DNA of 64,000 bases from Phocaeicola salanitronis DSM 18170. GTDB lineage: Bacteria; Bacteroidota; Bacteroidia; Bacteroidales; Bacteroidaceae. The notes under the pieces are model-generated. The model saw only the letters and a program-made list of their open reading frames with translations. It was not told the origin of the DNA and ran no database searches. Below, piece after piece: positions 1 through 64,000 of this stretch; the stretch's first letter is position 1; every line of letters starts with the position of its first letter. Both the position numbers and the translations under genes were made by a program. The stretch lies in the NCBI RefSeq assembly GCF_000190575.1, contig NC_015164.1, forward strand, positions 2,930,001-2,994,000, in the 5' to 3' direction.

Positions 1-2361
1 GGATTGTCATTCAACTTGGGCGATATCATCATTCCGAAGGAGAAAGAAGAACTGATTAAGCGTGGTAATGAGGAAGTGGAACAAATCATGATGAACTATA
101 ACATGGGTTTCATTACCGACAACGAACGTTATAATCAGGTTATCGATACATGGACACATGTCAACAGCGACTTGTCCGACATCTTGTATAAGACGATTAA
201 GAACGATGACCAAGGGTTCAACTCTGTATTCATGATGTTGGATTCCGGTGCCCGTGGTTCTAAGGAACAGATTCGTCAGTTGTCTGGTATGCGTGGTTTG
301 ATGGCGAAGCCGCAGAAGGCAGGTGCCGAAGGCGCACAGATTATTGAAAACCCGATTCTTTCGAACTTTAAGGAAGGTCTTTCGGTGTTGGAGTACTTTA
401 TCTCTACCCACGGTGCCCGTAAAGGTCTTGCCGATACCGCGTTGAAGACAGCCGATGCCGGATACCTGACCCGTCGTCTGGTTGACGTGTCACACGATGT
501 GATTATCAATGAAGAAGACTGCGGTACCTTGCGCGGACTGGTTTGCACGGCATTGAAGAACAACGATGAAGTTATCGCTACGCTGTACGAACGCATCTTG
601 GGACGTGTGTCGGTACACGATGTGATTCATCCTACGACCGGAAAGCTGATTGTAGCTTCGGGCGAAGAGATTACCGAAAGCATTGCCGAGGAAATCGAAA
701 ACTCTCCGATAGAAAGCGTGGAAATCCGTTCGGTATTGACGTGCGAATCGAAGAAAGGTGTCTGTGCGAAGTGTTACGGACGTAACCTTGCTACCAGCCG
801 TATGGTTCAGAAAGGTGAAGCGGTCGGAGTCATTGCCGCACAGTCTATTGGTGAGCCGGGTACTCAGTTGACATTGCGTACCTTCCATGCCGGTGGTATT
901 GCCGGTAACATGGCAGCCAATGCAAGCATCGTGGCAAAGAATGACGCGCGTCTGGAATTCGAAGAACTGCGTACGGTAGATGCTGTAGAAGAAACCGGCG
1001 AACCGGTGAAGATTGTGGTAGGCCGTTTGGCGGAAGTCCGGTTTATTGATGTCAATACGGGCATTGTATTGTCTACCCACTATGTACCATACGGTTCTAA
1101 GCTGTATGCTTCAGACGGTGAAGTGGTAGAGAAGGGCAAGCTGATTGCCAAGTGGGACCCGTTCAATGCCGTTATCGTAACCGAGGTTGCAGGTAAGATT
1201 GCATTCGAGTCGGTTATCGAGAATGTAACGTATAAGGTAGAATCGGATGAGGCTACCGGTTTGCGTGAAATCATCATTACAGAGTCGAAAGACAAGAACA
1301 AGATACCTTCATTGCATATCCTTGATGAAAATGGCAATGAAATCCGTACGTACAACTTGCCGGTAGGCGGACACGTGGTAGTAGAAGACAAGCAAATCGT
1401 GAAGGCGGGTGATATTCTGGTGAAGATTCCGCGTGCCGTAGGTAAGGCGGGCGATATCACCGGTGGTTTGCCTCGTGTGACAGAGTTGTTCGAGGCACGT
1501 AATCCGTCCAATCCTGCTGTGGTATCTGAAATCGACGGTGAGATTACCATGGGTAAGATCAAACGTGGTAACCGTGAAATCATTGTGACTTCAAAGACCG
1601 GTGATGTGAAGAAGTATCTGGTAGCATTGTCCAAGCAGATTCTGGTACAGGATAATGACTATGTACGTGCCGGTACTCCGTTGTCCGACGGCGCCATTAC
1701 GCCTGCCGATATCCTGGCGATTAAAGGTCCTACGGCTGTACAGGAATACATCGTTAATGAAATCCAGGACGTTTATCGTCTGCAGGGTGTGAAGATTAAC
1801 GATAAGCACTTCGAGATTATCGTACGCCAGATGATGCGCAAGGTACAGATTGACGAGCCGGGAGATACCCGTTTCTTGGAGCAACAGGTGGTAGACCGTC
1901 TGGAATTCAATGAAGAGAACGACCGTATCTGGGGCAAGAAAGTTGTGGTTGACGCAGGTGATTCGCAGAACCTCCAGCCGGGGCAGATTGTTACGGCACG
2001 TAAGTTGCGTGACGAGAACAGTATGCTGAAACGCCGCGACCTGAAACCGGTGGAAGTACGTGATGCTGTTCCGGCAACTTCTACGCAGATTCTGCAAGGT
2101 ATTACCCGTGCCGCATTGCAGACTTCCAGCTTCATGTCGGCAGCATCCTTCCAGGAAACGACGAAGGTGCTCAACGAAGCGGCTATCAACGGTAAGGTAG
2201 ACCGTCTGGAAGGTATGAAGGAGAATGTGATTTGCGGTCACTTGATTCCTGCAGGTACCGGACAGCGCGAGTTCGACAAGATTATCGTAGGCTCGAAAGA
2301 GGAATACGACCGTATCCTTGCCAACAAGAAGAATGTGCTTGACTATAACGAAGTAGAATAA
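1..2361 (+). CDS. rpoC: DNA-directed RNA polymerase subunit beta' (3' part)
   Basis: C-terminal ~786 residues of the largest catalytic subunit of RNA polymerase; the reading frame is open from base 1, so the 5' half lies outside the window. Visible landmarks are the trigger-loop/bridge region ([12 protein letters not shown] followed by [20 protein letters not shown]), the second zinc site ([15 protein letters not shown], around residues 250-262 of the fragment), and the conserved [18 protein letters not shown] segment. The long insertion-bearing C-terminus is typical of Bacteroidetes. The gene ends with a strong intrinsic terminator, so it is the last gene of the rpoBC transcript. Identity is certain; only the 5' boundary is missing. 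Confidence 0.98.
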
Positions 2362-2388
2362 TCATTATCTCTTTGGTGTTTATCATAG

Positions 2389-2424
2389 AAAGCTCCCGCC
2401 CGTCAAGGGTCGGGAGCTTTTTTT
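2389..2424 (+). terminator. Intrinsic terminator of rpoC
   Basis: A 10-bp perfect stem AAAGCTCCCG / CGGGAGCTTT (2389-2398 with 2411-2420) is followed by a T run, 28 bases after the rpoC stop codon. Confidence 0.9.
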
Positions 2425-2502
2425 ATCCATGCGTTTTTCCCTCTGCTTGCTTTTGAAGTCTGAAGGAAATGGCTAACTTTGTGGACGGATAAACTTGAGG
2501 CT

Positions 2503-2973
2503 ATGGATATATTCCTTATCATATTAGGTGTCATTTGTCTGGTGGCGGGTATGCTGGGGTGTGTGCTTCCGTTACTTCCCGGACCTCCGCTTGCCTATGT
2601 CGGCATGTTGTTGTTTCATTTCACCGGGCGGTTGCAGTTTACTCCGGTGCAGTTGGTTGTGTGGGCTGTATTGGTTGTTCTGGTGCAGGTGCTCGATTAC
2701 GTGATACCGATGTTGGGGACGAAGTATGCCGGAGGCACCAAATGGGGCAATTGGGGATGTGTCATCGGTACGGTAGCAGGCTTGTTCTTTCCGCCTTGGG
2801 GAATTATCCTCGGTCCTTTCGTTGGAGCGGTTATCGGTGAGTTGGCGGGAGACAAGAACCTGAAAGATGCCTTGCGCTCAGGGTTCGGCTCTTTGGCGGG
2901 CTTCTTGTTCGGAACAGTTGTCAAGCTGGCATTGTGCGGTTATTTCGTTTGGCAATTCCTTGTAGCCTTCTGA
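2503..2973 (+). CDS. DUF456 family membrane protein
   Basis: A 156-residue very hydrophobic protein starting MDIFLIILGVICLVAGMLGC. It has about four predicted membrane segments (residues ~1-25, ~45-65, ~80-110, ~130-155) with the glycine-rich PLLPGPPLAY and GIILGPFVGAVIGE motifs characteristic of DUF456. The function of the family is unknown. The ATG at 2503 was chosen over the in-frame GTG-like start at 2479 because the hydrophobic segment begins there. It stands alone behind the rpoC terminator; TAACTTTG (2472-2479) just upstream fits a Bacteroides -7 element. Confidence 0.85.
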   Translation: MDIFLIILGVICLVAGMLGCVLPLLPGPPLAYVGMLLFHFTGRLQFTPVQLVVWAVLVVLVQVLDYVIPMLGTKYAGGTKWGNWGCVIGTVAGLFFPPWGIILGPFVGAVIGELAGDKNLKDALRSGFGSLAGFLFGTVVKLALCGYFVWQFLVAF

Positions 2974-3404
2974 GTTTGTTGGAGGATGGTCAGTCAGAAA
3001 TGAAATGCGAATATTTCTAAGCCTGTACACATGGCGGTGCGGGCTGGGAGTTAGATGCCAATACCTCTTGCATTGTTTTTGGATGCGGCAGTTTGTGTCG
3101 CCCGATGCGGTTAGCTGCTTTCCTGTCAGCATCTATCTGCGTTTTCAGTCCTCTATAGCCAGTACTGCTGTCCTGACAGGTCAGGACTCCAGTCCTTGCC
3201 CGCTGGGACTGCAGTCCTTGCTGGGAGGACTGGGAAGAGGAGCAGGATGTGTCGGGCGAAGCAAGCTTTTGCGTTGTCGGATGAGGTTTATTGGCAGAAG
3301 GGATAAATATGATGAACTGTTGTGTTCCAGCGTATTGAATTGTAAATCCTGTATGGTGGATTTTAAAAAATTGTTATACCTTTGCAGGCATAAAAGGACA
3401 AGCC
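2974..3404. other. Intergenic region with three clustered palindromes and a -7 promoter element
   Basis: No convincing gene: the long plus-strand frame here runs antisense-like through the next gene and lacks coding character. The stretch contains three adjacent palindromes: TCCTGACAGGTCAGGA (3171-3186), GGACTCCAGTCC (3184-3195) and GGACTGCAGTCC (3206-3217). The last two are embedded in a near-identical 16-bp direct repeat ending CTTGC. A Bacteroides -7 element TACCTTTG (3377-3384) precedes the next gene by 20 bases. Confidence 0.6.
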
Positions 3405-5207
3405 ATGAAACCGAATGCCGTAACCTGCCTATTGTTGATTTTCTGTGTGATGAACCTGTTCTTCGGCTGCTCTCAGCGGAAAGCCGCCCCTTTGCCCGAA
3501 CTGGAGCAGGCGGAAGCGGTGATGTTCGACTATCCCGACAGCGCCTTGCGTATTTTAGAATCTATGCCCATGCCTGCCGATAAGGAGCAGCATGCCTTGT
3601 GGTGCCTGTTGGTGACGCAGGCGAAATACAAACAATACCTTCCTATCACTTCCGATTCGTTGATTCGTATCGCGTACGATTATTACAAGCTTACGGATAA
3701 TGCCCGGCGTAAGGCGATGGCGGCACTTTATATGGGTAATGTGAATTACGAATTGCAGAAGATAGAAACCTCCATGGCTTATTATTTGGAAGCGAAAGAT
3801 GAAATGGTACATACCGATGATTATACCTTGGGATATTTGGTAATGTCCAGTCTTGGCGATTTATACCTTTACAGGGACTTGACAGATTATGCATTAGAGG
3901 TGATTCAAAAGTCGTATGATTATGCCGTGAAAACGCCTTATTTAAAATATAAAGCTTATGCTTTAAGAGATATGGCAAGAGTCTATGCAGTAAAAGACCG
4001 ATTGGATTCGGCTATTGTTTATTATAATAAGGCTATAGGGGAAACTCAAAAAGCGAATTTGTCGGATTTGGAGCAAGCGTTTAAAAATGAATTGGCATCT
4101 ATCTATATTTTATTAGGGGATTCCAGAAAGGCATTGGATTTAAAAAAAGAAGTCATTGAAAGCCCTTATCGCACCGCTCAGATCTATTATGGCATGGGAG
4201 TGGCTTATATAAATGTGCACGAATACGATTCAGCCTATTATTGCTTGAATCGGGCATTGGGCGCTTCAAATATTTATACGCGTGGTGCGGTTTACCAAAG
4301 CTTGTTGTCTTTAAGCAAACGTTGCCCGCAATATCGGGACTATGCGCTTCAGTACAGCGATTCCTTACGTTTTTATGAGGATTCCATCCGTTCGATAGAC
4401 AAGAGCAAGGAAATCGTTGTTTACCAGGAGCAGATAAAGCAGGAGAAGCTGAAGCTGGAAAAAGCCAATGCCACCCGCTGGCTCTTGGTTTCGGTGCTGG
4501 CGGGCGTGGTGCTTCTCGCCTTGCTGGTCTACGTCTACCAACGCCGTAAAATCGTCCTGCACCGCAAGGAAGAGGAACTGAACCGTCTGGGCTTGCGGCT
4601 TCACGAGCATGAATCGCTGATGGACCGGAACAACGCTTACATTGCGGAACTGGAAGCGCAGATAGCCGAGGGGCGTGAGGCTTCGGACCAGTTGGGTGAG
4701 CAAGAGGAAACGCTTGCCTCCCTACGTAAGGAAAACGATTCCTTGCGCCGTGATGCGGACCGCTTGCGTAAGGAAATGGAGAAGCTCCGCCTCCCTTCGG
4801 AAGAGTCGGGAGGTACGGAACGCATCGCCGCAGAACTTCGCCAGACCAGGCAGGAGAACGAGGAGCTCCGCATCCGCATGCTGGAACGATACCCCGAGCT
4901 TTCCTCCCTCCATGCCCATCCGGTGTACCTTCAGGCGGAAGGCATGTCACGGCTCCGCCAGATATGCGATACGGTGTACGGGGGCTTTTGCCGGCGTCTC
5001 TCGCAATCCGTCCCTTCGCTGAGTGAGTACGAGGTGGAGCTGTGCTGCCTGATCAAGCTCCGCTTCACAGTCGGTGAGATAGCCGCCCTGCTGGGCATTT
5101 CCCCTTCCTCGGTCTCTACCAGCAAGCACCGTGTGAAGAAGAAAATCTATTCGTGCTTCGGCATCACGGACAAGAAGAGCCTGGACTTATGGGTTTGGGA
5201 AGCCTGA
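3405..5207 (+). CDS. TPR-containing membrane lipoprotein with C-terminal HTH (putative transcriptional regulator)
   Basis: 600 residues. The N-terminus is a lipoprotein signal peptide (hydrophobic stretch ending FFGC, Cys22). Residues ~30-330 consist of TPR-like helical repeats (for example YYLEAKDEMVHTDDYTLGY, AIVYYNKAIGETQKANL). A single transmembrane helix lies at ~355-375 (WLLVSVLAGVVLLALLVYVY), followed by a charged coiled coil (~380-500) and a LuxR/GerE-like helix-turn-helix at ~540-600 (FTVGEIAALLGISPSSVSTS). The layout, sensor repeats outside and DNA-binding domain inside, matches a common Bacteroidetes one-component membrane regulator. It probably controls the receptor gene that follows, but that is inferred only from adjacency. 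Ligand unknown. Base composition is uneven: the TPR core (3700-4300) is AT-richer than the rest. Confidence 0.75.
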   Translation: MKPNAVTCLLLIFCVMNLFFGCSQRKAAPLPELEQAEAVMFDYPDSALRILESMPMPADKEQHALWCLLVTQAKYKQYLPITSDSLIRIAYDYYKLTDNARRKAMAALYMGNVNYELQKIETSMAYYLEAKDEMVHTDDYTLGYLVMSSLGDLYLYRDLTDYALEVIQKSYDYAVKTPYLKYKAYALRDMARVYAVKDRLDSAIVYYNKAIGETQKANLSDLEQAFKNELASIYILLGDSRKALDLKKEVIESPYRTAQIYYGMGVAYINVHEYDSAYYCLNRALGASNIYTRGAVYQSLLSLSKRCPQYRDYALQYSDSLRFYEDSIRSIDKSKEIVVYQEQIKQEKLKLEKANATRWLLVSVLAGVVLLALLVYVYQRRKIVLHRKEEELNRLGLRLHEHESLMDRNNAYIAELEAQIAEGREASDQLGEQEETLASLRKENDSLRRDADRLRKEMEKLRLPSEESGGTERIAAELRQTRQENEELRIRMLERYPELSSLHAHPVYLQAEGMSRLRQICDTVYGGFCRRLSQSVPSLSEYEVELCCLIKLRFTVGEIAALLGISPSSVSTSKHRVKKKIYSCFGITDKKSLDLWVWEA

Positions 5208-5301
5208 ACATGCCGCATCTGTATAGATTCGGATTTCCTTAAAATGGGTAATCTGTTTATTATAAGCTGTTTGTAGGATTGTCGCTGTATAGATGGATTT
5301 C

Positions 5302-5332
5302 TTGTTTCATCGGATAATAGTCTTTAACTTTG
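5302..5332 (+). promoter_or_regulatory. Promoter of the TonB-type receptor gene
   Basis: A perfect -7 element TAACTTTG (5325-5332) with a TTG-containing -33 region (5302-5304) at 20-bp spacing, 31 bases upstream of the receptor start. Confidence 0.6.
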
Positions 5333-5362
5333 CGCCAAACAAAACAAAGACAATCAACCGAA

Positions 5363-7687
5363 ATGAGACAGATTTTATTCTTTTTGCTGTGTCTGTGCGC
5401 GGCATCCATCCTTCCGGCGCAGACCTACACGGGCAAGGTAACGGACGAGAAAAACCAGCCATTGCCCTACGCCAATGTAGTGTTGTTATCCCTTCCCGAT
5501 TCCGCCTTTGTGACGGGAACGGTAAGTGATGAATCGGGTGCTTTTGCCCTAAAGACGAACCGGGACAATCTGCTGCTCCGGATTTCCTCCATCGGCTATG
5601 CTACTATATATAATAAGGTAGAGAAACCGGACTTGGGAACCATCCAGCTTTTGCCCGATGCACAGCTGTTGGGCGAAGTGGTGGTAAAGGGCGATTTGCC
5701 CAAAGTGCAGTTGAAAGGGGATGCGCAGGTGACGAATGTGACGGGCACTATCTTGGAGAAGGCAGGTACGGGCAATGACTTGCTGAGCAAGCTTCCGGGC
5801 GTATCGGCGGAAGAAGGTACGGTAAACGTGTTCGGTTCGGGTGAGGCTGAAATCTATATCAACGGGCGCAAGATGCGTAATGCTTCGGAACTGGACCAGC
5901 TTTCATCGGATAACGTGAAGCGTGTAGAGATGGTGCGCAATCCCGGTGCACGGTATGACGCAACGGTGAAAGCCGTGGTGCGCATCTATACCAAGAAGGC
6001 ACAAGGGGAGGGATTTGGTTTCAATAACCGGGCTTATGTAAGATACCAATACGGGTGGAGCGTACTTGACCAGTTCAATTTCAATTACCGTAAGGGTGGA
6101 TTTGATTTTGGAGGTATGCTTTTCGGTTCCCATTCATATAATGAGGATAACAAGATCCTGACGACGGAGACTTACCTTGATAAATATTGGAAACAGGTGA
6201 ATGATATTCACTCTCAGTCGCAAAGCCAAAACTTTTCCGCCAGACTTTCGCTCAACTACCAATTTAATGAGAATCATTCCATGGGTGCCCGTTATGAGTT
6301 TGACCGTACTCCCAAAGACAAATGGTCGATTTCCCCTATGTATTCGGAGGTGTTCCAAAGTGGAGAGCTTTATGAACAGAACACAAGCAATGGATGGCAA
6401 AAAACTCCTGCTACCACTCATTCGTTTAATGTATATTATAACGGACAGATAGGAGAGTGGAATGTTGATTTCAATGCCGACGGGATGTGGTCGTACACCA
6501 AAAACTTGCAGGACATGAATGAACAGTACCTTCCGGCAGACGGCATTTGGCAAGAACAGAACATCTCTTCTTACAACAAGGACGAAAATACGCTTTATGC
6601 TGCTAAACTGATTGTGAGCCGTCCTTTGTGGGGTGGCAATTTTTCATTCGGCGGTGAGTATACATACACAGACCGGGTGAACACTTATGTCAACTATCAG
6701 GGAATCTTAGCTGATGACGACAGCAATATCGAGGAAAGCGCAGCTTCAGCTTTTTTGGAGTATGCCCGTAGCTTCGGTAAGTTGCGGGCTCAGGTAGGTG
6801 TACGTTACGAACACATTACGTCCGATTATTATGAGGATGACATTCGGGTGGATGGACAGAGCCGTACATACGACAATGTATTTCCGACCGTTTCCTTCTC
6901 CTTGCCTGTGGGCAAGACACAGCTTTCGTTAAGCTATACGGGTAGCATCGAGCGTCCGTCATATTGGGATTTGCGGAGCAACGTGACCTACGCTAACCGT
7001 TATACGTACGAGAGCGGTAACCCCTTGCTTCAGCCTTCACTCATCAACCGTCTGTCATTGGATGCTTCTTGGGAATGGATTTATTTCAACGCACGCTATA
7101 CACATACTAAGGACGTGATGATTCAGACCAGTGCCGCTTATTCGGATGACGACCCGACCATCACGCTTTTGATTCATGACAACAAGTATAATTTGGATAA
7201 TATTAATGCGACTTTGTCTTTTTCACCAGTTATCAGTGTTTGGTCACCTCGACTTACATTGATGTATCTTCAGCAATGGTATAAGGTGGATATGCCTAAC
7301 GGGAAACGGAAGAATTTTAATAATCCGATAGGCAGCTTTACGTGGAATAATAATTTTCGTCTCCCCTTGGGCTTTATGCTTGATGTGGATTTCTTTTTGC
7401 AGACGACTGGTGAACAAGAAAATTATCACATAGCGAAGACTGTTTGGTCAGCAGATTTCGGTCTGCGTAAGACTTTTTTTAATGAACGCTTTAGCCTGCA
7501 ATTACAAGCAACGAACTTATTCAACTCTAAAGAATACGATGGTTTCGTTTATAGCGGTAATCGGATACTGGGGTTAGATCAGCAATCGCGCCGCCGCTTC
7601 ACACTGACCCTCCGCTACAAGTTCAATGCCACCAAGAGCAAGTACAAAGGCACGGGAGCAGGTCAGGAACAGCGAAGCCGAATGTGA
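5363..7687 (+). CDS. Outer-membrane beta-barrel (TonB-dependent receptor-like) protein with carboxypeptidase-regulatory domain
   Basis: 774 residues from ATG 5363. A Sec signal peptide (MRQILFFLLCLCAASILPAQ) is followed by a carboxypeptidase regulatory-like domain (residues ~20-105, TYTGKVTDEKNQPLPYANV). Next come a plug-like segment (~110-215, LLSKLPGVSAEEG, INGRKM, VKRVEMVRNPGARYDA) and a long aromatic-rich beta barrel to the C-terminus. This is the OMP_b-brl_3 type of receptor common in Bacteroidetes. No SusD partner is next to it, so it is not a typical polysaccharide-utilisation pair; the substrate cannot be told. Probably regulated by the preceding TPR/HTH protein (inference). Confidence 0.8.
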   Translation: MRQILFFLLCLCAASILPAQTYTGKVTDEKNQPLPYANVVLLSLPDSAFVTGTVSDESGAFALKTNRDNLLLRISSIGYATIYNKVEKPDLGTIQLLPDAQLLGEVVVKGDLPKVQLKGDAQVTNVTGTILEKAGTGNDLLSKLPGVSAEEGTVNVFGSGEAEIYINGRKMRNASELDQLSSDNVKRVEMVRNPGARYDATVKAVVRIYTKKAQGEGFGFNNRAYVRYQYGWSVLDQFNFNYRKGGFDFGGMLFGSHSYNEDNKILTTETYLDKYWKQVNDIHSQSQSQNFSARLSLNYQFNENHSMGARYEFDRTPKDKWSISPMYSEVFQSGELYEQNTSNGWQKTPATTHSFNVYYNGQIGEWNVDFNADGMWSYTKNLQDMNEQYLPADGIWQEQNISSYNKDENTLYAAKLIVSRPLWGGNFSFGGEYTYTDRVNTYVNYQGILADDDSNIEESAASAFLEYARSFGKLRAQVGVRYEHITSDYYEDDIRVDGQSRTYDNVFPTVSFSLPVGKTQLSLSYTGSIERPSYWDLRSNVTYANRYTYESGNPLLQPSLINRLSLDASWEWIYFNARYTHTKDVMIQTSAAYSDDDPTITLLIHDNKYNLDNINATLSFSPVISVWSPRLTLMYLQQWYKVDMPNGKRKNFNNPIGSFTWNNNFRLPLGFMLDVDFFLQTTGEQENYHIAKTVWSADFGLRKTFFNERFSLQLQATNLFNSKEYDGFVYSGNRILGLDQQSRRRFTLTLRYKFNATKSKYKGTGAGQEQRSRM

Positions 7688-7700
7688 TGCTGAGTTTGTG

Positions 7701-7784
7701 AGTTTTTTAGTTCTTGAGTTTTTAAGTTTCTCTGATGCTTAACTCAAGAACTTACGAACTTAAAAACTCAAGAACTAAAAACTT
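7701..7784. repeat. Long inverted repeat, probable bidirectional terminator
   Basis: Two 28-base arms (7701-7728 and 7757-7784) built on AGTTCTTGAGTTTTTAAGTT are inverse complements except for one position, with a 28-base loop. It lies between two convergent genes and has T/A-rich flanks on both sides, which fits a bidirectional terminator. Confidence 0.75.
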
Positions 7785-7794
7785 AACAACTAAC

Positions 7795-8685
7795 CTACAA
7801 GCTGTTGATTTCCTTTTCGGACAATCCGCTGCATTCAGCAATTATGCTGATTGCAACTCCTTTAGCCTTCAGGCTTTGCGCCATTTCAATTGCTTTTTTC
7901 TTTTCTCCTTTTTCAATACCGATTTTTTCTCCTTCTTTCAATCCTTCAGCTCTTCCTTCTTCCAATCCTTCTCTACGTGAGCTGCTGATTTGCATTTTTG
8001 CAGTGCTAACCACATCCCAAAAGTGGTCGTATCCGAGGAGCTGTTCTTTGCTGAAGGCGGATTCTTCCAGTTGGGTTACGGCTTTCTTGATTTCGGGATT
8101 CTCCATCAGCTCTTCCGGTGCCTCGCGTGTCTTTTCGTTGATTTCGGTCAGGTAGCGTAGCCAAAGCACCTGCATCTTCTTGCCTTGGTAGTTGTCCGGC
8201 GTGAACTTGGGGAGTTCGATGAAGATGAACCGCAGCCCTTCGATGACTTCCCTGGTCTCGGTTTCTTCCACAATCTGGAAGTCGTGGTAATACCCTTTGC
8301 TGTCCGAGAAGGTGTCGTTCACGAGGTTCAGCGAGTAGACGGGCTGCAGCAGTTCGTAGTCTTTCCCCTTGTCCAGCTGGCTGACGTATGCTTTCGACGC
8401 GTTGAACAGGACGCGCTGCTTGTATGCCGAAGTCCACATCATCTGCATCTCTACGATGAACTGCCTTCCGCTTTGGTCCTTGCATCGCACGTCCACGATG
8501 CTGTCTTTGTGGAAAGGCGTTTGCGGAACCATTTCGGGGTTCAGGTATTCCACCTGTGTAATCTCTTCTTCGGGTTTCTCGAATGGGAGCAATGCGTTCA
8601 GGAAACTGATAATCAAGTCGGGATGTTCTCCGAACACTTTCTTGAAGGTAAGGTCTGCTTTGGGATTAAGGTATCTCATAATCAA
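7795..8685 (-). CDS. Rpn-family recombination-promoting nuclease / PD-(D/E)XK 'transposase'
   Basis: 296 residues beginning MIMRYLNPKADLTFKKVFG, the signature N-terminus of the Rpn/PDDEXK_2 family. The nuclease core is visible as DSIVDVRCKDQSGRQFIVEMQ (residues ~62-82; D...E-x-Q pattern). The C-terminus has a charged repeat (EGLEEGRAEGLKEGEKIGI) typical of the family. Known members are Mg/Ca-dependent DNA endonucleases that raise RecA-independent recombination; many copies per Bacteroides genome are usual. It is convergent with the receptor gene. A Met two codons later (8679) is an alternative start. Confidence 0.8.
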   Translation of the reverse strand: MIMRYLNPKADLTFKKVFGEHPDLIISFLNALLPFEKPEEEITQVEYLNPEMVPQTPFHKDSIVDVRCKDQSGRQFIVEMQMMWTSAYKQRVLFNASKAYVSQLDKGKDYELLQPVYSLNLVNDTFSDSKGYYHDFQIVEETETREVIEGLRFIFIELPKFTPDNYQGKKMQVLWLRYLTEINEKTREAPEELMENPEIKKAVTQLEESAFSKEQLLGYDHFWDVVSTAKMQISSSRREGLEEGRAEGLKEGEKIGIEKGEKKKAIEMAQSLKAKGVAISIIAECSGLSEKEINSL

Positions 8686-8913
8686 AAAACATTTAGCGGT
8701 TGGCTTTTTGCAAAAATACGGATTTCCGTGGATACCTCCTCCATTTTCAGCATTCTTTTGAAAAGTTTATTGAATATCCGTATTCCACCCAATTGCCATG
8801 TAGGGTCGTTGCGCCTTCCTTCTTCGGTTTAATATTTGCGGTTTCGATGGTATTTATCCCGTCTCGGTAGATTTTCAGTGTGGATGTGGAAGCCCTGCAG
8901 GATGCAGGCAGGC
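8686..8913. other. Intergenic region between lgt and the Rpn gene
   Basis: No gene or clear hairpin seen. A minus-strand frame overlapping the lgt stop codon could encode a short stretch ending in SINFSKEC, but it has no start of its own and is considered noise or a remnant. Confidence 0.4.
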
Positions 8914-9744
8914 TTATCTCCAATCCGCTTTCCGTTTTTTACAAGTCGCAATGAGGAAGATTCCCAATAAAATCAGTGGAATGCTGAGAAGCTGTCCGAT
9001 ATTGAGCGTCATGCTGACCTCTTCGGCAACCTGCGGATTCTTCATGAACTCCAGCCCGAAACGGGAGCCGAAGAATATCAACAGGGATACGCCTGTAATC
9101 AGCCCTACGTATTTCTGCAAATGGTATTTATGATACATCACCCACGAAACGATGAAAGCCGCCAGGCAATAAAGCATTTCATAAATCTGCGTGGGATGAC
9201 ACGCCTGCGCCACACCGTTCTGATTATACAGTTCCTGCCACTCGCGCGAACGGACAAACTCGAAGCCCCAAGGCAACGTGGTAGGATAGCCGAAGATTTC
9301 AGAATTCATTAAGTTTCCGAACCGAATGCAAAAACATACGGCAGCTACGGCGGGAATCATCCGGTCGAAAAGCCACCAGACGCTTTTCTTGGTTACTTTC
9401 TTGGAATACCATACCAATGCCAGTATCAGGAGGAACACGCCTCCATGGCTGGCAAGCCCGCCTTTCCATATCTTCAGAATCTCTGCCGGATTGGCACTGT
9501 AATAGTCCCACTCGTAGAACAGGCAATGTCCCAGCCGGGCACCGACCACACTGCTTACAATGCAATATACAAAGAGCTTGTCTGCCCAATTGTCGGGATA
9601 CCCTTCTTTCTTGAACAGGCGCGATACAATCTCGTACGCCAAAATAAACCCCAATCCCCACATCAGTCCATACCAGCGGAGTTCAATCTGTCCCAAATGT
9701 ACCAAAACAGGATCTACATCCCATACTATGCTTGCTAACGTCAT
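8914..9744 (-). CDS. lgt: Phosphatidylglycerol--prolipoprotein diacylglyceryl transferase
   Basis: 276 residues. Lgt transfers the diacylglyceryl group from phosphatidylglycerol to the lipobox cysteine of prolipoproteins in the inner membrane. Seven or so hydrophobic segments are present; the family markers ASHGGVF (residues ~95-101) and the Lgt signature, here CIRFGNLMNSEIFG (~138-151), are intact, as is the later SRFGLEF segment. Start at ATG 9744. The conjugative element is integrated ~25 bp upstream, so sequences beyond the -7 region of the native lgt promoter have been replaced by element DNA. Confidence 0.95.
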   Translation of the reverse strand: MTLASIVWDVDPVLVHLGQIELRWYGLMWGLGFILAYEIVSRLFKKEGYPDNWADKLFVYCIVSSVVGARLGHCLFYEWDYYSANPAEILKIWKGGLASHGGVFLLILALVWYSKKVTKKSVWWLFDRMIPAVAAVCFCIRFGNLMNSEIFGYPTTLPWGFEFVRSREWQELYNQNGVAQACHPTQIYEMLYCLAAFIVSWVMYHKYHLQKYVGLITGVSLLIFFGSRFGLEFMKNPQVAEEVSMTLNIGQLLSIPLILLGIFLIATCKKRKADWR

Positions 9745-9767
9745 CGTCTTTTCCTTTTATGTAATTA

Positions 9768-9782
9768 CGGTTGCAAAGTTAC
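9768..9782 (-). other. Left attachment site (attL)
   Basis: Read on the minus strand the site is GTAACTTTGCAACCG, a perfect match to the GTAnnTTTGC target/end consensus known for CTnDOT. The same bases provide a -7 promoter element (TAACTTTG) reading toward lgt. The 11 bases shared with the right end are CTTTGCAACCG on this strand. Confidence 0.75.
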
Positions 9783-9977
9783 TACAAAAAAGTGAAATGC
9801 GGAAAGATATAGTGATAGAATTGAGTTACAAGGGTTTTAGTTGAAGTGGCGAAAATTCGTGAAGCCATTACAATCCCTGCCAAAGCCAAATCCTGACGCC
9901 GCAACGTTACTTGTTCGTAACCATGCCCGAAAATGCGACAAACGGGTACGGATGACGAAACAAGACGCTAAGGAATA

Positions 9978-9997
9978 GTGAGTTACCGACAACTCAC
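9978..9997. repeat. Hairpin near the left element end
   Basis: A perfect 7-bp inverted repeat GTGAGTT / AACTCAC (9978-9984, 9991-9997) with a 6-base loop lies between attL and int. It could be part of an arm-type integrase or Xis site or fold in the int leader. The region 9783-10102 otherwise holds no gene. Confidence 0.4.
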
Positions 9998-10102
9998 GCG
10001 AAAAATTTGCTTACGGAAAAAGATTGCGCCGTTCCTCCCCGTTTTGCGTACCGACACCGGACTCTTCACCAACTAATTTTGAAACCAAAAAAATTAAGGA
10101 CG

Positions 10103-11338
10103 ATGAAGAGTACATTTTCAGTAATCTACTATCTCAAGCGTCAGGTAGTGAAAAAAGACGGGACAGTTCCCGTCATGGGACGCATCACGGTGGACGGCAG
10201 CCAGACGCAGTTCAGCTGCAAGCTGACTGTCGATCCGAAACTGTGGGACACCAAAGGGGGACGTGTCACGGGCAGAAGCACGGCGGCACTCGAAGCGAAC
10301 CGTATGCTTGACAAAATGCGGGTACGCATCAACAGACACTATCAGGAAATCATGGAGCGTGACAACTTCGTCACGGCGGAAAAGGTGAAAAACGCCTTTC
10401 TCGGACTGGAACACCGCTATCACACGCTGATGCAGGTGTTCCGCCAGCACAACGAGGACTATGAGAAACAGGTGGAGGCAGGCATGAAAGCCAAAGGCAC
10501 ACTGGAAAAGTACCGTATCGTTTACAAGCACCTGCAAGAGTTCCTCGACATCCGCTACCATGTGAAGGACATCGCCCTGAAAGAGCTTACCCCGGCTTTC
10601 ATCTCCGACTTCGAGATGTTCCTGCGCACGGACAAGCACTGTTGCACCAATACCGTCTGGTTGTACGTCTGCCCGCTACGGACGATGGTATTCATCGCCA
10701 TCAACAACGAGTGGCTGACGCGCGACCCGTTCCGCGAGTATGAAATCAAGAAGGAGGAAACGACACGCAGTTTCCTTACCAAAGAGGAAATCCGCCTGCT
10801 GATGGAGGGCAAACTGAAAAACGCCAAACAGGAACTGTACCGTGACCTCTACCTGTTCTGCGCTTTCACCGGATTGTCATTCTCGGATATGCGCAACCTC
10901 ACGGAAGAGAATATCCGCACCTATTTCGATGAACACGAGTGGATAAACATCAACCGCCAGAAAACGGGCGTGGTGTCCAACATCCGCCTGCTTGACATCG
11001 CCAACCGCATAATCGGCAAATACCGTGGACTGTGCGAGAACGGCAGGATATTTCCCGTCCCGCATTACAACACGTGCCTTGCCGGTATCCGTGCCGTCGC
11101 CAAGCGTTGCGGCATCACCAAGCATATCACGTGGCATCAGAGCCGCCACACGGCGGCCACAACGGTATTTCTCTCCAACGGCGTACCCATCGAAACGGTC
11201 AGTTCTATGCTCGGACACAAGAGCATAAAGACAACGCAGATTTACGCGAAGATAACCAAAGAAAAACTCAATCAAGACATGGAGATCCTTGCGGCAAGGT
11301 TGAACGGCATTGAGGAATTTGCAGGTTGTACCATCTAA
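10103..11338 (+). CDS. int: Site-specific tyrosine recombinase, IntDOT type
   Basis: 411 residues from ATG 10103, the same length as IntDOT. It integrates and excises the element by strand exchange at attachment sites that need little homology. The N-terminal arm-binding and SAM-like core-binding domains precede a catalytic domain with K287, H345-Q-S-R348, G-H372 and nucleophile Y381. The position usually held by the first catalytic Arg is Ser259 (TGLSFSDM), the known peculiarity of IntDOT. A TAATTTTG -7-like element (10074-10081) precedes the gene. It sits next to attL and reads inward. Confidence 0.95.
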   Translation: MKSTFSVIYYLKRQVVKKDGTVPVMGRITVDGSQTQFSCKLTVDPKLWDTKGGRVTGRSTAALEANRMLDKMRVRINRHYQEIMERDNFVTAEKVKNAFLGLEHRYHTLMQVFRQHNEDYEKQVEAGMKAKGTLEKYRIVYKHLQEFLDIRYHVKDIALKELTPAFISDFEMFLRTDKHCCTNTVWLYVCPLRTMVFIAINNEWLTRDPFREYEIKKEETTRSFLTKEEIRLLMEGKLKNAKQELYRDLYLFCAFTGLSFSDMRNLTEENIRTYFDEHEWININRQKTGVVSNIRLLDIANRIIGKYRGLCENGRIFPVPHYNTCLAGIRAVAKRCGITKHITWHQSRHTAATTVFLSNGVPIETVSSMLGHKSIKTTQIYAKITKEKLNQDMEILAARLNGIEEFAGCTI

Positions 11339-11350
11339 AAAAGAGAAGCC

Positions 11351-11713
11351 ATGAAGCGTGACATAATCATCATAGAGGACAAGGCGGTCAGCGTAACCGG
11401 TAACGAAGTGTGGATGACCGCCACCGAAATCGCCGGACTGTTCCATACGACCGTCCCGGCAGTGAACGCTGCCATCAAAGCAGTCCGCAAGTCGGACGTG
11501 CTTAACGACTACGAGTTGTGTCGCTACATGCAGCTTGAAAACGGGCTGTACGCGGACGTGTACGCGCTTGAAATCATCATCCCGGTCGCTTTCCGGCTGA
11601 ACACCTACAACACCCACCTGTTCCGCACATGGCTGGTGGGAAAGGCACTCTCAAAAGATAACCGGCAGGCATACGTGATGTTCATTCAGAACGGAAAGGT
11701 CGGGTACTGTTAA
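11351..11713 (+). CDS. Small hypothetical protein downstream of int
   Basis: 120 residues, 12 bases after int, so probably cotranscribed. The protein resembles the N-terminal part of RhuM/virulence-type DNA-binding proteins (VWMTATEIAGLFHTTVPAVNAAIKAV looks like a winged or helix-turn-helix segment at residues ~20-45), then an YADVYALEIIIPVAFRLNTYNTHLFRTW stretch. That RhuM-like likeness is from memory and weak; function unknown. Ends shortly before a strong terminator. Confidence 0.7.
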   Translation: MKRDIIIIEDKAVSVTGNEVWMTATEIAGLFHTTVPAVNAAIKAVRKSDVLNDYELCRYMQLENGLYADVYALEIIIPVAFRLNTYNTHLFRTWLVGKALSKDNRQAYVMFIQNGKVGYC

Positions 11714-11735
11714 AAACAGATTCCCCATAAGACAA

Positions 11736-11778
11736 GTAAACGGGCAGCACCACAAAAGGTGTCGCCCGTTTACTTTTT
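11736..11778. terminator. Bidirectional terminator between int operon and minus-strand HTH genes
   Basis: Long stem GTAAACGGGC / GCCCGTTTAC (11736-11745 and 11764-11773) extended inward by AGCACC/GGTGTC with a short loop and a T run on the plus strand. It separates convergent transcription units. Confidence 0.9.
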
Positions 11779-11790
11779 CATGCAACCGCC

Positions 11791-12138
11791 TCACTCCAGC
11801 GGCTTGCGGTAGTTCGCTTCCAGCACCTCGCGCAGCCCCGTTTCCGGGTAAAGCACCTTCCCTCCCAAAAGGATAAAAGGCAACACGCGGTTGTTGCGGT
11901 ATTCCTGCAAGGTGCGTCGGCTCACACGGAGCAGTTCCGCCACCTCGCCGTCCGTCAGGTAACGCTCCCCGTCCAGCGGAGGACGGTAACTTTCCAGAAA
12001 TGCGGACAGCCATTTAGAGCCTTTGCGCATATCCTGCATCACAGAGGCTATCGGCTCGTCTTCCATCGTAAAAACATCGTTGGTCTCGTTCATCATAACT
12101 TCGGATTCAGTGGGTGAATAAATCAAATCATCTGCCAT
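11791..12138 (-). CDS. Helix-turn-helix (MerR/excisionase-like) protein
   Basis: 115 residues if started at 12138 (MADDLIYSPTESEVM); Met codons at 12096 and 12093 (MMNETNDVF) are plausible alternatives. The C-terminal half carries a DNA-binding excisionase-type fold: YLTDGEVAELLRVSRRTLQEYR followed by LPFILLGGKVLYPETGLREVL. It is the second gene of a two-gene minus-strand operon and overlaps the upstream gene end by 11 bases with the chosen start. Position corresponds to the small orf2a/orf2b genes near the excision region of CTnDOT; their role is not settled. Confidence 0.75.
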   Translation of the reverse strand: MADDLIYSPTESEVMMNETNDVFTMEDEPIASVMQDMRKGSKWLSAFLESYRPPLDGERYLTDGEVAELLRVSRRTLQEYRNNRVLPFILLGGKVLYPETGLREVLEANYRKPLE

Positions 12139-12427
12139 GCGGATAGAGCGTGCCGACAAGCGGTATCAGCCGCTTCACCTCCTCCGGCTTGTAATAGAAC
12201 CTGCGGTTTATCTGCGAGTAGCCGATAAGCCGCCTGTCGCGCAGCGTCTGCAACGTGCGCGGGCTTATTCTCAACTGCCCGCAGACCTCCTCGCCCGTGA
12301 GCCATCTTTCCATGCGCCCCGTGTCGCTTTTGCGCCTCAGGGCGGCGACCTTCTCCGAGAGTGCGCCGAATGCCGCCACCATCATCTCGAAAGTCTTTTT
12401 CTCGATAGATACTATTTCCATATTCAT
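12128..12427 (-). CDS. Helix-turn-helix domain protein
   Basis: 99 residues, MNMEIVSIEKKTFEMMVAAF at the start. A short N-terminal coiled region precedes the HTH segment WLTGEEVCGQLRISPRTLQTLRD and the wing-like INRRFYYKPEEVKRLIP. Paralogous in layout to its downstream neighbour and to Xis2c/Xis2d on the other strand: all four share the (V/L)S.RTLQ.. recognition-helix pattern. A minus-strand -7-like element (TACCTTTG, complement of 12446-12453) lies just upstream. Divergent from the excision operon, so it could be an autoregulator of this intergenic region (inference). Confidence 0.75.
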   Translation of the reverse strand: MNMEIVSIEKKTFEMMVAAFGALSEKVAALRRKSDTGRMERWLTGEEVCGQLRISPRTLQTLRDRRLIGYSQINRRFYYKPEEVKRLIPLVGTLYPHGR

Positions 12428-12546
12428 GCAATTACCGGTTTGCCCGCAAAGGTAACGATGCAGCCCTTAACACGTACCGTTTTCCGCTGAAAGGCTGCCT
12501 GTTGCGCCGTTTGACCGGGTTATGGAGCCATCTTCCGTAAAAATCT

Positions 12547-12561
12547 TACGTGAGTCACGTA
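12547..12561. promoter_or_regulatory. Palindromic operator candidate upstream of xis2c
   Basis: TACGTGAGTCACGTA is a perfect 7-bp inverted repeat around one base, 69 bases upstream of xis2c. In CTnDOT, RteC activates this operon by binding an inverted repeat upstream of its promoter; this palindrome is the best candidate here. It is followed by TTTG (12581-12584) and GAATTTTG (12594-12601), an imperfect promoter. Confidence 0.55.
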
Positions 12562-12629
12562 GTGAGTTGTTAAAGCCCCTTTTGTTTATTGCCGAATTTT
12601 GCCGCAGAAACAAAAAGAAAGGACTGAAT

Positions 12630-12986
12630 ATGAAAGTGATAACGATGGAAAGTTCCGTCTTCCGGTCATTGACGGAACAGATAGCGGAGATTGCGGCACA
12701 CGTCCGTGCCGCCTCCGGCGACAAGAAAGCGGCATCGTCCGACAGGTTGCTCACCACACGCGAGGCGGCGCAGCTGCTTAACGTGAGTACCCGCACCCTC
12801 CAGCGTATGCGCAGCGAGCAACGCATCGTCTATGTCGTGCTTCGCGGTAAATGCCGCTACCGGCAGTCTGAAATCGACCGCCTGCTTGATGAGTGTACCG
12901 TCAACGAGGACGCCGCGACACCGCAGGAGCTGAAACGCAACCACACGCTACGAACGGGAGGCACACCCAAAGGAAGGAGGACATAG
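12630..12986 (+). CDS. xis2c: Excision protein Xis2c
   Basis: 118 residues from ATG 12630 (MKVITMESS; a second Met at 12645 is possible). Small basic DNA-binding protein with the excisionase-type HTH RLLTTREAAQLLNVSTRTLQRM (residues ~40-60) and wing RGKCRYRQSEIDRLLDE. In CTnDOT, Xis2c is needed for excision and also activates tra/mob transcription. It is the first gene of the excision operon, two bases ahead of xis2d. Assignment rests on position and fold, not on an alignment. Confidence 0.85.
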   Translation: MKVITMESSVFRSLTEQIAEIAAHVRAASGDKKAASSDRLLTTREAAQLLNVSTRTLQRMRSEQRIVYVVLRGKCRYRQSEIDRLLDECTVNEDAATPQELKRNHTLRTGGTPKGRRT

Positions 12987-12988
12987 CT

Positions 12989-13339
12989 ATGGAACTGCTC
13001 ACACGAAACATCTTCGAGGGCTGGATGCAGAAGCTGATGGAACGGCTCGACCGTCAGGACGAACTGCTGCTGGCAATAAAGACGGAGGAACGACAGCCCG
13101 CCCTCACGGAAAGCATCCACCTTTTCGACAATCAGGACCTGTGCATGCTGCTCCAGATAAGCAAGCGCACACTGCAACGCTACCGCAGCGTCGGTGCATT
13201 GCCCTACAAGACACTGGGCAAGAAAACCTATTACAGCGAGGAGGATGTGCTGACATTCCTTTCCAACCATATCAAGGACTTCAAAAAAGAAGATATAGCC
13301 TTCTACAAGGCTCGTATCCATAATTTCTTTCATAAATAA
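12989..13339 (+). CDS. xis2d: Excision protein Xis2d
   Basis: 116 residues, ATG 12989 right after the xis2c stop. N-terminal helical region (FEGWMQKLMERLDRQDELLL), then an HTH LFDNQDLCMLLQISKRTLQ and wing ALPYKTLGKKTYYSEEDVL. In CTnDOT, Xis2d works with Xis2c in forming the excisive complex with IntDOT. Same fold as the two minus-strand HTH proteins next door, suggesting repeated duplication of one small DNA-binding protein in this region. Confidence 0.85.
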   Translation: MELLTRNIFEGWMQKLMERLDRQDELLLAIKTEERQPALTESIHLFDNQDLCMLLQISKRTLQRYRSVGALPYKTLGKKTYYSEEDVLTFLSNHIKDFKKEDIAFYKARIHNFFHK

Positions 13340-13358
13340 CCCATTAAAACATTTTTAG

Positions 13359-14927
13359 ATGGCAAAGAAAAAAGACGAAAAGGACGTGCTGGTAGTCCGT
13401 GACGAGAAGACGGGCGAGATTAGCGTGGTAGCCGGGCTGAACGCAGACGGTACACCTAAACGCACCCCCGCGAAAGCGGAGAACGCGCAGAGTTTCCTGC
13501 AATTCGACCGACATGGCGACGTGCTGGACAACTTCTTCAAGAACTTCTTCCGGCAGTGCAAGGAACCCAGCCGCTTCGGTTTCTACCGCATCGCGGCGGA
13601 CCAAGTGGATTCCATGCTGGGCGTGATGAAAGACCTGCTCCAGCATCCGTACCAGAACAAACAAATCCTCGCACCGCACAAAATCGACACCTTCCCCTAT
13701 CAACAGCAGGTGATGGAAGAGCAAGCTGCGCAACAGACAGAGAAACAAGAACCTCAAAAACAGGAGAACATGGAACAACAGAAAGAACAGCAACAGGACA
13801 ATTCCGAACAGACGCAGGGCAAACGGGGCTACCGGCCCATCGACGAGAGTAAAATCAACTGGCAGGAACTGGAGGACAGATGGGGCGTGAAGCGTGACGA
13901 CCTTGAAAAGTCCGGTGACCTTACGAAGATGCTCCACTACGGCAAGTCCGACTTGGTGAAGGTCAAACCGACCTTCGGCGGCGAATCGTTCGAGCTGGAC
14001 GCCCGCCTCTCCTTCAAGAAGGACGGCGAGGGGAATGTCAGCCTCGTGCCGCACTTCATCCGCAAGGAGCAGAAGTTAGATGAGTACAAGGAACACAAAT
14101 TCTCCGACAATGACCGGAAGAACCTCCGCGAAACGGGCAACCTCGGCAGGGTCGTGGACATTGTGGACAGGGAAACGGGCGAAATCATCCCCTCCTACAT
14201 CAGCATCGACCGCAAGACGAATGAAATCACGGACATTCCGGCGAGCAAGGTGCGCATCCCGGAGCGCATCGGCAAGACGGAAATCACCGCGCAGGAACGG
14301 GACATGCTCCGCGCCGGACTGCCCGTGCGCGACAAGCTCATCGAGCGCAACGATGGCAGGAAGTTCGTCACCACCCTGCAAGTGAACGTGGAGCAGCGCG
14401 GCGTGGAGTTCGTGCCGGGAACCGGCAAGTCACCCCGTACCGCACAGACGCAGGAAACCAAAGGCGACACCTCGAAAAATCAGGCGCAAGGCGGGGAAAA
14501 TGCCGACCAGACCAAGAAGGAGCAACGCCGCAACACGTGGACGAACGAGGACGGCAGCATCCGCCCCATCAGCAAATGGAGCGGCGTGAACTTCACCGAA
14601 CAGCAGAAAGCCGACTATGTGGCGGGCAAGGCCGTGAAGCTGGAGAACGTGACCGACAAGCAGGGCTTCCATGCCACGATGTATATCAAGTTCAACCCGG
14701 AGAAGGGACGCCCATACCGCTACGACACGAACCCCGATGTCGGGCAGCAGGTCGCCCCGTCCAACGAGAGCCGCACGCAGGTGGCGGTGAACAACGAGGG
14801 CAAGACCAACGAGGCGACAAAGAACCTGAAAGAGCCTTTGCAGAAAGGTCAGACAGCCCCGAAGACCGCCCGCCAGCAACAGCAGCAGGACAAACCGAAG
14901 AAAACGGGCAAGGGCATGAAAATGTAA
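13359..14927 (+). CDS. Excision-operon protein Orf3 (DUF3945)
   Basis: 522 residues. Polar, Gln/Lys/Glu-rich protein: MAKKKDEKDVLVVRDEKTGE at the start, a low-complexity Q/E linker (~residues 120-150), then repeated DUF3945-like modules with the recurrent pattern NGRKFVTTLQVNVEQRGVEFVP and GFHATMYIKFNPEKGRPYRYD. Corresponds to orf3 of the CTnDOT excision operon, which is dispensable or has minor effect on excision in published work. Lies 19 bases after xis2d and ahead of exc. No catalytic motif seen. Confidence 0.85.
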   Translation: MAKKKDEKDVLVVRDEKTGEISVVAGLNADGTPKRTPAKAENAQSFLQFDRHGDVLDNFFKNFFRQCKEPSRFGFYRIAADQVDSMLGVMKDLLQHPYQNKQILAPHKIDTFPYQQQVMEEQAAQQTEKQEPQKQENMEQQKEQQQDNSEQTQGKRGYRPIDESKINWQELEDRWGVKRDDLEKSGDLTKMLHYGKSDLVKVKPTFGGESFELDARLSFKKDGEGNVSLVPHFIRKEQKLDEYKEHKFSDNDRKNLRETGNLGRVVDIVDRETGEIIPSYISIDRKTNEITDIPASKVRIPERIGKTEITAQERDMLRAGLPVRDKLIERNDGRKFVTTLQVNVEQRGVEFVPGTGKSPRTAQTQETKGDTSKNQAQGGENADQTKKEQRRNTWTNEDGSIRPISKWSGVNFTEQQKADYVAGKAVKLENVTDKQGFHATMYIKFNPEKGRPYRYDTNPDVGQQVAPSNESRTQVAVNNEGKTNEATKNLKEPLQKGQTAPKTARQQQQQDKPKKTGKGMKM

Positions 14928-14989
14928 TCCCGTGTCCGCCACTGAATCCAAAATAAAATCCAAAGTATCAACAACAAAAGCAAGAAAAC

Positions 14990-17080
14990 ATGAAGACAAT
15001 CATTGCAGAAAAGCCCTCCGTGGCACGTGAAATCGCCCGCATCGTGGGCGCGACAAAAAGAGAGGAAGGATATTTCGAAGGAGGCGGCTATGCCGTGACA
15101 TGGGCATTCGGACACCTCGTCCAGCTTGCCATGCCTGACGGCTACGGCGTGCGCGGATTCGTCCGTGACAACCTCCCGATTATCCCCGACACCTTCACGC
15201 TCGTCCCCCGTCAGGTCAGGACAGAGAAGGGCTACAAGCCCGACAGCGGCGTGGTGTCGCAGATAAAAGTCATCAAAAGACTGTTCGATGCAAGCGAACA
15301 AATCATCGTGGCGACCGATGCCGGACGCGAGGGTGAACTTATCTTCCGCTACCTCTACCACTACACGGGCAGTACCACTCCTTTCGTGCGCCTGTGGATA
15401 AGCTCGCTCACCGACAAGGCTATCCGCGAGGGATTGCGCAACCTCGAAGACGGCGGCAAGTATGACAACCTATACCTCGCCGCCAAAGCGCGAAGCGAAT
15501 CCGACTGGCTCGTGGGCATCAACGGCACGCAGGCACTCTCCATCGCCGCCGGACACGGCACGTATTCCGTCGGACGGGTGCAGACACCCACGCTGGCGAT
15601 GGTGTGTGAACGCTACTGGGAGAACCGCCGTTTCACGCCCGAAGCCTTCTGGCAGCTCCATATCGCAACGGACGGTTGCGACGGCAAGGTCGTGAAATTC
15701 TCATCCTCTGAAAAATGGAAGTCGAAAGAACCGGCAACGGAGCTATATAATAAGGTAAAGGCGACAGGCTTCGCAACGGTAACGAAAGCCGAGCGCAAGG
15801 AGAAAACGGAGGATACCCCGTTGCTGTACGACCTGACCACGCTCCAGAAAGAAGCCAACGCCAAGCACGGCTTCACGGCGGAACAGACGCTTGAAATCGC
15901 GCAGAAGCTCTACGAGAAGAAGTTGATAACCTATCCGAGAACGGGAAGCCGCTACATTCCCGAAGACGTGTTCGCTGAAATCCCCAAGCTGCTCGCCTTT
16001 ATCGGCACGCAGCCCGAATGGAAAGACAAGGTGCGGGCAAAAGCCATCCCGACACGCCGCAGCGTGGATGACGGCAAGGTAACAGACCACCATGCCCTGC
16101 TCGTCACGGGAGAGAAACCGCTCTTCCTCTCCAAAGAGGACAGCACCATTTATCAGATGATTGCCGGACGCATGATAGAGGCATTCTCCGAAAAATGCGT
16201 CAAGGACGTGACTGCTGTCATGGCGGAATGTGCCGGAGTGGAGTTTACCGTGAAAGGCAGCGTCATCAGGCAAGCCGGATGGCGTGCCGTCTATGGCGAG
16301 GAAAACAAGGATGAAACCACTATCCCCGGCTGGCAGGAAGGCGACACGCTGACACTGAAAGCCTCTTCCATCACAGAAGGGAAGACCAAGCCCAAGCCGC
16401 TACATACCGAAGCCACCCTGCTGTCCGCAATGGAAACGGCGGGCAAGGAAATCGAGGATGACGCACTGCGGCAGGCGATGAAGGACTGCGGCATCGGTAC
16501 TCCCGCCACACGCGCCTCCATCATCGAAACGCTCTTCAAGCGCGGTTACATGGAACGCTGCAAGAAATCGCTTGTCCCCACTGAAAAGGGGCTTGCACTC
16601 AATTCCGTGGTGAAGACGATGCGCATCGCCGATGTCGCCATGACAGGCGAATGGGAGAAGGAACTTGCACGCATCGAGCGTGGGGAGCTGTCCGCCGATA
16701 CCTTCCGCAAAAAGATAGAGGCGTACACGCGGGAGATTACCTCCGAACTGCTCTCATGCGACAAACTCTTCGGCAGCCGCGATTCCGGTTGCGCGTGTCC
16801 CAAGTGCGGCACGGGCAGGATGCGGTTCTACGGCAAGGTGGTACGCTGCGACAACACGGAGTGCGGGCTTCTCGTGTTCCGGCTGAAAGCGGGACGCACC
16901 CTGTCCGACGATGAAATAAAAGACCTGCTCACTGACGGGCACACCAAGCTGCTCAAAGGCTTCAAGAGCAAGCAGGGCAAGAACTTCGATGCCATAGTCG
17001 CCTTTGACGGGGATTATAACACGACGTTCGTGTTCCCGGAAAAGAAATGCAAGTCTTCCTATCCGAAAAAAAGGAAATAA
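14990..17080 (+). CDS. exc: DNA topoisomerase III-like excision protein Exc
   Basis: 696 residues. Type IA topoisomerase: Toprim start MKTIIAEKPSVAREIARIVG with TDAGREGELIFR, active-site tyrosine in the KKLITYPRTGSRYIPEDV segment (about residue 314), and a C-terminal zinc-ribbon-like CPKCGTGRM...CDNTECG (~605-628). Exc relaxes supercoils and is required for CTnDOT excision in vivo, though its topoisomerase activity is reported as not essential for it. The start is preceded by a duplicated form of the element's pre-start motif (CCACTGAATCCAAAATAAAATCCAAAGTA, 14939 onward). Confidence 0.93.
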   Translation: MKTIIAEKPSVAREIARIVGATKREEGYFEGGGYAVTWAFGHLVQLAMPDGYGVRGFVRDNLPIIPDTFTLVPRQVRTEKGYKPDSGVVSQIKVIKRLFDASEQIIVATDAGREGELIFRYLYHYTGSTTPFVRLWISSLTDKAIREGLRNLEDGGKYDNLYLAAKARSESDWLVGINGTQALSIAAGHGTYSVGRVQTPTLAMVCERYWENRRFTPEAFWQLHIATDGCDGKVVKFSSSEKWKSKEPATELYNKVKATGFATVTKAERKEKTEDTPLLYDLTTLQKEANAKHGFTAEQTLEIAQKLYEKKLITYPRTGSRYIPEDVFAEIPKLLAFIGTQPEWKDKVRAKAIPTRRSVDDGKVTDHHALLVTGEKPLFLSKEDSTIYQMIAGRMIEAFSEKCVKDVTAVMAECAGVEFTVKGSVIRQAGWRAVYGEENKDETTIPGWQEGDTLTLKASSITEGKTKPKPLHTEATLLSAMETAGKEIEDDALRQAMKDCGIGTPATRASIIETLFKRGYMERCKKSLVPTEKGLALNSVVKTMRIADVAMTGEWEKELARIERGELSADTFRKKIEAYTREITSELLSCDKLFGSRDSGCACPKCGTGRMRFYGKVVRCDNTECGLLVFRLKAGRTLSDDEIKDLLTDGHTKLLKGFKSKQGKNFDAIVAFDGDYNTTFVFPEKKCKSSYPKKRK

Positions 17081-17135
17081 TCACTAACTTTTGATAAGTT
17101 AGGCTGCATCTCAACAATAGAAACAAACAAGTTTT

Positions 17136-17263
17136 TTTCGTATTGTCTTCGATTTGCACTAACTTTGCCACTTGTTCAGAGTAATGAATTGTTCTTCAAT
17201 ACCGGATTACACTCATACTTTGGATTTAGTGGTGGCACTCGGAGGGATACCGAGTGCCTTTTT
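17136..17263 (+). promoter_or_regulatory. Promoter, leader ORF and attenuator-like terminator before DUF1896-methylase operon
   Basis: A -7 element TAACTTTG (17160-17167) with TTTC at 20-bp spacing (17136-17139) starts a leader. A perfect 9-bp hairpin GGCACTCGG / CCGAGTGCC (17234-17242, 17250-17258) with a following T run makes an intrinsic terminator 60 bases before the next gene. An ATG at 17184 opens a small frame (MNCSSIPDYTHTLDLV...) that runs through the hairpin, so translation-coupled attenuation is possible. Confidence 0.65.
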
Positions 17264-17319
17264 CTTCCTTTTTTCAACCGATTATCCCGTTAAATATCAA
17301 TCCACTAAACTCCAAAGTA

Positions 17320-17772
17320 ATGAACAACAAGAAGAAAAACGAGGGTCAGGCCGACTTTTCCTATTACGGTCTGTACCTGCTGGACTATCTCCGCACGAAC
17401 AAGTTTGAACAGGCTGATGACACTGCTTTCATACGGGAACGCGCCGACCGTGCCGCCGAAACGTATGAAAAGGCTCGGCTCGAAGGCTATCCCGCCGACG
17501 GTGCGCAGGAACTGGCTATGGACACGCTGCTGCGCGGGCTGCGTTATTCCCGTTACGACATCCTCCGCGAAGTCGTGGAGAACGAGTTTTCCGATGAAGT
17601 GCCGGAAGAGAAGCGTGAAGCCTTTATCCATAAACTCCTGCCGCTTGTCGGCAACGTGTTCTCCGTCTATGACCTCTCGGACGACAACTTCGCCCTGTCT
17701 TCCGATTACGACCTGCTCTACACGGAGCTGACGGGGGCAACCGTCCTTTACTTAGACGAATATGGCGTTTAA
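17320..17772 (+). CDS. DUF1896 family protein
   Basis: 150 residues from ATG 17320 ([20 protein letters not shown]). Helical acidic protein with the family-typical [20 protein letters not shown] and [12 protein letters not shown] segments. No known activity. The start is directly preceded by the CCACTAAACTCCAAAGTA motif seen before other genes of this element. It overlaps the giant methylase-helicase gene by 11 bases, so the two are translationally coupled and probably work together. Confidence 0.85.
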
Positions 17773-20700
17773 CCGCAAACAGAAACTGCGGGACAACATC
17801 GAGGCGATACGGACGGCATTCATCCTTGACAGGGAACAGAGAACGGCGACAACCGAAGAGCGTGCCATACTCCAAAGGTACTGCGGTTTCGGCGGTCTGA
17901 AATGTATCCTCAACCCTGCGAAGGAACTGACGGATGCCGTCCGGTGGGCGAAATCCGACCTCGAACTGTTCGCCCCGACGGTGGAGCTGCACAGGCTTAT
18001 CCGTGAGAACAGCAATGACGAAACGGAGTACAAGCGGTTTGTGGATTCGCTGAAAGCGTCCGTGCTGACCGCTTTCTACACCCCCAAAGAGATAACCGAC
18101 ACCCTTGCGGACGTGCTGGCGGATTACAGCGTCCGTCCCACCCGTATGCTCGAACCGTCGGCAGGTGTCGGCGTGTTCGTGGATTCCGTGCTACGGCACA
18201 GCCCCGGTGCGGACGTGATGGCTTTCGAGAAGGATCTGCTCACGGGTACAATCCTGCGGCATCTCTATCCCGACAAGAAAACGCGCACCTGCGGTTTTGA
18301 GAAAATCGAAAGACCGTTCAACAATTATTTCGACTTGGCGATGTCCAACATTCCGTTCGGTGACATTGCCGTGTTCGACGCGGAATTTGAAAAGAGTGGG
18401 TCCTTCGGCAGACGATCGGCACAGAAAGCCATCCACAACTATTTCTTTCTCAAAGGACTGGATGCCGTGCGTAACGGCGGTATCGTGGCGTTCATCACCT
18501 CGCAAGGGGTATTGAACAGCAGCAAGACCTCCGTGCGTAACGAGCTGTTCAGTCAGGCTAATCTGGTATCTGCGATACGCCTGCCCAACAACCTGTTCAC
18601 GGACAACGCGGGGACAGAAGTGGGCAGTGACCTGATTGTCCTGCAAAAGAACCTCAGCAAGAAGGAAATGTCGCAGGACGAGCGGCTGATGACCGTGATA
18701 CAGACGGACACGAAAACCGACCTGACCGACAACGCCTATTTCATCCACCACCCGGAACGCATCGTGCATACGACGGCGAAACTTGACACAGACCCCTACG
18801 GGAAACCCGCTATGGTCTATCTGCACGAGGGCAAGACCGCAGGCATAGCCGGGGACTTGCGCCGTATGCTTGACGAGGATTTCCATTACAGGCTCGCCAT
18901 GCGCCTGTATTCGGGAACAATCCGGCAGGCGGGAACGGAAGAGAGGGTTGCCGTACAAAAGGAAATGGAGCGTCCTGCCATAAAATTGGAAACGGTACCT
19001 CCGGCACAAGCGGTGGAAACTCCGACGGAGAAACCGCAATCCGCAGAGGAAAAGCCGGAGATAGAACCTCGTCCGAAATATTCCGCCGGAGTGCAGCTCA
19101 CGTTGCTCGACCTCTGGGGCATGACGGAAGAGGTCAGCCAGCCTAAAACCGCCAAAAAGAAAAAAACGGCGAAAAAGGAAAGCCCGGCAAGGCGCGTTAC
19201 GCCCAAGTCGCAGGTGCAGACCACACAGAATGTTACGGCTGTGCCGACGGCTTCCACCCCTAAGAATGTTACGGAAAACAAAGAGGCGAAAGCGGACAGT
19301 GCCGCCAAGCCTGCCGACCCGGACGACATCTATGCAAAGCTGGACTGGGAAACCAATCCTCCCATCAACGGCTTCTACGAGATGATGATGGGACTCACGC
19401 CGGAGCGCAGGAAGGAACTTCGGGAGCTGGCAAGGCAGCATAATGAGAAACAGGAAAACAGAACGGTTGCGACGGTCACGCCGGAAGTACCACGTGAACA
19501 CCCCCGGCAGGAGAAAACACAGCCGGAGGTTGCCGCCACACCTGCCGCTACCGCTGCTCCACCGGAAGCGGTGGCGACTTCCCTTTTTCCCGACATCGAA
19601 CCGGAAAAGCCGAAGGAGGAAGTCGTGGACCTTACGCCGCGTGCCTACCACCGCACGCCGGAGATGCACCTGCGCGAAGGGTCGTTAGTGACAGATTGGG
19701 GACGTCATAACATCGGCTATCTGAAGGACATCACACCATACGGGGCTACATTCCAGCCGCTCGACCTGAAAGGCTACCAGAAGGAGAAGGCGTTACAGTA
19801 TGTTTTACTCCGTGACGCCTACGAGCGGCTGTACCGCTATGAATCGAACCTGCACGAAGCAAATGTCCAGTGGCGTGAGCATCTGAACACCTGTTACGAT
19901 GAGTTCGTCATGCGTTACGGCAACCTCAACGCCAAGCAGAACGTGAAGCTGGTGATAATGGACGCGGGCGGGCGTGACATCCTTTCGCTGGAACGGGTGA
20001 AGAACGGAAAGTTTGTCAAGGCGGACATCTTCGAGCGTCCCGTTTCCTTCGCGGTGGAGAGCCATGCCAACGTAGGCTCTCCTGAAGAAGCACTGTCCGC
20101 GTCGCTCAACAAGTTCGGCACGGTCGATCTCGACTATATGCGGGAGATAACCGACAGCACGGCGGAGGAGTTGCTCACAGCCCTGCAAGGACGTATCTAT
20201 TACAATCCGCTCGTGACCGGTTACGAGATCAAAGACCGTTTCATAGCCGGAAACGTGATAGAGAAGGCGGAACGCATAGAGGCTTGGATTGGTGACAATC
20301 CCGAAAATGAGCGTATGCCTGAAGTGAAACAGGCGTTGGAAGCCTTGAAAGACGCCGAACCGCCGCGCATCGCCTTCGAAGACCTTGATTTCAACTTCGG
20401 GGAACGATGGATTCCGACGGGTGTCTATGCCGCCTACATGAGCCGTCTGTTCGACACGGAGGTGAAAATCGCCTACTCCGCAAGCATGGACGAGTTTTCG
20501 GTGGCGTGCAGCCACAAGAACTTCAAGATATGGGACGAGTTCTGCGTGAAGGGCTATTACCGCAGTTATGACGGTATGCACCTCCTGAAACATGCCCTGC
20601 ACAACACCTGCCCCGACATGATGAAGTCCATCGGCAAGGACGAGCATGGCAACGACATCAAGGTGCGCGACAGCGAGGGAATACAACTCGCCAACGCCAA

Positions 20701-23593
20701 GATTGACGAGATACGAAACGGTTTCTCCGAATGGCTCGAAGAGCAGTCGCCGCAGTTCAAGGAACGGCTGACGACGATGTATAACCGCAAGTTCAACTGT
20801 TTCGTACGCCCGAAGTATGACGGCTCGCACCAGACTTTCCCCGACCTCAATCTGAAAGGGCTGGCAAGCCGGGGCATCAGGAGCGTCTATCCCTCGCAGA
20901 TGGATTGCGTCTGGATGCTCAAGCAGAACGGCGGCGGAATTTGCGACCACGAGGTTGGAACCGGCAAGACGCTGATAATGTGTATTGCAGCGCATGAAAT
21001 GAAACGTCTGAACCTGGCGCACAAGCCGATGATTATCGGGTTGAAAGCCAATGTCGCGGAGATTGCTGCCACCTATCAGGCGGCATATCCCAATGCGCGT
21101 ATTCTGTACGCTTCGGAAAAGGACTTTTCGACCGCCAACCGCGTGCGTTTCTTCAACAACATCAAGAACAACGACTACGATTGTGTCATCATGTCGCACG
21201 ACCAGTTCGGCAAAATACCGCAGTCGCCGGAGTTGCAGCAACGCATCCTGCAAGCGGAACTTGACACGGTGGAGGAAAACCTCGAAGTGCTGCGCCAGCA
21301 GGGAAAGAACGTGTCGCGGGCGATGCTGAAAGGTCTGGAGAAGCGCAAGCACAACCTTGAAGCGAAGCTGGAGAAGGTGGAACACGCCATAAAGTCACGC
21401 ACGGACGACGTGGTGGATTTCAAACAGATGGGCATCGACCACATCTTCATTGATGAATCGCACCAGTTCAAAAACTTGACGTTCAACACGCGCCATGACC
21501 GTGTGGCGGGGCTGGGAAACAGCGAGGGAAGCCAGAAGGCACTTAACATGCTCTTTGCCATACGCACCATACAGGAGCGCACAGGAAAAGACTTGGGTGC
21601 GACCTTCCTCTCCGGCACGACTATCAGCAACTCACTGACTGAATTGTACCTGCTGTTCAAGTACCTGCGCCCGAAGGAGCTGGAACGGCAGGACATAAGG
21701 TGTTTTGACGCTTGGGCGGCGATATTTGCCAAGAAGACGACGGATTTTGAATTTAACGTGACGAACAATGTGGTCCAGAAGGAGCGTTTCCGCTACTTCA
21801 TCAAAGTGCCGGAGCTTGCCGCCTTCTATAATGAAATCACGGACTACCGCACGGCGGAGGATGTGGGCGTTGACCGCCCTGCCAAGAACGAGATACTGCA
21901 CCACATACCGCCAACGCCGGAACAGGAGGACTTCATACAGAAACTGATGCAGTTCGCAAAGACTGGCGATGCCACCCTGTTGGGCAGACTGCCGCTTTCG
22001 GAAACGGAGGAAAAGGCGAAGATGCTTATCGCCACGGACTATGCCCGCAAGATGGCACTCGACATGCGTATGATAGACCCGAATTATGAAGACCACCCCG
22101 ACAACAAGGCGAGTCACTGTGCCAAGATGATTGCGGAGTATTACCAAAAATACGACGCGCAGAAGGGAACGCAGTTCGTATTCTCTGATTTGGGGACATA
22201 CCAGCCGGGAGACGGGTGGAACGTCTATTCGGAAATCAAGCGCAAGTTGACGGAGGACTACGGCATACCGCCAAGCGAGGTGCGCTTCATTCAGGAGTGC
22301 AAGACCGACAAGGCTCGGAAGGCGGTGATAGACGCCATGAATGCCGGAACGGTGCGTGTGCTGTTCGGCTCCACCTCCATGCTCGGAACGGGTGTGAACG
22401 CACAGAAACGGTGTGTGGCTATCCATCACCTTGATACACCGTGGCGACCGTCCGACCTGCAACAGCGTGACGGACGCGGAGTTAGAGCCGGAAACGAAAT
22501 TGCCAAGCATTTCGCCGGGAACAACGTGGACGTAATAATCTACGCGGTGGAGAAGTCACTGGACAGCTACAAGTTCAACCTCCTGCATTGCAAGCAGACT
22601 TTCATCAGCCAGCTTAAAAGCGGTGCGATGGGTGCACGTACCATCGACGAGGGGGCTATGGACGAAAAATCGGGCATGAACTTCTCGGAGTACATGGCGT
22701 TGCTATCCGGCAACACCGACCTGCTGGACAAGGCGAAACTGGAAAAACGTATCGCCTCGCTCGAAGGGGAACGCAAGTCTTTCAACAAGGGCAGGCGTGA
22801 TTCGGAGTTCAAGCTGGAGTCAAAGACAGCCGAGTTGCGTAACAACACGGCTGTCATAGATGCCATGACGGAGGACTGGAACCGCTTCCTTTCGGTGGCG
22901 CAGACCGACAGGGAGGGCAACCGCCTTAATATAATAAAGGTGGACGGTGTGGATTCCACCGATGAGAAGGTTATCGGAAAGCGTTTGCAGGAGATAGCGA
23001 AAAACGCCACTACGGGCGGGCTTTACACACAGGTCGGAGAACTTTACGGTTTTCCGATAAAGGTGGTGAGCGAGAGGATACTCAAAGAGGGATTGGAGTT
23101 TACCGACAACCGCTTCGTGGTAGAGGGGAACTACAAGTACACCTATAACAACGGACATCTGGCAATGGCTGACCCGTTGGCCGCCGCCCGCAATTTCCTC
23201 AACGCTTTGGAGCGCATCCCCTCCATCATCGACCAGTACAAGACTAAGAATGAAGTGCTGGAACGTGAGATACCGCAGTTGCAGGAGATAGCGGGCAAGG
23301 TGTGGAAGAAGGAGGAAGAACTGAAACAATTGAAGTCTGAACTTGCCGCACTTGACCGAAAAATACAACTGGAACTTGCGCCGCCCACGCCCGAAGTCGC
23401 CGAAAAGGAGAACGAAGGGCAACAGGTCAAGCCGGAAGCGGAAGATGTGCGGAACAGGCAGGCGCAATATTCCGAAAATGCACCGCCGCAGATACGCAAT
23501 CCATCGGAAAGTATTATCCCCAATCACACCATAACTGGGCATCCGGGGCTGTATGCCAAGGAGGAAACCCGGTTCAAAGGATTGAAAATATAA
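17762..23593 (+). CDS. Giant N6-adenine methylase / SF2 helicase fusion protein (BmhA-like)
   Basis: 1943 residues. The N-terminus carries an N6-DNA methyltransferase domain: [15 protein letters not shown] and [10 protein letters not shown] (S-adenosylmethionine site, ~105-130) and a catalytic motif SNIPFG (~194) in place of NPPY/F. A Pro/Lys/Glu-rich linker (~390-620) follows. A Swi2/Snf2-type helicase has Walker A HEVGTGKT (~1061-1068), DESH box ([10 protein letters not shown], ~1230) and motifs V/VI (GTGVNAQKR...[12 protein letters not shown], ~1545-1580). The C-terminus is coiled coil. Similar proteins occur on many Bacteroidetes conjugative elements; proposed roles are self-methylation or protection from host restriction, neither shown here. 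No separate nuclease gene accompanies it. Confidence 0.9.
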
Positions 23594-23625
23594 CCTTAGG
23601 AATTTTATCTGAAGTATTAATAGGG

Positions 23626-23720
23626 GCTATCCCAAAAGGTCTAAAAGTAAATTTTATCCTCTCTGCAAGTATCTGTAGGATGGTAACTGCATTTTTTCTT
23701 TTTGGGCAGCCCTTATTAAA
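23626..23720. repeat. Inverted repeat / MITE-like sequence between the methylase gene and tetQ
   Basis: TTAATAGGGGCTATCCCAAAA (split here as arms) near 23627-23647 faces TTTTTGGGCAGCCC plus TTATTAA near 23699-23719: the arms are inverse complements with few mismatches, ~50 bases apart. The GGGCTgTCCCAAAA type of end is common at insertion-sequence termini, so a small nonautonomous insertion remnant is possible; a terminator for the methylase gene is the alternative. Confidence 0.45.
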
Positions 23721-24083
23721 ATTTATTCTTATTTTAGGTTATATACATTCATGTCCATTTATGTAAAAAATTCCTGCTGACCTTGTTTATGTCTTGTCAG
23801 TCACCATTTGCAAAACCATATTTGACCCTCAAAGAGGCTGAATTTGATAAGCAACTTGCTACATACTCATAAAAGGAGCTAAATAGAACACGAATGGGAA
23901 ATACTCAAATGCCAAACTAAAGAAGATATTGGCCAAAATAAACGCTATACCGAGAGAGAAACTTGATTTTTCAACTTCCTAAAACGGTGTTGTTCAAACA
24001 TTTCTACTTATTTGTACTTACCAGTTGAACCTACGCTTCCCTAATAAAATGTCTATGGTAAAAAGTTAAAAAATCCTCCCACT
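23721..24083. other. AT-rich intergenic region upstream of tetQ
   Basis: No gene. A 27-codon open stretch beginning MSCQSPFAKPYL (near 23788) has no start signal and looks like a decayed gene end. Composition is much AT-richer than the methylase gene before it, consistent with tetQ and its flank having a different origin from the transfer backbone. Confidence 0.4.
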
Positions 24084-24200
24084 TTTGTTAGATATATTTT
24101 TTTTCTTAATTTTGTAATCGTTATGCGGCAGTAATAATATACATATTAATACGAGTTAGTAATCCTGTAGTTCTCACATGCTACGAGGAGGTATTAAAAG
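24084..24200 (+). promoter_or_regulatory. tetQ promoter and translational-attenuation leader
   Basis: Perfect Bacteroides promoter: TTTG (24084-24087), 19-bp spacer, TAATTTTG (24107-24114). The ~80-base leader contains the three-codon leader peptide ATG CGG CAG TAA (24123-24134) and a purine-rich GAGGAGG just before tetQ. In CTnDOT this leader mediates tetracycline-dependent translational attenuation of tetQ-rteA-rteB. Confidence 0.85.
24123..24134 (+). CDS. tetQ leader peptide (Met-Arg-Gln)
   Basis: Three-codon frame ATG-CGG-CAG followed by TAA, a few bases after the predicted transcription start. It matches the three-residue leader peptide known to be involved in tetracycline control of this operon. 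Too short to support by sequence alone; the call rests on its position and on established work on CTnDOT. Confidence 0.65.
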   Translation: MRQ

Positions 24201-26174
24201 GTGCGTTTCGACAACGCATCTAATGTAGTATATTATTGCTTAATCCAAATGAATATTATAAATTTAGGAATTCTTGCTCACATTGATGCAGGAAAAACTT
24301 CCGTAACCGAGAATCTGCTGTTTGCCAGTGGAGCAACGGAAAAGTGCGGCCGTGTGGATAATGGTGACACCATAACAGACTCTATGGATATAGAGAAACG
24401 TAGAGGAATTACTGTCCGGGCTTCTACGACATCTATTATCTGGAACGGGGTGAAATGCAATATCATTGACACTCCGGGACACATGGATTTTATTGCGGAA
24501 GTGGAGCGGACATTCAAAATGCTTGATGGAGCAGTCCTCATCTTATCCGCAAAGGAAGGCATACAAGCGCAGACAAAGTTGCTGTTCAATACTTTACAGA
24601 AGCTGCAAATCCCGACAATTATATTTATCAATAAGATTGACCGTGCCGGTGTGAATTTGGAGCGTTTGTATCTGGATATAAAAACAAATCTGTCGCAAGA
24701 TGTCCTGTGTATGCAAACTGTTGTCGATGGATCGGTTTATCCAGTTTGCTCCCAAACATATATAAAGGAAGAATACAAAGAATTTGTATGCGACCATGAC
24801 GACAACATATTGGAACGATATTTGGCGGATAGCGAAATTCCACCGACTGATTATTGGAATACGATAATCGCTCTTGTGGCAAAAGCCAAAGTCTATCCGG
24901 TGCTACATGGATCAGCAATGTTCAATATCGGCATCAATGAGTTGATGGACGCCATCACTTCTTTTATACTTCCTCCGGCATCAGTCTCAGACAGACTTTC
25001 AGCTTATCTCTATAAGATAGAGCATGACCCCAAAGGACATAAAAGAAGTTTTCTAAAAATAATTGACGGAAGTCTGAGACTTAGAGACGTTGTAAGAATC
25101 AACGATTCGGAAAAATCCATCAAGATTAAAAATCTGAAAACTATTTATCAGGGCAGAGAGATAAATGTTGATGAAGTGGGTGCCAATGATATCGCGATTG
25201 TAGAGGATATGGAAGATTTTCGAATCGGAGATTATTTAGGTGCTGAGCCTTGTTTGATTCAAGGATTATCTCATCAGCATCCCGCTCTCAAATCCTCCGT
25301 CCGGCCAGACAAGCCCGAAGAGAGGAGCAAGGTTATATCCGCTCTGAATACATTGTGGATTGAAGACCCGTCTTTGTCCTTTTCCATAAACTCATATAGC
25401 GATGAATTGGAAATCTCGTTATATGGTTTGACCCAAAAGGAAATCATACAGACATTGCTGGAAGAACGGTTTTCCGTCAAGATCCATTTTGATGAGATCA
25501 AGACTATCTACAAAGAACGACCTGTAAAAAAGGTCAATAAGATTATTCAGATCGAAGTGCCACCCAACCCTTATTGGGCCACAATAGGGCTGACTCTTGA
25601 ACCCTTGCCGTTAGGGACAGGGTTGCAGATCGAAAGTGACATCTCCTATGGTTATCTGAACCATTCTTTTCAAAATGCCGTTTTTGAAGGAATCCGTATG
25701 TCTTGCCAATCAGGATTACATGGATGGGAAGTGACAGATCTGAAAGTGACTTTTACTCAAGCCGAATATTATAGCCCGGTAAGTACACCTGCTGATTTCA
25801 GGCAGCTGACCCCTTATGTCTTCAGGCTGGCTTTGCAACAGTCAGGTGTGGACATTCTCGAACCGATGCTATATTTTGAGTTGCAGATACCCCAGGAGGC
25901 AAGTTCCAAAGCTATTACAGATTTGCAAAAAATGATGTCTGAGATTGAAGACATCAGTTGCAATAATGAGTGGTGTCATATTAAAGGGAAAGTTCCATTA
26001 AATACAAGTAAAGACTATGCCTCAGAAATAAGTTCATACACTAAGGGCTTAGGCATTTTTATGGTTAAGCCATGCGGGTATCAAATAACAAAAGGCGGTT
26101 ATTCTGATAATATCCGCATGAACGAAAACGATAAACTTTTATTCATGTTTCAAAAAACAATGTCATCAAAATAA
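24201..26174 (+). CDS. tetQ: Ribosomal protection tetracycline resistance protein TetQ
   Basis: 657 residues from the GTG at 24201; the widely used 641-residue form starts at ATG 24249 ([20 protein letters not shown]). EF-G-like GTPase that dislodges tetracycline from the 30S ribosome. G motifs are AHIDAGKT (P-loop), DTPGHMDF and NKIDRAG. The GTG is preceded by GAGGAGG, unusual in Bacteroides, which favours the long form. First gene of the tetQ-rteA-rteB operon: its TAA overlaps the rteA ATG by one base (TAATG). AT-richer than the tra genes. Confidence 0.97.
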
Positions 26175-28492
26175 TGGAGCGGTCAGGAAATTTCTATAAG
26201 GCAATACGGTTGGGATATATACTTATCTCCATTCTTATCGGATGTATGGCATATAATAGCCTCTATGAATGGCAGGAGATAGAAGCATTAGAACTTGGCA
26301 ATAAAAAAATAGACGAGCTCCGAAAAGAAATAAACAATATCAATATTCAAATGATAAAATTTTCTCTATTGGGTGAAACGATACTGGAATGGAACGATAA
26401 AGATATCGAGCATTACCATGCACGGCGTATGGCAATGGACAGTATGCTCTGCCGTTTCAAGGTCACCTATCCAGCAGAGCGCATCGATAGTGTGCGCAGT
26501 CTTTTAGAGGATAAGGAACGACAGATGTTCCAGATAGTCCGGTTAATGGATGAACAACAATCTATTAACAAGAAGATAGCCAATCAAATTCCGGTTATTG
26601 TGCAGAAAAGTGTGCAGGAACAGTCCAAAAAGCCAAAACGAAAAGGTTTCTTGAGCATCTTCGGCAAAAAAGAGGGAACGAAGCCAACGACAACAACGAC
26701 TACGCTCCGTTCATCCAATAGAAACATGGTCAACGAACAGAAAGCGCAGAGCCGTCGATTGTCAGAACAAGCCGATAGTCTTGCTGCCCGTAATGCAGAA
26801 CTTAACAGACAACTGCAAGGATTGATTTGCCAAATCGAAAAGAAGGTACAATCTGATTTACAAAATAGAGAAAGCGAGATAACAGCCATGCGTAAAAAAT
26901 CATTTATGCAGATAGGCGGCTTGATGGGATTTGTTCTTTTGCTGTTGGTCATTTCCTATATCATCATACACCGTGATGCAAAGAACATTAAACGATACAA
27001 ACGCAAGACAACGGATTTGATCGAGCAATTGGAACAGTCCATGCAACAAAATGAGGTACTCATAACCTCCCGAAAGAAAGCGGTACATACTATTACCCAT
27101 GAGTTGCGTACACCACTGACGGCAATAACCGGCTATACCGAACTTTTGCGGAAAGAATGCAATAGCGGTAATAATGGGCAATATATCCAAAATATACTGC
27201 AATCCTCCGACCGTATGCGGGATATGCTCAACACTTTGCTTGACTTCTTCCGCCTGGACAACGGCAAGGAACAGCCCCGTCTGTCACCCTGCCGGATTTC
27301 TGCAATCACGCACACACTTGAAACGGAGTTCATGCCTGTTGCCGTGAACAAAGGGCTGTCCTTGTCCGTGAAGACTGGACACGATGCCATTGTATTGACC
27401 GACAAAGAGCGAATAATACAAATCGGGAATAACCTGCTGTCAAACGCTGTCAAGTTCACAGAAGAAGGCGGTGTTTCTTTGATTACTGAATATGATAATG
27501 GAGTTCTGACACTGGTCGTTGAAGATACAGGTACAGGCATGACAGAAGAGGAACAGAAACAAGCGTTCGGTGCGTTTGAACGTCTATCAAATGCCGCCGC
27601 AAAGGAGGGTTTCGGGCTTGGGCTTGCCATAATGCGTAATATTGTGTCGATGCTTGGCGGAACAATCCGTTTGGACAGCAAGAAAGGGAAAGGCAGTCGT
27701 TTCACAGTTGAAATTTCTATGCAGGAAGCTGAAGAACAGCTTGGATATACAAGCGATACACCTGTTTATCATAACAATAAATTCCATGATGTTGTCGCTA
27801 TTGACAATGATGAGGTATTACTTCTGATGCTGAAAGAGATGTATTCCCAAGAAGGAATACACTGCGACACTTGCACCGATGCTGCGGCACTGATGGAAAT
27901 GATACGCCAGAAAGAATACAGCCTGTTGCTGACAGACTTGAATATGCCCGGTATAAACGGTTTCGAATTGCTGGAACTGTTGCGTTCGTCCAACGTGGGC
28001 AATTCACCAACAATCCCGGTGGTTGTGGCAACCGCTTCGGGCAGTTGTAACAAAGGGGAACTATTGGCAAAAGGCTTTGCCGGATGCCTGTTCAAGCCGT
28101 TCTCCATATCGGAACTGATGGAAGTTTCCGACAAATGTGCCATAAAAGCGACACCGGACGGAGAACCTGATTTTTCAGCCTTGCTGTCTTACGGCAATGA
28201 AGCCGTCATGCTGGATAAGTTGATGACGGAAACTGAAAAAGAGATGCAGGCGGTACAGGATGCGGCAATAGAGAAAGACCTGCAAAAGCTGGATTCTCTT
28301 ACACACCACCTGCGCAGCTCGTGGGAAGTACTACGTGCCGACCAACCGCTAAGGGAACTTTACGGATTGCTTCATGGCGATACACTCCCGGATGGTGAAG
28401 CGTTAAGCCGTGCTGTGACTGCCGTGTTGGAAAAAGGAGCGGAAATAATCCGGTTGGCAGAAAAGGAAAGGAGAAAATACGAAGATGGATAA
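26174..28492 (+). CDS. rteA: Hybrid sensor histidine kinase RteA
   Basis: 772 residues. Membrane sensor of the RteA/RteB two-component system that turns on transfer after tetracycline exposure. Two transmembrane helices (~11-27 and ~245-266) enclose a coiled sensor region. The HisKA box is THELRTPLTAITGYTE (His ~309), followed by N box IIQIGNNLLSNAVKF, G1 DTGTGM and G2 GFGLGLAI. A receiver domain (LLLTDLNMPGINGFELL, Asp ~589; KPF lysine) and a C-terminal Hpt-like helix (LTHHLRSSW, His ~710) complete the phosphorelay. Overlaps rteB by 8 bases. Confidence 0.95.
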   Translation: MERSGNFYKAIRLGYILISILIGCMAYNSLYEWQEIEALELGNKKIDELRKEINNINIQMIKFSLLGETILEWNDKDIEHYHARRMAMDSMLCRFKVTYPAERIDSVRSLLEDKERQMFQIVRLMDEQQSINKKIANQIPVIVQKSVQEQSKKPKRKGFLSIFGKKEGTKPTTTTTTLRSSNRNMVNEQKAQSRRLSEQADSLAARNAELNRQLQGLICQIEKKVQSDLQNRESEITAMRKKSFMQIGGLMGFVLLLLVISYIIIHRDAKNIKRYKRKTTDLIEQLEQSMQQNEVLITSRKKAVHTITHELRTPLTAITGYTELLRKECNSGNNGQYIQNILQSSDRMRDMLNTLLDFFRLDNGKEQPRLSPCRISAITHTLETEFMPVAVNKGLSLSVKTGHDAIVLTDKERIIQIGNNLLSNAVKFTEEGGVSLITEYDNGVLTLVVEDTGTGMTEEEQKQAFGAFERLSNAAAKEGFGLGLAIMRNIVSMLGGTIRLDSKKGKGSRFTVEISMQEAEEQLGYTSDTPVYHNNKFHDVVAIDNDEVLLLMLKEMYSQEGIHCDTCTDAAALMEMIRQKEYSLLLTDLNMPGINGFELLELLRSSNVGNSPTIPVVVATASGSCNKGELLAKGFAGCLFKPFSISELMEVSDKCAIKATPDGEPDFSALLSYGNEAVMLDKLMTETEKEMQAVQDAAIEKDLQKLDSLTHHLRSSWEVLRADQPLRELYGLLHGDTLPDGEALSRAVTAVLEKGAEIIRLAEKERRKYEDG

Positions 28493-29807
28493 GACAAAAA
28501 TAATTGTGGTGGAAGACAACATTGTGTATTGCGAATATGTCTGCAATATGCTGTCACGGGAGGGCTACCACACTATGAAGGCTTACCATCTCTCAACCGC
28601 GAAGAAACATCTGCAACAGGCAACGGATAATGACATCGTGGTTGCCGACCTGCGTCTGCCTGACGGTAACGGTATAGACCTTTTGCGCTGGATGCGAAAG
28701 GAGGGAAAGATGCAACCCTTCATTATCATGACCGACTATGCCGAAGTGCATACCGCAGTGGAAAGCATGAAGCTCGGTTCGATAGACTATATCCCCAAAC
28801 AGCTTGTGGAGGATAAACTGGTCCCTCTTCTCCGTTCCATACAGAAAGAACGACAGGCGGGACAACGCCGTATGCCCGTGTTTGCCCGTGAAGGTTCCGC
28901 CTTTCAGAAAATCATGCACCGTATAAGGCTGGTAGCCGCTACCGATATGAGCGTGATGATATTCGGAGAGAACGGAACAGGTAAAGAACATATTGCCCAC
29001 CACCTGCACGACAAAAGTAAACGGGCAGGCAAGCCATTCGTGGCGGTGGACTGCGGTTCACTCACTAAAGAGCTTGCACCATCAGCTTTCTTCGGACACG
29101 TCAAGGGCGCGTTCACGGGTGCGGATAGTACCAAGAAAGGGTATTTCTATGAAGCGGAAGGCGGCACGCTGTTTCTGGACGAGGTGGGCAACCTTGCGTT
29201 AGAAACCCAACAGATGTTACTCCGTGCCATACAAGAGAGGCGGTATCGCCCGATCGGTGACAAATCGGACAGAAGTTTCAATGTTCGCATCATCGCCGCC
29301 ACCAATGAGGATCTGGAGGCGGCAGTGAGTGAAAAGCGTTTCCGGCAGGATCTGTTTTACCGTCTGCATGACTTCGGGATAACCGTTCCGCCCTTGCGTG
29401 ACTGTCAGGAGGACATCTTGCCGTTGGCGGAGTTCTTCCGCGAGATAGCCAACAAGGAATTGGAATGCAATGTGAGCGGTTTCAGTTCCGAAGCACGTAA
29501 AGCGTTGCTGACACACGCATGGCCGGGCAACGTGCGGGAACTTCGGCAAAAGATAATGGGAGCTGTATTGCAAGCGCAGGAAGGTGTGGCGACGAAAGAA
29601 CATCTGGAGCTTGCCGTAATCAAACCTACCTCACACGTCAGTTTCGCCCTGCGCAATGACGTGGAGGATAAGGAACGGATATTACGGGCGTTGAAACAGG
29701 CAAACGGCAACCGGAGTGTCGCCGCAGAACTGCTCGGAATAGGCAGAACAACACTATACAGCAAACTTGAAGAGTATGGACTTAAATATAAATTCAAGCA
29801 ATCATAG
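28485..29807 (+). CDS. rteB: NtrC-type response regulator RteB
   Basis: 440 residues. Receiver domain with phospho-acceptor Asp in VVADLRLPDGNGI (~54), AAA+ sigma-54-type activator domain with Walker A GENGTGKEHIAHH (~160), the GAFTGA loop (~208) and Walker B LFLDEVGNL, and a C-terminal Fis-type HTH (NRSVAAELLGIGRTTLYSKL, ~405-430). Activates rteC transcription in CTnDOT. Promoters of the sigma-54 type are not apparent in this window, so how the intact GAFTGA loop is used is unclear. Confidence 0.95.
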   Translation: MDKTKIIVVEDNIVYCEYVCNMLSREGYHTMKAYHLSTAKKHLQQATDNDIVVADLRLPDGNGIDLLRWMRKEGKMQPFIIMTDYAEVHTAVESMKLGSIDYIPKQLVEDKLVPLLRSIQKERQAGQRRMPVFAREGSAFQKIMHRIRLVAATDMSVMIFGENGTGKEHIAHHLHDKSKRAGKPFVAVDCGSLTKELAPSAFFGHVKGAFTGADSTKKGYFYEAEGGTLFLDEVGNLALETQQMLLRAIQERRYRPIGDKSDRSFNVRIIAATNEDLEAAVSEKRFRQDLFYRLHDFGITVPPLRDCQEDILPLAEFFREIANKELECNVSGFSSEARKALLTHAWPGNVRELRQKIMGAVLQAQEGVATKEHLELAVIKPTSHVSFALRNDVEDKERILRALKQANGNRSVAAELLGIGRTTLYSKLEEYGLKYKFKQS

Positions 29808-29829
29808 CCCGTAATTCACTGAATTTGGC

Positions 29830-30060
29830 TATCTTTGCATAACATTTGAGAAAAACGGCGATTGGCAGGAGCTTTTTGCCGCCAACATATAGGATAAGAC
29901 CGCAAGGCGTTTCAAGCGAAAATCTGGTAAATTGGAACTACGGAGACGATTGCGTGATGCTTATGCTATGCTTATGCATAGCGTGCATTCACGTACTCTC
30001 CGTAAAGGCTTTACCAGAGCCATCGCTTGAAGGTAGTGTGAATTGCACGCTACTTTTTTT
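29830..30060 (+). ncRNA. Structured leader RNA with terminator upstream of the RibD-like gene
   Basis: After a TATCTTTG -7 element (29830-29837) the leader can fold into one long multi-helix rod. P1 is TTCAAGCGA (29911-29919) with TCGCTTGAA (30023-30031). P2 is TCTGGTAAA (29923-29931) with TTTACCAGA (30010-30018). P3 is ACGGAGA (29940-29946) with TCTCCGT (29997-30003). The apical hairpin is GCTATGC/GCATAGC (29965-29982). Directly after P1 comes a terminator hairpin GTAGTGTG/CACGCTAC (30033-30053) with seven Ts. This is the layout of an attenuation-type regulatory RNA; class not recognised. Confidence 0.65.
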
Positions 30061-30087
30061 ACCCTTGCCTAACGAAAGGAAACGATT

Positions 30088-30510
30088 ATGGGTAAAGTTC
30101 AGATTCTCGCCGTACTGACGATGGACGGATGTCTTTCTTCAGAGTTATATGATAAAGCACATCAGGATTTGTGCCTTGACCGTTGCGGTCTTGATGAAAT
30201 CAGGGAGAAAGCCCTTTACCATGTCACACCGGACTATTCCATTTCAATGCTGCACGAATGGCGGAAAGACGGTACAAACATTCGTTACCTCGCGGAAGCC
30301 ACACCAGACACGTCGGACTATATCAACGGACTGCTGCGTATGCACGCTGTGGACGAAATCATACTATACACCGTTCCTTTCATCGCGGGAACAGGACGGC
30401 ATTTTTTCAAATCGGCTCTGCCGGAGCAACACTGGACGCTTTCCTCCTTGAAAAGCTATTCCAACGGTGTATGTCGCATTATCTATATCCTTGATAAAAA
30501 AGCAAGATAG
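30088..30510 (+). CDS. RibD C-terminal / dihydrofolate reductase-like protein
   Basis: 140 residues, MGKVQILAVLTMDGCLSSEL. The N-terminal strand pattern ILAVLTMDGCLS and the C-terminal AVDEIILYTVPFIAGTGRHFF resemble the RibD_C/DHFR-fold reductases (pattern DEI.L...P...G.G...F). The nucleotide-binding central part is short compared with 170-190 residues for typical members, so it may be non-catalytic or bind a pterin or flavin precursor. Controlled by the structured leader and terminator just upstream. Located between rteB and rteC; not known to take part in conjugation. Confidence 0.65.
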   Translation: MGKVQILAVLTMDGCLSSELYDKAHQDLCLDRCGLDEIREKALYHVTPDYSISMLHEWRKDGTNIRYLAEATPDTSDYINGLLRMHAVDEIILYTVPFIAGTGRHFFKSALPEQHWTLSSLKSYSNGVCRIIYILDKKAR

Positions 30511-30748
30511 CCAAAATGTGCGGCAAGCATACATTTCTATTTTCAGGAATAGAATAAATGTTCTGATTACAAACAATTTAAGTCGGAGATAATTTGTCCT
30601 TGTGAAAAAATATTGAATTTTATGCCTTTGAAATCCAGCACCTTGTAAAATTGAGTGTTGGATTTAATATTTTCTGCCGCGCTTTTTGCCAATTATATTT
30701 ATGTGCGCACGCAGAAAACAAAGTGTAATTTTCAAAATTGACAGAACC
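30511..30748. promoter_or_regulatory. rteC control region with inverted repeat
   Basis: The region contains an imperfect inverted repeat AAATCCAGCAC (30631-30641) / GTGTTGGATTT (30655-30665), 10 of 11 positions complementary, centred ~100 bases upstream of rteC. RteB is known to activate rteC; this repeat is the most evident operator candidate. A clear -33/-7 promoter pair was not found. Confidence 0.5.
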
Positions 30749-31354
30749 ATGAATTATTTCTTGTTGGCGGAAACCGACTTTTTCCGCCTGATAAACGAAG
30801 CCGGCGACTGCAATATGGAAACGGCATACACGGCTTTCGCCACCCAAGTGATCGAACTGTGCAACGGCGGCATGGACATGAACCTTACCGTCATCGCGCT
30901 TGCCTACATCGAAATCGAGTTGCAGCACCATCCCGTGCGTAATCTGTCAGAAGAAAAAAGAGAGATTGCCGCCTACGTCAGCAAGGCTCTGTCTTTCGTA
31001 AGAAAGATGCAGAAATTCCTTGCCACGCCCCAAGTGCCACCACTAATATCCGCCAATAACGCAACAGAAACCACCGCCAGCCTCCTGCAATGGACGGGCA
31101 ATGCCATCGACCTCGTGGAACTTATCTACGGCATCGACGAGATGGGCTGCATCAACAACGGCAACATGCCGCTCAAACAGCTTGCCCCGCTCCTTTACAA
31201 GATATTCGGGGTTGAGTCGAAGGACTGCTACCGTTTCTACACCGACATCAAACGCCGGAAGAACGAAAGCCGCACCTACTTCCTTGACAGAATGCAGGAG
31301 AAATTGAACGAGAGGATGCTGCGCGATGATGAGTTGGATCGTATGAGGAGATAA
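30749..31354 (+). CDS. rteC: Transcriptional activator RteC
   Basis: 201 residues from ATG 30749 (MNYFLLAETDFFRLINEAGD). Helical DNA-binding protein; C-terminal basic region (YRFYTDIKRRKNESRTYFLDRM). RteC is the activator of the excision operon in CTnDOT, made in response to RteB. Length and position match RteC of the family. The 3' neighbour is an AT-rich two-gene insertion rather than the usual short gap before mobC. Confidence 0.9.
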   Translation: MNYFLLAETDFFRLINEAGDCNMETAYTAFATQVIELCNGGMDMNLTVIALAYIEIELQHHPVRNLSEEKREIAAYVSKALSFVRKMQKFLATPQVPPLISANNATETTASLLQWTGNAIDLVELIYGIDEMGCINNGNMPLKQLAPLLYKIFGVESKDCYRFYTDIKRRKNESRTYFLDRMQEKLNERMLRDDELDRMRR

Positions 31355-31398
31355 AAAACAAATTCATTAGAATAAATCACATCAATTCAATTCATTAT

Positions 31399-31429
31399 TT
31401 TGTTATATTAGAAAAAGATATTAACTTTG
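31399..31429 (+). promoter_or_regulatory. Promoter of the Panacea module
   Basis: Perfect consensus promoter: TTTG (31399-31402), 19-bp spacer, TAACTTTG (31422-31429), 28 bases before the antitoxin start. The module therefore has its own transcription independent of rteC. Confidence 0.85.
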
Positions 31430-31457
31430 CATTGAAATTGATATAGTCATAATTCAG

Positions 31458-31937
31458 ATGAACTCAATACACGATATAACAGACTACATTATCTTACGAG
31501 TAAAATCGGAAGATAGATTTGCGTCTTTAATAAATTTAAAGTTGCAGAAGTTATTGTATTATGTTCAAGCATGGTCTTATGGTATCAATAAAAAACCTAT
31601 GTTTGACGGCGAGTTTGAAGCATGGATTCATGGTCCGGTAAATCGAGAAATCTACAATCGATTTAATTCTACAAAATATCTCTATTCAGAAATCAATATT
31701 GATGATTGCATGAATCACAATGTGAGTTTATCATCAGAAGACGCTGAATTTATTGACTTTATATTGGAGAATTATCTTAAATATAGCGGTGCTGAATTAG
31801 AACGATTGTCCCACAATGAGATGCCTTGGATTGAAACACGTGGAGATTTAAATGTAAATGAGCGTTGTGACAAGGTTATTACTCCAGAACTAATGATTGA
31901 GTATTATGGGAAAAAATGGGAAACTATTAAATCTTAA
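31458..31937 (+). CDS. Panacea (DUF4065/SocA-like) domain protein, putative antitoxin
   Basis: 159 residues. Typical DUF4065 sequence: LINLKLQKLLYYVQAWSYG (residues ~24-42), PMFDGEFEAWIHGPVNREIY (~46-65), then SGAELERLSHNEMPW (~112-126) near the C-terminus. The Panacea domain is a known antitoxin-type neutralisation domain paired with unrelated toxins. Gene order antitoxin then overlapping partner, own promoter and terminator fit a toxin-antitoxin or defence pair. AT-rich compared with the surrounding GC-richer transfer genes, suggesting separate acquisition. Confidence 0.85.
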   Translation: MNSIHDITDYIILRVKSEDRFASLINLKLQKLLYYVQAWSYGINKKPMFDGEFEAWIHGPVNREIYNRFNSTKYLYSEINIDDCMNHNVSLSSEDAEFIDFILENYLKYSGAELERLSHNEMPWIETRGDLNVNERCDKVITPELMIEYYGKKWETIKS

Positions 31938-32661
31938 TTCAGATTCTCCTAAATACGGAAACAAATCATTAGTTACCAAAGAACAAGAAAATGAGTTAAA
32001 GAGAAGGAAGATAACTTTTTCCTTCTCTTACTTTAAGCAGATACCTAATTTTCAGATTGGAGAGTGTTCTAAGGGATGGCATATTGGGCTTCTTGAACGA
32101 TTAGGTGCTTTGGGTACTATGACACCGCAAGAAGTATTAGAAGAAAATAGAGGTAGTATTGCATTAAGATGTCATCCAATAGATTGGAGTGCTAAAAACA
32201 TTCCTATTCAACGAAAAGATTTAGATTGGCTACCAAAAGAAATATTGGACAATGAGACAGATTTTCCAATAATGCAATTTTCGATAACAAAAAGTACGGG
32301 GCGTATTGTAGGTTATTTTGATCGGGATTCTTCTATATTTCACATAGTATTATTAGATCCTGAACATAATATACAACCGGCAAAGAAAACTAATTATCAA
32401 ATACAACCAACTACAAAAGGGTTATCTCAATATGATGATTTATTAAATAAGTTGGAACGAATTAAAAGTATCGTATCAGATTGTTCTGATAAAAAGTGCA
32501 AATTGCATTCACATATTAGTGTTATAGAAGAATTACATGACAATATTGTTTATATAGGACTTGATAATGACTTCTATAGCACTTATCAAGAAATCTTAAA
32601 GAAAATTCCATTGCAAAAAATTTTGGAAAACGGAATCTTAGTAAGTATGGATAATGCTTAA
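31906..32661 (+). CDS. Panacea-associated partner protein, putative toxin (unrecognised family)
   Basis: 251 residues if begun at ATG 31906, 32 bases inside the antitoxin gene. Segments that look structured are ITFSFSYFKQIPNFQIGE, WHIGLLERLGALGTMTPQEV, LRCHPIDWSAKNIPI and FSITKSTGRIVGYFDRDSSI then FHIVLLDPEHNIQPAKK. The GRIVGYFD...FHIVLLDPEHNI arrangement looks like a compact alpha/beta enzyme core with conserved His/Asp, and I recall a similar pattern in mycoplasma-type proteins linked with DUF4065 genes, but no family can be named with certainty. The coupled overlap with a Panacea gene makes toxin the best working role. Confidence 0.6.
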   Translation: MGKNGKLLNLNSDSPKYGNKSLVTKEQENELKRRKITFSFSYFKQIPNFQIGECSKGWHIGLLERLGALGTMTPQEVLEENRGSIALRCHPIDWSAKNIPIQRKDLDWLPKEILDNETDFPIMQFSITKSTGRIVGYFDRDSSIFHIVLLDPEHNIQPAKKTNYQIQPTTKGLSQYDDLLNKLERIKSIVSDCSDKKCKLHSHISVIEELHDNIVYIGLDNDFYSTYQEILKKIPLQKILENGILVSMDNA

Positions 32662-32666
32662 GTTCT

Positions 32667-32711
32667 AAAAAAATGAAGAAAGGTTTATGGTAAGCCTTTC
32701 TTCATTTTTTT
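32667..32711. terminator. Bidirectional terminator with 17-bp stem
   Basis: A-rich arm AAAAAAATGAAGAAAGG (32667-32683) pairs fully with CCTTTCTTCATTTTTTT (32695-32711). It separates the Panacea module from the convergent mobC gene and can act in both directions. Confidence 0.9.
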
Positions 32712-32713
32712 AT

Positions 32714-34720
32714 TTACTTCTGCTGCAACAAATGCTTCAGGTTGTCATCGCCTGCGATGCGCTCCAGTTCATCCTGCACAATCTGCTTCACCTCTTCCTT
32801 GATGCGCCGGTAGTTCGCCTGCACCGTTTCCTTCATGTGGTCGTTGCCGTCCTCGTCCGTGAAATCGGTAATGACAGGAATTTTCTTGTAGGCACTTTCC
32901 TCCCGTTTGACCTTTTCGGCATCCACCACAATCTCGCAGTGGAAAATCTTCTGCTCGATGCGCTCGTTGAAGTTGTCGGACACAGAACCGACAAACATAC
33001 CCTGCGTAAGACCGGAAATCTTGCTCGGCGGGATGAGCGCGTCCATCTGCGTGTTGATGGAGGTGGACACGTCCTGCCGGTTGATGGAGATGGACTGCCG
33101 TTTCTGCAACACCTTACCGAACCGTTCCGATAGTGTCTTTGCCGTTTCGCCTACCACCTGCCCGGAAAAGATATTGCCGACAGTGTTCATCACCACCTTC
33201 GCCTCCTTGTCCCCGTAGTCTCGCACCAACTGGCTGAAATCCTGAAAACCCAGACACACGGCAACCTTGTTGCTTCGGGCGGTAGCTATAAGATTGTCCA
33301 GCCCTTTGAAGTATATCGTGGGCAGCTCGTCAATGATGACCGACGACTTCAGCATCCCCTTCTTGTTGATGAGTTTCACGATGCGGGAGTTGTACAATCC
33401 GAGTGCCGCCCCGTAGATGTTCTGGCGGTCGGGATTGTTGCCCACGCATAGGATTTTCGGCTCTTCGGGATTGTTGATGTCCAGCGTAAACTCGCTGTCC
33501 GACATCACCCAATAGAGCTGCGGTGAAATCATCCTTGAAAGCGGAATTTTCGCCGACGCTATCTGCCCCATGAGCTGCTCCGCAGCCCCTCCGAGCCAAG
33601 CGTCCATGAATGGTGAAAGGTAGTTCTCCAGCTCCGGGTAAGAGGTCAGTATCGGAAATATATCCTCGTAACGGCGGTTCAGAAACTCGATGGCATGAGG
33701 AAAAGTGCAATACTTCCCGTTCTGATAGATTTTGAGATACCAGATAATGCTGGCAAACAGAATGATAGGAGACTCCACGAAGAAGTCGCCCTGCTTTTGC
33801 ACCCACGTTTTATTGAGGTTGAGCATTATCGTGTAGGCACTCTCGTAAGCGTCCGTAATATCCTCCATGAAATCCGGGTGAATGGGATTGCAACGGTGTG
33901 AACGGCGCGGGTCGTCGAAGTTGATTACATAGAATTTCGGTTTCACCTTGTAGCCCTCCGGGTGGTTCAGCAAATGGTTATAGGCAATAGTGGACAAGTC
34001 GCTGAATTTGAAGTCATATACATACATCGAAAATCCCTTTTCAATCTGTTGCTTGATAAAATTGTTTACAACGGCGTATGACTTGCCGCTGCCCGGCGTA
34101 CCCAACACGATGGACGCACGGAAGGGATTAACCACATTGATCCAGCCGTTGTTCCAGCGTTTCCTGTAATAGAAACGTGTCGGCAGATTGACCGAATACT
34201 CGCTTTCGATAAGCCTCGTTTCCTGCATGAAACTCTCGTTCTCGTTGTTGAAAACATCCTCCATCAAATTGTGTTTCAACAGACGGCTCATCCACAGACC
34301 TCCCATCAGCAGGCAGACATAGCCCGTTCCAATGGTAAGGACATATAGTCCCGTCACCGCTTCAAGCGGCAGCGGCAGGGGCAGCAACCACCAGTTCAGG
34401 AAAAACAGCACGAACCCGACGGCAAATGCTGTCCAGATTCTCCCCCAAGTGATTTTCTCACCCTTGACACCTTTCGTACCCAGACAGGACAGGGCAAGCA
34501 AAAGGACGGAAAACAGTTTCGTGTACAGTATGGAATGGAACAACCCCGCCGTGCGGTCGAAGTTCAGAAGGATTTTGTCCACCACGCCGATGTTCACGCC
34601 CCACATCCTGATGGCTTCGTAGCAGAACCAGTACACGTTCATGACCACTAAAATGATACTCACGGCACGCAGAAAATCCATGATTTTCGCCAATGCCCTC
34701 AAATCGTCTTCTTGTGACAT
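32714..34720 (-). CDS. mobC: Type IV coupling protein MobC
   Basis: 668 residues. VirD4/TraG-like ATPase that links the relaxosome to the transfer channel. Four hydrophobic segments in the first ~145 residues anchor it in the inner membrane; Walker A is LGTPGSGKSYAV (~203-214) and Walker B VIIDELPTIYF (~458-468). Last gene of the minus-strand mobA-mobB-mobC operon, 30 bases after mobB. In CTnDOT nomenclature this coupling protein is MobC. Confidence 0.93.
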   Translation of the reverse strand: MSQEDDLRALAKIMDFLRAVSIILVVMNVYWFCYEAIRMWGVNIGVVDKILLNFDRTAGLFHSILYTKLFSVLLLALSCLGTKGVKGEKITWGRIWTAFAVGFVLFFLNWWLLPLPLPLEAVTGLYVLTIGTGYVCLLMGGLWMSRLLKHNLMEDVFNNENESFMQETRLIESEYSVNLPTRFYYRKRWNNGWINVVNPFRASIVLGTPGSGKSYAVVNNFIKQQIEKGFSMYVYDFKFSDLSTIAYNHLLNHPEGYKVKPKFYVINFDDPRRSHRCNPIHPDFMEDITDAYESAYTIMLNLNKTWVQKQGDFFVESPIILFASIIWYLKIYQNGKYCTFPHAIEFLNRRYEDIFPILTSYPELENYLSPFMDAWLGGAAEQLMGQIASAKIPLSRMISPQLYWVMSDSEFTLDINNPEEPKILCVGNNPDRQNIYGAALGLYNSRIVKLINKKGMLKSSVIIDELPTIYFKGLDNLIATARSNKVAVCLGFQDFSQLVRDYGDKEAKVVMNTVGNIFSGQVVGETAKTLSERFGKVLQKRQSISINRQDVSTSINTQMDALIPPSKISGLTQGMFVGSVSDNFNERIEQKIFHCEIVVDAEKVKREESAYKKIPVITDFTDEDGNDHMKETVQANYRRIKEEVKQIVQDELERIAGDDNLKHLLQQK

Positions 34721-34750
34721 ACATTGATTTTTTAATTGTTGATACTCTGA

Positions 34751-35998
34751 TTACATACCCAAGCCCTTGCGCTTTTTCTTCTTTTTGCGCTTCATTGCCC
34801 GGATGAAAGCCTCTTCCTCGGCATCGGTCGCCGGACCTTCGGGAGTGAGCAAGCCCATACCGCCCGACATGTCTTCACGGTCGTATGCGGTCTGCCCATA
34901 TACCTTGTCCGCAACATCCGCCGGGATGGAAAGCGGTATAGGCGGTTGTCCGGCGTATGGCAGTGTGAAGTGTTCCTGCAAGGCATTCGCCGAAAGTTCC
35001 TTACCCATGCGCGAACCGTTCAGCACGCATCCCGTGCGGTGGTCGATGAAGGTAGCCCCATAGATGCGCCCTTCCTCTGTGTAGCGCAGCACGGTATCTA
35101 TGCCCTTCTCTTTGAGCCGGGAAATAAACCTGTCCTTGTCATAAGTGCCTTGCAGCACGGAAAGGACGGTGCGTTTCGTCATGTCTGCCAGTTTCCTGTC
35201 CTTGATTTCCGATTTGGAACGGACAAACTTCTTCTGCACGGCTTCATAGCCTGCGGACTTCCCGAAGAGCGAGGACTTGAACGGATTGCCAACTTTGTTA
35301 CCCCTGTCGTCCGTGACGGAATAGACCAGCCCGTGATACTCCCGTCCGCGCACGTTTCCCCTCGCTTCCTCCACCGTCATATTATATAAGGAAAGGAGCG
35401 CACGGTATTCGCCCATCGTCTGGAAGCGGTACTGCCCGTTCAGAGCCTTCACGGTGTTGCCCACCTGCTTTTTCACATCGCCAGCCGATGCATCCACCTT
35501 GCGCAACGGGTTATCCAATCCCTGATTTTTTCGTTCTGCCGGATGCAATCCATACTTCTGTTCCAGTTCCCTGCGAATACGGTCGCTGCGGCGGTAGAGA
35601 AAATCCCGGTTGAGCCTTTTACCGTTCTCGTCCACGTTGACCGTCACGATGTGCAGGTGGTGGCGGTCGATGTCCTCGTGCTTGAATACAAGATAAGGCT
35701 GGTTTCCGAAACCGAGTTTTTCCAGATACTCGCGGGCGATATTCTGCAACTCAATATCGGTCAGCACATCCTCCGGGTGCGGGTTGAGTGAGATATGCAC
35801 CACCGGCTTCTCGACCTTCATCTGCGGTGGCAGGAAGGTGTGGAAACCCTCCATCGCCTTGCTTATGTCCACCGTTCCCGAACCGTCATTGTAGATGCGG
35901 TTGGTGGTGAGAAGCCGCCCCTGCGCCTCGTTAATCTTCTCCCCGTTGTAGGCAATCGCGCCGTACAACGAGTTTCCTACACTGATTTTTGCGACCAT
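34751..35998 (-). CDS. mobB: Relaxase MobB
   Basis: 415 residues. Nicks oriT and stays bound to the 5' end during conjugation. The metal-binding motif III is HEDIDRHHLHIVTVN (H107, H113/H114, H116), and the nucleophile Tyr is expected in the N-terminal ~40 residues (Y12, Y17 and Y36 are candidates). The C-terminus is lysine-rich (KRKKKKKRKG). Overlaps mobA by 22 bases. Relaxase class is MOBP-like by motif pattern. Confidence 0.92.
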   Translation of the reverse strand: MVAKISVGNSLYGAIAYNGEKINEAQGRLLTTNRIYNDGSGTVDISKAMEGFHTFLPPQMKVEKPVVHISLNPHPEDVLTDIELQNIAREYLEKLGFGNQPYLVFKHEDIDRHHLHIVTVNVDENGKRLNRDFLYRRSDRIRRELEQKYGLHPAERKNQGLDNPLRKVDASAGDVKKQVGNTVKALNGQYRFQTMGEYRALLSLYNMTVEEARGNVRGREYHGLVYSVTDDRGNKVGNPFKSSLFGKSAGYEAVQKKFVRSKSEIKDRKLADMTKRTVLSVLQGTYDKDRFISRLKEKGIDTVLRYTEEGRIYGATFIDHRTGCVLNGSRMGKELSANALQEHFTLPYAGQPPIPLSIPADVADKVYGQTAYDREDMSGGMGLLTPEGPATDAEEEAFIRAMKRKKKKKRKGLGM

Positions 35999-36405
35999 TT
36001 TGCTTCCATTTCTCTCGACAATTCCACAATCTGACGGCTCAGTTTCACGAGTTCGACGGTGTGTTGCTCCAGCTTGTAGAGCAACGCCATCGCCTTTTTC
36101 TCGGAAAAATGCAGCCTCAATTCCTTCACGACTTGGTTGTAATTCGTACCCACGGCGCGGAACTGCGCGTGAAAATCCGACAGCTTGGTGTAGTAGTCCA
36201 CCAGCGTCTTGTCCACCTTCAGCACCTTGAACGGTTGCCCGAAGAAGTGCGCTTTGAGGAAAACCGACCGTGCATAGACACCCGATTTTCCGAACATGGC
36301 GAGGAAACGGTTGTGTTCCTCCTCGTTGAAACGGACGGTGTACCGGTACACCGCCGGATCAAGTTTGGGATTTCTCCCTGCTTTGCTTTTCCTTTTCTCT
36401 TTCAT
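35977..36405 (-). CDS. mobA: Relaxosome accessory protein MobA
   Basis: 142 residues. Basic N-terminus (MKEKRKSKAGRNPKLDPAVY), a ribbon-helix-helix-like YTVRFNEEEHNRFLAMF segment, and a C-terminal coiled coil (LEQHTVELVKLSRQIVELSR). MobC-type accessory proteins of this kind help the relaxase bind oriT. First gene of the minus-strand mob operon; its start is preceded on that strand by CCGCTAAATCCAAAGTGAT, the recurrent pre-start motif of this element. Confidence 0.88.
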   Translation of the reverse strand: MKEKRKSKAGRNPKLDPAVYRYTVRFNEEEHNRFLAMFGKSGVYARSVFLKAHFFGQPFKVLKVDKTLVDYYTKLSDFHAQFRAVGTNYNQVVKELRLHFSEKKAMALLYKLEQHTVELVKLSRQIVELSREMEAKWSQKSV

Positions 36406-36424
36406 ATCACTTTGGATTTAGCGG

Positions 36425-36790
36425 ATTGACGGCATAAGCCGCCGCTTCTGTTCACGGCACCGCAGTTCTGAAAGGCTTTCCGACTTCGGAGGGAAAGCCC
36501 GTCCCCTGCAAGGGCAAGTGCTTTTCCGGGATGCTCAAATCATTTTGAGCGGCTGAAAAGACATCTTGCTATGTTCAGGTGAACATAAAAATCCGTCAGG
36601 GGACGGATTGGGAAAATACCTTTCAGGACTCCGGGCCGCGCGTCATCGGCGAACCCTGCTGTCCGGGTGCAAAGTTACGCCCTTAAAGCGGTATCGGACA
36701 GATGCTTGACCCGGTCAATGACTGCCAACCGGCGCAACGTGCCGCCACTTGCCGGAGAAGTGATACAGGTTCCAAAATATACTTGTTTAT
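36425..36790. other. Candidate oriT / divergent control region between mobA and traA
   Basis: A dense run of hairpins: GGCTTTCC/GGAAAGCC (36473-36500), GCTCAAA/TTTGAGC (~36531-36548), TATGTTCA/TGAACATA (36569-36586) and ATCCGTC/GACGGAT (~36591-36608). Transfer origins of this family lie upstream of mobA. On the minus strand GTAACTTTGC (complement of 36669-36678) gives a -7 element for the mob operon. No gene is evident from 36406 to 37114; a frame open from 36791 into traA lacks coding character. Confidence 0.55.
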
Positions 36791-37114
36791 TTGCAGCATG
36801 ATTCAAGAAACGAACGATTTGAAGATATGATAAACGGAACATTCAAATACCCGGAAATCCGCTTCTTCGGATACTTGCCGAAACGGATACCCGAACCGTC
36901 GGAAACCCGGTTCTCCGACAATTCGGTGACGTATGGATTCAATGACTTCATGACGCAATGTCGTCAATCACCATTTGTCCGACGCACCGCTTCACCACAG
37001 AACCGGATACGCGACGACCCGCCTGCGTGTGTAGTCACGGAAGCGGATGGTGCGACAGCCAAATCCGTATGGAAACAGAAAAACAAATCATCAACAATTA
37101 AAATAAATGGAACT

Positions 37115-37876
37115 ATGAGTAAGGAAATCTTCGTTGCATTCGCAACACAGAAAGGTGGCATCGGCAAATCCACTGTCACGGCACTTGCCGCCAGCTACCT
37201 GCACAACGTGAAAGGCTACAATGTCGCCGTCGTGGACTGCGACGACCCGCAGCACAGCATCCACGGGCTGCGCGAACACGAAATGGGGCTTATCGACAGC
37301 AGCACCTACTTCAAGGCTCTCGCTTGCGACCATTTCCGCCGGATCAAAAAGAACGCCTACACCATCGTCAAAAGCAATGCGGTGAACGCCCTCGACGATG
37401 CCGAGAGGATGATTGCCACTGAGGACGTGAAACCCGACGTGGTGTTCTTCGACATGCCCGGCACACTCCGAAGCAACGGCGTGATAAAGACGCTCTCGCA
37501 GATGGACTACATTTTCACTCCGCTGAGTGCCGACCGCTTTGTCGTGGAGAGTACCCTGAAATTCGTCACGATGTTCCGCGACAGGCTGATGACTACCGGA
37601 CAGGCGAAAACAAAGGGGCTGCATCTGTTCTGGACGATGGTGGACGGCAGGGAGAGGAACGACTTGTACGGCATCTACGAGGAAGTGATAGCCGAAATGG
37701 GCTTTCCGGTACTTTCCACCCGCTTGCCCGACAGCAAGAAGTTCCGCCGTGACCTTTCGGAAGAGCGCAAGAGCGTTTTCCGCTCCACCATCTTCCCGAT
37801 GGACACGGCACTGCTGAAAGGGAGTGGCATCCGGGAGTTTTCCGAAGAGATAAGCGACATCATCAGACCGCAGTGA
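37115..37876 (+). CDS. traA: ParA-family ATPase TraA
   Basis: 253 residues from ATG 37115 (MSKEIFVAFATQKGGIGKST). Deviant Walker A KGGIGKST (~13-20), VVDCDDPQHS (~41-50) and VVFFDMPGT (~110) identify a ParA/MinD-like ATPase. First gene of the tra operon. Its role in conjugation is probably positioning or assembly; not established here. The frame continues upstream to 36791 but that extension lacks family similarity. The stop overlaps the region of the traB start. Confidence 0.92.
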   Translation: MSKEIFVAFATQKGGIGKSTVTALAASYLHNVKGYNVAVVDCDDPQHSIHGLREHEMGLIDSSTYFKALACDHFRRIKKNAYTIVKSNAVNALDDAERMIATEDVKPDVVFFDMPGTLRSNGVIKTLSQMDYIFTPLSADRFVVESTLKFVTMFRDRLMTTGQAKTKGLHLFWTMVDGRERNDLYGIYEEVIAEMGFPVLSTRLPDSKKFRRDLSEERKSVFRSTIFPMDTALLKGSGIREFSEEISDIIRPQ

Positions 37877-37878
37877 GC

Positions 37879-38319
37879 ATGGGCAGCAGGAAAGTGAACA
37901 CGGAAGGCATCGACGAGGAACTGCTGTTAGCCTCCATCGGGCGGCGCACACAGGACGGGACACTGCGCCCCGCACAGGAAGTACCCGCAGCTGCACCGAC
38001 CGAAGAGGACACCGCCGCACCGGAACCATCTCCTGTGCAACCCGTAACACGGGAAAAAGCGCAGAGGGAAAGTGGACGCCGGAAAAGGCAGGACGAGGAC
38101 TACAACGAGCTATTCCTGCGCCGCAACGAGATAAAGACCCGCCAATGTGTCTATATCAGCCGTGACGTCCACGGCAAGATCCTCAGAATCGTGAACGACA
38201 TCGCCGGAGGGGAAATCTCAGTAGGCGGATATGTGGATACCGTGCTGCGCCAGCATCTGGAACAGCACAAGGAGAGAATCAACGAACTGTACAAGAAACA
38301 ACGTGAAGATCTGATTTGA
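37879..38319 (+). CDS. traB: Conjugative transposon protein TraB (DUF3408)
   Basis: 146 residues from ATG 37879 (an in-frame GTG two codons earlier overlaps the traA stop). Acidic N-terminal half with Pro/Glu/Ala-rich linker, then a ribbon-helix-helix-like C-terminus: RQCVYISRDVHGKILRIVNDI and VGGYVDTVLRQHLEQH. The same C-terminal pattern occurs in TraC, so the two are paralogues. Probably DNA-binding; partner of the ParA-like TraA by gene order. Confidence 0.85.
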   Translation: MGSRKVNTEGIDEELLLASIGRRTQDGTLRPAQEVPAAAPTEEDTAAPEPSPVQPVTREKAQRESGRRKRQDEDYNELFLRRNEIKTRQCVYISRDVHGKILRIVNDIAGGEISVGGYVDTVLRQHLEQHKERINELYKKQREDLI

Positions 38320-38321
38320 AA

Positions 38322-38675
38322 ATGGAAAAAGAAATGACACCGAATGAAAAAAGACCACAGCAAGACTGCGGAGGTATGTTTACCCAAGTGCAGGCGAGTG
38401 TGGAAATACTGTCGCCTGTCCCGGTAAGCGGCAAATGCAGTGAGAAGGACTATGAACGCCTGTTCATCCGCGACCCGGAAGTAAAGGCACGTGAGGGGAA
38501 GATGGCGTATGTGCGCCCGGAGTACCACGAGCGTATCATGCGTATCACCCGTGTAATCGGGCATGACCGGCTTACGCTGTCCGCTTACATCGACCATGTG
38601 CTGACGCACCACTTCAACCAGTGCGAAGATGCGATAAAGAGCCTTTATGCCCGAAATTACAATTCAGTATTCTAA
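38322..38675 (+). CDS. traC: Conjugative transposon protein TraC (DUF3408)
   Basis: 117 residues from ATG 38322, two bases after the traB stop. C-terminal ribbon-helix-helix-like region MAYVRPEYHERIMRITRVIG followed by LTLSAYIDHVLTHHFNQ parallels TraB. Probably a DNA-binding partner in a TraA-TraB-TraC partition-like set (inference from order and fold). Confidence 0.85.
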   Translation: MEKEMTPNEKRPQQDCGGMFTQVQASVEILSPVPVSGKCSEKDYERLFIRDPEVKAREGKMAYVRPEYHERIMRITRVIGHDRLTLSAYIDHVLTHHFNQCEDAIKSLYARNYNSVF

Positions 38676-38691
38676 CCAAAAACGGAAGGAT

Positions 38692-39420
38692 ATGAATTAC
38701 ACAATCAGCATGACAGACATTCTGCTGGCGGTATCGGTCGGCTGCAACCTCTGGTTCCTGTTCCTGCTCCTTTACGAGCGCATCATGGACACGCGGATTG
38801 TCCGCTTCTTCAAGGGCATTGTCGGATTATGGCGGTCACTGGACGGGAATGAGGCTAAACGCATAGCGGCACACGAGGAAGTCCCTGCGGAAAAGGCGGA
38901 CATCATCGGCAAGAGCCGTTTCAGGATGGCATCCACCCGGACAACCGCTGCCATACCGACGCAAGAAGCCGCCACTATTGAAAAAGGCATTGAGCTGTCG
39001 GAGGAAGAGGCTACTTTTGACGACGGAAAAACGGGAAACGCATCCCGCCCGGCACAAGTCCCGGAGGAAAAACTCGATGAGACCTTCACGAGCATACCGC
39101 CGGAGGAACTGGGATACGGGGACGACGAACCGGAAGAGGACGCCTCGGACACGCCACGGGCTTCGGGCAGCAGCTTTGACGAGATTGACGACGCCTGCAA
39201 GACCGCCAAAAACCCGGACGCGACACAGGCGGAACGTGAAAAGGCGGCTAAGGTGTTCACCGACATGGAGGGCACGGAGTTGTACGAGAAAATGATGGAA
39301 GGCTCTTCGGAGATAGGCATCCGCATCAAGGGGCTTATCGAGATTCGGCTGAAGAAATCTGAAAAGGAGTTCGTCGTGCCGGACAACATCGAGGAGTTCG
39401 ACATTCGCAACTATGTATGA
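38692..39420 (+). CDS. traD: Conjugative transposon protein TraD
   Basis: 242 residues from ATG 38692 (MNYTISMTDILLAVSVGCNL). One N-terminal transmembrane helix (~8-28), then a long acidic, low-complexity region (SEEEATFDDGKTG, DDEPEEDASDTP) and a helical C-terminal domain with a KVFTDMEGTELYEKMMEGSS segment. No enzymatic motif. Overlaps the end of traC on paper only if started upstream; the ATG used follows the traC stop by 16 bases. Confidence 0.82.
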   Translation: MNYTISMTDILLAVSVGCNLWFLFLLLYERIMDTRIVRFFKGIVGLWRSLDGNEAKRIAAHEEVPAEKADIIGKSRFRMASTRTTAAIPTQEAATIEKGIELSEEEATFDDGKTGNASRPAQVPEEKLDETFTSIPPEELGYGDDEPEEDASDTPRASGSSFDEIDDACKTAKNPDATQAEREKAAKVFTDMEGTELYEKMMEGSSEIGIRIKGLIEIRLKKSEKEFVVPDNIEEFDIRNYV

Positions 39421-39621
39421 CAACAATAAAAGAAATGAACATGAAAGAATGACATCAACCCACGCGGCGAGGAAACGCAAGGCGCATCCCCATCCGCAAC
39501 GGACACGCCCACGTCCGTGGAAACAAACGGGCATCCACTAAAACCAAAGTAAAGAAACAAAGTATCAACCGCCCGACAAAGGACCATCCACCCTTTTGAC
39601 GGCAAAAAACAAGAACAGTTT
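39421..39621. other. Short gap between traD and traE
   Basis: No gene. Contains a copy of the pre-start motif, CCACTAAAACCAAAGTAAAG (39535-39554), but 66 bases away from the traE start rather than adjacent, as if later sequence was inserted. Confidence 0.5.
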
Positions 39622-39939
39622 ATGAACAAGAACATCTTGAAAAACAGAAAAGCAATCCTCTCCGCGGCACTTGTCATCGCCGCAACCGCCTCCGCTTTCG
39701 CGCAGGGAAACGGCATCGCGGGCATCAACGAAGCCACCTCTATGGTGAGTTCTTATTTCGACCCCGGAACTAAACTGATATACGCCATCGGTGCAGTCGT
39801 CGGGCTTATCGGGGGCGTAAAAGTGTACGGCAAGTTTTCATCGGGCGACCCCGACACCAGCAAGACAGCCGCCTCGTGGTTCGGCGCGTGCATCTTCCTG
39901 ATTGTTGCCGCCACCATCCTGCGCTCATTCTTCCTTTAA
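39622..39939 (+). CDS. traE: Conjugative transposon protein TraE (DUF4134)
   Basis: 105 residues. Signal-like N-terminus (MNKNILKNRKAILSAALVIA...ASAFAQG) and two hydrophobic helices (LIYAIGAVVGLIGGVKVYG, ACIFLIVAATILRSFFL). The size and two-helix form are those of VirB2-type pilin-like subunits, and TraE is thought to fill that place in these systems; inference from form. Confidence 0.87.
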   Translation: MNKNILKNRKAILSAALVIAATASAFAQGNGIAGINEATSMVSSYFDPGTKLIYAIGAVVGLIGGVKVYGKFSSGDPDTSKTAASWFGACIFLIVAATILRSFFL

Positions 39940-39949
39940 TAAATAATGT

Positions 39950-40282
39950 ATGGCTGAATACCCAATCAACAAGGGTATCGGCCGTCCGGTAGAGTTCAAG
40001 GGCTTGAAGGCACAGTACCTCTTCATCTTCTGCGGAGGTCTGCTGGCTCTCTTCGTCCTGTTCGTCATCCTCTACATGGTCGGTATCGACCAGTGGATAT
40101 GTATCGGCTTCGGCGCGGCATCGTCCTCCCTCCTTGTATGGCAGACCTTCGCGCTGAACGCCCGGTACGGTGAACACGGGCTGATGAAATTAGGAGCGGC
40201 ACGGAGCCATCCCCGATACCTTATCAACCGGCGGCGGATAACCCGTCTGTTCAAACGACAACGAAAGGAAGAAAGACAATGA
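39950..40282 (+). CDS. traF: Conjugative transposon protein TraF (DUF4133)
   Basis: 110 residues, two transmembrane helices (YLFIFCGGLLALFVLFVILY and WICIGFGAASSSLLVWQTF) followed by a basic tail (RRRITRLFKRQRKEERQ). VirB3-like by size, topology and its place directly in front of the VirB4-like traG, whose start it overlaps by 4 bases. Confidence 0.87.
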   Translation: MAEYPINKGIGRPVEFKGLKAQYLFIFCGGLLALFVLFVILYMVGIDQWICIGFGAASSSLLVWQTFALNARYGEHGLMKLGAARSHPRYLINRRRITRLFKRQRKEERQ

Positions 40283-42783
40283 GGAATACATCGAAAATGA
40301 CAACACTGGAAAACAGGTTCCCACTTTTAGCGGTGGAGCATGGCTGCATCATCTCAAAGGACGCCGACATCACGGTGGCTTTCGAGGTGGAACTACCGGA
40401 ACTTTACACCGTGACGGGTGCGGAGTACGAGGCGATACACAGTTGCTGGTGCAAGGCTATCAAGGTGCTGCCGGACTACTCCGTCGTCCACAAACAGGAC
40501 TGGTTCATCAAGGAACGCTACAAACCGGAGCTTCAGAAGGACGACATGAGCTTTTTAAGCCGCTCTTTCGAGCGTCACTTCAACGAGCGTCCGTACCTGA
40601 AACACACCTGCTACCTCTACCTGACCAAGACAACAAAGGAGCGTAACCGGATGCAGAGCAATTTCAGCACGCTGTGCCGGGGACATATCATCCCGAAGGA
40701 GCTGGACAGGGAAACCACGACCAAGTTCTTGGAAGCCTGCGAACAGTTCGAGCGCATCATGAACGACAGCGGGCTTGTCAGGCTGCGCCGCCTCTCCACC
40801 GATGAGATTGTGGGTACTGAGGGAAAGACGGGACTTATTGAACGCTACTTCTCGCTCATGCCGGAAGGTGACACCACCTTGCAGGACATCGAGCTTTCGG
40901 CAAGGGAGATGCGCATCGGCGACAACCGCCTGTGTCTGCACACCCTCTCCGACGCGGAAGACCTGCCGGGCAAGGTGGCTACCGACACCCGTTACGAGAA
41001 GCTCTCCACCGACCGGAGTGACTGCCGACTGTCATTCGCCTCCCCGGTGGGGCTTCTGCTCTCCTGCAACCATATCTACAACCAGTATGTGCTGATAGAC
41101 AACAGTGAGGAAACCTTGCAGAAGTTCGAGAAGTCCGCCCGTAACATGCAGTCGCTATCTCGCTATTCAAGGAGCAACAGCATCAACCGCGAGTGGATAG
41201 ACCAATACCTGAACGAAGCCCATTCCTACGGACTGACCTCGGTACGGGCACACTTCAACGTCATGGCGTGGAGCGACGATGCGGAGGAACTGAAGCATAT
41301 CAAGAACGACGTGGGCAGCCAGTTGGCAAGCATGGAATGCGTGCCGCGCCACAACACCATCGACTGCCCGACACTCTACTGGGCGGCGATACCCGGCAAT
41401 GCGGCGGACTTCCCGGCGGAAGAGAGTTTCCACACCTTCATCGAACAGGCGGTGTGCCTGTTCACAGAGGAAACCAACTACCGCAGCTCGCTCTCGCCCT
41501 TCGGCATCAAGATGGTGGACAGGCTCACGGGAAAACCGCTGCACCTTGACATCTCCGACCTGCCCATGAAGCGAGGTATCACGACCAACCGCAACAAGTT
41601 CGTGCTGGGTCCTTCGGGCAGCGGCAAGTCTTTCTTCATGAACCACCTCGTGCGCCAATATTATGAGCAAGGCGCACATGTGGTATTGGTGGACACGGGA
41701 AACTCCTATCAGGGCTTGTGCGGCATGATCCGACGCAAGACAGGCGGAGCGGACGGTGTGTATTTCACCTACACGGAAGATAAGCCCATCAGCTTCAACC
41801 CGTTCTACACCGACGATTACATCTTCGACGTGGAGAAGAAGGACAGCATCAAGACCCTGTTGCTGACGCTCTGGAAGTCGGAGGACGACAAGGTGACAAA
41901 GACGGAGAGCGGCGAGCTGGGCAGTGCCGTGAGTGCCTATATTGAGCGCATCCAATCCGACCGTAGCATCGTGCCGTCGTTCAACACCTTCTACGAGTAT
42001 ATGCGTGACGACTACCGCAAGGAACTGGCACAGCGTGACATCAAGGTGGAGAAGTCCGACTTCAACATCGACAACATGCTCACCACCATGCGGCAGTATT
42101 ACCGGGGCGGGCGTTACGATTTCCTGCTCAACTCCACGGAGAACATCGACCTGCTCGGCAAGCGGTTCATCGTCTTCGAGATAGATTCGATTAAAGAAAA
42201 CCGCGAACTGTTCCCCGTCGTGACCATCATCATCATGGAAGCCTTCATCAACAAGATGCGGCGGCTGAAAGGCGTGCGGAAACAGCTTATCGTGGAAGAG
42301 GCTTGGAAGGCCCTCTCATCGGCGAACATGGCTGAATATCTGCGCTATATGTATAAGACGGTCAGAAAATATTACGGCGAGGCAATCGTGGTGACGCAGG
42401 AGGTGGACGACATTATCAGTTCTCCGGTGGTCAAAGAGAGCATTATCAACAACTCGGATTGTAAAATCCTGCTTGACCAAAGGAAATATATGAACAAGTT
42501 CGACCAGATACAGGCGTTGCTCGGACTGACGGAAAAGGAGAAGTCGCAGATACTCTCCATCAACATGGCGAACAACCCTTCACGGCTCTACAAGGAGGTG
42601 TGGATAGGCTTGGGCGGCACGCAGTCGGCGGTCTATGCCACGGAGGTCAGCGCGGAAGAGTATCTGGCGTACACCACCGAGGAAACGGAAAAAGTGGAGG
42701 TTTACCGTCTGGCGGAGAAGCTGGGCGACGACATCGAAGCCGCCATCCGGCAGCTTGCCGAAAGGCGGAGAAACAAGGAATAA
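40279..42783 (+). CDS. traG: VirB4-like conjugation ATPase TraG
   Basis: 834 residues. Walker A LGPSGSGKSFFMNHL (~441-455), Walker B region KQLIVEEAWKAL (~667-678), and the C-terminal KYMNKFDQIQALLGL segment typical of VirB4/TraG ATPases of Bacteroidetes elements. Powers assembly and substrate transfer at the inner membrane. Start at 40279 overlaps traF by 4 bases; MTTLENRFPLL (40297) is a possible inner start. Confidence 0.95.
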   Translation: MRNTSKMTTLENRFPLLAVEHGCIISKDADITVAFEVELPELYTVTGAEYEAIHSCWCKAIKVLPDYSVVHKQDWFIKERYKPELQKDDMSFLSRSFERHFNERPYLKHTCYLYLTKTTKERNRMQSNFSTLCRGHIIPKELDRETTTKFLEACEQFERIMNDSGLVRLRRLSTDEIVGTEGKTGLIERYFSLMPEGDTTLQDIELSAREMRIGDNRLCLHTLSDAEDLPGKVATDTRYEKLSTDRSDCRLSFASPVGLLLSCNHIYNQYVLIDNSEETLQKFEKSARNMQSLSRYSRSNSINREWIDQYLNEAHSYGLTSVRAHFNVMAWSDDAEELKHIKNDVGSQLASMECVPRHNTIDCPTLYWAAIPGNAADFPAEESFHTFIEQAVCLFTEETNYRSSLSPFGIKMVDRLTGKPLHLDISDLPMKRGITTNRNKFVLGPSGSGKSFFMNHLVRQYYEQGAHVVLVDTGNSYQGLCGMIRRKTGGADGVYFTYTEDKPISFNPFYTDDYIFDVEKKDSIKTLLLTLWKSEDDKVTKTESGELGSAVSAYIERIQSDRSIVPSFNTFYEYMRDDYRKELAQRDIKVEKSDFNIDNMLTTMRQYYRGGRYDFLLNSTENIDLLGKRFIVFEIDSIKENRELFPVVTIIIMEAFINKMRRLKGVRKQLIVEEAWKALSSANMAEYLRYMYKTVRKYYGEAIVVTQEVDDIISSPVVKESIINNSDCKILLDQRKYMNKFDQIQALLGLTEKEKSQILSINMANNPSRLYKEVWIGLGGTQSAVYATEVSAEEYLAYTTEETEKVEVYRLAEKLGDDIEAAIRQLAERRRNKE

Positions 42784-42823
42784 CTAAAAAACAGAATGTA
42801 TCAACCAAAAAAGAAAAACGCGT

Positions 42824-43204
42824 ATGAATTTACCAAAAGTGAAAATGCTGCAAGTCAGCAAGTGCCTTATCGGATTGGCGGTCATGATGCTGCAATCCTG
42901 CGACGTGGCCGACAACCGCCGCGACATGCTGTGCGGGAACTGGGAGAGCGTGGAGGGAAAACCTGACGTGCTTATCTACAAGGAGGGCGAAGCCTACAAA
43001 GTGACGGTGTTCCGTCGTAGCGGTCTGCGCCGCAAGCTCAAGCCGGAAACCTATCTCTTGCAGGAGGAGAACGGCAACCTGTTCATGAACACCGGCTTCC
43101 GCATCGACGTGTCCTACAACGAGGCCACGGATGTGCTGACTTTCTCGCCAAACGGGGACTATGTGCGGGTGAAGCCGCAGCCGGGACATCCGACCGAAGA
43201 ATAA
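42824..43204 (+). CDS. traH: Conjugative transposon lipoprotein TraH (DUF3876)
   Basis: 126 residues. N-terminal signal with lipobox-like MMLQSC (Cys26), then a small beta-rich domain (LCGNWESVEGKPDVLIYKEG). Probably anchored to a membrane on the periplasmic side. The upstream gap carries an A-rich translation start region (CAACCAAAAAAGAAAAACGC). Confidence 0.82.
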   Translation: MNLPKVKMLQVSKCLIGLAVMMLQSCDVADNRRDMLCGNWESVEGKPDVLIYKEGEAYKVTVFRRSGLRRKLKPETYLLQEENGNLFMNTGFRIDVSYNEATDVLTFSPNGDYVRVKPQPGHPTEE

Positions 43205-43227
43205 CAACCACTAAAATCCAAAGTAAC

Positions 43228-43857
43228 ATGAGAACAAGAATAACAATGATTATCTGCCTGTGCCTGCTTTTCGCGGGCAGGGCAAGCGCACAGTGGGTCG
43301 TAAGCGATCCGGGCAATCTAGCGCAGGGCATCATCAATGCCTCCAAAAACATCATCCATACCTCCAAGACCGCCACGAACATGGTGAGCAACTTTCAGGA
43401 GACGGTGAAAATCTATCAGCAGGGCAAGAAGTATTACGATGCCCTCAAATCGGTGAACAATCTGGTCAAGGACGCCCGCAAGGTGCAGCAGACCATCCTG
43501 ATGGTGGGCGACATCACAGACATCTATGTGAACAGTTTCCAACGGATGCTCCGTGACGGGAATTTCAGACCCGAAGAGCTTTCCGCAATCGCTTTCGGCT
43601 ACACGAAACTGCTGGAGGAAAGCAACGAAGTGTTGACGGAACTCAGGAACGTGGTGAACATCACCACGCTCTCCATGACCGACAAGGAGCGCATGGACGT
43701 GGTGGAACGCTGCCACTCGAAGATGAAGCGTTACCGCAACCTCGTGAGCTACTACACGAACAAGAACATCTCCGTGAGTTACCTGCGTGCGAAAAAGAAG
43801 AACGACCTCGACCGCATCATGGGGCTGTACGGGAACATGAACGAAAGATACTGGTAG
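43228..43857 (+). CDS. traI: Conjugative transposon protein TraI (DUF4141)
   Basis: 209 residues. Sec signal peptide (MRTRITMIICLCLLFAGRASA/QW), then a helical periplasmic protein rich in coiled segments (MVSNFQETVKIYQQGKKYYD). VirB5-like by position between the ATPase and the polytopic TraJ; family role not proved. The start codon directly follows CCACTAAAATCCAAAGTAAC, the best copy of the recurrent motif. Confidence 0.87.
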   Translation: MRTRITMIICLCLLFAGRASAQWVVSDPGNLAQGIINASKNIIHTSKTATNMVSNFQETVKIYQQGKKYYDALKSVNNLVKDARKVQQTILMVGDITDIYVNSFQRMLRDGNFRPEELSAIAFGYTKLLEESNEVLTELRNVVNITTLSMTDKERMDVVERCHSKMKRYRNLVSYYTNKNISVSYLRAKKKNDLDRIMGLYGNMNERYW

Positions 43858-43860
43858 CCT

Positions 43861-44865
43861 ATGAAGTTCGACAACCTTCATCAGATTTTACGTTCACTTT
43901 ATGAGCAGATGATGCCGCTGTGTGGGGACATGGCTGGTGTGGCGAAAGGCATCGCCGGGCTGGGTGCGCTGTTCTACGTCGCCTACCGGGTATGGCAGTC
44001 GCTGGCGAGAGCTGAACCGATAGACGTATTCCCGATGCTCCGTCCTTTTGCCATCGGTCTGTGCATCATGTTCTTCCCGACTGTGGTGCTGGGCACGATA
44101 AACAGCATCCTCTCACCCGTCGTACAGGGCACGGCAAAGATGCTGGAGGCGGAAACGCTGGACATGAACCGATACCGGGAGCAGAAGGACAAACTGGAAT
44201 ACGAGGCGATGGTACGCAACCCCGAAACCGCCTACCTCGTGTCCAACGAGGAATTTGACAAGCAACTGGAGGAACTCGGCTGGTCGCCCTCCGACATGGT
44301 GACGATGGCGGGAATGTATATCGACCGGGGAATGTACAACATGAAGAAGAGCATCCGCGACTTCTTCCGCGAGATACTCGAACTGCTGTTCCAAGCCGCC
44401 GCCCTCGTGATAGACACCGTCCGCACCTTCTTTCTCGTGGTGCTGGCGATTCTCGGTCCGATAGCCTTCGCCCTGTCGGTATGGGACGGTTTCCAAAACA
44501 CGCTCACGCAGTGGATATGCCGCTATATACAGGTCTATCTGTGGCTACCGGTATCGGACATGTTCAGCACCATACTGGCGAAGATACAGGTTCTGATGCT
44601 GCAAAACGACATCGAGCGGATGCAGGCAGACCCGAACTTCTCGCTGGATTCGAGCGACGGGGTGTATATCGTATTCCTCTGCATCGGCATCATCGGCTAC
44701 TTTACCATTCCCACCGTTGCGGGCTGGATTATCCAAGCCGGAGGCATGGGCGGTTACGGTCGCAACGTGAACCAGATGGCGGGACGAGCCGGAAGCATGG
44801 CGGGCAGCGTGGCGGGTGCAGCCGCAGGAAACGCAGTCGGACGTGTCGGCAAATTGCTGAAATAA
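43861..44865 (+). CDS. traJ: Polytopic conjugation membrane protein TraJ
   Basis: 334 residues. Several membrane helices (~20-40, ~55-80, ~175-205 and ~255-290) and a Gly/Ala-rich C-terminus (GRAGSMAGSVAGAAAGNAVG). VirB6/TrbL-like in topology; inner-membrane part of the channel. Three bases after traI. Confidence 0.9.
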   Translation: MKFDNLHQILRSLYEQMMPLCGDMAGVAKGIAGLGALFYVAYRVWQSLARAEPIDVFPMLRPFAIGLCIMFFPTVVLGTINSILSPVVQGTAKMLEAETLDMNRYREQKDKLEYEAMVRNPETAYLVSNEEFDKQLEELGWSPSDMVTMAGMYIDRGMYNMKKSIRDFFREILELLFQAAALVIDTVRTFFLVVLAILGPIAFALSVWDGFQNTLTQWICRYIQVYLWLPVSDMFSTILAKIQVLMLQNDIERMQADPNFSLDSSDGVYIVFLCIGIIGYFTIPTVAGWIIQAGGMGGYGRNVNQMAGRAGSMAGSVAGAAAGNAVGRVGKLLK

Positions 44866-44896
44866 TCAATGTGCAATCATAAATTGGAAAATATAA

Positions 44897-45520
44897 ATGG
44901 AATTCAAATCACTTAGAAACATCGAATCGTCGTTCAGGCAGATACGCCTGTTCGGTATCGTCTTCCTCTCGCTGTGCGCCGTGGTGACGGTGTGGAGCGT
45001 GTGGAACTCCTACCGTTTCGCAGAGAAGCAACGGGAGAAAATCTATGTGCTGGACAACGGCAAGAGCCTGATGCTCGCCTTGTCTCAGGATTTGTCGCAG
45101 AACCGCCCGGCGGAGGCACGGGAACATGTGCGCCGTTTCCACGAGATGTTCTTCACGCTATCACCTGAAAAAAGCGCGATTGAACACAACGTGAAACGTG
45201 CCTTGCTGCTGGCGGACAAGAGCGTGTACCACTATTATTCGGACTTCGCGGAGAAGGGGTACTACAACCGCATCATCGCCGGGAACATCAACCAAGTGCT
45301 GAAGGTGGACAGCGTGGTGTGCGACTTCAACGCCTATCCCTACCGTGCCGTGACCTACGCCACACAGAAAATCATCCGGCAGAGCAACGTCACCGAGCGC
45401 AGCCTCGTGACCACCTGCCGCCTGCTGAACGCATCGCGGTCGGATGACAACCCGAACGGTTTTACCATCGAGGGTTTCACCATCATTGAGAACAAGGATT
45501 TACAGACTATCAAACGGTAA
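44897..45520 (+). CDS. traK: Conjugation protein TraK
   Basis: 207 residues. Single N-terminal transmembrane helix (IRLFGIVFLSLCAVVTVWSV, ~17-37) and a periplasmic alpha/beta domain ending in NPNGFTIEGFTIIENKDLQTI. VirB8-like by topology and operon place, between the polytopic TraJ and the VirB10-like TraM; highly conserved in Bacteroidetes conjugative elements. Confidence 0.9.
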   Translation: MEFKSLRNIESSFRQIRLFGIVFLSLCAVVTVWSVWNSYRFAEKQREKIYVLDNGKSLMLALSQDLSQNRPAEAREHVRRFHEMFFTLSPEKSAIEHNVKRALLLADKSVYHYYSDFAEKGYYNRIIAGNINQVLKVDSVVCDFNAYPYRAVTYATQKIIRQSNVTERSLVTTCRLLNASRSDDNPNGFTIEGFTIIENKDLQTIKR

Positions 45521-45526
45521 CAGGAC

Positions 45527-45835
45527 ATGAAAAGTATCAGAAAATCAATGTGGGGCATGTATTGGAAACTCCACGACAAACGGAAACGCTTGGCGGCAAG
45601 TCTCAAAGGGTATCTGGACGGCTTGCCGCCGGAAACACGCCGCCGCATCGTGCTGGGGATGTTCGCCGCCTTCGCGGTGCTTGCCCTTTACACCTTCGGC
45701 AGAGCCGTCTATGACATCGGCAGGAACGACGGCTCACATATGGAAACGGGACACGCCGGACGGGTGGAACTGCCGACCCCGGCGGAAACAGGCAATCACT
45801 TAACACCTTATTTATATGGAACAGACAAAGAATGA
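45527..45835 (+). CDS. traL: Conjugation protein TraL (DUF3989)
   Basis: 102 residues, basic N-terminus (MKSIRKSMWGMYWKLHDKRK) and one membrane helix (IVLGMFAAFAVLALYTFG, ~41-58). Six bases after traK; its end overlaps the traM start by 20 bases, so translation is coupled. Function unknown beyond being part of the channel set. Confidence 0.85.
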   Translation: MKSIRKSMWGMYWKLHDKRKRLAASLKGYLDGLPPETRRRIVLGMFAAFAVLALYTFGRAVYDIGRNDGSHMETGHAGRVELPTPAETGNHLTPYLYGTDKE

Positions 45836-47168
45836 ACCGACGAAAGAGAACAAAGCTGCTCCCGAAACGGGGAAACCGAAAAAGGAGCGCGAACCGCTGA
45901 CAGAGGCGCAACGGCTGAAACGGCAGAAGATGATCGTGCTGCCCGCTATGGTGTTGGTGTTCATCGGGGCGATGTGGCTGATATTCGCCCCGTCCTCCGG
46001 CAAGGAGCAACCGCCGGGAACGGACGGATACAACACCGAGATGCCCGACGCTGACAAGGCGAACCGGCAGATTATCGGCGACAAGCTGAAAGCCTACGAG
46101 CATGGGGAGATGGAAGAGCGTCAGGAGAGCCGCAACCGTGCCATCGGGCAGCTGGGCGACATGTTCGACCGCGAGATAGCGGGAACGGAGAACGGAGTGG
46201 ACTTCGACCTCGCCAATCCGGGCGGCAAGGAAGAAAGGGCAAAGCCAGCCACGCCGCAGACCATCCAGTCCTCCGCAGCCGCCTACCGTGACCTGAACGC
46301 CACGCTCGGAAACTTCTACGACCAGCCGAAAAACGACAATGCGGAGATGGACGAATTGTTGGAGCGCATCGCATCGCTGGAGTCGGAACTGGAAAGCGAG
46401 AGGGGCAAGGCTTCCTCTATGGACGAGCAGGTGGCTCTTATGGAGAAGTCCTACGAGCTGGCGGCAAAGTACATGGGCGGTCAGAACGGAGGACAGCCAT
46501 CGGCGGAACAGAGGGCAGAGCCAACTACCGTGCAGAAAGGGAAGAAGAACAAGGCAATGCCTATCAGACAGGTGGAGCATCAAGTAGTTTCTTCACTCTC
46601 ACAGCCTATGAGTAACGCGGAGTTTGTCGCCGCCTTATCGCAGGAACGCAACCGGGGTTTCAACACGGCTGTCGGCACGGCGGAGGTATTGGACAGGAAC
46701 ACCATACCGGCGTGCGTGCATGGGGCGCAGAGCGTGACGGACGGGCAGACGGTAAGGCTGCGCCTGCTGGAGCCTATGGCGGTGGCAGGCAGGACAATAC
46801 CCCGGGGTGCGGTGGTGGTCGGCACGGGCAAGATACAGGGTGAGCGGCTCGACATCGAGATTACCTCGCTGGAATACGACGGCACGATTATCCCCGTGGA
46901 GCTTGCGGTCTATGACACGGACGGACAGCCCGGCATCTTCATCCCGAACTCGATGGAGATGAACGCCGTCCGGGAGGTCGCCGCCAACATGGGCGGCTCG
47001 CTGGGAAGCAGCATCAACATCTCCACCAATGCCGGGGCGCAGCTCGCCTCCGACTTGGGCAAGGGGCTGATACAAGGCACGAGCCAGTACATCGCCAAAA
47101 AGATGCGAACCGTCAAGGTGCATCTGAAAGCCGGGTACAGGGTCATGCTTTACCAAGAAAAATATTGA
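45816..47168 (+). CDS. traM: VirB10-like conjugation protein TraM
   Basis: 450 residues. Cytoplasmic charged N-terminus, one transmembrane helix (MIVLPAMVLVFIGAMWLIF, ~45-63), a long polar/coiled periplasmic spacer and a C-terminal beta-rich domain with RTIPRGAVVVGTGKIQGERL and GGSLGSSINISTNAGAQL. The arrangement is that of VirB10/TrbI proteins that bridge inner and outer membranes. Confidence 0.9.
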   Translation: MEQTKNEPTKENKAAPETGKPKKEREPLTEAQRLKRQKMIVLPAMVLVFIGAMWLIFAPSSGKEQPPGTDGYNTEMPDADKANRQIIGDKLKAYEHGEMEERQESRNRAIGQLGDMFDREIAGTENGVDFDLANPGGKEERAKPATPQTIQSSAAAYRDLNATLGNFYDQPKNDNAEMDELLERIASLESELESERGKASSMDEQVALMEKSYELAAKYMGGQNGGQPSAEQRAEPTTVQKGKKNKAMPIRQVEHQVVSSLSQPMSNAEFVAALSQERNRGFNTAVGTAEVLDRNTIPACVHGAQSVTDGQTVRLRLLEPMAVAGRTIPRGAVVVGTGKIQGERLDIEITSLEYDGTIIPVELAVYDTDGQPGIFIPNSMEMNAVREVAANMGGSLGSSINISTNAGAQLASDLGKGLIQGTSQYIAKKMRTVKVHLKAGYRVMLYQEKY

Positions 47169-47202
47169 AAACAATAAAAATTACCACTAAAATCCAAAAG
47201 TA

Positions 47203-48189
47203 ATGAGAAAAGTAATCATCATGTTTGCCCTCGCTATGGGCATCATAACTGCCAACGCGCAGGAGAATGTAACCGTTGAAACGACCAACGGAAGTGAACA
47301 ACCGACCTTGACGAAGGAGGTCTATCCGCAGAAGGAGGCGGACGGCGACCTATATCACGGGCTGTCACGCAAGCTGACCTTCGACCGCATGATACCGCCG
47401 CACGGTCTGGAAGTGACCTACGACAAGACCGTCCACGTCATTTTTCCGGCGGAGGTGCGCTATGTCGATTTAGGCTCGCCCGACCTGATTGCCGGGAAAG
47501 CCGACGGAGCGGAGAACATCATCCGTGTGAAGGCTACCGTAAGGAATTTTCCCAACGAAACGAATATGTCCGTCATCACGGAGGACGGCAGTTTCTACAC
47601 CTTCAACGTGAAGTACGCCGCCGAACCGCTGTTGCTCAACGTGGAGATGTGCGACTTCATCCATGACGGCAGCACGGTGAACCGCCCGAACAACGCGCAG
47701 GAAATCTATCTGAAAGAGCTGGGCAGCGAAAGCCCGATGCTGGTGCGCCTTATCATGAAGTCCATCCACAAACAGAACAAGCGCGAGGTGAAGCATATCG
47801 GCTGCAAGCGTTTCGGCATCCAATACCTGTTGAAAGGCATCTACACGCACAACGGCTTGCTTTATTTCCACACGGAGATAAAGAACCAGAGCAACGTGCC
47901 TTTCGATGTGGACTACATCACTTGGAAAATCGTGGACAAGAAGGTTGCGAAGCGTACTGCCGTGCAGGAGCAGATTATTCTGCCGCTCCGCGCGCAGAAC
48001 TACGCCACCCTCGTGCCGGGCAAAAAGAGCGAGCGCACGGTCTTCACGATGGCGAAGTTCACCATCCCCGATGACAAGTGCCTCGTGGTGGAATTGAACG
48101 AGAAGAACGGCGGCCGTCACCAGTCCTTCGTGATTGAGAACGAGGATTTGGTACGCGCGGGTACCATCAACGAACTTCAAGTACGCTGA
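47203..48189 (+). CDS. traN: VirB9-like conjugation protein TraN (DUF4138)
   Basis: 328 residues. Signal peptide (MRKVIIMFALAMGIITANA/QE), then two beta domains including KTVHVIFPAEVRYVDLGSP, the usual family marker. Probably the outer-membrane-associated channel partner of TraM. The start is preceded by CCACTAAAATCCAAAAGTA. Confidence 0.9.
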   Translation: MRKVIIMFALAMGIITANAQENVTVETTNGSEQPTLTKEVYPQKEADGDLYHGLSRKLTFDRMIPPHGLEVTYDKTVHVIFPAEVRYVDLGSPDLIAGKADGAENIIRVKATVRNFPNETNMSVITEDGSFYTFNVKYAAEPLLLNVEMCDFIHDGSTVNRPNNAQEIYLKELGSESPMLVRLIMKSIHKQNKREVKHIGCKRFGIQYLLKGIYTHNGLLYFHTEIKNQSNVPFDVDYITWKIVDKKVAKRTAVQEQIILPLRAQNYATLVPGKKSERTVFTMAKFTIPDDKCLVVELNEKNGGRHQSFVIENEDLVRAGTINELQVR

Positions 48190-48191
48190 CC

Positions 48192-48767
48192 ATGAGAAAG
48201 TACATCGCAATAATCATCGCGTCGCTTGCCCTTTTTACAGGGCAGGCGCACGCCCAGCGGTGTCTGCCGAAGATGCAGGGCATCGAGGTGAGGGCGGACA
48301 TGGCGGACGGCTTCAATCTCGGCGGCAAGGACGGCGGGTACAGCTTCGGGGCGGCTCTCTCCACCTACACGAAGAAGGGGAACAAGTGGGTGTTCGGTGG
48401 CGAATACCTGTTGAAGAACAATCCCTACAAGGACACCAAGATACCCGTGGCGCAGTTCACGGCGGAGGGCGGCTATTACTTCAAGATACTGTCGGACGCC
48501 CGAAAGATTGTTTTCGTCTATGCCGGGGCTTCGGCTCTCGCCGGATATGAGGCGGTAAATTGGGGGAAGAAGGTGCTGCATGACGGCTCCACGCTGCACG
48601 ACCGGGACGCCTTCATCTACGGCGGTGCGCTGACGCTCGATGTGGAGTGTTACGTGGCAGACCGTATCGCCCTGCTTGCCAACCTGCGGGAGCGTTGCCT
48701 TTGGGGTGGCGACACACGGAAGTTCCACACGCAGTTCGGGGTCGGTATCAAGTTCATCATCAACTGA
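48192..48767 (+). CDS. traO: Conjugation protein TraO
   Basis: 191 residues. Signal peptide (MRKYIAIIIASLALFTGQAHA/Q) and alternating hydrophobic strands with glycine and aromatic residues (GYSFGAALSTYTKKGNKWVF, RKFHTQFGVGIKFIIN) pointing to a small outer-membrane beta barrel. Two bases after traN. Function unknown beyond being part of the transfer set. Confidence 0.87.
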   Translation: MRKYIAIIIASLALFTGQAHAQRCLPKMQGIEVRADMADGFNLGGKDGGYSFGAALSTYTKKGNKWVFGGEYLLKNNPYKDTKIPVAQFTAEGGYYFKILSDARKIVFVYAGASALAGYEAVNWGKKVLHDGSTLHDRDAFIYGGALTLDVECYVADRIALLANLRERCLWGGDTRKFHTQFGVGIKFIIN

Positions 48768-48774
48768 CACGGGC

Positions 48775-49677
48775 ATGGAAAGGACGGAAATAGATGCTGT
48801 CAGAAGGATGCCGCTTGCGGATTTTCTCGCACGGCTGGGGCATGAGCCTGTCAGAAGGAGCGGTAACGAGCTGTGGTATCTTGCCCCGTACAGGGGCGAG
48901 CGCACATCCTCTTTCCGTGTGAACGTGGCGAAACAGCTCTGGTACGACTTCGGTTTGGGCAAGGGCGGCGACATCTTCACGCTTGCCGGGGAGTTTCTGC
49001 AAAGCGATGACTTCATGAAGCAAGCGAAGTTCATAGCGGAAGCCGCCAATATGACGGTTGCCGGATGGGAAAAGCCCGTCTATCTCTCGAAGCCGACCGA
49101 ATCCGTTTTTGAGGATGTGGAGGTCGCTCCGCTGCTCCGCTCACTGCTGACGGAGTATTTAGAGGAACGGGGCATCCCTTACGCCATCGCATCCCGTCAC
49201 TGCTGCCGCTTGAACTACGGTGTGCGTGGAAAACGGTATTTTGCCGTTGGCTTTCCGAACATGGCAGGTGGCTATGAAGTCAGAAGCCGATATTTCAAGG
49301 GTTGCATACCTCCGAAGTCTGTATCACTGGTAAAGGCGAATGACATCCCGGCTGACGAGTGCCTCGTGTTCGAGGGCTTCATGGACTTTCTCTCTGCCGT
49401 GACGCTTGGTGTAACCGGTAACGCTGACTGTCTTGTGCTGAACTCAGTCGCCAACGTGGAGAAGGCGGCGGGATTGCTGGACGGATACGGGCGCATCGGC
49501 TGCTTCCTCGACCGTGACGAAGCCGGACGGCGGACGCTTGCCGCACTTACCATGCGATACGGGGAACGTGTCACCGACCGTTCCTCCCTCTATGACGGTT
49601 GCAAGGACTTGAACGAGTACCTGCAACTGACAACGAAAAAACAGAAAAACAACCATCTAAAAATCGAAGAACAATGA
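48775..49677 (+). CDS. traP: Primase-like protein TraP (CHC2/Toprim type)
   Basis: 300 residues from ATG 48775. The N-terminal fold is that of CHC2 primase domains (WYLAPYRGERTSSFRVNV, LWYDFGLGKGGDIFTLAGEF) but the zinc-binding Cys/His residues are replaced (LAPY where CPFH is usual, DFGLG where CFGCG is usual). The Toprim part is complete: CLVFEGFMDFLSAV (catalytic Glu) and CFLDRDEAGRRT (DxD). May prime the transferred strand in the recipient. Ends overlapping traQ by 4 bases. Confidence 0.87.
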   Translation: MERTEIDAVRRMPLADFLARLGHEPVRRSGNELWYLAPYRGERTSSFRVNVAKQLWYDFGLGKGGDIFTLAGEFLQSDDFMKQAKFIAEAANMTVAGWEKPVYLSKPTESVFEDVEVAPLLRSLLTEYLEERGIPYAIASRHCCRLNYGVRGKRYFAVGFPNMAGGYEVRSRYFKGCIPPKSVSLVKANDIPADECLVFEGFMDFLSAVTLGVTGNADCLVLNSVANVEKAAGLLDGYGRIGCFLDRDEAGRRTLAALTMRYGERVTDRSSLYDGCKDLNEYLQLTTKKQKNNHLKIEEQ

Positions 49678-50177
49678 ACATACTGAACAACAGAAACAAG
49701 AGAACATCAATATTCAAGGCAGTGGCGTTATGCCTGATAGCCGCCATGTCATTCACCCTCGTGTCATGTGACGATGACATGGACATCCAGCAGTCCTATC
49801 CCTTCACGGTGGAGGTCATGCCCGTGCCGAACAAGGTAGTAAAGGGGCAGACAGTGGAAATCCGCTGTGAACTGAAAAAGGAGGGCGACTTTTCGGGTAC
49901 GCTCTATACCATCCGCTATTTCCAGTTCGAGGGGGAAGGCTCGCTCAAAATGGATAACGGCATCACCTTCCTGCCTAACGACCGCTACCTGCTGGAGAAC
50001 GAAAAATTCCGCCTGTACTACACGGCGGCGGGTGATGAGGCGCATAATTTCATCGTGGTGGTGGAGGATAACTTTAGCAACTCCTACGAACTGGAATTTG
50101 ACTTCAACAACAGGAATGTAAAGGACGACGATCTTACCATCGTTCCCATCGGCAACTTCAGCCCCTTGTTGAAATGA
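49674..50177 (+). CDS. traQ: Conjugation lipoprotein TraQ (DUF3872)
   Basis: 167 residues from ATG 49674 (ATGA overlap with the traP stop). Signal sequence ending SFTLVSC (lipobox Cys) then an immunoglobulin-like beta domain (YPFTVEVMPVPNKVVKGQTV, ELEFDFNNRN). Probably outer-membrane or periplasmic lipoprotein. Overlaps the lysozyme gene by 4 bases. Confidence 0.88.
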   Translation: MNILNNRNKRTSIFKAVALCLIAAMSFTLVSCDDDMDIQQSYPFTVEVMPVPNKVVKGQTVEIRCELKKEGDFSGTLYTIRYFQFEGEGSLKMDNGITFLPNDRYLLENEKFRLYYTAAGDEAHNFIVVVEDNFSNSYELEFDFNNRNVKDDDLTIVPIGNFSPLLK

Positions 50178-50701
50178 TGCGTGTATTCATGACAATGCTC
50201 TGTTCACTTCTGACGGTCTGTTCTGTGTCCGCGCAGATCAGCCGCCAAGAGGGAACGGACGGGCAGGCGGCAATCTACCGACTGCCGCTTATGGAACGTG
50301 CTTTTTTATGCTGCCGCTACTTTGAAGGCTGGCACTCAGAAAAACACTACCCATACGTCGGTTGGGGTCACAAACTTTTGCCAAACGAGAAGTATTCGGC
50401 ACGAACCATGACAAAACGGGATGCGGATGAACTTTTGCGGAAAGACCTGCGCAAATTTGTCGCCATGTTCCGTAAATTCGGGGTTGATTCGATTTTGCTT
50501 GGCACGTTAGCTTACAATGTGGGACCGGCGAAGCTGTTAGGCAGCAAAACAATCCCCAAAAGCACCTTAATCAAGAAGCTGGAAGCTGGTGACAGGAACA
50601 TCTACCGTGAGTATATAGCCTTCTGCAACTACAAAGGAAAACGCCACGCCATGCTGCTCAAACGGAGAAAGGCGGAGTTTGCGCTGTTGTATATCCCATA
50701 A
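50174..50701 (+). CDS. Lysozyme-like muramidase of the tra operon
   Basis: 175 residues. Signal peptide (MMRVFMTMLCSLLTVCSVSA/Q) and a GH24-type core: FEGWHSEKHYPYVGWGHKLL (catalytic Glu about residue 54), TLAYNVGPAKLLGSK. Opens peptidoglycan for the conjugation channel, like VirB1-type enzymes. Last gene of the tra operon, followed by a strong terminator. Confidence 0.88.
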   Translation: MMRVFMTMLCSLLTVCSVSAQISRQEGTDGQAAIYRLPLMERAFLCCRYFEGWHSEKHYPYVGWGHKLLPNEKYSARTMTKRDADELLRKDLRKFVAMFRKFGVDSILLGTLAYNVGPAKLLGSKTIPKSTLIKKLEAGDRNIYREYIAFCNYKGKRHAMLLKRRKAEFALLYIP

Positions 50702-50720
50702 AAGGACTGACAAAACTGGC

Positions 50721-50755
50721 AAAAGACGTGCCATATTTAACTTGGCACGTCTTTT
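50721..50755 (+). terminator. Terminator of the tra operon
   Basis: Perfect 12-bp stem AAAAGACGTGCC (50721-50732) / GGCACGTCTTTT (50744-50755) with an 11-base loop, 20 bases after the lysozyme stop. Confidence 0.95.
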
Positions 50756-50926
50756 GCTCTATCACTTGATAGATTATCGTAGGATTTTCTCGTTAATTGA
50801 CATCGTTGAGCCATTTTTGCCTATCGGTTTCCAAATAACACTTCAAGTTGTAAGTGTTGTGAGAGCAATACAAAACATAGTTATTAACCATAAAAAGTAT
50901 AGCGAAATTATGAAGAAAGTATTTAG
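50756..50926 (+). promoter_or_regulatory. Former upstream region of ermF, separated from it by the IS
   Basis: Contains a hairpin AACACTT/AAGTGTT (50836-50857) and an ATG at 50910 that opens MKKVF and is then cut by the IS at 50927. With the IS and one target copy removed, the frame continues in phase through 17 more codons (R-K-I-Q-K-G-T...) into the ermF ATG. A 13-bp sequence TTTCTCGTTAATT (50786-50798) recurs at 55507-55519. Confidence 0.55.
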
Positions 50927-52520
50927 CCTTAAATCCGCAACTCCATTCCCGAAGTGCTACCTACATAAAGAGAAATGGACTTTTGATTCGTAAGATAACC
51001 ATTAAGTCCTCGCGTCCGTTTCAATGCGCATACCATCCCCTTACCCCATAAAGCGACTTGAGGCAATACGCAATCAGTGGCCATCAAGTGATGTAAATCA
51101 TCCGGAAGAAGTTTTGAAGGCTTCTGCATATGCATGGTTGTCGGTGTAGATATTCAGCACACATTGCCTTGCGGTCTTAATCCACTTGGCAGGTACTGAA
51201 ATGAATTTGAAGACAAACGTCTTGATACGGCTGGTTTCCTTGAGCCCGAACTTCTTCACTTCAATCCTTTGCATGATGGCCTTGTAGAAATTGCGTATCA
51301 GTGCCGTCAGGAGCAGGAACACGGTATTTTCCGCCATGAAGGATTTAGGCAGTCTGTCCCATCCAAACCCATTGTTCATGTCATCAAAGACGCGTTCCTT
51401 GCCACCGCGCATGTTATAGAACTCCACGATGTCCCTCATGGATGATTCGTAATCGTTGGTCAGGATGCAGCGGTATGTATATTCCCCCTCCCACAGGTCC
51501 GGTCCACTGCCCATGCGTCTCTGTCTCTGGATTACCAGGCGATACGGTTTGCCCTTCCACTTCTCAACGAGAATGGAGTTCAACTCAAACACGATGCCGT
51601 TTATCTCTTCCTTCTTCCACCCTCTGAGCGCGAAGATGTCATCATAGAGCGAGCAGCAGCGGTTGGCGCGTATGTAGAATGTCCTGCAATGCTTCCTGAC
51701 CTCATCCACAATGTCTTCAGAGCATGAGCCGCAGTCGGCCCTGAAGCGTTTGACTGTCAGCTTCTTCTCTTCAAGTCTCTCCAAAATCCTCTTTAGCGTG
51801 TCCTTCTGGTGAAAGCGTACATTGGTGTTGCCGTCGCTGTTCTCTATGCCGACAATCATGTCGCCGATAACGGCCACACCGGACCTGTAACCAAGAAATT
51901 TCTTGTACGTGGGCTTTGCATCGTACTTCTCCGCCTCAATGAACTGGTGGTCAAAGTCAACGTCATACTCCCCGCCCTCTTTCAACTGCCCTGTGGACAA
52001 CAGGCAATTCAGGAGCAATGTGTTGAGTGTGTCTGCCGTATTGAAATCATAGGACTTTCCGGCATCAGACGTGTATGAGATGTTTTCCCGGGTCAGTTCG
52101 TTTATTGCCCTAAGGATGGTGTCGGCGCTACAGGTGCGGAGTGTGGGGTGAAGGGAAAGATGACTCATTAAGTGGGCGGTGACATCCTCAACGCAAGAAC
52201 CGCCGCAGAAGTAAACGCATAGGAGGGAGCGGATGATTTCGCTGTATTGATAACCATAGAGTTTGCATCTCAACCCAAGTGTTGAGTCAATTGTAGAGGA
52301 GAGAAGGGAGGTAAATTGCTCCATGATTGGAAATATGCCTCCAAAAGGAGTGAGTCTTTCGGATTTTATTGCTACCTTTGCCATGCCTGTTGCGGTTTTC
52401 TTTGTCTTTGGATTCGCAACACTAAGGTAAGTGAAAACGCTGACATGGCAAAAACCTGGGCAACAAAATGTTGCTCAGGAACTTATAAAAATAATTATCA
52501 ATTATGTTGCGGAATTAAGG
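50927..52520 (-). mobile_element. IS1380-family insertion sequence (1594 bp)
   Basis: Ends are CCTTAAATCCGCAAC (50927-50941) and GTTGCGGAATTAAGG (52506-52520), inverted repeats matching at 14 of 15 positions, flanked by the TTTAG duplication. One transposase gene on the minus strand. Size and ends fit the Bacteroides group that includes IS942/IS612-IS614, known for driving cfiA and other resistance genes from outward promoters. A TACCTTTG (52373-52380) on the plus strand could serve as the -7 of an outward promoter toward ermF. Confidence 0.93.
51098..52384 (-). CDS. IS1380-family transposase
   Basis: 428 residues (MAKVAIKSERLTPFGGIFPI). DDE transposase: YDVDFDHQFIEAEKY (first Asp region, ~140-155), RFRADCGSCSEDI (second Asp), and a C-terminal FDDMNNGFGWDRLPKSFM (Glu/Asp region) followed by the FLLLTALIRNFYKAIM helix of the family. 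Appears intact. Lies antisense to ermF, with its start 191 bases from the ermF start. Confidence 0.93.
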   Translation of the reverse strand: MAKVAIKSERLTPFGGIFPIMEQFTSLLSSTIDSTLGLRCKLYGYQYSEIIRSLLCVYFCGGSCVEDVTAHLMSHLSLHPTLRTCSADTILRAINELTRENISYTSDAGKSYDFNTADTLNTLLLNCLLSTGQLKEGGEYDVDFDHQFIEAEKYDAKPTYKKFLGYRSGVAVIGDMIVGIENSDGNTNVRFHQKDTLKRILERLEEKKLTVKRFRADCGSCSEDIVDEVRKHCRTFYIRANRCCSLYDDIFALRGWKKEEINGIVFELNSILVEKWKGKPYRLVIQRQRRMGSGPDLWEGEYTYRCILTNDYESSMRDIVEFYNMRGGKERVFDDMNNGFGWDRLPKSFMAENTVFLLLTALIRNFYKAIMQRIEVKKFGLKETSRIKTFVFKFISVPAKWIKTARQCVLNIYTDNHAYAEAFKTSSG

Positions 52521-52574
52521 TTTAGGAAAATTCAGAAAGGAACAATTCAAGTATTCACCTGTAAGAAGTTACTA

Positions 52575-53375
52575 ATGACAAAAAAGAAATTGCCCGTTCG
52601 TTTTACGGGTCAGCACTTTACTATTGATAAAGTGCTAATAAAAGATGCAATAAGACAAGCAAATATAAGTAATCAGGATACGGTTTTAGATATTGGGGCA
52701 GGCAAGGGGTTTCTTACTGTTCATTTATTAAAAATCGCCAACAATGTTGTTGCTATTGAAAACGACACAGCTTTGGTTGAACATTTACGAAAATTATTTT
52801 CTGATGCCCGAAATGTTCAAGTTGTCGGTTGTGATTTTAGGAATTTTGCAGTTCCGAAATTTCCTTTCAAAGTGGTGTCAAATATTCCTTATGGCATTAC
52901 TTCCGATATTTTCAAAATCCTGATGTTTGAGAGTCTTGGAAATTTTCTGGGAGGTTCCATTGTCCTTCAGTTAGAACCTACACAAAAGTTATTTTCGAGG
53001 AAGCTTTACAATCCATATACCGTTTTCTATCATACTTTTTTTGATTTGAAACTTGTCTATGAGGTAGGTCCTGAAAGTTTCTTTCCACCGCCAACTGTCA
53101 AATCAGCCCTGTTAAACATTAAAAGAAAACAGTTATTTTTTGATTTTAAGTTTAAAGCCAAATACTTAGCATTTATTTCCTGTCTGTTAGAGAAACCTGA
53201 TTTATCTGTAAAAACAGCTTTAAAGTCGATTTTCAGGAAAAGTCAGGTCAGGTCAATTTCGGAAAAATTCGGTTTAAACCTTAATGCTCAAATTGTTTGT
53301 TTGTCTCCAAGTCAATGGGTAAACTGTTTTTTGGAAATGCTGGAAGTTGTCCCTGAAAAATTTCATCCTTCGTAG
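52575..53375 (+). CDS. ermF: 23S rRNA (adenine-N6) dimethyltransferase ErmF
   Basis: 266 residues from ATG 52575 (MTKKKLPVRFTGQHFTIDKV), the length of ErmF. Dimethylates A2058 of 23S rRNA, giving macrolide-lincosamide-streptogramin B resistance. S-adenosylmethionine site VLDIGAGKGFLT (~36-47) and catalytic NIPYG (~99-103) are intact. The frame stays open upstream into the IS end (to a GTG at 52431), and before IS insertion it probably joined the short MKKVF frame. Expression now likely depends on the IS end. AT-rich compared with the tra genes. Confidence 0.97.
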   Translation: MTKKKLPVRFTGQHFTIDKVLIKDAIRQANISNQDTVLDIGAGKGFLTVHLLKIANNVVAIENDTALVEHLRKLFSDARNVQVVGCDFRNFAVPKFPFKVVSNIPYGITSDIFKILMFESLGNFLGGSIVLQLEPTQKLFSRKLYNPYTVFYHTFFDLKLVYEVGPESFFPPPTVKSALLNIKRKQLFFDFKFKAKYLAFISCLLEKPDLSVKTALKSIFRKSQVRSISEKFGLNLNAQIVCLSPSQWVNCFLEMLEVVPEKFHPS

Positions 53376-53433
53376 TTCAAAGTCGGGTGGTTGTCAAGAT
53401 GATTTTTCTGGTTTGGTGTCGTCTTTTAAGCTG

Positions 53434-53561
53434 CCGCATAACGAAAAATGGTAGCCGTAGTTGCCGGATTTACAGCACTTTCGTATCAATTTAGCACTTC
53501 GGTTCGTTAAAAGCACCAAAGTATCAAGTTGGCACGAAAGCCGGCAATTATCGGCTACCAT
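53434..53561. repeat. attC-like imperfect inverted repeat, interrupted by the group II intron
   Basis: The arm ATGGTAGCCGTAGTTGCCGG (53448-53467) pairs with CCGGCAATTATCGGCTACCAT (53541-53561), leaving a ~73-base structured loop. The outermost 8 bases CCGCATAA (53434-53441) have their partner TTATGCGG only after the intron, where T63 of the 5' exon and TATGCGG (55480-55486) of the 3' exon would join on splicing or in the pre-insertion DNA. The form resembles an integron cassette recombination site; equivalence is not proved. Confidence 0.6.
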
Positions 53562-53563
53562 AT

Positions 53564-55479
53564 GTGTGTGCCCTGCATATGCAGGACACACCCCGAAAGC
53601 TTTTCAAATAGTTCAAAAATACAAATTTAGTTTTACGAACCAAGTTTTCGGGGTGTTATTTTTCCAGAGGGTGCAAGTCCCTTACGAGCGGATTGAAACC
53701 CCGAATCGTTAGCAAGCTGCAAGGTGGTTTATCGTGAGGTATGCACTGAAGGAAGCAGAACTGCAAAAGTCTGTACCGACGAACAGAAAGTACATAAGAG
53801 GCATAACAATAAGGATGAGTATCCACAGCAATACGAAGTCCAAAACAGTGTTCTGAACATGCTATTAAATCAGATTATTGTTATGTAGATGTACCGGCGA
53901 TAGACGGAAGGAAAAAGCATTTACCAGGGGAGGTCTTGGCGATTACGAGTTAATCAATCCAAGAAGTCAGCAGAGGTCATAGTACTTGAGGGCAAACGAG
54001 GTGCGAATAGATACCGCATAGGTCTCACAAACAAGGAAGGACTGAACGTAAAGAGGTTTTCAATAGGTAACGGAACACATAGTAGCCCTACTTAACGAAA
54101 ACAGGTTAAAAACAACTAAAATGATAACAAGAGTAGTACATCCGTTTAATCTTCAAAGAGCATTGGAACACGTGATTGCCAATAAAGGTAGTGCGGGTGT
54201 TGATGGTGTTTCTATAAGAGAGCTCCGCAAGGTGTTTTCTGAAAAGAAACTACAACTGATTGAAGCAATCAAACAAGGCAACTATCAAGTACAACCCATT
54301 TTAGGTATTGAAATTCCGAAAGGAAATGGGAAAACTCGATTATTGGGTGTTCCCACCACTACAGAACGTGTGTTGCAACAAGCCTTAGCACAAACTATTG
54401 CACCACTTTTTGAGCCCGAATTTAGTAATTACAGCTATGGATTTAGACCTCACAAGAATGCCCGACAAGCCGTTGGACAATCTCGGGATTACATCCATTC
54501 AGGATTAAACCACATTGTGGATATTGACCTGAAAAACTTCTTTGATGAAGTTGACCACTGTTTATTACTGAATTTAATCTATCAAAAAGTGAAATGCAAA
54601 GCTACCATGCAACTCATACGCAAATGGCTCAGAGCACCTATTAAAATCAACGGAAAGCTACGAAAGAGAAGAAAAGGCGTTCCGCAAGGAAGCCCTTTAA
54701 GTCCATTATTGTCGAACATTTTACTACATCAACTGGATAAGGAAATGACTCGAAGAGGACACAAATTTGTACGTTATGCGGATGATTTTAGTATTTATTG
54801 CAAAAGCCACAATCAAGCCAAGGCAACAAGAGTGGTAATTGAAAAGTTTTTGAAAAACAAACTCAAATTAACTATAAATGAAGAAAAGAGTGGTATCAGA
54901 AAACCAATCCACTTCACAATTTTGGGTTTCGGATTCGTACCTACGTACGAGAAAGGAAGTAAAAATCAATACCAACTTATTGTATCGGAAAAAGCATGGA
55001 AGAAACTAAAAGAACGACTTAAAACAATCACCCGAAAAACCACACCAGCCACATTTGAAGAGCGTATTGCCAAGATAAAAGAAGTGCAACGCGGATGGTT
55101 GAACTATTTCCAAGGCACGAGTATTTTGGGCAAATTACGAGATTTAGATGGTTGGCTTCGCAACCGACTGCGCTATTGCATTTGTCATCATTGGAAAAAA
55201 CCCGAAAGGAAAAGGAAAAACCTGATTCGATTAGGTGTAGACCAAGACCATGCCTACGCTTGGAGCAGAACACGGAAAGGCGGTTGGGCAATAGCACAAA
55301 GTCCTATTCTAGGCACTACCATTACTTTACAACGCTTGAAGAAAAGAGGATATGTTTCCTTAACTGAATTACATTTACAACTTAACCCATCTCTTTGCGA
55401 ACCGCCGAGTACGTGACCCGTACGCTCGGTGGTGTGAGAGGCGCACTCCGTCAGTTACTGGCGGAGCCGTCTACTCGAT
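53564..55479 (+). mobile_element. Group II intron with maturase (about 1.9 kb)
   Basis: 5' end GTGTG (53564, consensus GUGYG), 3' end CTACTCGAT (ends AT, consensus AY). Domain I region includes the GGGTGCAAGTCCC loop (53668-53680). Domain V-like hairpin GAACCGCCGAGTACG... with GGTGGTGTGAG at 55398-55438, then a domain VI-like stem CTCCGTCAG/CTGGCGGAG (55446-55466). An intact reverse transcriptase ORF lies inside. Exact ends rest on consensus and on restoring the broken repeat outside. Confidence 0.85.
54121..55416 (+). CDS. ltrA: Group II intron reverse transcriptase/maturase
   Basis: 431 residues. Reverse transcriptase blocks: NKGSAGVDGVSI, IPKGNGKTRLLGVP, FSNYSYGFRPHKNARQA, DIDLKNFFDEVDH, GVPQGSPLSPLLSNI and the active site FVRYADDFSIYC (YADD ~224-227). 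The maturase X domain follows (KRLKT... to LNYFQGTSILGKLRDLDGWL). No HNH endonuclease domain is present, as in bacterial class C/D introns. The stop codon lies inside the domain V sequence, so the ORF runs further 3' than usual. Confidence 0.93.
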   Translation: MITRVVHPFNLQRALEHVIANKGSAGVDGVSIRELRKVFSEKKLQLIEAIKQGNYQVQPILGIEIPKGNGKTRLLGVPTTTERVLQQALAQTIAPLFEPEFSNYSYGFRPHKNARQAVGQSRDYIHSGLNHIVDIDLKNFFDEVDHCLLLNLIYQKVKCKATMQLIRKWLRAPIKINGKLRKRRKGVPQGSPLSPLLSNILLHQLDKEMTRRGHKFVRYADDFSIYCKSHNQAKATRVVIEKFLKNKLKLTINEEKSGIRKPIHFTILGFGFVPTYEKGSKNQYQLIVSEKAWKKLKERLKTITRKTTPATFEERIAKIKEVQRGWLNYFQGTSILGKLRDLDGWLRNRLRYCICHHWKKPERKRKNLIRLGVDQDHAYAWSRTRKGGWAIAQSPILGTTITLQRLKKRGYVSLTELHLQLNPSLCEPPST

Positions 55480-55995
55480 TATGCGGTCGGTTTTCATTTT
55501 CTCTTCTTTCTCGTTAATTTGTCAAGCAAAGTTACTAAATTTGCAGTCAAGCAATTTCAATTTTTGAATTATGTATTTCAGCAGACCTTGGACTTCTATC
55601 TAAGTGATAGGCAGTCCTGAAAATTCCAATCTCTTTTAGGTCAAGACAATTAGTCTATGGGTTTCGTGTACCGACTTTTTTGTAAAGGCGTTACGTTGTC
55701 ATAGTTGCTCTGTCGGGTAATACTGTCTATTCACTTCTCCACGATTTCAACAACAAAAATGATTGAACGTATCAAATCGTTGGGGGAAATGGAGACGAAG
55801 CAGAAATGTGTAGTTCAACGGTTCGAGATTATCATTCCCCTCCACCAAAAAATAACGACCCAATATATAGCCTCCGCAAGTTTTACTTGCGGATTTTTTA
55901 GTTATCGCAGATTGGACAAAGGTTTCTTTGCTACTTTCTTTGTCCGCCATCATGCTCACTGAAAGAAAGTAGGGCGGCTCTCGCCGCCCCGCCAC
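55480..55995. other. Non-coding stretch after the intron with terminators
   Basis: No gene supported. Holds the second copy of TTTCTCGTTAATT (55507-55519). A plus-strand terminator TCCGCAAG/CTTGCGGA with a T run lies at 55873-55899. An 11-bp inverted repeat CTACTTTCTTT/AAAGAAAGTAG spans 55931-55972. A GC-rich hairpin GGGCGGC/GCCGCCC (55972-55989) can terminate the minus-strand gene block that follows. Confidence 0.65.
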
Positions 55996-56304
55996 TCAAA
56001 AGCGTGTGTAAAGTCCCGTCACCATCGTGAACATTTCCTCCAGCATATCAAAATAGATACCCTCGTGTACGGCAATGTCCTTTGTCTTGCACTCAAAGGT
56101 CTTTTTGCTGAACGTCCTGCGGTAGAAGCGCATATTGTAGAGGTCTGCCCCTTCGTCATAGATGATGTCAAGGCGGTTGGCACTTGTTTTGTTCCTTGCA
56201 AGGCTCATCCGTAAGCCGTTGCCCATATCTATGAAATCACGGCTACCTGTCATGGCGGTGAAGCGTTTTCCGCCTATCTGCTGTAATATCGTCTTGGCTA
56301 TCAT
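55996..56304 (-). CDS. Small hypothetical protein, end of the pcfJ/K block
   Basis: 102 residues from the Met at 56304 (MIAKTILQQIGGKRFTAMTG); the frame is open further upstream but without a reasonable start. Polar alpha/beta protein with GNGLRMSLARNKTSANRLDI and MRFYRRTFSKKTFECKTKDI segments; similar small proteins are usual in Bacteroides mobile elements. Function unknown. Last gene of the minus-strand block, next to a GC-rich terminator hairpin. Confidence 0.7.
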   Translation of the reverse strand: MIAKTILQQIGGKRFTAMTGSRDFIDMGNGLRMSLARNKTSANRLDIIYDEGADLYNMRFYRRTFSKKTFECKTKDIAVHEGIYFDMLEEMFTMVTGLYTRF

Positions 56305-56357
56305 ATCTTTTGTTTTTAGGGTTTTAAGTATTGGCGGTGCGGACACCGCCATCCCGT

Positions 56358-56603
56358 TCAAAATTCTCGCATTTCGGAAATGGGGGTCTGCCGTTGTAGC
56401 CACTCTTTCACACATTCCATATTGTACTCGCTCGTGATGACTGCCGTATGGCTGTCGGTGGCGGTGAAACGTGTGCTTTCGTAATCATCTATCCACCCCT
56501 TGAGGGTGTCCGTTCCCCACGCTCCGGTATCGTCAAAGATACCGTCCAATGCCGTGATAGGTTCGCTGAACTTGACTATCAGCGTTTGATAGGTCGTGTT
56601 CAT
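56358..56603 (-). CDS. Small hypothetical protein
   Basis: 81 residues from the Met at 56603 (MNTTYQTLIVKFSEPITALD), acidic; the start overlaps the stop of the upstream DUF3873-like gene by 4 bases, which fixes it. Contains DDTGAWGTDTLKGWIDDYES and ITSEYNMECVKEWLQ. Family not recognised; function unknown. Confidence 0.7.
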   Translation of the reverse strand: MNTTYQTLIVKFSEPITALDGIFDDTGAWGTDTLKGWIDDYESTRFTATDSHTAVITSEYNMECVKEWLQRQTPISEMREF

Positions 56604-56833
56604 AGTCTGTCCTCCTTTCCCTTCTTTGCGTTCAGCCACTTGTCCCGTGCGGCTCGGCACTCGTCCAACGTGGGTTTGACACAAGAGAACAATTCTCTGT
56701 CTATGGGGTGGCGGTAGTCGTACTGCACAAGTGTCCGCCTGCGTCTTCCGATACCCGATTGGAAACGCTCGTATTTCTCCGTACCTGCTTCCGCGCAGGT
56801 GCTTACTCCGTTGATGGTCATTCGTGTTGTCAT
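56600..56833 (-). CDS. DUF3873-like small protein
   Basis: 77 residues (MTTRMTINGVSTCAEAGTEK), basic. The FQSGIGRRRRTLVQYDYRHPIDRELF segment is typical of a small protein family (DUF3873, from memory) found on Bacteroidales conjugative elements. Probably DNA- or RNA-associated because of its basic stretch; not established. Coupled to the next gene by a 4-base overlap. Confidence 0.7.
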   Translation of the reverse strand: MTTRMTINGVSTCAEAGTEKYERFQSGIGRRRRTLVQYDYRHPIDRELFSCVKPTLDECRAARDKWLNAKKGKEDRL

Positions 56834-56852
56834 AATGTTGCTTTTTAGATGG

Positions 56853-57110
56853 TTAAAAATGTACTGACAGAACTCTGTTCTTCATCACCATTTCGGGGTT
56901 GCTTGTGTAGCGTTGGTGCAGGTAGAAATGGTGTGAGCCGAAGCCGTAAAGGAAAAACTTGTCAAGTTCGTGCTTCTCGGCAAACTCCTTTACGCTCTTT
57001 CTCAATTCCCCCTCACTCGTTGTGAGAGTGAGGAGGTTCACAAATTCAAGGAACATCGTGGGGATTGCATCATCCCACACACAAATCATACTTTCAATTC
57101 TTACTTCCAT
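56853..57110 (-). CDS. Small hypothetical protein
   Basis: 85 residues (MEVRIESMICVWDDAIPTMF). Predicted alpha/beta; notable FFLYGFGSHHFYLHQRYTSN segment. No recognised family. Lies between the pcfJ-like gene and the DUF3873-like gene with 24- and 19-base gaps, so cotranscribed. Confidence 0.65.
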   Translation of the reverse strand: MEVRIESMICVWDDAIPTMFLEFVNLLTLTTSEGELRKSVKEFAEKHELDKFFLYGFGSHHFYLHQRYTSNPEMVMKNRVLSVHF

Positions 57111-57134
57111 ATCAATGTTGTTTTAGGGGTTATG

Positions 57135-58466
57135 CTATGCCGCTTTCATCCGCTCACGGATAAGGTTGGCGTTCTTGTTCACAAGGTCTATGATGCGCTC
57201 GTGATATTCGGTGTCCTGGTTGTGCTTGCCGTGGCACTGCACCACTTCGAGGGTTCGCAAGTCCACCTCTACGGTTTCAATAATCTCATCGCCAATCCTT
57301 GCCGATAGTATGAGGGTGTCGGCTTTCTTGTAGTATCCACTGCCAAACACGCAGATGCCCTGCGTCTTGCCCTCGTTGTAATACTCGTCTATGCTTTCAA
57401 GCACCTTGACGATTATTTCCTCGTCCGTGATTACCAAGCCGAAGAATTTGGATTTGTTGGCGATGAAATCCTCCGCATCTTTCTTTCGTTGGAGTTGTCG
57501 CTGTTGCTCACGCTCACGCCTTTCAATCTCCCAACGGCGTTGCTCTGCGGCTCTTTCCTTCTCGTGTATGGCTTCAATTTTTCGGGTTGCGTTGTCGTGT
57601 GCCGCCATGAAATCTTCGGGACAGATGTTCTTCGGGTTACGGAGGTCTTGACCGAGTTTTTTGAGCATACGCAGATAGTCGCACCACATTGAGAGGTTGT
57701 CTATCTGATACTTGTGACGCTTGGCAATCAGATATGATGCCCAACATTCATCGGCAGTACGGGTATTGAAAAGAAAGTGTTTCATGACCTCAATCTCACC
57801 GCCTTTCATAAGGGTTTCAATTCTTGGGTCTGAAAGCAAGGCTTTGAAAAGACGCACGGGGGAGATGCCGTGGAAATCGCCCTTGAAGCCGTTACGTCTG
57901 AGTTGGGGCAATATCCTCATCTTTGGATATGCACAGCTTCTTGCCACCACATCATCGTATAGGCTGTTGTGCGGTCTTACCTCCATATCGCTGCCTAATG
58001 CCCACACATCGCAATAGCAGAAAAGGAAGCCACGGAGCAACGCCATGTCCGTAACCTTGCCGTCGGGTGAAATCCAACGCTGCACGACCTCGTGGCAGTA
58101 GAAACGCATCGGTTCGCCTTTCCTGCTCTCGCATCTGACCTGCGCCACGCGGATTACCTGATACCCTTTGCAGGTGGTTATCACGCTGAAATTCTGCGTT
58201 TCCTTGTAGATGCGTCTGCGTGTGTCCTGCACTTTGAGTTCGGCATGGCATTTGGGGCAGGTGCAGCCTTCAAGGGTGTCGCATAGTCCGCTGTCGCTGT
58301 GCCACTCGTGACCGCAGTCGGAACAGGTGATGTTCCCTTTCTTGGTGCGGTAGCCGATATGCTCAACGCAGTGGCGGTATGCCCAATCTATTTGTGTCGC
58401 TGATATGGGGCGAAGGTTGGCGGAAAGTCTTGCCACCTCTTTCTGTATCTTGGTCTTCGGTTTCAT
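57135..58466 (-). CDS. PcfJ-like protein
   Basis: 443 residues. N-terminal zinc-ribbon (ITCSDCGHEWHSDSG, then CTCPKCHAELKV; about residues 47-81), then a conserved central region (HNSLYDDVVARSCAYPKMRI, LLSDPRIETLMKGGEIEVMK) and a coiled basic stretch (ERAAEQRRWEIERREREQQR). PcfJ was named on enterococcal plasmid pCF10; its biochemical job is unknown. Overlaps pcfK-like by 4 bases. Confidence 0.82.
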   Translation of the reverse strand: MKPKTKIQKEVARLSANLRPISATQIDWAYRHCVEHIGYRTKKGNITCSDCGHEWHSDSGLCDTLEGCTCPKCHAELKVQDTRRRIYKETQNFSVITTCKGYQVIRVAQVRCESRKGEPMRFYCHEVVQRWISPDGKVTDMALLRGFLFCYCDVWALGSDMEVRPHNSLYDDVVARSCAYPKMRILPQLRRNGFKGDFHGISPVRLFKALLSDPRIETLMKGGEIEVMKHFLFNTRTADECWASYLIAKRHKYQIDNLSMWCDYLRMLKKLGQDLRNPKNICPEDFMAAHDNATRKIEAIHEKERAAEQRRWEIERREREQQRQLQRKKDAEDFIANKSKFFGLVITDEEIIVKVLESIDEYYNEGKTQGICVFGSGYYKKADTLILSARIGDEIIETVEVDLRTLEVVQCHGKHNQDTEYHERIIDLVNKNANLIRERMKAA

Positions 58467-58879
58467 AAGCCTAAATCAAATAATGAGGGTTGGGGTTGGT
58501 TTTCTTTTCTCGCTGACGGTCTGTGGCGGTTCTGCAACTTGCGGAGTTCCTCCTCTTGGTATTTGCGGACAGCGTTCTGACGTGCCTCCGCCTTTTCCTC
58601 TGCCGTGAGTTTCACAACGTGGTTCACAACCACTTGGCAGTCCATCGGTTTGCCCACCTCTATCTCGTTTTCCTCATAGTAGTGGATGGCTTGCCCGAAT
58701 ATTTCTCCGTCCGTGAAACCGTTGCAACCGCTTTTCTGCACATAGTTCAGAATGTGGGTCACGCACTCGTCCATGTTCTTGGCAGGGTTGCGGTACTTCT
58801 TTGCAAATAGCGCATCTTCCTCCGCACGCTGTTCCAAGTACATATATATCGTTCTCTTGAAATGGTCTGTTCCTTTCAT
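58463..58879 (-). CDS. PcfK-like protein
   Basis: 138 residues (MKGTDHFKRTIYMYLEQRAE). Conserved family pattern: ILNYVQKSGCNGFTDGEIFG and AIHYYEENEIEVGKP; C-terminal coiled tail with LTAEEKAEARQNAVRKYQEE and a final PSLFDLGL that resembles a sliding-clamp-binding peptide (QxxLFxL-like: QPSLFDL). If real, it would link the protein to the DNA replication clamp. Paired with PcfJ in many elements. Confidence 0.8.
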   Translation of the reverse strand: MKGTDHFKRTIYMYLEQRAEEDALFAKKYRNPAKNMDECVTHILNYVQKSGCNGFTDGEIFGQAIHYYEENEIEVGKPMDCQVVVNHVVKLTAEEKAEARQNAVRKYQEEELRKLQNRHRPSARKENQPQPSLFDLGL

Positions 58880-58892
58880 ATCGCTGTCATTT

Positions 58893-59114
58893 TTAGATTA
58901 TCTGTTTCAGTATCTCTCTCCAATAGGTCGGCTCTACCTCGCTGAGAAGGAAGTCCATGAAATCCCTCCGTGCGTCCTTGTTCAGTTCGTGGTACAATCT
59001 TCGGAAAGTTTCAAAATTGCCGTTGATGTACGTTTCCACCATATACACGAAGATGTTGTCCACCTCGTAATATCTGCACTGCTGCGCTGCCGTCTTGCTG
59101 TTTCTTTTTGCCAT
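58893..59114 (-). CDS. Small hypothetical protein
   Basis: 73 residues from the Met at 59114 (MAKRNSKTAAQQCRYYEVDN). Helical, moderately charged; the segment YINGNFETFRRLYHELNKDA is probably a helix pair. Unknown family. Starts 11 bases after the small membrane protein gene and precedes the pcfK-like gene by 13 bases. Confidence 0.65.
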   Translation of the reverse strand: MAKRNSKTAAQQCRYYEVDNIFVYMVETYINGNFETFRRLYHELNKDARRDFMDFLLSEVEPTYWREILKQII

Positions 59115-59125
59115 GTCGGTAAGGG

Positions 59126-59341
59126 TTAAAGGGTGAATAACCAAAGGATGAAGCCAAAGAAGGCAATGGTGGAAAGGATAGCCACGATTACACCTATCGC
59201 CACTCGGAACACTCCGTTTACAATCTCTCTGATGATGCCCCAAAGGATGCCGAACACCCCGAAGGCGGTGCGCATCATCAAGCCGCATATCGCCAACCCG
59301 ATGTGTTGCGCCATTTGTCTGAAATTTGCCGTTGCCGTCAT
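59126..59341 (-). CDS. Small membrane protein, first gene of the pcfJ/K block
   Basis: 71 residues with two hydrophobic helices (IGLAICGLMMRTAFGVFGIL and VAIGVIVAILSTIAFFGFIL). Unknown function; could be a holin- or entry-exclusion-like small membrane protein, but nothing shows this. First gene of an eight-gene minus-strand block whose promoter should lie in 59342-59420 (AT-rich, no perfect -33/-7 pair seen). Confidence 0.65.
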   Translation of the reverse strand: MTATANFRQMAQHIGLAICGLMMRTAFGVFGILWGIIREIVNGVFRVAIGVIVAILSTIAFFGFILWLFTL

Positions 59342-60351
59342 ATCTTCGCTGTTTTTGATTTTTTTGTTTTTAATGCGGATTCAAGAGCTGAGGGAGTTGA
59401 GTTTCAAACTATCTTATCTGCCTCTCGTTTATCCGACATTTTTTTTATGCGTCTTTCTGTCGCATCGGTCGTTTTCGTTTCGGGTGCTTGAAAAGGTAGG
59501 GATTAGGGAATGCAAGGTTTTTCGGTCAAAATACTACCCGCAGGGCTGGAGATTTTTACCGAAAACAGGAGGCTTGACCTTGCTTTCCCGTCCAATCCCG
59601 GAATTACCTTTGCGCCCAGAACGAAAATGACTGACTGATGCGGCTTACTGAAAGGCGCAAAATGGAGGTAAACGAAAACAGAGGCAGATTGTGTAGAAAA
59701 AAACTTCAGGGGAAAATCCGTAAAAAAAAGAATCACCAAAAGGAAAAAGACATCACCGGAAGCGTGAAAAGGGCAAACCACAACAAAGGAAGTATGATTG
59801 TTTCCGATCCGACGGAACTTGTTCAGCCGGGTGGCAACAATCATTCTTCCCGGTTTGTCCGGCTGTGTGTGGGCGCCTGTTTCATTCATGGGGCAGGCTG
59901 ACACACTCTGCATTCACTTTCCGCTTCCGGCAAAAGAGACAGCGAAAAAAGAAAAATCATTTGAAAACCCGTAAAAGCACCTCTTGGCATAGGCGCAAAA
60001 GAAAGGGGCATTGCTTCATCTGTCTAAACATCGTTTAGGCGTGAGGCAATGCCCTTTTCTCCAGCTATGCGGTAGTCGGCACACGTTTGTTCCAAACTCG
60101 TTTTGGGCAATGGTGTGCCGACGGACAATACCGCTTTTACGGAAAATTCTTATGAATGAGGGGATAAAAAACGGGAGTTTATATCAAAATCTCGAATTAA
60201 ATAGCTACTTTTGCATACGAAGAGTTCTTTGAAGGTTACGCAACGCGCAGAAGGATAATGCAGTAGATAACTAACTAAATCGTAACCTATTACTATCAAG
60301 AGCAATTAACCTACGCTCATTTCCAATAAATTACACTCTTTTCGTAACTTC
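59342..60351. other. Right-end non-coding region of the element with two long hairpins
   Basis: About 1 kb with no confident gene. An 87-codon basic frame at 59638-59901 behind a TACCTTTG element (59605-59612) is possible but unconvincing. Hairpin 1: GGGCATTGC/GCAATGCCC (60006-60014, 60046-60054) with inner CTAAAC/GTTTAG and following Ts, a terminator facing the chromosome. Hairpin 2: GCGGTA/TACCGC plus GTCGGCACAC/GTGTGCCGAC (60069-60134). A spaced repeat GGTTACG/CGTAACC (~60233-60287) lies further out; such repeats may be integrase arm sites. Confidence 0.55.
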
Positions 60352-60362
60352 CGGTTGCAAAG
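60352..60362 (-). other. Right attachment site (attR)
   Basis: CGGTTGCAAAG repeats the left-end sequence in direct orientation. On the minus strand the chromosome-side bases read GTTCCTTTGCAACCG, differing from the GTAnnTTTGC consensus at one fixed base. The element/chromosome border should lie within CTTTGCAACCG. Confidence 0.7.
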
Positions 60363-60425
60363 GAACAAAAAAGCATCTGTTCTTCGGGCAGAAGTTCTGT
60401 TAAATTTTGAAACTATCCCTATCTT

Positions 60426-60457
60426 TTTGCCGGACTGGCAAATTATCGTTATATTTG
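60426..60457 (+). promoter_or_regulatory. Promoter of the AAA-ATPase gene
   Basis: TTTG (60426-60429), 20-bp spacer, TATATTTG (60450-60457), 29 bases upstream of the start codon. It lies outside attR, so the gene keeps its native promoter despite the insertion. Confidence 0.8.
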
Positions 60458-60486
60458 TACTTGCATATATTTAATAATGTAGTACG

Positions 60487-62073
60487 ATGAAATTCCCGAT
60501 AGGCATACAGAGTTTTGAGAAAATGATAACAGAAGGATACTGTTATGTAGACAAAACGGATTTACTCTACCAACTGGTAAAGGAAGGTGCGATTTATTTC
60601 CTCAGCCGTCCCCGCAGGTTCGGGAAAAGCCTGCTTGTATCTACCCTGAAGAATTATTTCTTAGGTAAGAAAGAGCTGTTCAAAGGACTTGCCATCGAGA
60701 AACTGGAAACGGAATGGAGGGAATATCCCGTATTCCATATCGACTTCAACGGAAGCAACTTCACCGTTCCGGGTACGTTGGAAGATATACTGGAAGGCAC
60801 CATAAAAGGTTGGGAACGGGAATACGGAAAGAGCCAGGACTATACGGATATAGGGAAACGCTTTGCATACGTCCTCAAACAAGCTCACGAACAATCGGGT
60901 AAACGTTGCGTGGTGTTGATTGACGAATACGACAAGCCTATCTTGGACGTGCTTGATACGGGCATTAAGGGAGAACAGGAGGAAATGCTGTTGGAGGACC
61001 GGAACCGGGAAGTGCTGAAAGGATTCTATTCGGTATTCAAGGCTGCGGACGATGACCTGCAGTTCGTCTTGCTCACCGGAGTTACCAAGTTCTCGCAGGT
61101 AAGCGTGTTCAGCGGTTTCAACCAGCCTGCCGACATCAGCATGGACATACGCTATGAAGCCCTGTGCGGTATCACCCAGGAAGAACTGGAACACTACTTT
61201 GCCGGTCCGATAAGTGATATGGCAGACAGGGAAGGCATATCCAAGGAAGAAATGACCGGTCTGCTCAAACGCCAGTACGACGGATATCATTTCAGTAAAG
61301 CCATGACAGATATCTACAATCCTTTCAGCCTGCTCAATGCTTTTGCCACGCAAGACATGCAAGATTACTGGTTCCGTAGCGGTACTCCTTCATACCTCAT
61401 CCGCCTGCTTGCGCATACCGATGAGAACCTGGATGAACTGACCGGAAAATATTACGACCCGCAGGAGTTTATTGACTATAAGGCAAACGTAGAAAAACCT
61501 TTGCCGATGATTTACCAGAGCGGATACCTTACCATTAAGGACTATAAACCACGCCGAGGTACATTCCTGCTCGACTTCCCCAACAATGAAGTGAAGAAAG
61601 GATTTGTATCGTTGGTAGCTTCCGATTATTTCAAGCCCCAACGGGAAAATGTAAACAGTTGGATACAAGACCTTATCGATGCGCTGGAGGAAGGTGATAC
61701 AGACAAGCTGCATAAGCTGTTCACCTCGTTCCTTGCCGACATTCCCTATACCATGCGTCGCAAGCAGGACGAGAGGGAAAGGGAGCGTTATTTCCACTAT
61801 ACGTTCTACCTGATATTCCGCCTAGTCAGCGTCTACACGGTCTATACCGAAAAGGAACAGAGCGAAGGACGGGTGGACTGCATCGTAGAGACACCCGATT
61901 ACGTCTATATTTTCGAATTTAAGCTGGACGGTTCGGCAGATGAGGCATTACGCCAAATCGAAGAAAAAGGCTACGCACGCCCGTATGCTTCCGACAAGCG
62001 GACGATCTATAAAATAGGTGCCAGCTTCTCCTCGCAGACCGGAACCATTGACGACTGGAAGATTCAAAACTAA
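60487..62073 (+). CDS. AAA-ATPase-like protein with C-terminal PD-(D/E)XK nuclease domain (DUF1703 type)
   Basis: 528 residues. N-terminal AAA-ATPase-like domain: KMITEGYCYVDKTDLL, P-loop-like RPRRFGKSLLVSTL (~38-51) and VVLIDEYDKPI (Walker B, ~140-150). C-terminal nuclease core GRVDCIVETPDYVYIFEFKL (D...E-x-K, ~460-479). Present in many copies in gut Bacteroidetes and clostridia; role unknown, possibly mobile or defence related. Chromosomal, just outside the conjugative element. Confidence 0.85.
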   Translation: MKFPIGIQSFEKMITEGYCYVDKTDLLYQLVKEGAIYFLSRPRRFGKSLLVSTLKNYFLGKKELFKGLAIEKLETEWREYPVFHIDFNGSNFTVPGTLEDILEGTIKGWEREYGKSQDYTDIGKRFAYVLKQAHEQSGKRCVVLIDEYDKPILDVLDTGIKGEQEEMLLEDRNREVLKGFYSVFKAADDDLQFVLLTGVTKFSQVSVFSGFNQPADISMDIRYEALCGITQEELEHYFAGPISDMADREGISKEEMTGLLKRQYDGYHFSKAMTDIYNPFSLLNAFATQDMQDYWFRSGTPSYLIRLLAHTDENLDELTGKYYDPQEFIDYKANVEKPLPMIYQSGYLTIKDYKPRRGTFLLDFPNNEVKKGFVSLVASDYFKPQRENVNSWIQDLIDALEEGDTDKLHKLFTSFLADIPYTMRRKQDERERERYFHYTFYLIFRLVSVYTVYTEKEQSEGRVDCIVETPDYVYIFEFKLDGSADEALRQIEEKGYARPYASDKRTIYKIGASFSSQTGTIDDWKIQN

Positions 62074-62088
62074 TATCTTTGAAGCAAG

Positions 62089-62132
62089 AAAGACGCAGAA
62101 GTATAATAATCCGTTTACACTTCTGCGTCTTT
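62089..62132. terminator. Bidirectional terminator between convergent genes
   Basis: Perfect 13-bp stem AAAGACGCAGAAG (62089-62101) / CTTCTGCGTCTTT (62120-62132), loop of 18 bases, between the ATPase gene and ddh. Confidence 0.92.
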
Positions 62133-62158
62133 GTTATTTCAATGTGATCCCGTCCAAA

Positions 62159-63058
62159 TTATACCAGATGTGCCACCCATTCATCACGGTCGCCCGGAAG
62201 GAGGTCTACTACCGGAATCTCAATCATTGTGTAGCATCCCGGTTGCTGACGCATCGAGGCGCGGGCTACGCATACCAGTACTTGGGCAGTCAGAGCCGGA
62301 TTGTTGATTTTCATATCAAATTCGAACAATTGGTTATGAGTCTTGCCCGATACACCTTTGCGAACCAAGTTCACACCGTGGCCTACATCGTTCAGGTCGT
62401 CCACACAAGCGACTTGTTTCACGTGCGTTTCGTCATTCACGAAATACGGGTCAGCTTTGATAGCTGCTTCTACCTGCTTGAAATCGGCACCCTCTTCCAG
62501 CTCTACATATACCATACGGCGATGAATGCCCGTACCTACGGGAATAGTCATCGACAACGCATCTTTCACACCGGCAATCGCGCGCACAGCTACAGAGTGA
62601 CCCATGCTGCGGCCCGGACCGAAGTTGGTATAGGTGATGCCTTTTGGAGCAATGGCTTCCAGCAAGGTACGTACTACCGAGTCACTTCCCGGGTCCCAGC
62701 CTGCCGAAATAACCGATACGGTATTGTTTGCCTTAGCCACTTCGCCCAATGTACGGCGCAAGTCGCTGATTTGTGTATGGATATCAAAGCTGTCCACGGT
62801 GTTGATACCGAGTGCGAGGATTTCTTTGGCGTACTGCTCTACGCTGCGCGTCGGAGTGGCAAGAATGGCAACATCCACGTCTTTCAGTTCTTTGATGTCT
62901 TTCACCACTTCATAGTTTGCCAACTCGGCAGGCTTGTTTTCCGCCCCATGACGGCGCACGATACCTGCCACTTCGAAATCGGGAGCCGCTTCCAGCGCTT
63001 CCAGCGTAAATTTTCCGATATTACCGTAACCCACTACGGCTGCTCTAATTTTCTTCAT
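62159..63058 (-). CDS. ddh: meso-Diaminopimelate D-dehydrogenase
   Basis: 299 residues. NADPH-dependent reductive amination of tetrahydrodipicolinate directly to meso-diaminopimelate, a one-step route to lysine and peptidoglycan precursor. Rossmann motif VVGYGNIGKF (~8-17); substrate-site markers VDSFDIH, SAGWDPGSDSV and GPGRSMGHS are those of Ddh. Standalone gene on the minus strand. Confidence 0.95.
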   Translation of the reverse strand: MKKIRAAVVGYGNIGKFTLEALEAAPDFEVAGIVRRHGAENKPAELANYEVVKDIKELKDVDVAILATPTRSVEQYAKEILALGINTVDSFDIHTQISDLRRTLGEVAKANNTVSVISAGWDPGSDSVVRTLLEAIAPKGITYTNFGPGRSMGHSVAVRAIAGVKDALSMTIPVGTGIHRRMVYVELEEGADFKQVEAAIKADPYFVNDETHVKQVACVDDLNDVGHGVNLVRKGVSGKTHNQLFEFDMKINNPALTAQVLVCVARASMRQQPGCYTMIEIPVVDLLPGDRDEWVAHLV

Positions 63059-63234
63059 TTTCTTATTGGTTTTATTGAATATGCTGTTTTTATTTCTCTT
63101 TGCAAAAATACAAAACTTGGAATAAATTCAACGAATAAGAAGGACGCGAATTTGTAAATATTCGGGCAAAACTTACAAATTATAAGTTTTTTATAGCTAT
63201 TTTTGTCATGAAACTTATAATTTGACAAAGAAAC
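63059..63234. promoter_or_regulatory. Divergent ddh/ruvA intergenic region with inverted repeat
   Basis: AATTTGTAA/TTACAAATT (63149-63157 with 63174-63182) forms an inverted repeat in the AT-rich space between divergent genes; the second arm overlaps a further AACTT/AAGTT repeat. May be an operator or just AT-rich symmetry; no perfect promoter pair found for either gene. Confidence 0.4.
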
Positions 63235-63834
63235 ATGATTGAATACATCAAAGGAGAACTTGCCGAAGCGGCACCGGCTTTTGCGGTGGTAGATTGTAAT
63301 GGGGTAGGGTATGGCATTAATATATCGCTTAATACCTATTCTGCCATACAAGGGAAGAAAGAGGTGAAACTGTTTATTTACGAGGCAATCCGCGAAGATG
63401 CGTATGTGCTTTACGGTTTTTCAACGAAGCAGGAGCGCGAACTTTTTCTTTTGCTTATCAGCGTGCCGGGTATCGGGGGCAATACCGCACGCATGATTCT
63501 TTCGGCGCTTTCTCCTCGCGAATTATGCAACGTCATCAGTACGGGCAACGATAAATTGCTGAAAACGGTAAAAGGTATCGGATTGAAAACCGCCCAGCGC
63601 ATCATCGTAGACTTGAAAGACAAGATTGCTTCGACGGGCATTGAAGAAGAGGCAAGTACGGTATCTTCTCTTTCGCATACCGTCAACACCGAAATCTACG
63701 AAGAAGCCGTGGCGGCTCTTGTCATGTTGGGATTCGCACAGGCTCCTTCGCAAAAAGCGGTGGCAAGCATCCTGAAAGCCGAACCCGATGCAGCCGTTGA
63801 GCGGGTGATTAAGCTGGCTTTGAAGATGCTGTAA
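63235..63834 (+). CDS. ruvA: Holliday junction DNA helicase subunit RuvA
   Basis: 199 residues ([20 protein letters not shown]). Binds four-way junctions and loads RuvB for branch migration. N-terminal OB fold, helix-hairpin-helix pair ([17 protein letters not shown] and [20 protein letters not shown]) and C-terminal RuvB-contact helices ([20 protein letters not shown]) are all present. Complete length for the family. Confidence 0.95.
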
Positions 63835-63933
63835 GGCATTTCAACTCTTAATTTTTATTTTTTAATTATTCTCTGTATACTGTCGTGTCCAATTTATTTC
63901 TACTTTTGCGCAAACATTTTAAAGAACGGAAAT

Positions 63934-64000
63934 ATGATTGCTACACTTTTATTTATGGGAATCGGAATGCAGGAACTGATTGTCATTGTGCTGATTGTCT
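63934..64000 (+). CDS. Twin-arginine translocase TatA/B-like protein (5' end only)
   Basis: Only 22 codons are in the window (MIATLLFMGIGMQELIVIVL...). The short hydrophobic N-terminal helix preceded by G-x-x-E(L) is typical of TatA. A -7 element TACTTTTG (63900-63907) precedes it. An internal Met (63955, MGIGMQE) is an alternative start. Identity tentative because of truncation. Confidence 0.6.
   Translation, partial: MIATLLFMGIGMQELIVIVLIV

What the first reader, a model, noticed from the sequence alone, without database searches (positions are those of the whole stretch)
53434..55490. Group II intron inserted in the outer arm of an attC-like repeat downstream of ermF
Seen: ATGGTAGCCG.TAGTTGCCGG and CCGGCAATTATCGGCTACCAT form a large imperfect hairpin right after ermF, and the next-outer arm CCGCATAA (53434) finds its partner TTATGCGG only when the exons on both sides of the intron are joined. 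The inferred intron ends (GTGTG...CGAT) fit consensus, so the restored repeat independently supports the boundaries. Known: some group II introns of class C target integron attC sites or terminators. Inference: ermF may have travelled as a cassette-like unit with a recombination site, later hit by the intron.
Basis: partly seen in the sequence, partly recalled or inferred. Interest (0 to 1): 0.72.

Follow-up and report, generated by a model that had tools for sequence, protein, structure and literature searches.

The report
Integron-like cassette site with intron
The hairpin next to this erythromycin-resistance gene looks like a joining site of an integron-like gene-swapping system of Bacteroidota that sits beside a different recombinase than classical integrons use, and a self-splicing intron has landed in it at the position related introns use in classical integrons.

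Summary
The hairpin after ermF is real (z -5.1) and attC-like. The intron spans 53566-55479, two bases later than read, inserted at TGT|T, the point IIC-attC introns use. The "restored repeat" needs correction: intron-free ermF loci run from this hairpin into blaOXA-347. Both arms in the window are ends of one ermF cassette, so the locus is a circularly permuted ermF cassette.

The site belongs to a large family. A covariance model finds sites in 197 of 395 Bacteroidota-phylum genomes. Cassette-end arms match (118 of 138 at >=5/6; shuffled mean 7.5). In 46 loci with a XerA-type recombinase and sites, 149 of 150 sites obey one orientation rule. Four loci with identical XerA and attI-like sequence diverge exactly at the AAC box. 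These recombinases lack the IntI insertion (spacing 89-94 in 46 of 46; 131 in 10 of 10 IntI).

This is integron architecture with a non-IntI recombinase; catalysis is inferred. Ten searches of an open-licence library showed no description; one 2026 paper noted attC-like stem-loops in Riemerella.

The parts
52546..55748 (.). Inserted unit: circularly permuted ermF cassette (ermF, hairpin, intron, ermF promoter-side end)
   Evidence: Flanked by a 5-bp direct repeat AACAA (52541-52545, 55749-55753), read by eye against the empty conjugative-element site in L155
52575..53375 (+). erm(F)
   Evidence: NF012223 605.6 bits, cut-off 575
53434..53442 (+). CCGCATAAC: right end of the ermF cassette and AAC box of the attC-like site
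53434..53571 (+). attC-like site that in plasmid loci precedes the OXA-347/-209 cassette (integron bottom strand = window +); the last six bases of the model match are intron
   Evidence: R1 75.9 bits, not independent because R1 holds this hairpin; R2, built without it, 53.6 bits, E 1.1e-12; fold z -5.10
53564..53565 (+). GT of the TGT|T insertion point (last exon bases)
   Evidence: 10 intron 5' ends compared
53566..55479 (+). Group II intron, class C-like
   Evidence: Borders from other copies; Rfam RF02001 and RF01998
54121..55416 (+). Intron-encoded reverse transcriptase/maturase
   Evidence: TIGR04416; nearest solved relative GsI-IIC RT, E 1.5e-94
55480..55747 (+). Promoter-side (left) end of the ermF cassette, beginning TATGCGG
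   Evidence: 100% identical to L016:3901-4168 over 268 nt

Best explanation
The hairpin is an attC-like recombination site of a Bacteroidota integron-like system. Cassettes begin G|TT-X6 and end X6'-AAC followed by a hairpin, mostly carry one gene, and sit in arrays that start at an attI-like site beside a XerA-type tyrosine recombinase, which recombines at G|TT (this last step is inferred). ermF, ereD, tet(X), blaOXA-347/-209, estT and others are such cassettes on plasmids. In this window an ermF cassette sits opened in its promoter, its two ends joined by the hairpin that elsewhere belongs to an OXA cassette, and a class C-like group II intron interrupts the site at TGT|T on the strand that corresponds to the attC bottom strand. 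Shown by sequence: cassette structure, attI junctions, orientation rule, intron target. Inferred: that XerA catalyses the exchange, that the folded single strand is the substrate, and how the permuted ermF unit arose (recombination between two intron copies, or strand exchange at the other box).
For: Model sites in 197 of 395 phylum genomes. Arms of consecutive sites: 104 of 138 pairs 6/6, 118 at >=5/6; 500 shuffles mean 7.5, max 16. Main frame forward with the site downstream in 122 of 138 intervals. XerA-site orientation rule 149 of 150 sites in 46 loci, out of 96 loci with a XerA of at least 240 bits. attI: L017, L055, L056 and L057 are identical from xerA to AACTACTGGATATCC and diverge directly left of AAC; L058-L064 keep the motif. 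L127/L134 diverge just after GTT(G) behind the xerA stop. IntI insertion absent: box I Arg to box II His 89-94 residues in 46 of 46 site-bearing loci, 131 in 10 of 10 canonical IntI. 0 of 74 same-class genomes with sites have IntI over the cut-off. Covariation score 0.655 against 0.179 shuffled. Intron target in 10 of 10 resolved 5' ends.
Against: No recombination was observed. 48 of the 80 XerA relatives kept show no site in the flank held, and the array recombinases are not one clade apart from site-less XerA. The second geometry's attI rests on one clean pair: of 8 pairs compared, L172/L173 stay similar nine bases past GTT, L076/L083 match elsewhere, five do not align. 105 of 395 phylum genomes carry canonical IntI; by eye no displayed R1 row lies near a displayed IntI row, but both lists are capped. 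Hairpins are not strictly tied to one gene: L002 has this hairpin with another right arm and no OXA gene in its 3.1 kb, and one long hairpin type precedes ereD, catB, floR and others. The OXA site folds equally well on both strands; 61 of 282 sites fold better on the other strand, and the model itself favours the strand counted. R1 also hits 3 of 10 non-Bacteroidota genomes at E<=0.01.
Confidence: 0.85

Rival explanations
1. The hairpins are ordinary terminators or repeated intergenic hairpins, and class C introns hit them as they hit any terminator.
For: Class C introns also use terminator hairpins (passages of PMC7923331); the sites lie between genes.
Against: Matching cassette-end arms, identical attI-like sequence with divergence exactly at the junction, orientation relative to XerA in 149 of 150 sites, hairpins that keep their right-hand gene while the left neighbour changes.
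Confidence: 0.05
2. These are canonical integrons whose IntI lies elsewhere in the genome; XerA next to the arrays is incidental.
For: 105 of 395 phylum genomes have TIGR02249 over its cut-off.
Against: 0 of 74 same-class genomes with sites carry one; XerA sits at the head of the array in both geometries with an attI-like sequence conserved beside it.
Confidence: 0.07
3. On the sub-question of the window junction: the ermF ends were joined by the OXA hairpin when a recombinase made a circle by exchanging strands at the other box, before the intron arrived, rather than by recombination between two intron copies.
For: The unit is a circular permutation with a 5-bp target repeat; a shift of the exchange point to the other box is described for a mutated VCR top strand (PMC2727003 passage).
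Against: Hairpin co-travel places the normal exchange point on the other side; recombination between intron copies in the two flanking sites gives the same junction. No intermediate of either route was seen.
Confidence: 0.35

Closest known systems
Integrons (IntI, attI, attC)
   Same: attI beside the recombinase gene, junction at G|TT, one-oriented arrays of mostly single-gene cassettes, AAC/GTT boxes, G after AAC, unpaired spacer between box and stem, cassette-matched outer arms
   Different: Recombinase is XerA-type without the IntI insertion; most sites are about 135 nt, some about 200, with a conserved G.T wobble in the stem (21 of 22) and no consistent extrahelical base; the recombinase gene can point either way
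Group IIC-attC introns
   Same: Inserted after the hairpin on the bottom-equivalent strand at TGT|T; opposite to the OXA gene that follows this hairpin elsewhere
   Different: Intron-encoded protein lies outside the three class 1 integron introns compared (clade 100/99); the target is the Bacteroidota site type
attC-like stem-loop downstream of aph(3')-IVb in Riemerella anatipestifer (PMC13148043, passages read)
   Same: A resistance gene moved with a 140-bp 3' region that folds like attC
   Different: The passages seen name no recombinase, attI or array family

Membership tests
Integron (IntI type) | Integrase with the IntI-specific insertion around patch III (PMC9668308 and PMC8138268, passages) | tested here: not met
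   Box I Arg to box II His spacing 89 (36), 90 (6) or 94 (4) in 46 site-bearing loci, 131 in 10 of 10 canonical IntI; P0001 passes NF040815 (238.5 of 220) and stays under TIGR02249 (205.9 of 265)
Integron (IntI type) | attI next to the integrase, junction at G|TT | tested here: met
   Four loci with identical XerA and attI-like sequence, seven more with the motif; one clean pair in the other geometry
Integron (IntI type) | Array of cassettes separated by attC sites, same orientation, end arms matching within a cassette | tested here: met
Integron (IntI type) | attC extrahelical bases in the L stem | tested here: not met
   Consensus stem is continuous: 2 of 22 rows have a letter in its only bulge column, and a G.T wobble is conserved instead; single sites may still have unpaired bases
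Integron (IntI type) | Recombination of the folded bottom strand by the integrase | not testable with these tools
   219 of 282 sites fold better on the bottom-equivalent strand, 61 on the other, 2 tie; biased by the model
Group IIC-attC intron | Insertion into the attC bottom strand at TTGT/T after the hairpin (PMC7923331 passages) | tested here: met
   10 of 10 resolved 5' ends read TGT|; 20 of 22 3' exons begin with T
Group IIC-attC intron | Class C intron-encoded protein | tested here: met
   Best solved relative GsI-IIC RT E 1.5e-94, LtrA 5.1e-40; intron RNA class not tested
Group IIC-attC intron | Member of the IIC-attC protein lineage | tested here: inconclusive
   Outside the clade of 3 class 1 integron introns (100/99), but only 17 rows, and the 8 Bacteroidota rows are not firmly one clade (52/79)

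The most novel reading that the evidence does not exclude
Bacteroidota carry a widespread second class of integrons in which a XerA-type recombinase without the IntI domain inserts cassettes at attI by G|TT exchange with hairpin sites that mark their strand by a conserved G.T wobble; this system assembled the ermF, tet(X), blaOXA-347, estT and ereD resistance plasmids, and its own lineage of class C introns specialised on its sites.
Probability: 0.75. Interest if true: 0.9.

Novelty: new variant of a known kind. Interest (0 to 1): 0.8.

Why it matters
ermF, tet(X) and OXA-347 are common Bacteroidota resistance genes whose mobility is usually ascribed to IS elements and conjugative transposons (recalled). 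A cassette system that the integron survey passages seen here do not report would explain how they are shuffled, offers a mechanism for the homology-independent integration left open in PMC13148043 (passages), and would show that an integron architecture can be headed by a recombinase lacking the domain held to be essential for it (PMC8138268 passage).

Full report
What was checked. ermF ends at 53375. The stretch 53434-53565 folds as a long hairpin, z -5.10 on the window plus strand and -5.18 on the other. A group II intron follows. A search with ermF's 3' region and the hairpin gave 16 plasmid records and 10 of 395 phylum genomes, the own one included.

Intron borders. Copies of the intron family in other genomes sit after other hairpins. 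Of 17 site matches printed from the loci of the intron search, 10 run into an intron start, and the junction is TGT|GTGTG (9) or TGT|GTTTG (1); the other matches are sites without an intron there, and many fetched loci hold only part of an intron. The 3' end CTACTCGAT is followed by T and then A or G in 20 of 22 copies; the other two are copies within one genome with the same 3' flank. The intron is therefore 53566-55479. The protein's nearest solved relative is the class C RT GsI-IIC (E 1.5e-94). Insertion point, strand and upstream hairpin are those described for IIC-attC introns (R'' of the bottom strand, TTGT/T; passages of PMC7923331). The window protein lies outside the three class 1 integron introns compared (L176, L177, L180), in a tree of 17 rows.

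Whose hairpin. In the five plasmid loci L012-L016 this hairpin is followed, on its right, by a blaOXA gene, while its left neighbour changes: estT (L012, L014), a MarR-type regulator (L013), tet(X) (L015) or ermF (L016). Hairpins of tet(X) (L014, L015 twice, L018), estT (L013, L015) and ermF (L013, L014, L016, L017, L019) likewise keep the gene on their right. It is not a strict rule: one long hairpin type precedes ereD, catB, floR and others, and L002 has the OXA-type hairpin with another right arm and no OXA gene in its 3.1 kb. Taken together, exchange occurs at the AAC side as read on the window plus strand, which is the G|TT side of the opposite, integron 'top' strand. On that strand OXA, tet(X) and estT read forward with the site downstream, as in integrons; ermF and ereD are reversed. 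The TTATGCGG that follows the intron in the window is the promoter-side end of the ermF cassette. Both arms in the window are thus ends of one cassette. The unit 52546-55748 is a circular permutation of the ermF cassette, opened in the promoter and flanked by a 5-bp repeat in a conjugative element whose empty site is L155. How the OXA-type hairpin came to join the two ermF ends is open: recombination between intron copies in the two flanking sites, or exchange at the other box.

The site family. Twenty-two sites aligned (A1) share AACG and TGTT in every row. The structure has 24 pairs, 18 with changes on both sides; 93.3% of cells pair against 66.1% shuffled, and the covariation score exceeds 500 of 500 shuffles. 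A G.T wobble in the stem is kept in 21 of 22, and one beside the AAC/GTT box in 22 of 22. Extrahelical bases, a feature of known attC sites (PMC2727003 passages), are absent from the consensus. Model R1 finds sites in 197 of 395 genomes, 107 of 170 genera, with at most 8 candidates scored per genome. A model built without the OXA hairpin, R2, still finds the window site (E 1.1e-12). Of ten non-Bacteroidota genomes carrying XerA relatives, three have matches at E<=0.01. In the nine site-rich genomes fetched, the sites of a stretch lie on one strand, apart from weak second matches on the back of the same site.

Cassette rule. Over 138 consecutive site pairs from fetched arrays and XerA loci, the six bases after GTT of one site and before AAC of the next are complementary 6/6 in 104 and >=5/6 in 118; 500 shuffles average 7.5 and reach at most 16. 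The two arms of the same hairpin match 2.47 of 6 on average in 200 sites. The main open frame is forward in 122, reverse in 6, ambiguous in 4 and absent in 6 of 138.

Recombinase and attI. On a Flagellimonas plasmid ermF is followed by AACTACTGGATATCC and a XerA-type gene (L017). Three further loci (L055, L056, L057; XerA 100% identical) are identical with it up to that AAC and then differ; L058-L064 keep the motif. With array loci and ten genomes fetched for sub-cut-off TIGR02249 hits (eight have sites, L166-L173; L174 and L175 have none; two were chosen because sites were known there), 46 loci hold both, and 149 of 150 sites obey one rule: sites upstream of xerA lie on its strand, sites downstream on the other, so the array always starts at the recombinase. 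In the second geometry one of eight pairs compared (L127/L134) shows attI just behind the xerA stop, diverging after GTT(G); one (L172/L173) stays similar for nine bases more, one matches elsewhere, five do not align. All 46 recombinases have 89-94 residues between the box I arginine and the box II histidine; ten of ten canonical IntI from the same phylum have 131. Ten IntI form one clade (SH-aLRT 99); the array recombinases lie outside it but mixed with some site-less XerA proteins (quick tree). TIGR02249 is over its cut-off in 105 of 395 genomes, but in none of the 74 same-class genomes with sites.

Literature seen. PMC13148043 (passages) reports attC-like stem-loops after aph(3')-IVb and homology-independent integration by an unknown mechanism. 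[quoted passage not shown] PMC8618304 and PMC9668308 (passages) list Bacteroidota among phyla with integrons, and PMC2426708 (passages) the Bacteroidetes/Chlorobi group. PMC8352920 (passages) has no Bacteroidota attC model among its 11 taxa. PMC8138268 (passages) calls the IntI insertion essential for integron function though not fully conserved in its integron-like subgroup. NCBI names NF040815 'site-specific tyrosine recombinase/integron integrase', so part of the link may be known to its curators. None of the listings shows a paper on a XerA-headed cassette array.

Verdict. The object is an attC-like site with a IIC-attC-like intron, from a Bacteroidota integron-like system. It works like an integron by architecture; by the IntI criterion it is not one. 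Catalysis by XerA is inferred.

Noticed in passing
L020:4588-4773 (E. coli plasmid pLHM10-1): The last 186 nt of this intron lie directly beside tet(X4), joined at ..CTACTCGAT|TATGTGCC. 208 of 239 plasmid records with an intron match are at >=99% identity, and the 25 such rows listed all cover just this stretch. Only this one record was opened; it suggests that tet(X4) left an intron-bearing Bacteroidota cassette array.
   Followed up: partly
L018:4175-6961: A B. fragilis plasmid carries what looks like a larger circular permutation (ermF, tet(X2), another cassette), opened at the same point of the ermF promoter as in the window.
   Followed up: partly
window 50927-52520: IS1380-family element inserted in the conjugative element 25 bases left of the ermF unit, with a 5-base overlap in the empty-site alignment.
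   Followed up: no
G404 (Spirochaetes MAG), G400 (Clostridiales MAG), G398 (Sporosalibacterium): Site-model matches down to E 1.6e-22 outside Bacteroidota: the system may be wider, or the MAGs contaminated.
   Followed up: no
L105, L109, L119, L167: Array recombinases in frames of 453-458 residues with an N-terminal extension of unknown role.
   Followed up: no
L172: Very AT-rich sites (GC mostly 0.25-0.35) packed every few hundred bases to two kb next to XerA.
   Followed up: no
G186 C1:3222000-3301449 (L166, L141-L143, L004): Chromosomal array of about 77 kb headed by a XerA gene that contains an ermF cassette (ermF 99% identical in L004).
   Followed up: partly
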